From: an uncultured Cetobacterium sp.
GTDB taxonomy: Bacteria; Fusobacteriota; Fusobacteriia; Fusobacteriales; Fusobacteriaceae
NCBI RefSeq assembly: GCF_947038635.1
Contig: NZ_CAMQXC010000010.1
Location: forward strand, 1 to 37,938
Reading direction: 5' to 3'
Length of the DNA: 37,938 nt
In this document: positions 1-37,938 of the stretch, piece after piece
How the letters are laid out: the number at the start of each line of letters is the position of its first letter
Position numbering within the stretch: the first letter of the stretch is position 1
Notes under the pieces: generated by a model
The model's database searches: none
Seen by the model: the letters and a program-made list of their open reading frames with translations, nothing else
What the model was told of the DNA's origin: nothing
Translations under genes and position numbers: made by a program

Positions 1-19
1 GTTATGAAGGGAAAAGAAA

Positions 20-54
20 AGCAGCTCACGTTATTTTGTGAGCTGCTATTTTTT
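20..54. terminator. Bidirectional intrinsic terminator
   Basis: A 9-bp perfect stem (21-29 with 38-46) is followed by a T-run on the plus strand (TATTTTTT) and by TTTTCTTTT on the minus strand. It closes the groES transcript within a few bases of its stop and probably also a plus-strand gene lying before the window. Confidence 0.85.
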
Positions 55-328
55 ACTCCTCAATAATACCGAAAATCTCTTCTAAATTTAATAAAATTTG
101 TTCTTTAGAAGAATCATTAATTTTAACTCCAGATTTTTTAGAAAAAATAACTTTATCATTAATACTAAATAAAGAGTTTACTTCAGAATCAGAACTTAAA
201 GAGATTATTTCTCCAATTCTATAATTTTTTTCATCGTTATTTTGGATTAATATAATTCCAGTAGAGGTTTTTTCTTCTAAATTTATAGTTTTAACAAGAA
301 CTCTTTTACCAATGGGTTTAATTTTCAT
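53..328 (-). CDS. groES: GroES-type 10-kDa co-chaperonin (no groEL beside it)
   Basis: This 91-residue protein belongs to the GroES/Cpn10 family, which caps the GroEL folding chamber in the cytoplasm. It starts with the typical MKIKPIGKRVLVK strand. The mobile-loop region, KTSTGIILI at about residues 20-28, keeps the Gly-Ile-hydrophobic-Leu core that contacts GroEL. A second-half strand reads DKVIFSKKSG. Length is close to the usual 90-97. The start is set by AGGAGG ending 5 bases upstream. It is oddly isolated: an intrinsic terminator begins at its stop codon, so a groEL gene cannot be co-transcribed downstream, whereas groES-groEL is normally one operon. It could be a second, specialised copy or the only copy separated from groEL; the window cannot tell. 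Confidence 0.85.
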   Translation of the reverse strand: MKIKPIGKRVLVKTINLEEKTSTGIILIQNNDEKNYRIGEIISLSSDSEVNSLFSINDKVIFSKKSGVKINDSSKEQILLNLEEIFGIIEE

Positions 329-360
329 TTTTACCTCCTAAAATATTTTAAGATAATAAA

Positions 361-388
361 ATTGTAACAAAAAAAAATAAAAAAGCAA
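361..388 (-). promoter_or_regulatory. Candidate groES promoter
   Basis: On the minus strand TTGCTT (383-388) is followed after 16 bases by an extended -10, TGTTACAAT (361-369). It lies downstream of the hairpin at 398-426, so groES could be transcribed independently of the RNA described at 393-514. Confidence 0.45.
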
Positions 389-392
389 TAAA

Positions 393-514
393 AATAAAAG
401 AAGAGATGACGGGAACATCTCTTCTTAAAACGGGTTTCTAACCAATCAACTGGAGGGTTGCTGGCTATTTATATAATAAGTTTAGCACCTTATTATTGAT
501 TTATGATATAATTA
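393..514 (-). ncRNA. Candidate small structured RNA or leader RNA upstream of groES
   Basis: Reading the minus strand, three stems follow one another: an 8-bp hairpin (473-480 with 489-496), an interrupted stem (about 443-466, CCA/TGG and CAAC/GTTG), and a perfect 11-bp hairpin (398-408 with 416-426) followed by TTTTATTTTT, the form of an intrinsic terminator. A TTTACC-17-TATATC promoter ends about 7 bases before the proposed 5' end. GGTGCT in the first loop could pair with AGCAACC in the second element, suggesting a tertiary contact or alternative fold. I do not recognise a known riboswitch family. It may be a free sRNA or an attenuating groES leader. With the flanking promoters this accounts for most of the gene-free stretch 329-640. 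Confidence 0.4.
504..512 (+). promoter_or_regulatory. Extended -10 promoter for the ROK regulator
   Basis: TGATATAAT matches the extended -10 form TGnTATAAT; no good -35 box is visible. Transcription would start near 519, giving a leader of about 120 bases before the ROK gene. Confidence 0.4.
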
Positions 515-520
515 AATAAA

Positions 521-549
521 GATATACTATTTTTATTTAATTTGGTAAA
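521..549 (-). promoter_or_regulatory. Candidate minus-strand promoter for the structured RNA
   Basis: On the minus strand TTTACC (544-549) and TATATC (521-526) are separated by 17 bases. It would start RNA near 514, just before the first hairpin. Both boxes are only 4/6 matches to consensus. Confidence 0.35.
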
Positions 550-576
550 AAAAATATCTCGAAAAAACGACGTGTG

Positions 577-591
577 TTTTACAAGGTAAAA
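577..591. promoter_or_regulatory. Palindrome in the ROK gene leader, possible operator
   Basis: TTTTACAAGGTAAAA is a perfect 6-bp inverted repeat around a 3-base centre, 50 bases upstream of the ROK start codon. Position and symmetry fit an autoregulatory site, but no second copy was found in the window. Confidence 0.25.
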
Positions 592-640
592 TATACATTA
601 AAAAAAAGGGTTTGTCAATAAAAAAATAAAGGAGTCGGGG

Positions 641-1822
641 ATGGATTTTAAAAGTCAAAATAAAAACATTACAAATTTATTAAAATTTATTAATCAATGT
701 GGTGGGTCTAATAAGTTAGAGATTGCTGAAAATATAATGGTTTCACCAGCTGCTTTAACAAAAATTTCTAAAAAATTACTTGGGGATAATATACTTGTTG
801 AAAAAAAATATATAGATGAAAATAATAGAAAAAAAAATCTATTAGTTATAAATTATGAAAGATTCTACTCTATGGGTGTACTAATAGAAGAGAACTTAAC
901 AAAAGTTATATTAACAAATTTAAAAAATGATATTTTAGGAGAGTTGAAATTTAAAAATAACTATAATGGTGATTTTGATGAATATTTAAAAGCTTTACTT
1001 GAATTTATTGAAAAACTTGCAAAAGAAAATAAAGTTTTACCTGAGAAAATATTAGGTGTTGGTGTTGTAGTAACTAATGAGTTTATTGTAAAAAAATCAC
1101 TAGATTTATTTAAAGAGGATAGATTTTTAACATTAAAAAAATCTATTATGGATAAATTTTCAGGATATGTATTTGTAGAGACTGAAATTAGAGCAGAAGC
1201 TTTATATGAAGCTTTTTTAGCTCCAGAATATAAAGATTTTTTCTTAGTAAAATATGGCGAAAAAAGAGGAAGTGCTATTATAATAGATAATAAGCTTGTA
1301 AATCCAGCTATTTCTCACTATAGATCAATGGGAACTAGACATTTTATAGTAGAACCTAACTCAGATGTATATTGTGAAATTTGTAAGAAAAAAGGGTGTT
1401 TTGATACCATGGTTTCTCCTAAAAATATATTTGAAGAAATTTTGAAGGAAAATAATTATTCAACTCGTATAGTAGAGATGTATAAAAATATGAGTTTTGA
1501 AGAATTTATAAAAAGAGCAGAAAGTGGAGAGATAACAGAGTGTAAAGCACTGAGAAAAGTAGCAAGATATATTGCAATTCTTATGATTAATCATAATAAT
1601 TTATTACCTTTAGATACTTTTTTACTTTCTGGAAGAGTATTTAAAAGTTCACTTTTTTTAAGTTATCTAAAGATGTATTTACAAGAGTTTCAACTAGGAG
1701 AAGTTCATGAAAAACTTATAGTTTTAGATAAACATGTCTTTAGAGAAGAGTTAGTAGCTTCATTTTTACCGATAAATTATATTTTTTATAATTATCACTT
1801 TCAAGATAATTTAGAAGAGTAA
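641..1822 (+). CDS. ROK-family transcriptional regulator (NagC/XylR-like)
   Basis: This 393-residue protein has an N-terminal winged helix-turn-helix (about residues 8-65, including EIAENIMVSPAALTKISKKL) followed by a ROK sugar-kinase-like domain. The ROK zinc motif appears as CEICKKKGC at about residue 247, a variant of CxCGxxGC. The preceding MGTRHF replaces the usual GE.GH stretch, so the effector site is divergent. ROK regulators bind a sugar or sugar phosphate and repress uptake and catabolic genes; the ligand here is unknown. SD GGAG precedes the ATG. It is followed by its own terminator, so it is monocistronic. Targets could be the adjacent porin or distant sugar genes. Confidence 0.8.
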   Translation: MDFKSQNKNITNLLKFINQCGGSNKLEIAENIMVSPAALTKISKKLLGDNILVEKKYIDENNRKKNLLVINYERFYSMGVLIEENLTKVILTNLKNDILGELKFKNNYNGDFDEYLKALLEFIEKLAKENKVLPEKILGVGVVVTNEFIVKKSLDLFKEDRFLTLKKSIMDKFSGYVFVETEIRAEALYEAFLAPEYKDFFLVKYGEKRGSAIIIDNKLVNPAISHYRSMGTRHFIVEPNSDVYCEICKKKGCFDTMVSPKNIFEEILKENNYSTRIVEMYKNMSFEEFIKRAESGEITECKALRKVARYIAILMINHNNLLPLDTFLLSGRVFKSSLFLSYLKMYLQEFQLGEVHEKLIVLDKHVFREELVASFLPINYIFYNYHFQDNLEE

Positions 1823-1827
1823 ATTTT

Positions 1828-1854
1828 AAGAGATAGAAATCTATCTCTTTTTTT
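1828..1854 (+). terminator. Intrinsic terminator of the ROK gene
   Basis: A 9-bp perfect stem (1828-1836 with 1841-1849) with loop AAAT is followed by a T-run, 6 bases after the stop codon. Confidence 0.85.
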
Positions 1855-1973
1855 AATGGATAAATTTCATATAGTAAAATAAAAATAAAAATATAAAAGT
1901 GAACTATTCTTTTAAAAATAAGGGTTTATAGCTAAAAAGTAAACAAAAAAATAATTTACTTAGAAAAATTATA

Positions 1974-2002
1974 TTTACAAATTTAAAAAAATATTGTATA
2001 AA
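1974..2002 (+). promoter_or_regulatory. Promoter of the FomA-like porin gene
   Basis: TTTACA (1974-1979), a 17-base spacer and TATAAA (1997-2002) form a near-consensus promoter. The predicted start near 2009 lies downstream of the in-frame ATG at 1994, so translation must begin at 2084. Confidence 0.6.
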
Positions 2003-2083
2003 GAATACAGTGGAAAAGAAATATTTTTTTACTATAAAAAATTATTTCTCAAAATAACACAATTAAAAATCGGAGGGGATTTT

Positions 2084-3187
2084 ATGAAAAAATTAGCACT
2101 TTTTTTAGGATCTTTACTTGTTGTAGGAACTGCAGTTCAAGCTAAAGAGGTTGTTGTAGCTCCAGTTGAAGTATCGAAAGAGATTATAGTTGTAGCTGAG
2201 CCTGTAGTTGAAGAGGTTGTAGCACCTGTATTTAAACCAACAGGATATGTAGGAGTACAATATAGAGCTTATGGTGAAACAGAAGGTCATGGAGATGACA
2301 TAAGATGGAATACAGCTACAAATGCTGCAGATGATAACCAAGATACATGGAATAGAGGAGCTAATAAATACTCTAGACTTGAAACAACTTTTGGTGTTCA
2401 AGCAACTGAAAACTTCAAATTAGAGGGAAGAATCAGAGATTATAACAACTTAGAAAGCAATGGAGATAGAAACAAAAACTCTAAAAACGGGACTGAAACA
2501 AGATTAAGAGCTTACTATCAACACAATGATTGGTTTACTTCAAGAGTTCAATATAGAGATGAAGAGGATGATTCTCAAAACTTAGAATACCAAGCAAGAT
2601 TTACAGTATATAAAAATGAAGGAGCATTATTAAGTAAGTTATTACTTGCTCCAAAAGTTTACCATTCATTCCCAGAAGATGGTGGATCTAACTACATGAA
2701 TACTATCGGTATGGATATCGAGTATGCAGGTAACTTACCATTAGGATTTACTTGGGATGGTACAATCTATTTAAATCAAAACTTCTATGGACAAGACTTC
2801 CATACAAATGCTGATTTAACAGATAACAAAGACAAAGATTTCGTAGCAGAGTGGGAAATCTACTTATACAGAACTGTTGCATTATATTCAACAGATAATT
2901 ATGCAATTGATTTCAACTTTGAAGGTGGATATGATCCATATAAGTTTGGACAATATGATAAATATACTAAAAATGAAACTACAGGAAAAGTTTCTAAATC
3001 AGCTAAAACAACTTATAGCTTATACACACTATTAACATTAGATGCAGAGTATAAAGTAACTGAAAACTTTGCAGTAAACGCTGGAGTTGGAGCAGAGTAC
3101 AGAAACTGGGATATAACAGCTCAGGATGCTGCTTCTCACTGGAGATGGCAACCACTTGCATACGTAGGAATGAAAGCTACATTCTAA
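2084..3187 (+). CDS. fomA: FomA-like major outer-membrane porin
   Basis: The product is 367 residues when started at MKKLALFLGSLLVVG, which has GGAGGGG 5 bases upstream; an in-frame ATG 90 bases earlier would add a non-signal extension and lies before the predicted transcription start. Residues 1-20 are a signal peptide ending AVQA. A Val/Glu/Pro-rich linker follows, then a long barrel of alternating aromatic and charged strands (GYVGVQYRAYGE, GRIRDYNNLE, TRLRAYYQHN), ending YVGMKATF with a C-terminal aromatic. The ends closely resemble FomA of Fusobacterium nucleatum, including the WRWQP...GMK.TF terminus. FomA is an abundant nonspecific porin. A strong promoter and terminator make this a highly expressed single-gene unit. 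Confidence 0.88.
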   Translation: MKKLALFLGSLLVVGTAVQAKEVVVAPVEVSKEIIVVAEPVVEEVVAPVFKPTGYVGVQYRAYGETEGHGDDIRWNTATNAADDNQDTWNRGANKYSRLETTFGVQATENFKLEGRIRDYNNLESNGDRNKNSKNGTETRLRAYYQHNDWFTSRVQYRDEEDDSQNLEYQARFTVYKNEGALLSKLLLAPKVYHSFPEDGGSNYMNTIGMDIEYAGNLPLGFTWDGTIYLNQNFYGQDFHTNADLTDNKDKDFVAEWEIYLYRTVALYSTDNYAIDFNFEGGYDPYKFGQYDKYTKNETTGKVSKSAKTTYSLYTLLTLDAEYKVTENFAVNAGVGAEYRNWDITAQDAASHWRWQPLAYVGMKATF

Positions 3188-3201
3188 TAGATATGCAATT
3201 A

Positions 3202-3236
3202 AAAACCCTTGGATTAATCCAAGGGTTTTCTTTTTT
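3202..3236. terminator. Bidirectional terminator between the porin gene and gldA
   Basis: A 12-bp perfect stem (3202-3213 with 3218-3229), loop TTAA, has T-rich tails on both strands. It serves the porin gene from the left and gldA from the right. Confidence 0.9.
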
Positions 3237-3250
3237 ATAATAAAATTTTT

Positions 3251-4327
3251 TTAATATCCACCATAATTATCAGCAGCTAAAATAGCAGCTAAAACTTTTT
3301 CAGGAGTAACTTTAAAAGGCATATTATGAATTGTTTCTCCTGGTGCACAAGCAAGCTTAGCTACTTCTAAAAGTTTTTCTCTTTCAATAGAGTTAACTCC
3401 TAAATCTTCTAGAGATGTTGGTAGTCCAATATTTTTACAGAAGAATAAAACTTCATCAATCTCTTCCATTGGTGCATTTTCAAGGAACAATTGAACTAAA
3501 GTTCCGAAAGCCACTTTCTCTCCATGATATAAATCATGACACTCTTCAAGAGCTGTTAATCCATTATGAATAGCATGAGCAGCAGCAAGTCCACCACTTT
3601 CAAAACCAATACCACTCAAATATGTATTAGCTTCAATTATATTTTCAACTGCTTTTGTACAAACACATTTTTGTGCAGCAAACATAGCTTTTTCTCCATC
3701 TGCGATAAGTGTGTCAAAACATAGCTTAGCAAGAGCCATAGCAGCTTTAGTAGGAAGTCCACCACCCATATTTAAAGCTCCTGATTGTTCACAAGCTCTA
3801 GCTTCAAAATATGTAGCTAAGGCATCACCCATTCCACTAGCTAAAAGTCTAGCAGGAGCTTTAGCAATAATCTCTGTATCCATTAAAACTATATTTGGAT
3901 TACTTGGTAAAATAAGATATTCATCAAAAACACCTTCATCTGTATAAAGAACTGATAAAGCACTACAAGGAGCATCTGTTGATGCAATAGTAGGAACTAT
4001 TATAACAGGAAGATTTGAGTAGTAGGCAAGGGCTTTAGCTGTATCTAAAGTTTTACCGCCACCAACTCCAATTACAATTTCAGATTTTTTTTCTTTTAAA
4101 ATCTCTTTTAATCTATTAACCTCATTTTTTGAGCACTCTCCATTAAAAAGTTCAAAAGTAGCAGTTAAATTTTCTTTTTTAAAACTTTCTCTTATAATAT
4201 CTTCAGTTATACTCATAACAAAGTTATCAGCAATAATAAAAGCGTTTTTTTTAGCATATTTAGCAAGATTGCTTAAAGAGTTAGCTCCCTGAATATACTT
4301 ACTTGGTGATAAAATGATGTTTTCCAT
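3251..4327 (-). CDS. gldA: Glycerol dehydrogenase (NAD-dependent, Zn-type)
   Basis: This 358-residue enzyme of the iron/zinc-dependent alcohol dehydrogenase superfamily oxidises glycerol to dihydroxyacetone with NAD in the cytoplasm. The NAD-binding part has IGVGGGKTLDTAKAL (about residues 86-100). PTIASTDAPCSA, typical of GldA, follows at about 112-123. Metal ligands are visible as the Asp in SGMGDALATYFEA and the His residues in AAAHAIHNGL and LYHGEKVAFG. Length matches the family (360-370). SD GGAGG lies 6 bases upstream of the ATG. It is divergent from ligA with overlapping control sequences and is a single-gene unit; a dihydroxyacetone kinase is not next to it. Confidence 0.93.
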   Translation of the reverse strand: MENIILSPSKYIQGANSLSNLAKYAKKNAFIIADNFVMSITEDIIRESFKKENLTATFELFNGECSKNEVNRLKEILKEKKSEIVIGVGGGKTLDTAKALAYYSNLPVIIVPTIASTDAPCSALSVLYTDEGVFDEYLILPSNPNIVLMDTEIIAKAPARLLASGMGDALATYFEARACEQSGALNMGGGLPTKAAMALAKLCFDTLIADGEKAMFAAQKCVCTKAVENIIEANTYLSGIGFESGGLAAAHAIHNGLTALEECHDLYHGEKVAFGTLVQLFLENAPMEEIDEVLFFCKNIGLPTSLEDLGVNSIEREKLLEVAKLACAPGETIHNMPFKVTPEKVLAAILAADNYGGY

Positions 4328-4372
4328 TTAATACCTCCATAACCTTTAATAAAAAAGAACTTTGATATCTAT

Positions 4373-4401
4373 TTATTACCACTAAACTCTTAATTTGTAA
4401 A
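4373..4401 (-). promoter_or_regulatory. gldA promoter
   Basis: On the minus strand TTTACA (4396-4401), 17 bases, TAATAA (4373-4378). The -10 box overlaps TACCACT (4377-4383), which is repeated inverted at 4408-4414 over the ligA promoter. Confidence 0.55.
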
Positions 4402-4409
4402 TAGAAAAG

Positions 4410-6490
<2,081 letters not shown>

Positions 6491-6491
6491 T

Positions 6492-6527
6492 AAAAAGCTC
6501 CCTAGGAATAATCCTAGGGAGCTTTTT
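6492..6527. terminator. Bidirectional terminator between ligA and the PTS operon
   Basis: A perfect 16-bp stem (6492-6507 with 6512-6527) with loop AATA has A/T tails on both sides. It ends ligA and, in reverse, the EIIB-porin-EIIC operon. Confidence 0.92.
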
Positions 6528-6563
6528 ATATATTATATTAGCACTTTATTTAAAGATTATTTA

Positions 6564-7898
6564 TTAAGCAGCTTCAGTTTCGTTTAAAGACTTCTCATAT
6601 ACTCTTAAGAAAGGAATATATAGGAAGAATGAAACAGCAACTAATCCACAACTTAGGATAAATGCAGTAATACTGAAGTTAGTAGCAAGTAACGCTCCGA
6701 TTGGTCCTGGAGTTGTCCAAGGAACAAGAGTTATAATCTTTCCTACTAAGTCAAACTTTGTAGCAAACCATGCTATACAAGCATTTAATACTGGGATTCC
6801 AACGAATGGAATGAATAGTAGTGGGTTCATTACAATAGGTGCTCCAAACATTATCGGTTCATTGATATTGAATACTGCTGGAATAACTGAAAGTTTTCCA
6901 ATTGATTTAATATGTGCATTTTTACTTACAGACATAGCAAGTGCAAGTCCTAAAGTAGCTCCAGCTCCTCCGATATAAACATAAGCATCAAGGAATCCTC
7001 CTGCAAATATCTTAGGTAAAGCTTCACCAGCTTGAAGAGCAGCTTGGTTAGCAGCAAGGTTAGATAGTGTTATAGAGTTAATAATAGCTATAACAATGTT
7101 TGTTCCGTGTAATCCAGCAAACCATAAAAGGTGAGTGATTATGATAATAAAGATTACAGAGATTAGTGAATCAGACATATTTAATAATGGTGCAAAAGCT
7201 TTTAAGATAATCTCAGGAACCATGATGTTTAAGCTCTTCATTGCAAATATATTCATTGCATGGAAGATGATTGTAACAAATACGATTGGGATTAATAACT
7301 CAAATGATTTAGCAATTGCAGGCGGTACAGAATCAGGAAGTTTAATAACGAACTTCTTTTGTACTAATAATCTGAATATTTCAATAGCTATTATTGCTCC
7401 TAGGATAGCTGTAAATAGTCCTTTAGCATCAAGGTATCTAGCGTCCATAATTGGCATCCATCCACCATCAGGAATAAGGAATAAAGCTCCAGCTCCCTCA
7501 GCTTGACCAACAGGTAACCAATCTAGTTTCGCTGAAACTAGTAAAAATGCATACATTGATAAGAATCCACCAGTTGTACCATTAAGACCATAACTATTAG
7601 ATAAAGACATTCCAATTCCATAAGAAACGAATAAAGACATAATTCCCATACTTACATAGAAAGGTTGTACTAAATCTCCTTTAAAAGCCCCCATTAAATT
7701 AGCGTACCACTCCATGTAAAGTACGTTATTAGGATCAGTAAATGGTAGGTTTACCATTAAAAGGATAAATGAACCAATAATTAAGAACGGCATTGTATAA
7801 ACGAAACCGTCTTTGATTGCATTTAAATATCTGTTTTGTCCAACTTTGGCAGCAACAGGCATAAGTTTTTCTTCAATAAGATTCATAAAGTTACTCAT
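6564..7898 (-). CDS. PTS lactose/cellobiose-family EIIC permease (CelB/ChbC type)
   Basis: This 444-residue integral membrane protein is the sugar-translocating subunit of a lactose/cellobiose-family phosphotransferase system. It has about ten hydrophobic segments, an N-terminal MSNFMNLIEEKLMPVAAKVGQNRYLNAI typical of CelB/LicC proteins given here in shortened form as EEKLMPVAAKVGQNRYL, and the conserved substrate-site block FNINEPIMFGAPIVMNP (about residues 340-356). Substrates in this family are beta-linked disaccharides such as cellobiose, chitobiose or lichenan fragments, so substrate cannot be read from sequence alone. SD GGAGG is well placed. It is last in the operon EIIB-porin-EIIC; its EIIA partner is at 12204-12542 on the other strand. 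Confidence 0.92.
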   Translation of the reverse strand: MSNFMNLIEEKLMPVAAKVGQNRYLNAIKDGFVYTMPFLIIGSFILLMVNLPFTDPNNVLYMEWYANLMGAFKGDLVQPFYVSMGIMSLFVSYGIGMSLSNSYGLNGTTGGFLSMYAFLLVSAKLDWLPVGQAEGAGALFLIPDGGWMPIMDARYLDAKGLFTAILGAIIAIEIFRLLVQKKFVIKLPDSVPPAIAKSFELLIPIVFVTIIFHAMNIFAMKSLNIMVPEIILKAFAPLLNMSDSLISVIFIIIITHLLWFAGLHGTNIVIAIINSITLSNLAANQAALQAGEALPKIFAGGFLDAYVYIGGAGATLGLALAMSVSKNAHIKSIGKLSVIPAVFNINEPIMFGAPIVMNPLLFIPFVGIPVLNACIAWFATKFDLVGKIITLVPWTTPGPIGALLATNFSITAFILSCGLVAVSFFLYIPFLRVYEKSLNETEAA

Positions 7899-7924
7899 AA
7901 ATTTTTCCTCCGTTTTTTAGTTTT

Positions 7925-7974
7925 ATTATATCAAATTTTATAGAAAGGGGTGGAGGAAAAAACTTCCCCTCCCC
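7925..7974 (-). promoter_or_regulatory. Intercistronic GC-rich hairpin and internal extended -10 before EIIC
   Basis: On the minus strand a GC-rich imperfect stem (GGGG.GGGG against CC.CCACCCC, 7947-7974) follows the porin gene, and TGATATAAT (7925-7933) follows it. The hairpin could protect the 3' end of EIIB-porin mRNA or partially terminate; the extended -10 could restart transcription of EIIC. Confidence 0.4.
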
Positions 7975-8006
7975 ATAATTTTTATAATACTTTTATATAG
8001 TTGATA

Positions 8007-9101
8007 TTAGTTAAACTTGTAGTTTAAACCAATATATGTCCACCACATATCAAGATCTTTTTTACCATCTCCACTAGGTGATTTGAAAACATCTGAATTT
8101 TTGTAATCTCTAGTATTATCATCATATGCAACTCCTAAGAAAGTTGAGAATTGCTCATTGATTACATAGTTAGCCATTAATTCATATCTAACTCTTGATC
8201 CAGCTTTATTCTCATAATCTCTAACATAGTCACCATTAACTTTACCATCTTGAGTTCTCTCTAAAGTGAATCTGATTCTAGGCATGATAGTTAATTTTTC
8301 AGTAGCTTGATATGGCATCATAACTCTTAATTGAGTTTCAACCATTTCATAAGAGTCGTACATCTCTCCAGTTGTATAGATAGTAGGGTTTAATGATAAC
8401 TTTTCAGTTAGCTTAAATGAAGGTCCAAAATCTCCTTCCCAGTACCATCCGTTATCTCTAGAAGAAGTACCATCTTCATTACTTGACTTATCTTTATCAT
8501 ATCCAGCAACTAACCATCCAGCTAATAAACCATTGAAGTGATTAAAGTCAGTTCCTAACTCATATCTATCTCTAGTCCAGTTAGATTGGTAAGCGTTTCT
8601 AGAATAATCTCTAGTTCTCTCTTCATTTCTATATTTTAAATGGAATCCTTGGTTAGCAAATAATTGATATCTAACTTTCCAATCTACTCTTGTAGCTTCC
8701 CACTCAGCATCAGGTCTGTTGAATCCTAAATCTCCACCAAATCTCTTTTCAACATTTAAATCTAAAGTTAACTTTCCTTTTGAAGCAGATACTCCAGTTC
8801 CCCAGAAAGTTCCATCCTCATCGTCACCAATGTTTTCTCCAGGTCCTTGCCATCTTAAAGATGAACCATTATCAAAATCCTCTGTCTCTAAGTACATTCT
8901 ACCAGCAAAAGTCCATTTATCCTCTGGAACTTCAACCATAGACATAACTTGAGTCTCGTCATTTACATTCTCTTCTCTAATTTCCCCAGCAACAGGTGCA
9001 ACTGTTTCAGTAGTAGTTGTAGGTCCAGCTACAACCTCTTTAGCAAAAACGTTTGTACCTAATAATGATAAAGCAGCTAATAAATAAAGTGATTTTTTCA
9101 T
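8007..9101 (-). CDS. Outer-membrane beta-barrel porin within the PTS operon
   Basis: The protein has 364 residues: a signal peptide (MKKSLYLLAALSLLGTNVFA, cleaved before KE), a short Thr/Val/Glu-rich linker, then about 300 residues of alternating strands with many Trp, Tyr, Arg and Asp and a C-terminal ...WWTYIGLNYKFN ending in an aromatic-containing strand, as outer-membrane barrels do. It is a fusobacterial porin of unassigned family, somewhat like sugar porins. Its place between EIIB and EIIC implies that it carries the PTS substrate across the outer membrane. SD GGGAGGG precedes the ATG. It lacks close resemblance to the FomA-like porin at 2084-3187 beyond the leader style. Confidence 0.78.
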   Translation of the reverse strand: MKKSLYLLAALSLLGTNVFAKEVVAGPTTTTETVAPVAGEIREENVNDETQVMSMVEVPEDKWTFAGRMYLETEDFDNGSSLRWQGPGENIGDDEDGTFWGTGVSASKGKLTLDLNVEKRFGGDLGFNRPDAEWEATRVDWKVRYQLFANQGFHLKYRNEERTRDYSRNAYQSNWTRDRYELGTDFNHFNGLLAGWLVAGYDKDKSSNEDGTSSRDNGWYWEGDFGPSFKLTEKLSLNPTIYTTGEMYDSYEMVETQLRVMMPYQATEKLTIMPRIRFTLERTQDGKVNGDYVRDYENKAGSRVRYELMANYVINEQFSTFLGVAYDDNTRDYKNSDVFKSPSGDGKKDLDMWWTYIGLNYKFN

Positions 9102-9159
9102 TTGTTACCCTCCCGTTTTTTAAATAAAAGTGTTATTATTATTTTATTTTTATATTTAA

Positions 9160-9465
9160 TTATTTAGCTAAGCTTAAAGCAAAGTCTAAAATTTTCTTAC
9201 CATTTAAAGTTCCGTATGCCATAGTATCAATTACATCTAAAGGTTTTCCAGCTTCAGCAGCGATAGCAGCTAATTCCGCTTTCTTAAATCTAACTTGTGG
9301 ACCTAAAAGGAATACATCATATTTAGGTAATAACTCATGGAATTGCTCTAAACCTACAGCATCAATTTTAACTTCTATATTTTCAGCAGCAGCAGCAGCT
9401 TCCATTTTTTTAACAACCATACTTGTTGACATTCCTGCAGAACAAAGTAATAATATTTTTTTCAT
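9160..9465 (-). CDS. PTS lactose/cellobiose-family EIIB
   Basis: This 101-residue cytoplasmic phosphocarrier has the P-loop-like MKKILLLCSAGMSTSMVVKK, with Cys8 the phosphorylated residue, and later VFLLGPQVRFK, as in CelA/ChbB. It takes phosphate from EIIA and passes it to the sugar brought in by EIIC. An in-frame ATG 60 bases upstream gives an implausible Lys/Ile-rich extension; the start chosen has AAAGGAG 8 bases ahead and matches family length. It is the first gene of the EIIB-porin-EIIC operon, with a 58-base gap to the porin gene and an untranslated leader of about 80 bases. Confidence 0.92.
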   Translation of the reverse strand: MKKILLLCSAGMSTSMVVKKMEAAAAAENIEVKIDAVGLEQFHELLPKYDVFLLGPQVRFKKAELAAIAAEAGKPLDVIDTMAYGTLNGKKILDFALSLAK

Positions 9466-9528
9466 AATTATTTCTCCTTTTAATTTACATATTTGAATTT
9501 TTAATTTAAAATTTTTAATTTGCATTGA

Positions 9529-9541
9529 GTGAACCTTTCAC
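9529..9541. promoter_or_regulatory. Inverted repeat at the EIIB transcription start
   Basis: GTGAAAGGTTCAC (minus strand) is a 5-bp inverted repeat with a 3-base centre, lying just downstream of the predicted transcription start near 9546. The position suits a repressor site. A related GTGAAATTTGAC overlaps the -35 box. Confidence 0.35.
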
Positions 9542-9552
9542 CTGACACTAGA

Positions 9553-9581
9553 ATTATAAAATATGTTTTAAAAAAAGTCAA
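9553..9581 (-). promoter_or_regulatory. Promoter of the EIIB-porin-EIIC operon
   Basis: On the minus strand TTGACT (9576-9581), exactly 17 bases, then TATAAT (9553-9558). This is one of the two best promoters in the window. The gene-free stretch 9466-9782 holds this promoter, the leader of EIIB, the Rep_3-like gene's promoter and the operator-like motifs. Confidence 0.75.
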
Positions 9582-9599
9582 ATTTCACAAAAATAAGAC

Positions 9600-9613
9600 T
9601 TTTTTCGTCAAAT
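9600..9613 (-). promoter_or_regulatory. Operator-like motif ATTTGACGA with A-tract
   Basis: On the minus strand ATTTGACGAAAAAA ends 18 bases before the -35 box of the EIIB operon. A near-identical, same-orientation copy lies 28 bases before the -35 of the other arm (10983-10998), a difference of one helical turn. Confidence 0.5.
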
Positions 9614-9638
9614 AACAATATATATAATAAAAAAAAAC

Positions 9639-9667
9639 TTGAAAATAAGAGAGAAATATTGTATTCT
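9639..9667 (+). promoter_or_regulatory. Promoter of the Rep_3-like gene
   Basis: TTGAAA (9639-9644), 17 bases, TATTCT (9662-9667). The start would be near 9674, placing TCGTCTAAT (9699-9707) in the leader. Confidence 0.45.
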
Positions 9668-9698
9668 TTAATAGTAACGAAAAAAAAAATAAAAAAAA

Positions 9699-9707
9699 TC
9701 GTCTAAT
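9699..9707. promoter_or_regulatory. Third copy of the motif core, in the Rep_3-like gene leader
   Basis: TCGTCTAAT is the complement of ATTAGACGA, identical to the core at 10983-10991. It lies downstream of the predicted start of the Rep_3-like gene, where a bound protein would repress. Confidence 0.4.
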
Positions 9708-9782
9708 TTTGATGGAAAACTGTTAAAAAAAAACAAAAAAATTTAAAAAAATTAATAATTATACAAAAAAGGTGGTGGAAGT

Positions 9783-10928
9783 ATGAGAAAAATGGCTTTT
9801 GATTTTTCTAAAAATGATATTTTTATAGATACAGATAAGAAGTTAAACAAAAAAGAAAGAGATTTTTTAGAGGTAATCAGAGAAAGATACAAAGGAAAAA
9901 ATGAAAAATATATAGTTTTTACAGAGAAAGAGTTAAAATCAATTGTAAAAGATAGAGGGTTAATAGAAGATTTTTTAGATAAATTTTCTAAAAGAAGGAT
10001 TCATTTGAAGTTAATTGAAAAAGATGAAGAGATATTTTTCTCGTCATTTCCAATATTTGATTTTTATATGAGAAATAGAGAGGAATATAGACTTTATATA
10101 TCAAGATCATTAAAATCACTAAAAGAGAGTGGAATTTTTGATGATATAGATTTACTTTTAATTCTTTTATTTAAAGATAAAAAAAGTTTTCAACTGTATT
10201 TGGCTATGATAAAAAATAGAAATCAAGGTGGATTCTTAATAAGTAGAGATCAATTAAAGGAACTTTTAGGAGTAGGACAAGAAAACTATGAAAGATTTTA
10301 TGATTTCGAAAAAACAATTTTGAAACCAGCCTTAGAAGATATAAACCAATTGACAAAATATAATATAGATTATAAAAAAATAAAAAATAGTGATGGTTTT
10401 ACAAGTAAAATAATGGAGATAGAGTTTGTGTTTAGTCATAAATTATCTCTAATATTAGCTGAAGAGATTGACAGACTTTTACTTCCACTTAGAGATAGAG
10501 TAGATTCTATATCAACAGTAAGTAAAGTAATAGAGGAAGCACTATTAAAAGAAGGTGTAGAATTTGTTAGAAATAATCTTTATCACTTAGACAAAGGTAT
10601 CTCTGGTTCTCTAGATGAAGCTATATGTTTAGCTTTAAAGGAAAATCAAAATATGGATCATCAAGAGAAATATATTTTAGTTAGTAAAACAGTGGATATA
10701 TTTTCAAATAGATTTATCTTTGAATCAAGACTTTATAAAGAACTTTTAAAATGTAAGTTTTACTATAACTATAATTTTTTAAAAGCTTTAAGAAATATGA
10801 AAGTTGGAGAAACTTTAGAGTATAAAGATGAGAGACATAAAATAAATATTCTTTACTTAGATAAAGGTAGAGAGAGCACTATAGAGATTTATAAAACAGT
10901 AGAAGACGCTACTGGAGAAAAAAAATAA
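9783..10928 (+). CDS. Rep_3/RepB-like winged-helix protein, probable local DNA-binding regulator
   Basis: This 381-residue protein resembles Rep_3 plasmid initiators in its first half. SLKSLKESGIFDD and LLLILLFKDKKSFQLYLAMIKN correspond to the first winged-helix region. SRDQLKELLGVGQENYERF is followed by FEKTILKPALEDINQLTKYNIDY, typical of the Rep_3 wedge (roughly residues 155-200). A further 150 residues have no recognised domain. GGTGG precedes the ATG. No plasmid functions such as parA, relaxase or regular iterons are nearby. It sits between the two arms of a PTS locus with shared motifs on all three promoters, so I infer a regulator derived from an initiator fold. A relic of an integrated plasmid is the alternative. 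Confidence 0.6.
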   Translation: MRKMAFDFSKNDIFIDTDKKLNKKERDFLEVIRERYKGKNEKYIVFTEKELKSIVKDRGLIEDFLDKFSKRRIHLKLIEKDEEIFFSSFPIFDFYMRNREEYRLYISRSLKSLKESGIFDDIDLLLILLFKDKKSFQLYLAMIKNRNQGGFLISRDQLKELLGVGQENYERFYDFEKTILKPALEDINQLTKYNIDYKKIKNSDGFTSKIMEIEFVFSHKLSLILAEEIDRLLLPLRDRVDSISTVSKVIEEALLKEGVEFVRNNLYHLDKGISGSLDEAICLALKENQNMDHQEKYILVSKTVDIFSNRFIFESRLYKELLKCKFYYNYNFLKALRNMKVGETLEYKDERHKINILYLDKGRESTIEIYKTVEDATGEKK

Positions 10929-10944
10929 ATTTACCCGTTAATAT

Positions 10945-10998
10945 GTGAAAAAAAGTGAAAAGTAGTTGAAATTGTTGTAGATATTAGACGAAAAAAAA
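10945..10998 (+). promoter_or_regulatory. Phased GTGAAA repeats and ATTAGACGA-A-tract upstream of the MupG-like gene
   Basis: GTGAAA occurs at 10945 and 10955, with TTGAAA at 10967, about one helical turn apart. They are followed by ATTAGACGAAAAAAAA (10983-10998), the same motif and orientation as at the EIIB promoter, ending 28 bases before the -35 box. These sequences plausibly bind the locus regulator. Confidence 0.45.
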
Positions 10999-11026
10999 GA
11001 GTATATTTTTCTTGAAGTTTTAACTC

Positions 11027-11055
11027 TTGACTTATGTAAAAAAATCTAGTAAAAC
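11027..11055 (+). promoter_or_regulatory. Promoter of the MupG-like/EIIA operon
   Basis: TTGACT (11027-11032), 17 bases, TAAAAC (11050-11055). The good -35 with a weak -10 fits an activated promoter. Confidence 0.4.
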
Positions 11056-11091
11056 CTAAGTAAAATAAAGGTTTTCAGGAGGGAGTAGAGA

Positions 11092-12177
11092 ATGAAACAA
11101 TTAGGAATATCTATATATCCATTTCATGCTACATTGGAAGAAAATAAAAAATATATTGAGTTAGCAGCAAAATATGGATATAAAAGAGTTTTCACTTGCT
11201 TATTATCAGTTGATGGGGATAAAGAGGTTATACTAAAAGAGTTTAAAGATACAATAGAGCACGCAAATAGCTTTGGAATGGAAGTTATGGTAGATGTGGC
11301 TCCATCTATATTTAGTAAATTAAATATAAGTTACGAAGATCTTTCTTTCTTTAAAGAGATTGGAGCTTGTGGAGTAAGACTGGATTTAGGTTTTTCTGGA
11401 AACGAAGAGAGTATAATGACATTTAATGAGCACGGATTATTAGTTGAGATAAATATGAGTCAGGATACAAACTATGTAAATACAATAATGGACTTTATGC
11501 CAAATAAAGAAAAATTAGTTGGATGCCATAATTTCTATCCACATAGATATACAGGACTTTCAAGAGAGCACTTTAGAAGTTGTAACAAGAGATTTAAGGG
11601 ATTTGCTTTAACAACAGCAGCATTTGTTACATCACAAACAGGAACTTTTGGACCATGGCCAGTAAATGATGGACTTTGTACATTAGAAGAGCATAGAGAT
11701 CTACCAATTGAAGTTCAAGGTAGAGAGTTATTTAATGAAGGAATAGATATTGTAATTATATCAAACTGTTTCCCAACCGAAGAGGAACTTAAGAGATTAG
11801 CAGATGTAAATAAAGAGATGTTAGAGCTTGAGTGTGAAGTTTATGATGGTGTAGGATCAGTTGAAAAAGATATAATTGAAAAAGAGCTACACTACCAAAG
11901 AGGAGATGTAGGAGAGTATGTTGTTAGATCAACACAATCAAGAGTAAAGTATAAAGGAACTCATTTTGAGTTATTTAATCCTGTTGATATTAAAAAAGGA
12001 GATGTATTAATTGAATCATCACTTTATGGACAATATGCAGGAGAGTTACATATTGCAAGAAAAGATATGAAAAACTCTGGAAAAACAAGTGTAGTTGGAA
12101 AAATAGATCCAAATTATATGGGATTATTAGATAGTATTAAACCTTGGCAAAAATTCAAGATTAAAATAAAAAAGTAA
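11092..12177 (+). CDS. MupG/DUF871-family 6-phospho-glycosidase (TIM barrel)
   Basis: The 361-residue protein has the DUF871 signature at its N-terminus (LGISIYPFHATLEENKKYIE, then YGYKRVFTCLLSVDGD) and the barrel block LVGCHNFYPHRYTGLS (about residues 143-158), followed by a C-terminal small domain from about residue 245 (RSTQSRVKYKGTHF...). The characterised member, MupG of Staphylococcus aureus, is a cytoplasmic 6-phospho-N-acetylmuramidase that splits MurNAc 6-phosphate-GlcNAc imported by a PTS. This gene shares an operon with EIIA (26-base gap) opposite the EIIB/EIIC arm, so a role in cleaving the phosphorylated PTS product is well supported; the exact disaccharide is inference. SD AGGAGGGA precedes the ATG. 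Confidence 0.8.
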   Translation: MKQLGISIYPFHATLEENKKYIELAAKYGYKRVFTCLLSVDGDKEVILKEFKDTIEHANSFGMEVMVDVAPSIFSKLNISYEDLSFFKEIGACGVRLDLGFSGNEESIMTFNEHGLLVEINMSQDTNYVNTIMDFMPNKEKLVGCHNFYPHRYTGLSREHFRSCNKRFKGFALTTAAFVTSQTGTFGPWPVNDGLCTLEEHRDLPIEVQGRELFNEGIDIVIISNCFPTEEELKRLADVNKEMLELECEVYDGVGSVEKDIIEKELHYQRGDVGEYVVRSTQSRVKYKGTHFELFNPVDIKKGDVLIESSLYGQYAGELHIARKDMKNSGKTSVVGKIDPNYMGLLDSIKPWQKFKIKIKK

Positions 12178-12203
12178 TAAAAATCGGTTTAGGAGGATAT
12201 AAA

Positions 12204-12542
12204 ATGGTAGATTTTACAGAAGATGAGTTAGAAGAGATAATATTTTCAATAGTAGCATATGCAGGAGAAGCTAAAGGGTGTGCACATCAAGCATTAGCAT
12301 TTGCAGAAGAGGGGAAATTTGAAGAAGCTGAAGAGTGTATGAAAGAGTGTGACGCAGCAGTTTTAAAAGCTCACCATGTACAAACAGATATGATTCAAAA
12401 AGAAGCGGGAGGACAAAAGATACCTTTATCAATAGTTTTCGTTCACGCTCAAGACCACTTAATGACAGCTTTATCTGAGAGAGAGTTAATTAAGAAAATG
12501 ATTAAATTAAATAAGAGATTATTTGCTTTAGAAAGTAAGTAA
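12204..12542 (+). CDS. PTS lactose/cellobiose-family EIIA
   Basis: This 112-residue helical protein is the EIIA of the lactose/cellobiose family, a trimeric cytoplasmic phosphocarrier between HPr and EIIB. It shows IVAYAGEAKGCAHQAL, AHHVQTDMIQKEAGG, and VHAQDHLMTAL, in which His81 is the expected phosphorylated residue and Asp84 the trimer metal ligand. Length fits (100-115). It supplies the subunit missing from the minus-strand EIIB-porin-EIIC operon, so the two arms form one transport system. SD AGGAGG is 7 bases upstream of the ATG. It is the last gene in its operon. Confidence 0.92.
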   Translation: MVDFTEDELEEIIFSIVAYAGEAKGCAHQALAFAEEGKFEEAEECMKECDAAVLKAHHVQTDMIQKEAGGQKIPLSIVFVHAQDHLMTALSERELIKKMIKLNKRLFALESK

Positions 12543-12559
12543 TAGAAAAGCTTAAACAA

Positions 12560-12590
12560 AAAACCCCTTGAAATTTCAAGGGGTTTTAAT
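12560..12590. terminator. Bidirectional terminator between EIIA and dps
   Basis: A stem with AAAACCCC pairs with GGGGTTTT (12560-12573 with 12574-12587; the innermost bases form the loop), and T-rich tails occur on both strands. Confidence 0.88.
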
Positions 12591-12597
12591 TTTATAC

Positions 12598-13041
12598 TTA
12601 TGCTAACCAAGCACCAAACATCCAGATATGTTTTTGATATAAAGCAGCTATATCTGTAATTAAAGTAAGAGTTTCTTGGTCATCCTCTTTTTCAGCGATT
12701 CCCATTATTATATTAGCTTCAGCTAATAAAAGTTTGAAATCTTCTAACATTAATTTAACAGCTTCTTTAGCTGGATAAGCTTTAGTTTCAGCTTCAGCTA
12801 AAACAGTATGTTTTAAATAGATTTCTAAAGATCCAAAAGGTCTGTGTCCGATCATTAAAATTCTCTCAGCAACAGAATCGATTTGTCCATCAATTTCACC
12901 CATTATTCCATCAAGCATAGGATGTATAACAAAGAAATGCTCTCCAGTTAAGTTCCAGTGGAAATTATGTACTTTAGTTTTAAATACATGTAAGTCTCCT
13001 ACAAATTTGTTCATTTGAAATACTAGATCTTTATTTTCCAT
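12598..13041 (-). CDS. dps: Dps-family ferritin-like DNA-protection protein
   Basis: This 147-residue Dps/mini-ferritin forms a 12-subunit shell that oxidises and stores iron and guards DNA from peroxide. The ferroxidase pattern is visible: VHNFHWNLTGEHFF (His28, Trp29), His40, then MLDGIMGEIDGQIDSVAERI (Asp44, Glu59), with the ligands shared between subunits as in the family. Length is slightly short of the usual 150-165 because it has almost no N-terminal DNA-binding tail, so DNA binding is uncertain. AGGAGG lies 8 bases upstream of the ATG. It is a single-gene unit in a neighbourhood that also holds the nitrosative-stress gene hcp. Confidence 0.9.
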   Translation of the reverse strand: MENKDLVFQMNKFVGDLHVFKTKVHNFHWNLTGEHFFVIHPMLDGIMGEIDGQIDSVAERILMIGHRPFGSLEIYLKHTVLAEAETKAYPAKEAVKLMLEDFKLLLAEANIIMGIAEKEDDQETLTLITDIAALYQKHIWMFGAWLA

Positions 13042-13145
13042 AAAAAATCCTCCTCTTGTTTAAAAAACCTTTAGTTTTTATTTTCTGACTTCACTTTCAT
13101 TATTCGAGGATTTTATAAATTTCCTTTTAAGAAAATAAAAAAAAA

Positions 13146-13898
13146 TTAATAAGACATATTAATAAGAGTTGTACTTATCTTTTCAGAGATTTCTTTCATA
13201 GCAGATATAATCTCATTTATATGAGTTTCATTAGTATTAGAACTAAAAAAAGGGCAACTTAAAGCAGCTATAATTTTATTATTTTTATCATAAATAGGAA
13301 TAGCTACAGCACTAATTGTATTTGAATGTTCCATATTATCAAATGCAATTTTTTTTATATTAACTTTAAAAAGCTCTTTTTTTAAAGTATTTCTACTAGT
13401 TATAGTATTTTCAGTATATTTTGGCAAAACTTCAGGAAGTAAAGAGTTTAATTTTTTTTCAGTTAGTTGACATATTAAAATTTTACTTGCTGCGCCAGCA
13501 TGTAGAGGAAAGATTGCATTTTCTGGAACTGTAATTTTATAATAATCATTACTTTCAACAGAGGCAATGACTCTAATTTTATTTTTATCAAAAACACTAA
13601 CTTTAAATGTTTCTTTAAACTTTAAAGATAGCTCTTCTAAGTATGGGTACGAAACATTTTTAATTAAATTATAATTTTTATTTTTATTTGAAAAGTAATC
13701 GAACTTATTTCCTAAAGTATAATCTTTTCCATTTTGATAGATATACCCCATTGTAACTAAAGTATAGATTAATCTGTTTGTAGTGGCTTTGGGGATATTT
13801 AAATCTTTAGAAATTTCAGCTTGAGAAGCTTTTTCTTTTAAGTAGAGATAGTTAAAAATTTTATCAATTTTTTCCATAGCTGGAACTAATTTTTTCAT
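13146..13898 (-). CDS. IclR-family transcriptional regulator
   Basis: This 250-residue protein has an N-terminal winged helix-turn-helix (about residues 8-65, with ASQAEISKDLNIPKATTNRL) and a C-terminal IclR effector domain (FPLHAGAASKILICQL, then SAVAIPIYDKNNKIIAALSC). IclR proteins respond to small organic acids; the KdgR branch senses ketodeoxygluconate, and the KDG kinase and KDPG aldolase genes lie about 2.4 kb away, which makes a KdgR-like role possible but unproved. Its ATG follows the stop of the lipoprotein gene by 3 bases and the SD-like GGTGA lies inside that gene, so the two are translationally coupled. Confidence 0.82.
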   Translation of the reverse strand: MKKLVPAMEKIDKIFNYLYLKEKASQAEISKDLNIPKATTNRLIYTLVTMGYIYQNGKDYTLGNKFDYFSNKNKNYNLIKNVSYPYLEELSLKFKETFKVSVFDKNKIRVIASVESNDYYKITVPENAIFPLHAGAASKILICQLTEKKLNSLLPEVLPKYTENTITSRNTLKKELFKVNIKKIAFDNMEHSNTISAVAIPIYDKNNKIIAALSCPFFSSNTNETHINEIISAMKEISEKISTTLINMSY

Positions 13899-13901
13899 AT
13901 T

Positions 13902-14411
13902 TTAATTCACCATTGTTATAGTTTTTTGTACTTTTCCAAATCCTTTTTGATAAGTAGTTCTTTCTGTTGTTCCACTAGGATATCTTTTCTCTACAGTAAC
14001 CTCAGGTCCAGATTCAGCATCTATAAATTCAACTATTTCATAGATATTTTCGCCAGATTTCCAAGTTTTTCCAACTGTAAATGGTGCTTTTAAAACAACT
14101 TCACCTTTAGTTAAATTAAGGTTATCTATATTTACATGAGTATCTTCTCCAACATAGATTAAAGATATTGAATCTCTATTAACAAGATAGACTCTTTCAA
14201 CTCTTGTAGCTGTATCAGTAGTTTCTTCAACAATAAATCTTAAACCGTTTTTTCTAACTGTTTTGCTAGTAGTTTTTGAACCAGCATTTTCAAAGCCACC
14301 TTTATAAGTAAAATCTCCTGCTACAAAAAAATCAGAGACAACATATTCTTCTGTATTGCTACATCCCATTAAAAAAAGTAAAAAACCAAAAACAAATAGA
14401 TATTTTTTCAT
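13902..14411 (-). CDS. Putative lipoprotein of unknown function
   Basis: The 169-residue product begins MKKYLFVFGFLLFLMGCSN: a signal sequence with a lipobox (LMGC, Cys16), so it should be lipid-anchored. I chose this start over one 33 bases upstream because GGAGGAG lies 5 bases before it and it yields a normal signal peptide. The mature part is beta-rich (FTVGKTWKSGENIYEIVEF, YQKGFGKVQKTI), resembling lipoproteins that have a late GxGxV turn, but I cannot name the family. It is co-transcribed with the IclR regulator directly downstream. An FNR/CRP-type palindrome lies about 60 bases upstream of its predicted start. Confidence 0.75.
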   Translation of the reverse strand: MKKYLFVFGFLLFLMGCSNTEEYVVSDFFVAGDFTYKGGFENAGSKTTSKTVRKNGLRFIVEETTDTATRVERVYLVNRDSISLIYVGEDTHVNIDNLNLTKGEVVLKAPFTVGKTWKSGENIYEIVEFIDAESGPEVTVEKRYPSGTTERTTYQKGFGKVQKTITMVN

Positions 14412-14456
14412 AAAATCTCCTCCTATAATAAAGAATGTTTTCATTAGTATAAACTG

Positions 14457-14462
14457 ATTATA
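14457..14462 (-). promoter_or_regulatory. -10 box of the lipoprotein-IclR operon
   Basis: TATAAT on the minus strand with no clear -35. If transcription starts near 14450, the palindrome at 14501-14518 is centred at about -60, compatible with activation from that site. Confidence 0.45.
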
Positions 14463-14500
14463 CCTTAAATATAAAAAATCTACTAGAAAAAAAGTTGAGT

Positions 14501-14518
14501 CTGTAACATATGTTACAG
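14501..14518. promoter_or_regulatory. FNR/CRP-type operator, probably HcpR site
   Basis: CTGTAACATATGTTACAG is a perfect 18-bp palindrome. From memory, clostridial and fusobacterial HcpR sites have the core GTAACnnnnGTTAC, which it matches exactly. Its centre is 41.5 bases upstream of the predicted hcp start (14551), the standard class II activator position. Confidence 0.75.
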
Positions 14519-14535
14519 AAAAAAAATAACTATAC

Positions 14536-14544
14536 TGATATAAT
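14536..14544 (+). promoter_or_regulatory. hcp promoter, extended -10
   Basis: TGATATAAT is a perfect extended -10; the -35 region is occupied by the palindrome at 14501-14518, as expected for an activator-dependent promoter. Confidence 0.65.
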
Positions 14545-14578
14545 CCACTTATAAATTAAAAAAGAGGGAGAGATATAA

Positions 14579-16246
14579 ATGGAAAAAATACCAATGTTTT
14601 GTTTTCAATGTCAAGAAACAGCAGGAAATAAAGGCTGCTCAGTAGTAGGAGTTTGTGGAAAGAAACCAACTACATCGAATCTTCAAGATTTACTTATTTA
14701 TACAGCAAAAGGTATATCTATTTTAAGAGAGAATTTATCTTTAGAAAATAGATTAGAAAATAAAGAATTAAATTCAGAGATTGACTATTATATAACAAAC
14801 TCTTTATTTATAACAATAACAAATGCAAACTTTGATGATGAGATGATATCTAAAGAGATTTTAAAAGGATTAGAAATCAGAGATAAAGTAAAAGCTCAAT
14901 TAGAAAGTTTAGGGCTGGATATAAAAAGATTAAAAAATCATGATGCAACAACATTTATAGTAGAAACAATAGAGGAAATGAATAAAAAAGCTTTAACTAT
15001 TGGAGTACTTTCAACTGAAAATGAAGATGTAAGATCTTTAAGAGAGGTTATAACTTATGGTTTAAAAGGTATGGCAGCATACTATGAACACTCTGTAAAT
15101 TTAGGATATGAAAAGTCAGAAATAGTTATGTTTATAGAAAAAGCTTTAGCTTCAACTTTAGATGATTCAATAGAGTTAGGAGATTTAGTAGGATTAACTT
15201 TAGAAACAGGAAAGTTTGGAGTAGATGTAATGGCATTACTAGATTCTGCTAATACAGGAAAATTTGGAAATCCAGAGATAACAGAGGTAAATATAGGAGT
15301 TAGAAATAATCCAGGAATTTTAATATCAGGTCACGATTTAAATGATATAGTTCAACTTTTAGAGCAAACAGAGGGAACAGGGGTAGATGTATATACTCAC
15401 TCAGAAATGTTACCAGCTCACTACTATCCGGAGCTAAAAAAATATAAACACCTAGCTGGAAACTATGGAAATGCATGGTGGAAACAAAAAGAGGAGTTTG
15501 AAACATTTAATGGTCCTGTTGTATTTACAACAAACTGTATAGTACCACCAAAAGCCGGAGCTTCGTATGAAGGAAAAGTATTTACAACAAATGCAACTGG
15601 ATTCCCAGGATGGAAAAGAGTTGAAGAGAAAGATGGAAAGAAAGATTTCTCAGAAGTTATAGCATTGGCTAAAACATGTAAAGCACCAACAGAGATTGAA
15701 ACAGGAAAAATTATAGGTGGGTTTGCACATAACCAAGTATTTGCACTAGCTGATAAAGTTGTAGATGCTGTAAAATCTGGAGCTATTAGAAGATTCTATG
15801 TAATGGCAGGATGTGATGGAAGAATGAAGTCTAGAGACTATTATACAGAGTTTGCAGCTAACTTACCAAAAGATACAGTTATTTTAACAGCAGGTTGTGC
15901 AAAGTATAAATATAACAAATTAAACTTAGGGGATATAGGTGGAATTCCAAGAGTTTTAGATGCAGGACAATGTAATGATTCATACTCTTTAGCATTAATA
16001 GCTTTAAAATTAAAAGAGGTATTCCAATTAAATGATATAAATGAATTACCAATTACATATAATATAGCTTGGTATGAGCAAAAAGCCGTAATAGTTTTAC
16101 TAGCATTACTGCATTTAGGAGTTAAAAATATCCATTTAGGACCAACAATTCCAGCGTTTTTATCAGGAAATGTTTTAAAAGTTTTAATAGATAACTTTAA
16201 TATTGGAACTATTTCAACAGTAGAAGAGGATTTAAAGAATTTCTAA
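14579..16246 (+). CDS. hcp: Hydroxylamine reductase / hybrid cluster protein
   Basis: This 555-residue iron-sulfur enzyme is the hybrid cluster protein, which reduces nitric oxide or hydroxylamine and protects against nitrosative stress. The N-terminal cysteines C8-x2-C11-x8-C20-x5-C26 match class I Hcp with a [4Fe-4S] cluster rather than the enterobacterial spacing. Hybrid-cluster ligands are visible in the C-terminal half: Cys in [33 protein letters not shown] and [12 protein letters not shown]. Length is normal. GAGGGAG precedes the ATG. It stands alone between an HcpR-type operator and a terminator; no Hcr reductase partner is adjacent. Confidence 0.95.
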
Positions 16247-16251
16247 AAAAT

Positions 16252-16288
16252 AAAAATGGTAAGAGATGAGTTTCTTACCATTTTTTTT
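16252..16288. terminator. Bidirectional terminator between hcp and kdgK
   Basis: A 12-bp stem (16252-16263 with 16274-16285) and a run of eight T ends hcp; the A-run gives a T tail on the minus strand for kdgK, which stops 4 bases away. Confidence 0.85.
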
Positions 16289-16291
16289 ATA

Positions 16292-17281
16292 TTATCTTGA
16301 AACAGTTGAAATACCATTATTGATGATGTTATAAATCTCATCTTTTGAAACTAAGTTCGCATCTCCTCTTACAGTGTGCTTATAAACAGAAGCAGCAGTT
16401 GCAAAATCTACAATATCTTTAGGTGAGTGGTTATTATAGATTCCAAAAAGAGCTCCAGCAGCGAAAGCATCTCCTCCACCAACTCTATCAACAATTTGGA
16501 AAGTATATCTAGGTGAAGCTATAAGCTCACCATCTTTAAAAATGAAACCAGTTAAAGAGTTTTCGTTAACTGAGTGAGTTTCACGTTTTGTAGAAAGTAG
16601 ATATTTTATATTTGGATATTTTTTTGTAATCTCTTTATAATATTCATTTAAATCAGAATGATCTCCTAATTTCATAATATTTTTAGCATCTAAAATACCA
16701 GCAAAACAGATATCTATATATGGAAGGTAACTTGTTAAAACTGGAGAAGCTTCATCTAAAGTCCAAAGTTTTCCTCTATAGTTAAAATCAAAGCTGATTG
16801 AAACTCCCATCTCTTTGGCTTTCTCCATAATTTTAATAGTAAGCTCCTTACAATTTTCAGAAAGAGCAGGTGTAATCCCAGAAAGGTGTAGTATTTTACA
16901 ATCTTTTAAAATAGATTCTATTTGTAATTCATTATAATCTAAAGTAGAAAATGATGAGTATTTTCTATCATAGATAACTGATGACGCTCTAACACTTGTT
17001 CCAACTTCTAAGTAATAAGTTCCAAGTCTTTCTCCACCAAGAACTATATTTTTTGTTTCAACTCCATTAGCTTTTAAATATCTAAAAATAGAGTCAGAAA
17101 GTGGATTGTTTGGAAGTTTAGTAACATATTCAGACTCTATTCCAAAGTTTGCAAGAGAAACAGCTACGTTAGCTTCTCCACCACCATAGTCAGCTCTAAA
17201 TGTATTACTCTGAATAAATCTATTGTTATTTTCAGTGGAAAGACGTAACATAATCTCCCCAAGAGTTACGATTTTACTCAT
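16292..17281 (-). CDS. kdgK: 2-keto-3-deoxygluconate kinase (PfkB family)
   Basis: This 329-residue PfkB/ribokinase-family sugar kinase phosphorylates 2-keto-3-deoxygluconate to KDPG. It has the N-terminal GEIMLRLS, the substrate-binding ADYGGGEANVAVSLANFG (about residues 30-47) and the C-terminal catalytic signature DRVGGGDAFAAGALFG, whose second Asp is the base. Its partner, KDPG aldolase, ends 2 bases before its start codon, and the SD (AGAGGAG) lies within the aldolase gene's end, so the two are coupled. That pairing makes KDG kinase more likely than fructokinase or ribokinase. Confidence 0.9.
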   Translation of the reverse strand: MSKIVTLGEIMLRLSTENNNRFIQSNTFRADYGGGEANVAVSLANFGIESEYVTKLPNNPLSDSIFRYLKANGVETKNIVLGGERLGTYYLEVGTSVRASSVIYDRKYSSFSTLDYNELQIESILKDCKILHLSGITPALSENCKELTIKIMEKAKEMGVSISFDFNYRGKLWTLDEASPVLTSYLPYIDICFAGILDAKNIMKLGDHSDLNEYYKEITKKYPNIKYLLSTKRETHSVNENSLTGFIFKDGELIASPRYTFQIVDRVGGGDAFAAGALFGIYNNHSPKDIVDFATAASVYKHTVRGDANLVSKDEIYNIINNGISTVSR

Positions 17282-17283
17282 AA

Positions 17284-17922
17284 TTAGATCTCCTCTCTAA
17301 CCTTTTTAACTTTAGCGATAAAAGCTTTTGCAGTAGCAGTAATCTCTTCGCTAGGTCCAGTAGCTAACTTTCCACCAACACCAACAGCTACAACTCCGTT
17401 TTTAATCCATTGGTCAACATTTTCTAAAGAAACTCCACCTGTAGGCATGATGTTAGCTTGAGGTAAAGGTGCTTTAACAGCTTTAATAAAGTCAGGACCA
17501 AAAGCACTTCCTGGGAAAAGTTTGATGATGTCGCAACCTAATTCCATAGCTTTAATCATTTCAGTAATAGTCATACATCCAGGCATGTATGGAATAGCAT
17601 ATCTGTTACAAAGTTTAGCAGTTTCAGCATCAAATCCAGGAGAAACAATATATTTTGCTCCAGCTAAAATAGCAAGTCTAGCAGTTTCAGTATCTAAAAC
17701 AGTTCCAGCACCAATTATAAAATCATCTCCAGGGAACTCTTTAGAAAGTTCTCTGATAACTTCAGTTGCTCCAGGTACAGTATAAGTTACTTCAATTGCA
17801 TTAACTCCACCAGCGATACAAGCATTAGAAACACGCTTAGCTTCCTCTAAATTCTCAGCTCTAACAACTGCAACAACACCAGTATTTATAATTCTATCTA
17901 TAATTTCATGTTTTTTTAACAT
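17284..17922 (-). CDS. eda: KDPG aldolase (2-dehydro-3-deoxyphosphogluconate aldolase)
   Basis: The 212-residue class I aldolase cleaves KDPG to pyruvate and glyceraldehyde 3-phosphate. Catalytic residues are visible: Glu44 in NAIEVTYTVPGA and the Schiff-base Lys134 in DIIKLFPGSAFGP; GAGTVLD, SPGFDAE, PYMPGC and MPTGGVSLENV are also present. I use the ATG with GGGGG 7 bases ahead; an upstream in-frame ATG would add 26 residues without SD support or family precedent. It is the first gene of a two-gene operon with kdgK. No uronate isomerase, dehydrogenase or transporter is adjacent. Confidence 0.94.
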   Translation of the reverse strand: MLKKHEIIDRIINTGVVAVVRAENLEEAKRVSNACIAGGVNAIEVTYTVPGATEVIRELSKEFPGDDFIIGAGTVLDTETARLAILAGAKYIVSPGFDAETAKLCNRYAIPYMPGCMTITEMIKAMELGCDIIKLFPGSAFGPDFIKAVKAPLPQANIMPTGGVSLENVDQWIKNGVVAVGVGGKLATGPSEEITATAKAFIAKVKKVREEI

Positions 17923-17988
17923 TTGTAAACCCCCTATATTTCTTTTATTAGTTGACTTAATTTTATAAAAATAGCAGTTTATAAACAA

Positions 17989-18021
17989 TGTCAATTTCAT
18001 AAAAAAATTCCATATATGAAA
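17989..18021 (-). promoter_or_regulatory. -35 box and near-palindrome upstream of the eda-kdgK operon
   Basis: TTGACA (minus strand, 17989-17994) is a consensus -35, but no good -10 lies exactly 17 bases on; TTTATA at 19 is the nearest. TTCCATATATGAAA (18008-18021) is a 14-base near-palindrome (one mismatched pair) just upstream, a plausible IclR-type operator. Confidence 0.3.
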
Positions 18022-18112
18022 CTAAAGGAAATAAGCCACTAAAAAGGTAGAAATATTTTGTAAAATATAGTAAAATGTAGGTAATACTCTATATAGGTTT
18101 TAAGGAGGAGAA

Positions 18113-18751
18113 ATGCAAAATTATAATGAATTATTAGAAGCAAATTTAGAATGGGTTGAAAAAAGATTAGATTTAGATAAAGATTATTTTAAAAATCTTT
18201 CAAAAGGACAAAATCCGCCATTTCTATATATAGGATGCTCAGATAGTAGAATGCCTATTGACACATTTACTCAAAGTGAACCTGGAAGTTTTTTTATTCA
18301 TAGAAATATAGCTAATCAAGTATTTTCTAATGATATGAATTTTTTAGCAACTTTGGAGTATGCAGTTGAACAGTTAGAAGTAGAGCATATAATAGTTTCT
18401 GGCCACTACGAGTGTGGGGGAATTAAAACAGCTCATGATAAATGCAGACACTCTTCAATAATATCAAGTTGGTTAATGCCAATAAAAAAGATAGAGGTAG
18501 AGCATAAAGAGGAGTTAGATAATCTAGTAACAGAACAGGAAAGGTTAGATAGATTAACAGAGTTAAACGTATTAGAGCAACTTAAACATATATTTGAATT
18601 ATCAGTTATAAGAAATAGAATTGAAAATGGAAAATATCCAAGAGTTCATGGATGGGTTTTAGATATTAGAAGTGGAAAGATAGTTGAAATAGAGATTCCA
18701 ATAGAAGATTGGAAATCGAAAGGAATAATACCTAAAGAGTATCAAGTTTAA
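18113..18751 (+). CDS. can: Beta-class carbonic anhydrase
   Basis: The 212-residue enzyme interconverts CO2 and bicarbonate. Zinc ligands of the beta class are all present: Cys42 and the Asp44/Arg46 pair in GCSDSRMP, His98 and Cys101 in SGHYECGG. Length fits the E. coli Can/CynT type (about 220). AGGAGG lies 5 bases before the ATG. It is a single-gene unit. Upstream are two 10-base direct repeats of the form GTAAAATRTA (18060-18079), of unknown meaning. Confidence 0.95.
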   Translation: MQNYNELLEANLEWVEKRLDLDKDYFKNLSKGQNPPFLYIGCSDSRMPIDTFTQSEPGSFFIHRNIANQVFSNDMNFLATLEYAVEQLEVEHIIVSGHYECGGIKTAHDKCRHSSIISSWLMPIKKIEVEHKEELDNLVTEQERLDRLTELNVLEQLKHIFELSVIRNRIENGKYPRVHGWVLDIRSGKIVEIEIPIEDWKSKGIIPKEYQV

Positions 18752-18756
18752 TAAAT

Positions 18757-18800
18757 AATCCTTTGTCTTTTAAAAATTTAAAAGATAGAGGATTTTATTA
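18757..18800 (+). terminator. Terminator-like long hairpin after carbonic anhydrase gene
   Basis: An 18-bp stem with two wobble pairs (18757-18774 with 18777-18794) starts 6 bases after the stop, but the tail TTTATTA is short for a strong intrinsic terminator. Confidence 0.6.
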
Positions 18801-18862
18801 TGTAGAAGTAAAAAGAATTTGTTTCATCTGTAGAATTTATTTAGTTTAAAAAATTTAAAAGA

Positions 18863-18868
18863 TATAAT
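18863..18868 (+). promoter_or_regulatory. -10 box of the mscS gene
   Basis: TATAAT, with a weak TTTAGT 17 bases upstream (18840-18845). Confidence 0.35.
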
Positions 18869-18884
18869 ATTTAGGAGGAAAAAA

Positions 18885-19748
18885 GTGGAAGTTAAATCAC
18901 AAAGTTTTGTGGAAGAAGTTTTAAATCATTTAGTTGACAAAAATATTTTTGTGAATTTTACAGTGGAGTTTTTATTTTTTATAATAAAACTATTTATCTG
19001 TATAGGGATATATTATTTTGTTTTAAAGTTAGTAAAAAAAATAGCTCCAATTTATAATAAGGCTAAAAAAGAGAATGTAATTGATCCTTCTCTAAGAAGT
19101 TTTATTAGATCGATTTTATATGTAGGATTACACGCTACATTAATAACGATTTGTCTTTTGATTATGGGAGTAAAAGAGAGTAGTTTACTTGCATTCTTTG
19201 GAACATTAGGAATAGGTGTAGGTTTAGCATTAAAAGATAACCTATCGAATTTTGCAGGTGGAATAATTGTTTTGATATTTAAAACATATAAAGTTGGAGA
19301 CGAAGTAAATATATCTGGAGAGATGGGATATGTTCATGATATTGATATTTTCTCTACTACAGTTAGAACTCACAATAATGATTTGGTAATAGTTCCAAAT
19401 GGTTCTATTGTTTCAAATAAAGTAATTAACTATACAAAGACTCCGATTAGAAGATTAAAATTTATAATAGGGGTATCTTATGATGCAGATTTAGATGTAG
19501 CTAGAGAAGCATTAGAAAAACTTTTAAGAACTAATCCTTTAGTTTTAACAGATCCACCAGTTTATAGTCATGTTGATTCATATGCAGATAGTTCTATAAA
19601 TATTGCATTGAAAGGATGGGTAACAAATGAGCATTACTGGACAGTTTATAAAGAAACATTAAATGGTATTAAAGGTGCTTTAGATAGAGAGAATATAAGT
19701 ATACCATACCCACAAATGGATGTTCATTTAAATAATATAGATAAATAA
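18885..19748 (+). CDS. mscS: Small-conductance mechanosensitive channel MscS
   Basis: This 287-residue inner-membrane channel opens under membrane tension to release solutes. It has three transmembrane helices; the pore-lining TM3 reads LAFFGTLGIGVGLALKDNL, followed by FAGGIIVLIFKTYKVGD and the beta domain (VRTHNNDLVIVPNG) typical of MscS. Length equals E. coli MscS (286). The start is GTG, with AGGAGG 6 bases upstream and no better ATG nearby. Confidence 0.94.
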   Translation: MEVKSQSFVEEVLNHLVDKNIFVNFTVEFLFFIIKLFICIGIYYFVLKLVKKIAPIYNKAKKENVIDPSLRSFIRSILYVGLHATLITICLLIMGVKESSLLAFFGTLGIGVGLALKDNLSNFAGGIIVLIFKTYKVGDEVNISGEMGYVHDIDIFSTTVRTHNNDLVIVPNGSIVSNKVINYTKTPIRRLKFIIGVSYDADLDVAREALEKLLRTNPLVLTDPPVYSHVDSYADSSINIALKGWVTNEHYWTVYKETLNGIKGALDRENISIPYPQMDVHLNNIDK

Positions 19749-19751
19749 AAT

Positions 19752-19779
19752 AAAAAAGCTGAAGAAATTCAGCTTTTTT
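19752..19779. terminator. Bidirectional terminator after mscS
   Basis: A perfect 12-bp stem (19752-19763 with 19768-19779), loop GAAA, with T-run. It overlaps the stop codon of the convergent minus-strand gene at 19778. Confidence 0.88.
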
Positions 19780-20662
19780 AAAATCTATATCCTAAAGAAA
19801 GTGTAACACTCTTTCTTTTTCCAAAACCAACTTCAGTTGTAAATTCAACTGATTTATTTATCTCACTTCTAAAACCAATAACATTGTTCCAAGGAGATGA
19901 TGTACTTTCTTTTACTTCAAATTTTCCATCTTTAACTTTGATTCCAGCAGGAAGAATTCCAAGTGTATTAATATCTCCTTTTAAAGTTTGAGTGATATTT
20001 TGATACATGGTTCCAATCCAAATAGAGTTTTTAGTATTATAAAAATTAAAATTATAACCAATTTTTGGAGAAACAACAAAAGCAGAGATATCTCCCTCGA
20101 TAATATTTAAAGTAGTATTAGTATAATTGAAATCAACTAGAGAGAAGAAATTTTTATATCCTCCAGCTAAGACAGTTCCAACTCCATAAGTAGTTCCTTC
20201 ATATCTTAAAGTAAAATCAACATCTTTAATAGGAAGAGAAGTGGGTTTTCCTCCTGGAAAAATAGATGGTAAAAGAAAGCTCCCATTAACATTAGCTGTA
20301 GAATGTCCCTTTGTTTTTCCTAAAATCCCATAGACATTTAAAAAAGGAAAAACCCAAAGATCCGCTTTAACTAATTTATTTGTATTAACTGTTTTAGCCT
20401 TATCAGCAGTAAGATTTAAACTTTTTCCAATATCTAATTTGCCGATAGTTCCTGTTAAATTAATCTCTTTAATATCCACATCTTGTTTCATATCTACATA
20501 TATAACATTTATTCCATAAGGGTTTGGAAGTTCATAACCTCTTTCTCGTGCTTCATTTCCAAGTAAAGGAAAGAATGATTTATCTTGTAAAGAATTATCA
20601 GAAGAGATAAGTAAAATACTATTAAAAATAAAAGTAATAAGTAATACTAAAGTTTTTTTCAA
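19778..20662 (-). CDS. Predicted outer-membrane beta-barrel protein, function unknown
   Basis: The 294-residue protein begins with a hydrophobic signal-like segment (residues 1-20) without a clear cleavage site. It contains RGYELPNPYGINVIYVDMKQ, KADLWVFPFLNVYGILGKT, YGVGTVLAGGYKNFF and VVSPKIGYNF, then a C-terminal strand ending SLGYRF with terminal Phe, the signature of barrel assembly. I recall similar uncharacterised barrels in proteobacteria, but cannot assign a function. SD AGGAGG lies ahead of the ATG. It is divergent from the DUF2147-NRPS operon, with 167 bases between them, so a functional link such as export or uptake of a product is possible but untested. Confidence 0.7.
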   Translation of the reverse strand: MKKTLVLLITFIFNSILLISSDNSLQDKSFFPLLGNEARERGYELPNPYGINVIYVDMKQDVDIKEINLTGTIGKLDIGKSLNLTADKAKTVNTNKLVKADLWVFPFLNVYGILGKTKGHSTANVNGSFLLPSIFPGGKPTSLPIKDVDFTLRYEGTTYGVGTVLAGGYKNFFSLVDFNYTNTTLNIIEGDISAFVVSPKIGYNFNFYNTKNSIWIGTMYQNITQTLKGDINTLGILPAGIKVKDGKFEVKESTSSPWNNVIGFRSEINKSVEFTTEVGFGKRKSVTLSLGYRF

Positions 20663-20786
20663 AAGAGCCTCCTAAAATATATTTTAACGGAGAATTATAT
20701 CATAAAAAGATAAATAAAGCTATTGGAAAATTAATAGAAAACAAAAGGGTAAGGCATTTCTAATATTACTGTTTAAGAATATAGGG

Positions 20787-20792
20787 TATAAT
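20787..20792 (+). promoter_or_regulatory. -10 box of the DUF2147-NRPS operon
   Basis: TATAAT preceded by GGG, with no convincing -35 at 17 bases; the 5' leader would be about 30 bases. Confidence 0.35.
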
Positions 20793-20829
20793 ATTTATCC
20801 ATAAAAAACAGGAGGGAGATTGTGATAAA

Positions 20830-21270
20830 ATGAGAGTAATTATATTATTTATAATGTTTGGAAATATGTTATTTGCTAATTCAATTTTGGGATATTGGAT
20901 GACTCAAGAGGGAAAAAATGGAAAGGAAGCTATTGTTTTAATAGAGAAAGAAAAAAATACATATATAGGAAGAATAAAGTATATAGCGACAGTTGATAAA
21001 AAATTTAATATAATAAGTTATACAAATAAAGATGAGATAGTAGATTTTGAGTTAGTAAAAGATTTTCAAAAAATTGATGATGTAACATATAAAAAAGGGC
21101 GGATAATAGATCCGAAAAGTTTAAGAGAGTATTATGCTTCTGTAAAGCTTGAAGGAGATAAATTTATATTAAGAGGTTCACTTGATCCTCATGGAATATT
21201 GGGAGCTAAGAGAGTTTGGAAAAAAGTAAATAAAGAGTATATAAAAAAATATGGTGATGAAAAATTATGA
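20830..21270 (+). CDS. DUF2147 exported protein
   Basis: This 146-residue protein has a short signal peptide (MRVIILFIMFGNMLFA) and the DUF2147 pattern: SILGYWMTQEG near the start, NTYIGRIKYIA, GRIIDPKSLREYYASVKLEG, and RGSLDPHGILGAKRVWKK near the end. DUF2147 proteins are small periplasmic beta proteins without an agreed function. GGAGGG is 13 bases from the ATG, rather far, and no nearer in-frame start exists. Its stop overlaps the start of the NRPS gene (ATGA), so translation of the two is coupled. Confidence 0.82.
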   Translation: MRVIILFIMFGNMLFANSILGYWMTQEGKNGKEAIVLIEKEKNTYIGRIKYIATVDKKFNIISYTNKDEIVDFELVKDFQKIDDVTYKKGRIIDPKSLREYYASVKLEGDKFILRGSLDPHGILGAKRVWKKVNKEYIKKYGDEKL

Positions 21271-24113
21271 TGAATAGTAGAAAGCTATCTCCTAATGAAA
21301 GGATGTATCTAGCATTTGAAAAAAACTATAACTCTTTTGTAATAAATAGGATTGTAGAGGGAAAGGGAGATATTAAGCTAGATACTTTTCAAAAAGCTGT
21401 TAATAAAGTTAGTGAAATATATCCTGAAAGTAGATTTAAATTAAAAAATGGATTTTGGATAGATTCGAAAATTAATCCAAAGGTTATAAAAATTCAAAGA
21501 AGAGATGTGGAAAAAGATTTTAAAGAGTTAATGAAAAGAAAGATAGATTTAACTAAAGAGGTAGCTTGTGAAATATACTATCTTAATGAATTTGATAAAA
21601 TAACAATTATATTTAGAACTCATCATGGGGTAATGGATGGAAAGGGACAAGGAGTTTGGATTGAAGCAATTTTTAAGGAGCTTAATAACTTAGAAGTTGA
21701 AAAATTTTCTTCTAAAATGAGAGACATAGATTTACTAAGAAAAAATGGAATTAAGAAAAGTAGTGATATAGTAACAGTTGGAAAATACTTACCGTTAAAG
21801 AATAGATTATCTTATAAAATTACAGATCCTATCTCTAAAAAAATTGAAATTGATGAGAAAATAAATAGTATAACAGCTAAATTAATAGGGAGTATTCATA
21901 AACTAAGTGAAGATTCTAAAAGTAGGTTTATAATAACTAGAGATATAAGAGAAAAGTTTTTAGAAGAAAAATTAAATACTGGAAATCTGTCGCTACCTAT
22001 GTACTTAGAAACTAAAAGTGACAATTGGCAAGAGATAAATAAAGATTTAATAAATACAATATTAAAAAATGAAGATATAGAATATTCACCAAAGGAGTAT
22101 TTTATATTTGAAAACATTCCAATAAATATTTTAAGTTTAGGATTAAAATATACGATTTTTAACTATAATAGACAAGAAAAAGCTGCAACAACTGCTGTAA
22201 TCTCAAATTTAGGTAGAATTGATTTAGAAAATTATAAAACAAAATACTTTATACCAAATAAAGTTTATGCATTACCAGTTATAACACCTCTAGTCCCATT
22301 ATCTTTTGTAATAACTGAGTTAGAGAATAAAACCATAATAACTGTAGGTTATTATGAAGGTAACTATGAAGAGGAAAAGTTAGAGGAGTATTTAGAAAAA
22401 TTAAAAGATACTCTTTTAAATAGGGTGAAAGTTGAGATTAAAGGGGATAAAGAGATAAAAAAAATTAATATATTTAAAGAGATTTTTAAAAAAATTAATC
22501 AAGAGAATACCTTAGTTTTAGAGAGTAACGAAGAGGTAAGTTATAGAGATATATTTTTTAAGGCTTCAAAAGTAGCCAATTATTTAAAAGAAATAGGAGT
22601 TAATAAAGGAGATAGAGTTTCTATATCAACAAAACGAGATTCAAGTTATTTAATCTCTATATTAGCTTGTATAAAAGTAGGAGCTATTTTTATACCAATA
22701 GATCCAGATTACCCAAGGGAAAGGATAGATTATATAAAAGAGAGCTCAGAAAGTAAGATATTATTAGAATCCTTAGATTTTATTTTAAAAGAGGATGCTT
22801 TAAGTAATCAAAATTTTAAAGAGTATGAAGAGTATGAAGATGAAGATGTGATTTATACTATTTATACTTCAGGAAGTACTGGAAAACCTAAAGGTGTAGA
22901 GATAACATATGGGACTCTTCGTAATTATATATCTAATTGTATTGAAAAATATGAGATAACAGAAGAGAGTATATTTGGATTTTTCACATCAATATCTTTT
23001 GATTTATCTATAACAGCTATTTTTACAACATTAGTAGCAGGTGGAAAAATAGAATTTTTTGATGAAAAAATTACACCAATAACTTTAAAGGCTATTTTTG
23101 AAAATAGTAAAATGAATAGTGTAAAAATGACTCCTACTCATTTGGAAATTATCTCAAAATACGATATAAAAAAAGATAGATTTAACTTAGTTATTATAGG
23201 TGGAGAACAACTAAAAGTAAGTACAGCTAAAAAAGCTCAAGATGTACTAGGAGAGCGTTGTAAAATAGTTAATGAATATGGTCCAACAGAAGCCACAGTA
23301 GGGTGTATATATCATATTTTTGATAAGAATAAAACTTATACAGGAGAGGGATTACCAATAGGAAAACCTCTAGATAATATTGATTTGTATTTAGAGATTG
23401 ATACCAATGAGAATACAGGAGAACTACTTATAGGTGGAGATTGCTTAGCAAAAGGATATTATAACAACTTAAAAGAAACCACAGATAAATTTATATATTT
23501 AGAGAATAAAAGATTTTATAGATCAGGGGATTTATGTAGAGTAAATAAAGATGGCGATTTAGAGTTTTTAGAAAGAAAAGATTTCCAGGTGAAAATTAGA
23601 GGTTATCGTATAGAGTTAGAGGAGATAGAGAAAAAAATAGAGGAATATCCATCAATAAAAGGGTGTAGAGTTATTCCGAACTCATCTAAAAATGCCTTAT
23701 TAGCATACTATATTGGAAAAATAGACCAAAAAGCACTTTTAAAAAATCTTAAAGAAAAGTTACCCGAATATATGATTCCCTACGCTTTTTTCGAAATTGA
23801 TGAGTTTCCATTAAATTCCAATGGAAAATTGGATTTGAAAAAACTTAAAGAGTTAGGACAAAAAGATTTTGAAGACAATATAGATGAGATTACATTATCG
23901 ACTTTTGAAAAAAAGATTGTTAAAATCTGGGAAGAGATATTAGAGATAAAAATAGATAAGAATAAAGTAAGTCGAAATTTTTATGAATTAGGTGCAGATT
24001 CTTTAAGTATAGTTAGGTTTATAAATGAGATAGAACCTTTAATAATCAAGGATGGAATAGAAAAAATTCTATTAAATCCAAATTTAAAAACAATAAATAA
24101 GTATAAAAAATAA
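21267..24113 (+). CDS. Single-module nonribosomal peptide synthetase, C-A-T, predicted asparagine-activating
   Basis: The 948-residue enzyme has three parts. Residues 1 to about 400 form a condensation-like acyltransferase domain with an intact HHGVMDG (119-125) and SNLGRIDL. About 410-845 is an adenylation domain: YTSGSTGKPKG (A3), FDLSITAIF (A4), NEYGPTEATVG (A5), YRSGDLCR (A7), KIRGYRIELEEIE (A8) and NSNGKLDLKKL (A10). The rest is a carrier domain with LGADSLSIV, whose Ser takes phosphopantetheine. Reading the pocket positions by eye gives D-L-T-K-I-G-E-V-G-K, one change from the published asparagine code DLTKLGEVGK. There is no thioesterase, reductase or epimerase, so the acyl-Asn product would need release in trans. 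No phosphopantetheinyl transferase is in the window. Alternative: a C-domain that N-acylates Asn. Confidence 0.85.
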   Translation: MMNSRKLSPNERMYLAFEKNYNSFVINRIVEGKGDIKLDTFQKAVNKVSEIYPESRFKLKNGFWIDSKINPKVIKIQRRDVEKDFKELMKRKIDLTKEVACEIYYLNEFDKITIIFRTHHGVMDGKGQGVWIEAIFKELNNLEVEKFSSKMRDIDLLRKNGIKKSSDIVTVGKYLPLKNRLSYKITDPISKKIEIDEKINSITAKLIGSIHKLSEDSKSRFIITRDIREKFLEEKLNTGNLSLPMYLETKSDNWQEINKDLINTILKNEDIEYSPKEYFIFENIPINILSLGLKYTIFNYNRQEKAATTAVISNLGRIDLENYKTKYFIPNKVYALPVITPLVPLSFVITELENKTIITVGYYEGNYEEEKLEEYLEKLKDTLLNRVKVEIKGDKEIKKINIFKEIFKKINQENTLVLESNEEVSYRDIFFKASKVANYLKEIGVNKGDRVSISTKRDSSYLISILACIKVGAIFIPIDPDYPRERIDYIKESSESKILLESLDFILKEDALSNQNFKEYEEYEDEDVIYTIYTSGSTGKPKGVEITYGTLRNYISNCIEKYEITEESIFGFFTSISFDLSITAIFTTLVAGGKIEFFDEKITPITLKAIFENSKMNSVKMTPTHLEIISKYDIKKDRFNLVIIGGEQLKVSTAKKAQDVLGERCKIVNEYGPTEATVGCIYHIFDKNKTYTGEGLPIGKPLDNIDLYLEIDTNENTGELLIGGDCLAKGYYNNLKETTDKFIYLENKRFYRSGDLCRVNKDGDLEFLERKDFQVKIRGYRIELEEIEKKIEEYPSIKGCRVIPNSSKNALLAYYIGKIDQKALLKNLKEKLPEYMIPYAFFEIDEFPLNSNGKLDLKKLKELGQKDFEDNIDEITLSTFEKKIVKIWEEILEIKIDKNKVSRNFYELGADSLSIVRFINEIEPLIIKDGIEKILLNPNLKTINKYKK

Positions 24114-24144
24114 AAAAAATCCCCCAAATTTCGGGGGATTTTTA
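24112..24144. terminator. Bidirectional terminator between the NRPS and ABC transporter operons
   Basis: A 9-bp stem AAATCCCCC / GGGGGATTT (24117-24125 with 24133-24141), loop AAATTTC, with A and T tails; it ends both convergent operons. Confidence 0.85.
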
Positions 24145-24151
24145 CATATAT

Positions 24152-24871
24152 TTACATATATTTTTTCAAAAGGGCTTCATAAGTTCCATCTTTTTTCAAC
24201 TCATCTAAAGCTGTATTGATTTTATTTAAAAGCTCACTATTTTTTTTAGAGATAGCAATGGCATATTCTTCAGGTTCTCCAGATGTTTCAGCTAATTTTA
24301 ATCCTTTATTATTTTTAACATAGTTTAAAGCAGTTTCAGAATCTAAAACAACAGCATCGATTTTATTATTTTGTAACTCCATAACAGCAGCGTAAGAAGC
24401 GTTATATTTTTTTGATTTAACATCTTTCATCTCACTAACTACAACATCTCCTGTAAATCCTAACATAACTCCAACAAGTTTTCCTTTTAAATCATCAAAT
24501 GTTTTAATGTCGTTATTATTATCATTTAAAATAATAACTTGGTTAGCTGTATAGTATGGGTTTGAAAAATTAACAGCCATTTTTCTTTCGTCACTAGCTG
24601 TCATTCCAGCAATAATAATATCTATTTTATTAGTTTCAAGAGCTGGAATCAGTCCATCAAAAGCCATATCTTTAATAACCACGTCCATACCTAATTTTTC
24701 CCCAATAGCTTTAACTAAGTCTATATCAAATCCAACTACCTCACCTTTATCAAGATATTCAAAAGGTGGAAATTCAGCATTAGTACCAACATAAAGCTTT
24801 CCTTTTGCAAAAGTTAGAGTGCTCATAATTAACATTAAAAATAAAACCAAACTTTTAATAATCTTTTTCAT
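24152..24871 (-). CDS. Polar amino-acid ABC transporter substrate-binding protein
   Basis: This 239-residue family-3 solute-binding protein has a signal peptide (MKKIIKSLVLFLMLIMSTLTFA, given here in part: cleavage after LTFA). It then has the standard LYVGTNAEFPPFEYLDKGEV and VGFDIDLVKAIGEKLG; MTASDERKMAVNFS contributes the Arg that binds the ligand carboxylate. Such proteins bind arginine, lysine, histidine, glutamine or asparagine, and the sequence does not settle which. It is the last gene of permease-ATPase-binding protein, whose leader peptide is rich in Arg and Asn codons. Confidence 0.9.
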   Translation of the reverse strand: MKKIIKSLVLFLMLIMSTLTFAKGKLYVGTNAEFPPFEYLDKGEVVGFDIDLVKAIGEKLGMDVVIKDMAFDGLIPALETNKIDIIIAGMTASDERKMAVNFSNPYYTANQVIILNDNNNDIKTFDDLKGKLVGVMLGFTGDVVVSEMKDVKSKKYNASYAAVMELQNNKIDAVVLDSETALNYVKNNKGLKLAETSGEPEEYAIAISKKNSELLNKINTALDELKKDGTYEALLKKYM

Positions 24872-24905
24872 AATATCCTCCTTAGTGTTATTAAAATCTT
24901 TTATA

Positions 24906-25634
24906 TTAATGATTTAAAACCTTTTCAATGAAATCTTTTGCTCTAGAATGATTAGAACCATCAAATAGCTCCTCAGGTGTTGTATCCTCTAAAATAGACC
25001 CTTGATCCATGAATAAAACTCTATCTGCTACTTTTCTAGCAAATCCCATTTCGTGTGTAACTACAACCATAGTCATTCCCTCTTTAGCAAGATCTCTCAT
25101 AACATCTAAAACCTCACGTATCATCTCAGGATCAAGAGCAGATGTAGGTTCATCAAAGAGTATAACTTCAGGATCCATACAAAGAGCTCTAGCTATAGCT
25201 ATTCTTTGTTTTTGACCACCAGAAAGTTGGTCTGGATACGCTAAAGCTTTATCTTTTAAACCAACTTTTTTTAATAAAATAAGAGCTTTTTCTTCAACAT
25301 CCTCTTTTTTCATACCTTTAACTTTCATAGGAGCTAAAGTAAGATTTTCAAGAACTGTTTTATGTGGAAAAAGATTGAAGTGTTGAAAGACCATTCCAAC
25401 TTTAGCTCTCATATGATTTATATCTGTTTTAGGGCTCATAATATCTTCTCCACTGATATAGATATGTCCAAGAGTAGGTTCTTCTAGACGATTTATACAT
25501 CTTAAAAATGTGGACTTTCCGCTTCCAGAAGGGCCAATTACAGCAACGACCTCTCCTTTCATTATATGAGTAGAAACCCCTTTTAAAACTTCAAGTTCTC
25601 CATAATTTTTAAATAGATTATCAACTTTTATCAT
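24906..25634 (-). CDS. glnQ: Amino-acid ABC transporter ATPase (GlnQ/ArtP type)
   Basis: The 242-residue ATPase has Walker [10 protein letters not shown] (about residues 33-41), Q-loop [16 protein letters not shown], signature LSGGQKQR, Walker [14 protein letters not shown] and the H-loop VTHE, as in polar amino-acid importers. It drives uptake together with the adjacent permease and binding protein. Its start overlaps the permease stop by 4 bases (ATGA), so translation is coupled; the binding-protein gene follows after 34 bases. Confidence 0.93.
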
Positions 25635-26296
25635 TTATTACTCAACCCCTTTTCAACACCTCTCATAATTTTTGTAAAAATTCCAACTAAAATTAGATAT
25701 ATTAAACCAACTAAAAGTAGTGGTTCAACTCCTCTATAAGTTTGAGATGTAATGATATTAGCTGATCTTAAAAGATCTACACCACCAATAAACCCAACTA
25801 TAGATGTTTCTTTTAAAAGAGTTATAAACTCACTAACTAATGCTGGAAGTATTTTACGAATAGCTTGTGGAATTATAACCTCTTTCATAGCCATAGGATA
25901 ACTCATTCCAAGAGCTCTAGAAGCCTCCATCTGTCCTTTATCTAGTCCCTCAATACCAGCTCTAATAATCTCTGCAACATAAGCACTAGAGTTTATTCCA
26001 AAGGCAATTCCAGCAACTAAAAATATAGGCATGTCACGGAATCCAGCAAAAATAATGTTAGCCAGAACTAGAAGTTGAACAACTGCTGGAGTTCCTCTAA
26101 TAAGATCAATATAACAAATAGCAATCCATTTGAATCTAGGTGAAAGTCTTAAAAGTGCGATAAAAATACCAAAAATAACACCAAAGATAGCTGAAAAAGC
26201 TGTGACACCAACTGAAAAAGCTAAACCTTGAAGAACATATTGATATCTGTAACCATCAATAAAAATTGTTTTTAGTGTACTTAAGTAATCTCCCAT
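25631..26296 (-). CDS. Amino-acid ABC transporter permease (HisM/GlnP type)
   Basis: This 221-residue inner-membrane permease has about five hydrophobic helices. Its coupling motif is [30 protein letters not shown] (shortened: [10 protein letters not shown] then VIIPQAIR), as in polar amino-acid permeases; [14 protein letters not shown] is another family hallmark. One permease gene implies a homodimer. It is the first structural gene after an attenuator, with AAGGAG 6 bases before the ATG. Confidence 0.92.
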
Positions 26297-26326
26297 AAAA
26301 ATCTCCTTTATATTAGTATTTGGTAT

Positions 26327-26371
26327 AAAAAAAGAAGGTCTAAGAGTATAGACTTATACTCTTAGACCTTC
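26327..26371 (-). terminator. Leader terminator (attenuator) of the amino-acid transporter operon
   Basis: A perfect 17-bp stem (26355-26371 with 26334-26350) with a 4-base loop is followed by seven T on the minus strand and lies between the promoter and the permease gene, so it must be bypassed for expression. Its 5' arm CTAAGAGTA (26357-26365) can instead pair with TATTCTTAG (26452-26460) inside the leader-peptide gene: 9 pairs with one wobble. Confidence 0.85.
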
Positions 26372-26441
26372 CAAAATTAAAAGGGTAAATAATTTTGCGA
26401 AAGTAATCCATAGTTATGAGAATAAAAATGGATGGTCAGCA

Positions 26442-26519
26442 TCAAAAATTACTAAGAATATAATAGAATATAGAGTTTTTATTATTTTGTACCCTATTCC
26501 TATCATTTCTAAATAACAT
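26442..26519 (-). CDS. Leader peptide (25 residues) for transcription attenuation
   Basis: A short ORF lies inside the transporter leader, with a perfect SD AAAGGAGG (26527-26534) 7 bases before its ATG. It encodes 25 residues, MLFRNDRNRV then QNNKNS and a hydrophobic end YYILSNF; Arg is at positions 4, 7 and 9, Asn at 5, 8, 12, 13, 15 and 24. Two of the three Arg codons are AGG, unlike the AGA that dominates nearby genes. The codons for Ile-Leu-Ser near its end contain the antiterminator arm, the geometry of classical ribosome-stalling attenuation: stalling at Arg/Asn codons would leave the arm free and allow read-through. Function is inferred from this geometry. It is part of the gene-free stretch 26297-26695. 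Confidence 0.65.
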   Translation of the reverse strand: MLFRNDRNRVQNNKNSIFYYILSNF

Positions 26520-26565
26520 GACCTGACCTCCTTTAAAAAATTCTTAAACTACTAAAGTTTGATTG

Positions 26566-26594
26566 ATTATAAACTATGAAAATAAAATTGTCAA
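26566..26594 (-). promoter_or_regulatory. Consensus promoter of the amino-acid transporter operon
   Basis: Minus strand TTGACA (26589-26594), 17 bases, TATAAT (26566-26571): a perfect sigma-70 match. Start near 26559, giving a leader of about 260 bases. A perfect 10-bp AT-only inverted repeat (26593-26602 with 26607-26616) abuts the -35 and may act as an UP element or operator. Confidence 0.85.
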
Positions 26595-26618
26595 ATATTT
26601 TTTTATAAAAATATTTTT

Positions 26619-26660
26619 CCTAAAAGTGCTTATGAGAAAACACTCACAAGTACCCTTAGG
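26619..26660. repeat. Imperfect 42-base inverted repeat between operons
   Basis: Two 18-base arms (26619-26636 and 26643-26660) pair with three mismatches and one wobble around a 6-base loop. Neither strand has a T-run directly after it, so it is not an obvious terminator. It lies just upstream of the transporter promoter and right after the glycogen operon terminator. Confidence 0.5.
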
Positions 26661-26694
26661 AAAAAAGCTGAGCAGGGGGGAGTGCTCAGCTTTT
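26660..26694 (-). terminator. Terminator of the glycogen operon
   Basis: A stem AAAAGCTGAGCA / TGCTCAGCTTTT (26663-26674 with 26683-26694), loop with a C-run, followed on the minus strand by TTTTTT, 2 bases after the GH13 stop. Confidence 0.88.
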
Positions 26695-26695
26695 C

Positions 26696-28633
26696 TTAGA
26701 CACTTTTACTACTAAATAAAAGGGTCTTTAGTGGGGGGATTTTTATTGGGAAATTAGTAGATGAATCTATTGGAACGATTAGGGGGTCATTCCAACGATA
26801 TATGTCAGTCGCTATATTATTACTAAATTGTCCAAGGAATTCCTTCAAATTAATTTTAAAAATTTTTGATTTATTAGGATTTCTATTTGTAAGAACCCCT
26901 ATAAAGTCTCTCTCGTTGGGAAAGAATCTAATGTAAGCAAATACATCAGGATGTGGTGAAAAAAATTTAATTTCACCTTTTTTTAACACTTTTGAACTAG
27001 ATCTTAGAAAAGAAATTTTTTTATACCAATTTAAAAGATCTTGATCCTCATTTCCCCAAGGATATGTTCTTCGATTATCTGGATCTTTACCACCCTCTAC
27101 TCCTACTTCATCTCCATAATAGATAACAGGAACTCCAGGAAGGGTAAATTGAATTAAACTCAAAGATTTTAGAATTCTAGTTGTAGCAGGCTCTAAATAT
27201 TGAGGTTCAATATTATAATCTTTTACAATATCTTTAACAGAGGTTTTTATTCTTTTTACATCATGACTTCCTAAAAGATTGAAAGATGCAAAATAATTTT
27301 CTTTAGGATAGTTTTCTCTTAGAGAGTTCATATATTTGCAAAGAGTATCACTATCGATAGAACTATTATAGAAGTTTAAAAGATATGTTCTAAGAGGATA
27401 GTTCATAGCTGAATCTAGTTGTTTACCATTGAAATACTCTCTTCTTTGACCATAGCTAACTTTATTACTAGCATCTTCCCAAACTTCTCCAATAATAACT
27501 GATTCAGGGTCGATATTTTTACATTTATACTTTAGGCTTTCAATAAAGAAACTTGGAAGCTCGTCAGCCACATCAAGTCTCCAACCTTTAATACCAGTTT
27601 TCATCCAGTGATTAATAACGCTATTTTCCCCTTCAACAATATATTTAAAAAAGCTAGGTTCTAGTTCATTAACACAAGGTAAATCTTTAATTCCCCACCA
27701 ACAATCGTAGTCATAGGGATAGTTTTGAAATCTATACCATGGATAAAATGGAGAGGATGCAGATGTAGATGCCTCTTTAAAATATATACTATCTTTTCCT
27801 GTATGATTAAAAACTCCATCTAAAATTGTATATATTCCTCTTCTTTTACACTCTTTAACCATCTCTTTAAAATCCCAATATGTACCTAAGACAGGATCAA
27901 TATTATGATAGTTGTTAGTGTCATAACGGTGATTACTAGTTGCTTCAAAAATTGGATTTAAATATAGAGTTCCCACATTTAAGCCTTTAAGATAGTTTAT
28001 TTTTTCAGTAATTCCTTTTAAATTACCACCAAAAAAATCCCAACGAGCTATCTCATTTTTACTATTTTTTATATACATAGGAATATCAGACCATCTTCCA
28101 TATAGAAAACTATTAACTTTTGGGTCGTTAACTTTACCATCCTTATTTCCATTTTTAAACCTATCTGGAAAGATTTGATAGGCGATACTCTCTTTAAACC
28201 AGTTAGGAGTAGGATTGTTTTTGTAGTATAAGGTAATTTGATAGTCAATTGGAAAATTTTCATAGATATCTCCAATACCACCAAGAGCTAGAGAGTTATT
28301 TCCATAGTAAAAAATAGTATTTTCATTTCCAATAGATATTTTAAAGTGATAAAAAATAGTTTTAGCTAAAGATGGAGTTGTAAAATTAAGAGACCAGACA
28401 ATATAGTCATGGTCTCCAATTTTTTTTTCAGCTTCAGGAAGCATTTTAAACTCCAATATTTTTCCATTTTTAATTATTAAGTTAATACCTAAACAGTTAA
28501 TATTTTTTTGAGTTAATATATTAAATTTTATATTTTCTCCACAAGGAGTAGCTCCAAAAGGTGTTTTAAATTGTTCATCTTGAGAATCAAATAAAATAGA
28601 GTCTTTAGGTAACGAGTAAGAAAGACTATTCAC
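26696..28633 (-). CDS. GH13 alpha-glucan hydrolase (neopullulanase/cyclomaltodextrinase-like)
   Basis: This 645-residue alpha-amylase-family enzyme has an N-terminal beta domain (about residues 1-135) and a catalytic barrel from YQIFPDRF. Catalytic residues are the nucleophile Asp in GWRLDVADE, the acid Glu in VIIGEVWED and the Asp in LLGSHDVKRI; DGVFNHTG is the first conserved region. The N-domain and IFPDRF resemble GH13 subfamily 20 (maltogenic amylase, neopullulanase). There is no signal peptide, so it acts in the cytoplasm, probably trimming limit dextrin or maltodextrins left by phosphorylase. It overlaps glgP by 8 bases and is the last gene of the glycogen operon. Confidence 0.9.
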   Translation of the reverse strand: MNSLSYSLPKDSILFDSQDEQFKTPFGATPCGENIKFNILTQKNINCLGINLIIKNGKILEFKMLPEAEKKIGDHDYIVWSLNFTTPSLAKTIFYHFKISIGNENTIFYYGNNSLALGGIGDIYENFPIDYQITLYYKNNPTPNWFKESIAYQIFPDRFKNGNKDGKVNDPKVNSFLYGRWSDIPMYIKNSKNEIARWDFFGGNLKGITEKINYLKGLNVGTLYLNPIFEATSNHRYDTNNYHNIDPVLGTYWDFKEMVKECKRRGIYTILDGVFNHTGKDSIYFKEASTSASSPFYPWYRFQNYPYDYDCWWGIKDLPCVNELEPSFFKYIVEGENSVINHWMKTGIKGWRLDVADELPSFFIESLKYKCKNIDPESVIIGEVWEDASNKVSYGQRREYFNGKQLDSAMNYPLRTYLLNFYNSSIDSDTLCKYMNSLRENYPKENYFASFNLLGSHDVKRIKTSVKDIVKDYNIEPQYLEPATTRILKSLSLIQFTLPGVPVIYYGDEVGVEGGKDPDNRRTYPWGNEDQDLLNWYKKISFLRSSSKVLKKGEIKFFSPHPDVFAYIRFFPNERDFIGVLTNRNPNKSKIFKINLKEFLGQFSNNIATDIYRWNDPLIVPIDSSTNFPIKIPPLKTLLFSSKSV

Positions 28634-31058
28634 CTCTTTTCACCTCCTTAATATGCCATATATCTTCAGCATATTTTCTAATACTGTTGTCAGAAGAGAA
28701 TTTACCAGAGTGGGCGATATTAACTAAGCACATTTGTAACCACCCTCTTCTATTTTCATAAAGAGTATTAATTTTGTTTTGAGCTTCAACATATGCAGAA
28801 AAATCCTTTAGAACAAAATAAGGATCCCCTTCTCCATATATATGATTTAATATATCCTTAAACTCCTCTTTATTTTCAGAAAAAGTTCCATCACTAAGTT
28901 GATTAATAATCTTTTGTAAATCAGGATTAGAGTTTAGTATATCTCTAAAGTTATATGTTCTATTTTTTTCTAAATCCATAACCTCTTGTGAAGTAAGTCC
29001 AAATATAACAATATTATTATCTCCAACTTCATCATAGATTTCAACGTTTGCTCCATCAAGAGTAGCAAGAGTTACAGCACCGTTCATCATAAATTTCATA
29101 TTTCCAGTTCCTGAAGCCTCTTTAGAAGCTGTTGAGATCTGCTCACTTACATCACCTGCTGGAATTATAAGTTCAGCTATAGAAACACCATAGTTTTCAA
29201 GAAATACAACTTTAATTTTATTTCTAATATCAGAATCATTGTTTACAACATTAGCTACAGAATTTATAAGCTTTATAATGTTTTTAGCTAAATAGTAAGA
29301 TGGTGCAGCTTTCGCACCAAAAAAGAATGTTCGTGGAACTATATCAAGCTCTGGATTTTGTTTTAGCTGATTGTATAGATAAATTATATTAAATACATTA
29401 AGCAGCTGCCTTTTATATCCATGAAGCCTTTTAATCTGTACATCAAAAATTGAAAATGGATTTATATCTATATTGTATTTATTTTTAACAAAGGCAACAA
29501 CTTTCTCTTTGTTTTTAAATTTGATTTTATCTAGTGTCTGTAAAACATTATCATCATTTATATATTTTAAAAAGTTAATAAATTTATTTGTGTCATTTAA
29601 GCATTCAGGCCCACTTTTTTCGATAACTAATTTATAAAGTTCAGGATTTGCATTTTTTAACCATCGTCTATGGGTAATACCATTAGTTTTATTGTTAAAT
29701 CTTTCAGGATAAAGAAGATAAAAATCATGAAGTTCTCTATTTTTTAAAATTTCAGTATGGATTTTAGCAACACCATTAATTGAGTGAGAACCTATTATAG
29801 CTAGATTAGCCATACGTACTTCTCCATTATAGATTATTCTCATAGAATCAATTTTACTGTAGTCCTCTTCATATTTTTTGCTAACCTCTTCACAAAATCT
29901 TCTGTCAATCTCTTCGATAATCATAAGAACTCTAGGAACAGTTTTTTTAAACATATCATAAGGCCATTTTTCCATAGCTTCAGCTAATATAGTATGATTA
30001 GTATAAGCTAAAGTTTTAACTGTTATATCCCAAGCGCTATCCCAGTCTAGTCCCTCTTCATCTAAAAGTAACCTCATAAGTTCACCAACAGCTATAGCAG
30101 GGTGAGTATCATTAATATGAACTCCTACAAAATCAGAGAATTTATGGATAGATTCTTTGAGCTTTTTATATCTTTTTAAAATAGTTTGAAGTCCAGCACT
30201 AACAAAAAAATACTCCTGCTTTAGACGTAAAAGCTTTCCTCGCATACTAGAATCATCAGGATATAAAATCTGTGAAATAGCTTCAACAGCAAACTTTTTA
30301 TCAATAAATTTTTGATAATCACCTTTTTGAAGACCATTTAAATCAATCTCTTCTTCAGGGAGTTCAGCACTAAAAAGTCTAAGGGTATTAACAGTTTCCA
30401 TATTAGAACCTAAGATAGGGATATCATAAGGAACAGCGTCAATCTCTTCACAACCAGAGTATACGGGCTCAATTCCATTTGGAGTATTAACTAAATTTAC
30501 AACTCCACCAAATCTAATAGTTACAGTTTTTTCAGGTTTTTTAATCTCCCATAGAAAATCCTCTTTTAACCAGTTATTTAAAAGTTCTTTTTGATAACCG
30601 TTTACAATTTTTTGATTAAAAAGGCCATGTTTAAATCTTATACCACATCCATGACCAGGAAAACCAAGGGATGCAAGTGAATCCATAAAACATGCTGCAA
30701 GTCTTCCAAGACCACCATTTCCAAGAGCAGGATCAGGTTCTAATTCTAAAAGAGTATCTAAATCAATTCCTAAATCTCTAAGCCCATCTTTAACAACATC
30801 TCGAATATTAAGATTTAAAAGATATGAATTCAATAGTCTTCCAAGTAGAAATTCCATAGAGAAATAATATATCTGTTTACATTTTTTCTTAGTGTAGTAG
30901 TTGTTAGTTTCTGCCCAAGATTCAGATATATAATCTCTTATAAGTTTTCCAAGAGCTAAATATTTATGCTCTAGGGAAGCTTCTGTAGTAGTTTGTGCAA
31001 AAGTTAGAGTAAGTCTTTTAACATAATCTTCTTTAAATTGATTTTTAGTTAGATTCAT
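28626..31058 (-). CDS. glgP: Glycogen/maltodextrin phosphorylase
   Basis: The 810-residue GT35 phosphorylase releases glucose 1-phosphate from alpha-1,4-glucan ends. The pyridoxal phosphate site is EASGTGNMKFMMNGA, with the Schiff-base Lys (about residue 654). Other family blocks are DPALGNGGLGRLAACF (about residues 108-123), NDTHPAIAVGELMRLL and THRRWLKNANP. Length is normal for the bacterial enzyme. Its start overlaps the glgA stop by 4 bases, and its end overlaps the GH13 gene, indicating translational coupling along the operon. Confidence 0.96.
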   Translation of the reverse strand: MNLTKNQFKEDYVKRLTLTFAQTTTEASLEHKYLALGKLIRDYISESWAETNNYYTKKKCKQIYYFSMEFLLGRLLNSYLLNLNIRDVVKDGLRDLGIDLDTLLELEPDPALGNGGLGRLAACFMDSLASLGFPGHGCGIRFKHGLFNQKIVNGYQKELLNNWLKEDFLWEIKKPEKTVTIRFGGVVNLVNTPNGIEPVYSGCEEIDAVPYDIPILGSNMETVNTLRLFSAELPEEEIDLNGLQKGDYQKFIDKKFAVEAISQILYPDDSSMRGKLLRLKQEYFFVSAGLQTILKRYKKLKESIHKFSDFVGVHINDTHPAIAVGELMRLLLDEEGLDWDSAWDITVKTLAYTNHTILAEAMEKWPYDMFKKTVPRVLMIIEEIDRRFCEEVSKKYEEDYSKIDSMRIIYNGEVRMANLAIIGSHSINGVAKIHTEILKNRELHDFYLLYPERFNNKTNGITHRRWLKNANPELYKLVIEKSGPECLNDTNKFINFLKYINDDNVLQTLDKIKFKNKEKVVAFVKNKYNIDINPFSIFDVQIKRLHGYKRQLLNVFNIIYLYNQLKQNPELDIVPRTFFFGAKAAPSYYLAKNIIKLINSVANVVNNDSDIRNKIKVVFLENYGVSIAELIIPAGDVSEQISTASKEASGTGNMKFMMNGAVTLATLDGANVEIYDEVGDNNIVIFGLTSQEVMDLEKNRTYNFRDILNSNPDLQKIINQLSDGTFSENKEEFKDILNHIYGEGDPYFVLKDFSAYVEAQNKINTLYENRRGWLQMCLVNIAHSGKFSSDNSIRKYAEDIWHIKEVKRGE

Positions 31059-32497
31059 AAAAGACCTCCGTATAACGATTTATATTTTTTAGCTGACTCT
31101 TTCCAATCAGAGTTATATTTCATACAAGACCTCATAAGAGCGGTCCAAGCTTTTTTATCTTCATAGAAAACTTTAGCAGCATATTCAAGTTTGAAAAGCA
31201 TATCATGAGCATTATAGTTTTGGAAAACAAAACCAGTTCCTCCCAAGGTATCAGGATTAAAGTTAGAAACAGTATCTTTTAAACCTCCAGTCTCTCTAAC
31301 TAAAGGAATAGTACCGTATCTCATAGCAATAAGTTGACCTATACCACATGGTTCGAATAGAGATGGCATTAAAAACAGATCACATGCTCCATATATTTTT
31401 CTAGCTAATTCATCACTAAATGTTATGTTAGCTGAGAGTTTCCCAGGATTAATATATGAATAATAGTTAAACAGATCTTGGTACTGCACATCTCCAGTTC
31501 CTAAAACAACAAATTGAAGGTTAATATTCAAGATATCATCCATAACCCATTTTATAAGATCAAGGCCCTTTTGACTAACTAAACGAGAAACTAATCCTAC
31601 CATTAAAATATTTTCGTCTACAGGAAGTCCCAGTCTTTTTTGTAATTCCACTTTATTTATAGCTTTTTTCTTTAAGTTAGTTAATCCAAAATTAGCGTAA
31701 AGTTCATCATCTTTTCTAGGATCGTATAAAGTGTAATCGATTCCATTTACAATTCCATGAACTTTATCTCCAAGTTCAATAATTAATCCATTTAATTTTT
31801 CCCCATAGAAAGGATATGTAATCTCTTTAGCATAAGTTTCACTAACAGTTGTAACTAAATCAGAGTATATAAGACCACCTTTCATAAAAGATACACCATC
31901 ATAAAATTTAAGTTTATCTTCTGAATAATATGAGGAATCAAGACATAAAAGTTCTCCCAAAATATCTTTAGAAAATACACCTTGATATTTTAGATTATGT
32001 ATTGTGAAAACAGTTTTTGTATTTTTCAAAAGTGGATCCTCTTTGTAAAAAGCTTTTAAAAGTACAGGAATCATACCTGTGTGCCAATCATTACAGTGAA
32101 TGATATCAGGAGAAAAATCAGGTATATGCTTAACAGCTTCTAAAACTCCTCTACAAAAGAAAGAAAAAATCTCTCCATCATCATAATGACCGTAAGGTAT
32201 ATGTCTTTTAAAATAGTATTCATTATCTATGAAATAGAAATCCACACCATCATACTCTAAATGAAATAATCCAGCATATTGATTTCTCCATCCAACAGGT
32301 ACAGTAAAAGAACCTAAAAAATTCATTTTTTCTACAAATTTTTTAGGAATATTTCCGTTTTTTGGAAGTATAACTTTAGCATTAACACCAACTTTTTTTA
32401 ATGCCTTTGGAAGAGCGTGAGATACATCCCCAAGACCTCCAACTTTTAAAAATGGATCAGCTTCTGAAGTGGCAAAAAGCAGATTGATATTTTTCAT
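31055..32497 (-). CDS. glgA: Glycogen synthase (ADP-glucose dependent)
   Basis: This 480-residue GT5 enzyme extends alpha-1,4-glucan from ADP-glucose. Its N-terminal donor-binding loop reads KVGGLGDVSHALPKAL (KxGGL, about residues 17-32). Further blocks are FTIHNLKYQGVF, VGLVSRLVSQKGLDLI and the C-terminal SLFEPCGIGQLIAMRYGT followed by RETGGLKDTV. Length equals typical bacterial GlgA (about 477). GGAGGAAAG precedes the ATG. It lies 21 bases after glgD and overlaps glgP by 4 bases. Confidence 0.97.
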   Translation of the reverse strand: MKNINLLFATSEADPFLKVGGLGDVSHALPKALKKVGVNAKVILPKNGNIPKKFVEKMNFLGSFTVPVGWRNQYAGLFHLEYDGVDFYFIDNEYYFKRHIPYGHYDDGEIFSFFCRGVLEAVKHIPDFSPDIIHCNDWHTGMIPVLLKAFYKEDPLLKNTKTVFTIHNLKYQGVFSKDILGELLCLDSSYYSEDKLKFYDGVSFMKGGLIYSDLVTTVSETYAKEITYPFYGEKLNGLIIELGDKVHGIVNGIDYTLYDPRKDDELYANFGLTNLKKKAINKVELQKRLGLPVDENILMVGLVSRLVSQKGLDLIKWVMDDILNINLQFVVLGTGDVQYQDLFNYYSYINPGKLSANITFSDELARKIYGACDLFLMPSLFEPCGIGQLIAMRYGTIPLVRETGGLKDTVSNFNPDTLGGTGFVFQNYNAHDMLFKLEYAAKVFYEDKKAWTALMRSCMKYNSDWKESAKKYKSLYGGLL

Positions 32498-32518
32498 CTT
32501 CTTTCCTCCTTGTAAAAG

Positions 32519-33610
32519 TTAAAATTTATATTTTTTCTGAATAACAAGAGGATATGAAGGGTTTCCTTCTAACTCTGTTTCTTCTAAAACAACATTTTTA
32601 TCAACAATAATATTCTTTAAATGTGTACCAGCTTTTATAGTACAATTTTGAAGAATAATACAATTTTCTACTCGAGCACCTTTTTCTACATTGACATATC
32701 TTGAAAGTACACTATTAATAACAGTTCCTTCAATAAAACACTCATTAGAAATAATAGAGTTTTTTACAACCTCTTCACTTAAATAGTGAGTAGGAATTGA
32801 ATCTTTAACCTTGCTAAAAATAGGTCTATTTTCATTAAAGAAAATCTCTTTTAAAGTTTTAGAGTTTATTAAATCCATATTAGTTCTAAAGTAGTTCGCT
32901 AGTGAATTTAAACAAGAAAGATACTCTTTATGCTCAAATCCCATGATTTTTAGATTGTTTTTACTTCTATAGATAATATCTTTTAAAGAGATTTGATTAT
33001 GGGGTCTAGACATAACTAAGGCCATTAAAAGAGATCTTTTTATCAAAAATATTTCTAAAGATATATTTTGATTTTTCTTTGGTAAAAAATTAGCACAAGC
33101 TCTTGTTAGATGATTTTTTTCATTAAATTCTAAAATATCACAACCAAGAAAATTTTCTGATGGTTCAGGAATATTTTTATATATAACTGTAACATCAGCT
33201 TCTGAAAGCTCATGAAATTCAATAGCCTTATCTAAGTCTATATTTGCAACCATGTAAGTTGGAGCAATAACAATCATCTCATCTTTAGATTTTAGAAGAT
33301 CGTCAAAGTTTTCAACTAAAAGTTCAGTGTCACTTTCAACATCACCACTGTGAATTGTAAGACCTCCATTTTTTCTATTTAATCCCCAAGATTTAGCTAC
33401 ATCTAAGTGATTTCTAAGAGAACGACAATTTTTACTAGTAAGAACATGAATATTTCTAATTCCAGAATTTTTCATATATGATAAAGGGAAATCAATAGCT
33501 CTATATTTTCCTGCAATAGGAACTGTAGCTATTCCTCTATGGGCCGTTAAAGTTTTTAAAAGATCTCTACTTTCAAAAGATGTGATAACTCCAGTATATT
33601 TTGCTAACAT
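32519..33610 (-). CDS. glgD: GlgD, non-catalytic ADP-glucose pyrophosphorylase subunit
   Basis: The 363-residue protein is a GlgC homologue that has lost the nucleotide loop: where GlgC has [11 protein letters not shown], this has TSFESRDLLKTLT, and GlgC's TADAIFQN is replaced. The sugar-binding KYRAIDFPLSYMKNSG is kept, as is the C-terminal left-handed beta-helix (EGTVINSVLSRYVNVEKGA). In Firmicutes GlgD pairs with GlgC and raises its activity, so a regulatory subunit is the expected role. Its start codon touches the last base of the glgC stop. Confidence 0.93.
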   Translation of the reverse strand: MLAKYTGVITSFESRDLLKTLTAHRGIATVPIAGKYRAIDFPLSYMKNSGIRNIHVLTSKNCRSLRNHLDVAKSWGLNRKNGGLTIHSGDVESDTELLVENFDDLLKSKDEMIVIAPTYMVANIDLDKAIEFHELSEADVTVIYKNIPEPSENFLGCDILEFNEKNHLTRACANFLPKKNQNISLEIFLIKRSLLMALVMSRPHNQISLKDIIYRSKNNLKIMGFEHKEYLSCLNSLANYFRTNMDLINSKTLKEIFFNENRPIFSKVKDSIPTHYLSEEVVKNSIISNECFIEGTVINSVLSRYVNVEKGARVENCIILQNCTIKAGTHLKNIIVDKNVVLEETELEGNPSYPLVIQKKYKF

Positions 33611-34728
33611 TATTCATCCCCCCCACTGATAAATAGAATTTCATCTTTTCTTCCAAAATGCTCATTTTTTTCAACAACAACATTTTCACCTAAAATTATT
33701 CTATTAACAAAACTACCTTCTTTTAAAACTGCTCCAGCTAAAATGACACTGTTATGTACTTTAGCTCCCTCTTCAACAAAAACCTCAGAAGAGATAATAG
33801 AGTTAATAACTTCACCTTTAATAATACATCCCTCTGAAATAATAGAGTTTTTAATAACTGCAGTTTCTTCAAGAAGGTGACCAGGTTTATTTGTAGCTTG
33901 AGAGTATATTCTCCAATTTTTGTCAAAGAGATCAATAGGATTAGAACTATCTAATAAATCCATATTAGCAGCCCAAAGGCTCTCTATAGTTCCTACATCT
34001 TTCCAGTAACCAGCAAAAGGATAAGCCATTAATTTTTGATTCTCTCTTAAAAACTTTGGAATAATATTTTTTCCAAAATCTTTGTCTGAGTACTTATCTT
34101 GTTGATCCTCTTTTAGTGCTTTTTTTAGAGCAGACCAATTGAAAATGTATATCCCCATACTTGCTAAAGTACTCTTAGGTTCTTTAGGTTTTTCTTCAAA
34201 CTCATAGATCTCTCCATTTGTATTTGTATTCATAATTCCAAAACGAGAAGCTTCCTCAAGAGGAACATCAATAACAGCTACAGTTGCTGCAGCTCCTGTT
34301 TCAATATGAAAATCTAACATTTTATCGTAATCCATTTTATAGATATGGTCTCCAGAAAGAATAAGAACATATTCAGGATTATACATATCAATATAGTTTT
34401 CATTTTGAAATATAGCATCGGCAGTCCCCTTATACCAACGATTTTCACTTTCTGTAGAGTATGGAGGTAAAATACTAACTCCAGCTCCTTCAACATCTAA
34501 ATCCCATGGACTTCCAACTCCAATATGTTTATTTAACAGAAATGGCTTGTATTGAACTAAAACTCCAACAGTGTCAATTCCAGAGTTAACACAGTTGCTT
34601 AATGGGAAGTCTATAATTCTGTACTTACCTCCAAAAGGAACAGCAGGTTTTGCAACATCTTTTGTGAGTTTTTTAAGTCTACTTCCTTGACCGCCAGCTA
34701 AAATCATAGCTATCATTTTCTTTTTCAT
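33610..34728 (-). CDS. glgC: Glucose-1-phosphate adenylyltransferase (ADP-glucose pyrophosphorylase)
   Basis: This 372-residue enzyme makes ADP-glucose from ATP and glucose 1-phosphate, the committed step of glycogen synthesis. It has [20 protein letters not shown] at residues 6-25, [19 protein letters not shown], the [15 protein letters not shown] block, [13 protein letters not shown] and FEEKPKEP; the C-terminus is a beta-helix. I use the ATG with GGGGGAA 7 bases ahead, 2 bases beyond the glgB stop; an upstream in-frame ATG would overlap glgB by 46 bases and add 16 non-family residues. Confidence 0.96.
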
Positions 34729-34730
34729 AG

Positions 34731-36611
34731 TTAAATTCCCCCTTTTTTTAATATTGGCTTTAAAAACAGTGTACAAAGTGGAGCTATATTTATTGAAATA
34801 GAGAAAGGTTGATCATCTAGCTCTCTATTCATAGGTTTGATAATTTCACTATTAACTTGGTTACTACCGCCAAAAATATCTTTATCACTATTAAAAACTT
34901 CCATATACTCAAACATCCTTGGAACACCAATAGAGTGATTTATATACTCATTTTTAGTAAAGTTACAAACAACTAAAATAAAATCCTCTAAATTATCTCC
35001 TTTTCTTATAAATGTTATAAGTTTTTGAGTGTGATTTTTATGATTAACCCACTGGAATCCATCAGAAGTTGAATCTTTTCCCCAAAGAGCTGGTTCTGAT
35101 TTATAAAATTCATTAAGTTTGCTAACATAAGTTTTTAAAGAATCATGTTGTGGATATTTTAAAAGTTTCCATTCTAACTCTTCATAATATCTCCATTCGA
35201 TAAATTGACCAAATTCCCCTCCCATAAAAAGAAGTTTTTTTCCAGGATGCCCAAACATGAATCCATAAAACATTCTAAGAGAATCAAATTTTTGAATATA
35301 ATCTCCGCTCATTTTATCAAGAAGTGATTTTTTTCCATGTACCACTTCATCGTGAGATAAGGCTAGTATAAAGTTTTCGCTAAAAGCATACATAATAGAG
35401 AATGTTAAAAGATTATGATTTTTCTCTCGTTCACATGGGGTATAAGACATATATTTCAACATATCATTCATCCATCCCATATTCCATTTGTAGTTAAATC
35501 CAAGGCCTCCTTTATATGTAGGAGCTGTTACTAAAGGCCAAGATGTTGCTTCTTCAGCAATCATAAGTGGGTTTTTGTAAAGTTTAAAAATTGTTTCGTT
35601 GAGTGTTCTTAGAAAATCGATAGCTTCTAACTTAGCATCTCCACCAAGTGAGTTTTTAAGACCTATTTTTTCACGTCCATACTCAAGGTATAAAAGGTTT
35701 GAGACTGCATCAGCACGAATTCCATCAATATGAAAATGTTCAAATAAAAATGTTGCACTTGATAATAAAAAGTTTCTGACAAAGGGTTTAGTAAAATCAA
35801 AGTTAGCAGTTCCCCAAGTTGGGTTTTCCCCTAAAATTTCGTTTTCGTATTCAAAAAGAGGTGTTCCGTCAAATCTATATAGACCATGGGCATCTTTACA
35901 AAAATGTCCAGGGACCCAGTCTAAAATGACTCCAATTCCAGCTTTATGGCATTCATTAACAAGATATTTAAAATCTTCAGGGGAGCCATAACGACTTGTG
36001 ATAGAGAAATATCCAACTCCTTGATATCCCCAAGATGTATCTAAAGGATGTTCCGTGAGAGGAAGGATTTCAATATGAGTAAAACCTGTTTCTAAAATAT
36101 ATGGAACAAGCTTTTTAGCAATTTCTCGGTAGTTGAGAAACTCTCTTCCATCTTCAGGGCCATCTCCACGGTTATAATTTCTTTTCCAAGAACCTAAATG
36201 TAGTTCATAAATACTGATAGGTTTACTGTAAAGATTTTCTGAAGCTCTTTTTTCTAGCCATTTTTCATCTTCCCATGGAAAAGATTTAAAAGGGTTATAA
36301 ACAATAGAAGCAGTATTAGGTCGAACTTCAGAATAAAAGGCAAAGGGATCGCTTTTCATAAATATTTTTTGATTTTTATCAGCAATCATATATTTATAAA
36401 TTGTTCCCTCTTTTAAATTAGGAATAAAAAGAGTCCAAACTCCAGTATGAATATCTTTATTCATATAATTTTTTTTACCATTCCAATCATTGAAATCTCC
36501 AACGACTGAAACTTTCATAGCGTTAGGTGCCCAAAGAGTAAATAAAACTCCATCAACACCATCATTTTTTTTCAGATGAGAACCGAAAGTTTTATAAAGA
36601 GTATAATTCAT
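34731..36611 (-). CDS. glgB: 1,4-alpha-glucan branching enzyme
   Basis: The 626-residue GH13 branching enzyme adds alpha-1,6 branches to glycogen. An N-terminal CBM48 domain ([20 protein letters not shown], about residues 24-43) precedes [11 protein letters not shown] and the catalytic barrel. Catalytic residues are the Asp in [13 protein letters not shown], the Glu in [10 protein letters not shown] and the Asp in [19 protein letters not shown] is also present. Length matches short GlgB (about 630). GGGGGG precedes the ATG by 6 bases. It is the first gene of the operon glgB-glgC-glgD-glgA-glgP-GH13. Confidence 0.96.
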
Positions 36612-36644
36612 AGAAATCCCCCCTTTTTTCCAAAAATTTTAATT

Positions 36645-36650
36645 ATTATA
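36645..36650 (-). promoter_or_regulatory. -10 box of the glycogen operon
   Basis: TATAAT on the minus strand, about 34 bases before the glgB ATG; no clear -35 box at 17 bases, so an activator may be needed. Confidence 0.45.
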
Positions 36651-36837
36651 ATATATTATTTTGAAAAAAGATACATCTTTCCTTTATAAAAATAAAAAAA
36701 AATTTCCAAATTAAAAAAAGAAAGTGAAGGAATATTTTGTATTAAATTTATTTAGTATAAAATAAAAAGAAAATATCTATACCAAAGGTATGATATTGTG
36801 TTATATTTTAACTGAAAAAATAAGGAGAGGGGAAAAG

Positions 36838-37467
36838 ATGAAAATATTAAAGTATTTATTAGTGGCATGTATGATGACTATGTCTATTTTTGCTCAGGAA
36901 ACAAAGAGAATAGCTCTAACTTTTGATGATGGTCCAAAAGCTAAAATAACAGAGGAAATTTTAGAAGTTTTAAATGAAAACAATGCAAAGGCAACATTTT
37001 TTATTTTAGGAACAAATGGAAAAAGATATCCAAAAATTTTAGAAAAAATATATGATGGTGGACATCAAATTGCAAACCACTCATATAATCATCCAAATTT
37101 AAAAAAATTACCAATGAATGATGTAAAAAAAGAACTTGAAAGTACAAATAAAATTATTATAAGTGTAACAAATAAAAAAGTTGTATACTTTAGACCTCCA
37201 TATGGTGCTTTAGGAAAAACTCAAAAAGAGGAGTTAAAAAAGAGTTTAGGTATGGAGTCAGTTATGTGGAACATCTGTCCTAAAGATTGGGAAAAACCAT
37301 CTGATGCAGATTATATAGCTAAGTTTTTAGTAGAAAATGCAAAGGATAATGGGATAGTATTGTTGCATGACTATGGAAAGACTGCTCAGGCTCTAAAAGT
37401 AGCTATTCCTCAATTAAAAGCTAAAGGTTTTGAGTTTGTAACAGTTGAAGAGCTAAATAAGAAATAA
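36838..37467 (+). CDS. Secreted polysaccharide (peptidoglycan/chitooligosaccharide-type) deacetylase
   Basis: The 209-residue protein has a signal peptide (MKILKYLLVACMMTMSIFA) and a NodB-homology domain. Motif 1 is TFDDGP (catalytic base and metal Asp), motif 2 HSYNHPNL (metal His pair), motif 3 RPPYGA, and a late VLLHDYG supplies the His of motif 5. Such enzymes remove N-acetyl groups from peptidoglycan or other GlcNAc polymers in the periplasm. I start at the ATG with AGGAGAGGGG just ahead and a proper signal peptide; an in-frame ATG 48 bases upstream gives neither. Substrate cannot be read from sequence. Confidence 0.88.
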   Translation: MKILKYLLVACMMTMSIFAQETKRIALTFDDGPKAKITEEILEVLNENNAKATFFILGTNGKRYPKILEKIYDGGHQIANHSYNHPNLKKLPMNDVKKELESTNKIIISVTNKKVVYFRPPYGALGKTQKEELKKSLGMESVMWNICPKDWEKPSDADYIAKFLVENAKDNGIVLLHDYGKTAQALKVAIPQLKAKGFEFVTVEELNKK

Positions 37468-37486
37468 AAAAAATTAATAAAAAAGC

Positions 37487-37515
37487 TTTACTTTTTAATA
37501 AAAAACATGTATAAT
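37487..37515 (+). promoter_or_regulatory. Promoter of the cold-shock protein gene
   Basis: TTTACT (37487-37492), 17 bases, TATAAT (37510-37515). Start near 37522 gives an untranslated leader of about 125 bases. Confidence 0.65.
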
Positions 37516-37521
37516 AATTCT

Positions 37522-37646
37522 AGATTAATAATATGAGTTTTAAAATTTTTAGAAGAGAAACCTATAGGTAACTTGAGTTTGTTTAACCTCTGATTTAAAG
37601 ATTAAGATTTGTAGAGTTATAAAAAATAATTTTATGGAGGTATCAA
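37522..37646 (+). promoter_or_regulatory. Long 5' leader of the csp mRNA
   Basis: The leader is long relative to its 66-codon gene, as in cspA-type mRNAs. It contains the 10-base palindrome ACCTATAGGT (37560-37569), whose AGGT could alternatively pair with ACCT at about 37586-37589, suggesting two exclusive folds. GGAGG lies 7 bases before the ATG. Confidence 0.4.
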
Positions 37647-37847
37647 ATGAAAGGTACTGTTAAATGGTTTAACGAAGAAAAAGGATTTGGATTTATCACT
37701 GGTGAGGACGGGAAAGATGTATTCGCACACTTCTCTCAAATCAAGAAAGATGGATTCAAGAAGTTAGTAGAAGGAGAAGAAGTAACTTTTGACGTAGTTC
37801 AAGGTGAAAGAGGACCTCAAGCATCTAACATCGTAACTGTAAAGTAA
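37647..37847 (+). CDS. csp: Cold-shock protein, CspA family
   Basis: This 66-residue OB-fold protein binds single-stranded RNA and DNA and acts as an RNA chaperone. RNP1 is KGFGFIT (residues 13-19) and RNP2 VFAHFS (26-31), with the usual [17 protein letters not shown] start and GPQASNI end. Length is standard. It is a single-gene unit with a strong promoter, long leader and intrinsic terminator. Confidence 0.97.
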
Positions 37848-37856
37848 TGATATTTT

Positions 37857-37889
37857 AAAGCCTTAGAAGATTTTCTAAGGCTTTTTTTT
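37857..37889 (+). terminator. Intrinsic terminator of csp
   Basis: A perfect 12-bp stem (37857-37868 with 37873-37884), loop GATT, followed by a T-run. The remaining bases to 37938 show no feature. Confidence 0.92.
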
Positions 37890-37938
37890 ATTATATAAGG
37901 AAATTATAGAAAAAATTTAGGCAAAAAAATACTGAAAA

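Follow-up and report, generated by a model that had tools for sequence, protein, structure and literature searches.

The question raised by this locus is what a short reading frame containing arginine and asparagine codons does ahead of an amino-acid ABC importer operon in an uncultured Cetobacterium sp., and which amino acid it would read. The window analysed here is a stretch of 37,938 nucleotides, corresponding to contig C10 of a genome (G000) of 2.33 Mb assembled in 188 contigs. An initial annotation, made from the letters of this stretch, had proposed a ribosome-stalling attenuator that turns on uptake when charged arginine and/or asparagine tRNA is scarce. The genes that would be under its control are the following:

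25631..26296, minus strand: amino-acid ABC transporter permease, first gene of the operon (HEQRo_perm_3TM above cut-off; BPD_transp_1)
24906..25634, minus strand: amino-acid ABC transporter ATPase (top NCBIfam model GlnQ, 324 bits, below its cut-off of 379; ABC_tran)
24152..24871, minus strand: substrate-binding protein, arginine/glutamine type (SBP_bac_3; best chains 4zv1, 6svf, 4prs, 6ggv)

The three genes are thus arranged on the minus strand in the order permease, ATPase and substrate-binding protein, with the putative attenuator upstream of them. The amino-acid ABC importer that had been predicted downstream of the leader is confirmed by the family models HEQRo_perm_3TM, BPD_transp_1, ABC_tran and SBP_bac_3, as is the assignment of the DNA to Fusobacteriota, the closest named permease matches listed being three uncultured Cetobacterium bins with 92, 89 and 84% identity over the best segment. 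The substrate-binding protein reached the cut-off of none of the NCBIfam models, the top ones being of the GlnH and Lys/Arg/Orn types. Its nearest solved chains were 4zv1, named 'AncQR', followed by 6svf, 4prs, 6ggv and 6ggp, which the table labels as amino-acid binding proteins; we take the first to be an ancestral Gln/Arg binder and the other four are presumably the Thermotoga arginine-binding protein. Matches to ArtJ (2e-43) and to a glutamine-binding protein (4e-42) were nearly equal. Judging from these likenesses, arginine is likely to be the substrate carried by the importer. Across the 12 genomes of the window's genus, two of which are less than 85% complete, argC was found above the family cut-off in none (weak matches in 10) and argH in 7. 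The genus therefore probably lacks arginine synthesis from glutamate, and with no argC above cut-off the uptake of arginine would matter more. Adjoining the operon, at 21267-24113 on the plus strand of the window, is a gene for an NRPS-like protein of 948 residues, whose amino-acid adenylation domain scores 316.2 bits with TIGR01733, just below the cut-off of 317.4.

The region upstream of the permease gene contains these elements:

26566..26594, minus strand: sigma-70-type promoter, TTGACA (26594-26589) and TATAAT (26571-26566) separated by 17 nt, 12/12 consensus matches
26526..26534, minus strand: Shine-Dalgarno sequence AAAGGAGGT of the leader ORF, partly inside the 5' arm of the leader hairpin
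26442..26519, minus strand: leader peptide ORF MLFRNDRNRVQNNKNSIFYYILSNF, 25 codons and a stop, with Arg codons AGA (4), AGG (7) and AGG (9) and six Asn
26430..26531, minus strand: leader hairpin '1:2', 39 pairs (z -6.86; conservation over 10 genus sequences)
26452..26463, minus strand: predicted antiterminator 5' strand TTATATTCTTAG, within the ORF (pairing, duplex energy, genus alignment)
26354..26365, minus strand: predicted antiterminator 3' strand CTAAGAGTATAA, shared with the terminator 5' arm (pairing, duplex energy, genus alignment)
26334..26371, minus strand: intrinsic terminator, 17-bp stem and 4-nt loop (only terminator-like site of the region; genus covariation)
26327..26333, minus strand: seven-T tract of the terminator

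Most of this anatomy had been described in the initial annotation: the promoter, the perfect Shine-Dalgarno sequence, the 25-codon ORF, the arginines at 4, 7 and 9 and the six asparagines were all found at their given bases on the minus strand, and the 17-bp terminator with its seven T (26333-26327) was exact to the base. Three points required adjustment. The promoter has the consensus ascribed to it and lies, at 26594-26566, just outside the coordinates under which it had been reported. The antiterminator, given as 9 pairs between TATTCTTAG (26460-26452) and CTAAGAGTA (26365-26357), is correctly sited and extends to 12 continuous pairs (26463-26452 with 26365-26354). Finally, GGTCAG over the Shine-Dalgarno sequence (26528-26523) does face CTGACC after the ORF (26439-26434), and this is not a separate pairing but the outer end of the 39-pair hairpin that encloses the ORF. 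In this hairpin the 3' half of the ORF, together with the bases beyond it, pairs with the Shine-Dalgarno sequence and the Arg codons. Its calculated energy is -35.6 kcal/mol (z -6.86) and the fold of the whole leader has a z of -7.83, neither being equalled in any of 200 shuffles. Between 26280 and 26720 the terminator is the single terminator-like site (shuffle mean 0.1), while five promoter-like sites occur there (shuffle mean 1.8) and only the one listed matches the consensus at 12/12 positions. The whole window returned no Rfam match at gathering score, by which a T-box or another Rfam family was ruled out.

To identify the amino acid that might be read we collected orthologous leaders. 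A search with the permease recovered orthologues (E <= 1e-60) in 55 of 98 genomes of the phylum, at 56 places, all belonging to the window's own permease family. Upstream regions of 450 nt were used from 53 of these, since one locus (L141) is broken and two (L123 and L131) lie too close to a contig end. These regions were scanned for ORFs of 8-45 codons led by a Shine-Dalgarno sequence and carrying at least three copies of one residue in codons 2-15, with all 20 residues tried in turn. An arginine leader was present in 45 of the 53 regions, against a mean of 1.8 and a maximum of 7 in 40 rounds of dinucleotide shuffling (mean 1.45 in another set of shuffles); with at least two arginines required, the count rose to 49 (shuffle mean 8.1), the four regions in which no such leader was found being L113, L133, L136 and L137. 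The reverse strands gave none of 53 at three arginines and one at two, and the three-arginine threshold was reached in 7 of 476 other windows of related loci. The initial annotation had named beforehand the leader codons of related species as the comparison on which its proposal should stand or fall, and for arginine the proposal came through it at both thresholds. The upstream regions of Firmicutes homologues, 18 of 57 of which returned at least three arginines, were left out of this argument; these matches resemble what random reading of coding DNA richer in GC would give.

The same scan speaks to the other residue in the original proposal, namely that asparagine is sensed, alone or jointly with arginine. 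Asparagine was the second enriched residue, with leaders in 25 of 53 regions (shuffle mean 3.2, maximum 8), the ORF in the window itself has six of them, and no residue besides these two rose above its own shuffle range in the 53 regions. It is, however, inconstant: it is missing from 5 of the 41 distinct leader peptides, numbers one or zero in the leaders of the argH group described below, and is altered in the frame-shifted 3' half of some leaders, and the AAT beside AGG also serves the pairing of the hairpin. In the ten leaders of the window's genus the arginines at 4, 7 and 9 are identical throughout, whereas the asparagine at codon 5 is retained in five and replaced in the other five. Of the two residues first suggested, arginine is thus upheld and asparagine is not favoured; as the main sensed amino acid asparagine was rejected on its lower frequency and inconstancy, and an asparagine or joint reading we consider improbable.

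The leaders are alike in little besides arginine, as may be seen from the peptides MLFRNDRNRVQNN... in the window, MLRNFRMRNYRDK... in F. mortiferum (L010, the same as L102), MLRRFRVRNNIN... in F. gastrosuis (L016, the same as L129), and, elsewhere, MVFKIRQERNRIN and MKFVVRRRQFNIL. The 41 distinct peptides, 10 to 33 residues in length, had been picked for arginine, such that their residue table is no evidence for this residue and their codon choice alone was used. Their 144 Arg codons comprise 99 AGG, 44 AGA and 1 CGA; at the 49 leader loci the permease genes have 428, of which 341 are AGA, 56 CGT, 21 AGG and 10 CGA. AGG hence makes up 69% of the Arg codons in leaders versus 5% in the genes that they precede, a bias that might render the sensor more sensitive. 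A further pattern emerges within the genus: in four genomes (G004, G007, G011 and G012) indels put the 3' half of the ORF into another frame, and its bases are nevertheless mostly conserved. With constant Arg codons in front and a frame-shifted, base-conserved sequence behind, the ORF is thus kept as codons in its 5' half and as RNA in its 3' half, which is what an attenuator requires.

These patterns also bear on the idea of nascent-chain sensing, in which a free metabolite would cause the arginine-rich peptide to arrest its own ribosome. SpeFL is said to sense ornithine by such nascent-chain arrest, and in arrest peptides the residues close to the arrest site are usually conserved. The Arg codons are early and close together, as this idea would have it, and arginine leader peptides working by other mechanisms exist, as far as the available parts of the two reports go (PMC6386406, PMC13009471). 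Set against it are the slight likeness of the peptides beyond arginine, their range of 10 to 33 residues, the C-terminal frame shifts inside a single genus, and the preference for AGG, for which a peptide-based sensor gives no reason; we regard it as very improbable. An RNA switch independent of translation, in which a protein or ligand site or the sequestration of the Shine-Dalgarno sequence does the work and the small ORF is incidental, could draw on the 39-pair hairpin, which is very stable, conserved in the genus and hides the Shine-Dalgarno sequence of the leader. It leaves unexplained both the AGG bias and the fact that 45 of 53 regions, diverse in RNA sequence, have Shine-Dalgarno-led arginine ORFs, and the window has no Rfam match at gathering score; hence we find it scarcely plausible.

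If the leader works as an attenuator, the position of the ribosome should decide between terminator and antiterminator, and the alternative pairings were obtained by calculation. Transcripts ending at the terminator loop, and so lacking the terminator's 3' arm, were folded with the edge of the ribosome placed 12 nt beyond its A site. In the window the probability of the antiterminator was 0.000 with no ribosome and 0.999, 0.852 and 0.845 when Arg 4, 7 and 9, respectively, occupied the A site, and the antiterminator strand is covered once the ribosome is at the stop codon. By a looser measure all ten genus leaders gave 0-0.01 with no ribosome, 0.82-1.0 when stalled and 0-0.40 at the stop. Among the 47 leaders followed by a detected terminator, the first terminator arm was captured in 32 when stalled, in 1 with no ribosome and in 4 at the stop; in these four, L109-L112, the stop-codon state captures it as strongly as the stalled state. 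A simple antiterminator at the first terminator was not predicted for 15 of the 47, including all of genera g5, g6 and g11. The switch 'stalled on, untranslated off' was observed in 10/10 genus leaders and 31/47 overall, and shuffling the stretch from the last Arg to the terminator produced it in 52% of 200 genus shuffles and 35% of 940 shuffles overall; being so frequent in shuffles, the fold switch alone is moderate evidence.

The duplex energies are more telling. The terminator arm of the window pairs with the RNA after Arg 9 at -18.4 kcal/mol, against a shuffle mean of -10.6 (p 0.010, 200 shuffles). Values of p <= 0.05 were reached in 5 of 10 genus leaders, in 12 of 47 first terminators (29 at p <= 0.2) and in 5 of 23 second terminators (11 at p <= 0.2), these rows being related and not independent. 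When the full-length transcript is folded at equilibrium the terminator has a probability of 1.000 in every ribosome state, and therefore the choice must be kinetic and made during transcription. Over the ten genus sequences the leader hairpin has 377 of 388 cells paired with 1 both-side and 16 one-side changes, the terminator has 154 of 164 cells paired with 6 both-side changes, and the antiterminator, whose strands barely vary, has no both-side change; most of the broken cells come from the most diverged leader, that of G012. A terminator, 17-18 pairs with a T tract in the window, was located by script after 47 of 49 leaders and by eye after the other two (L139 and L140). As a separate observation, two successive terminator-like hairpins lie between leader ORF and permease in, for example, L114, L115, L120, L125, L124, L126, L127, L128 and L132, and in the four loci of genus g14 the arm of the second terminator and the end of the leader ORF form a duplex of -15 to -18 kcal/mol. 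The geometry of trp/his-type attenuation that had been recognized in the window is supported.

We accordingly estimate at roughly 85% the probability that this is a ribosome-mediated transcription attenuator of the trp/his type reading the charging of arginine tRNA. Observed here are the anatomy, its conservation, the Arg codons and their preference for AGG, with the alternative pairings calculated; that ribosomes stall, that transcription terminates at this site in the cell and that arginine is the transported substrate we infer. In the proposed mechanism, RNA polymerase would start at the promoter ahead of the operon and a ribosome would load on the leader ORF. With ample arginyl-tRNA the ribosome would reach the stop codon and mask the 3' half of the ORF, which holds the 5' strand of the antiterminator, such that the terminator forms and transcription stops. 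With scarce arginyl-tRNA it would wait at AGA-4, AGG-7 or AGG-9, masking just the 5' half of the leader hairpin, and the freed 3' half would pair with the 5' arm of the terminator once this is made, letting transcription proceed into the ABC importer. In the absence of any ribosome, the 39-pair hairpin would hold the antiterminator strand and the terminator would again form.

In relatives of the window's genus an extra RNA element, R1, lies near the leader in the genera g4, g5, g7, g8, g13 and g14. It has the form UGNAAAGAUURG - stem - YAUGAGYAUA, which we label kink-turn-like, and was found before the importer at the following loci:

L096-L102, L104, L106, L108-L112, L114-L116, L120-L122, L124-L128, L132, L134, L135, L139, L140: R1 element

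In 20 of the 23 distinct sequences aligned, both-side changes occur at 5 of the 6 stem pairs. With two further pairs included, 98.8% of cells are paired; shuffling gives 88.6% and sliding the strands no more than 76%. Both this value and the covariation score exceed all 500 shuffles, whereas the 5 pairs with both-side changes are reached in 55 of the 500 and the number of further pair types, 9, is below the 10.8 of the shuffles. An Rfam scan of eight loci, five of them with R1, gave no match at E <= 1 overlapping the element. A TPP riboswitch occurs at the F. gastrosuis locus (L016 951-1052; 59.8 bits, gathering score 54.3). We rejected the idea that AUGAGYAUA supplies the start of a second ORF, as the A is changed to G with an opposite U to C in 2 of 20 sequences, and likewise the presence of R1 in the window, there being no match at E <= 0.01 in the whole genome and the window matching just at E 0.72 and 1.1, elsewhere in its length.

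A model of R1 found 50 places in 32 of the 98 phylum genomes. At this importer lie 29 of them, most matching by construction; of the 21 others 20 were taken, a weak one in G014, a genome of the window's genus, being left out. Seven of the 20 precede argC, three precede argH or an apparent remnant of it, and five an NhaC-type transporter with argH behind it; there is one each before a binding protein, before a binding protein together with an argG-like gene, and before an APC-type transporter, and two weak places have no assigned gene. One argC and one argH were identified by family model and one NhaC-type transporter by Pfam, the others being named by likeness. Upstream of 13 of the 20 the script found a leader with at least two arginines (at least three in 7), and one more, at L173, was found by eye. 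In related genera arginine leaders hence stand before argC and argH operons as well, and their occurrence before several kinds of arginine genes supports the arginine reading of the window. Four of the seven argC loci (L176, L177, L184 and L185) have a second arginine leader in tandem, and in these four a terminator-like hairpin was seen by eye after each leader.

At L172 and L180 the element stands before a terminator with no arginine leader ahead of it, and in genus g7 (L139 and L140) it lies upstream of the leader ORF, on account of which R1 might itself be a second arginine sensor. One could then envisage an arginine regulon of Fusobacteriaceae, comprising the importer, the argC and argH operons and some related transporters, that is run by AGG leaders joined to R1 as an aptamer or protein site, with the window as the peptide-only form; this we offer as a tentative and rather doubtful extension. 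In other phyla R1 was not found: the model had no match in ten genomes and none, at E 1e-4, in 291 genomes of the class of a Roseburia hominis genome, where no more than 19 candidates were scored per genome and the empty result shows little.

A second conserved RNA was encountered at NhaC-argH loci, and represents a candidate riboswitch class of 123 nt in 5' untranslated regions with the core GAGCCUAAGGCCGAUGGC...GCUGCCAU:

L216 614-736 (G000:C24), L217-L221, L235-L248: 123-nt 5'UTR RNA

It has 45 matches in 17 of the 98 phylum genomes, one to five in each, and precedes an NhaC-type transporter with argH, a DcuC-family transporter, and Gate-domain and AstE/AspA-like proteins (one of each identified by Pfam). 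Nine sequences display both-side changes at 15 of 30 predicted pairs. When nine loci were compared with Rfam, nothing reached the gathering score, the sole overlap at E <= 1 being VrrA in L248 (26.3 bits versus the required 50). In Cetobacterium this RNA occupies the place that arginine leaders have before NhaC-argH in related genera, which makes arginine or a relative a candidate ligand, as judged from its genomic position.

If the attenuator reading holds, arginine uptake in a bacterial family, and in some genera arginine synthesis too, is controlled chiefly via one rare codon, and a poorly characterised importer gains a functional label, arginine uptake. The AGG bias (69% versus 5%) offers a natural series for testing ideas on the choice of codons in attenuators, and the RNA element of the relatives deserves a structure and a search for its ligand or protein. 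To our knowledge, arginine is not among the amino acids usually described as being under classic terminator/antiterminator leader-peptide control. A full-text literature search, largely without subscription papers, returned no account of attenuation by arginine leaders in Fusobacteria.

Among known systems, the trp and his leaders of enterobacteria combine a leader ORF bearing control codons, alternative 1:2, 2:3 and 3:4 hairpins, an intrinsic terminator and a promoter of their own. The window shares the control-codon ORF, the alternative hairpins, the intrinsic terminator and the own promoter, and differs in the amino acid, arginine, in the importer operon that it precedes, in a 1:2 hairpin that includes the Shine-Dalgarno sequence and the whole ORF, and in belonging to another phylum. 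The potE gene encodes a transporter. It is part of the Salmonella speF operon, where the Arg codons of a short leader ORF, orf34, answer to arginine supply, such that both the leader with Arg codons and the transporter gene in the operon resemble the window (PMC6386406). Unlike in the window, control there involves the speF ribosome-binding site, Rho and a structure sensitive to RNase G, with no Rho-independent terminator in the 5' untranslated region, as far as the available part of that report goes (PMC6386406). In Staphylococcus aureus the rbfL leader, with AGA and the rare AGG, similarly senses arginine restriction; it differs in exerting translational control over a regulator gene by blocking a ribosome-binding site, the accessible sections making no mention of a terminator switch (PMC13009471). 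A leader for S4 has been described in Fusobacteria, arginine being unmentioned in the portion of the source at hand (PMC7247131). The trpB motif, compared by description and not by alignment, resembles the window in being found in 5' untranslated regions of Firmicutes and Fusobacteria, mostly before an uncharacterised ABC transporter resembling amino-acid ones, and in having a hairpin and a terminator with an antiterminator; its authors keep a classic attenuator possible, and a leader ORF, unlike in the window, goes unmentioned in the available part of their text (PMC11109978). Lastly, the uORFC-8-2 leader of cysS differs in its amino acid, cysteine, in its occurrence in Rhodobacterales and in preceding a tRNA synthetase gene, and, as far as the available part of its description goes, resembles the window in being a case of ribosome-mediated attenuation predicted from conserved control codons via comparative genomics (PMC8632094).
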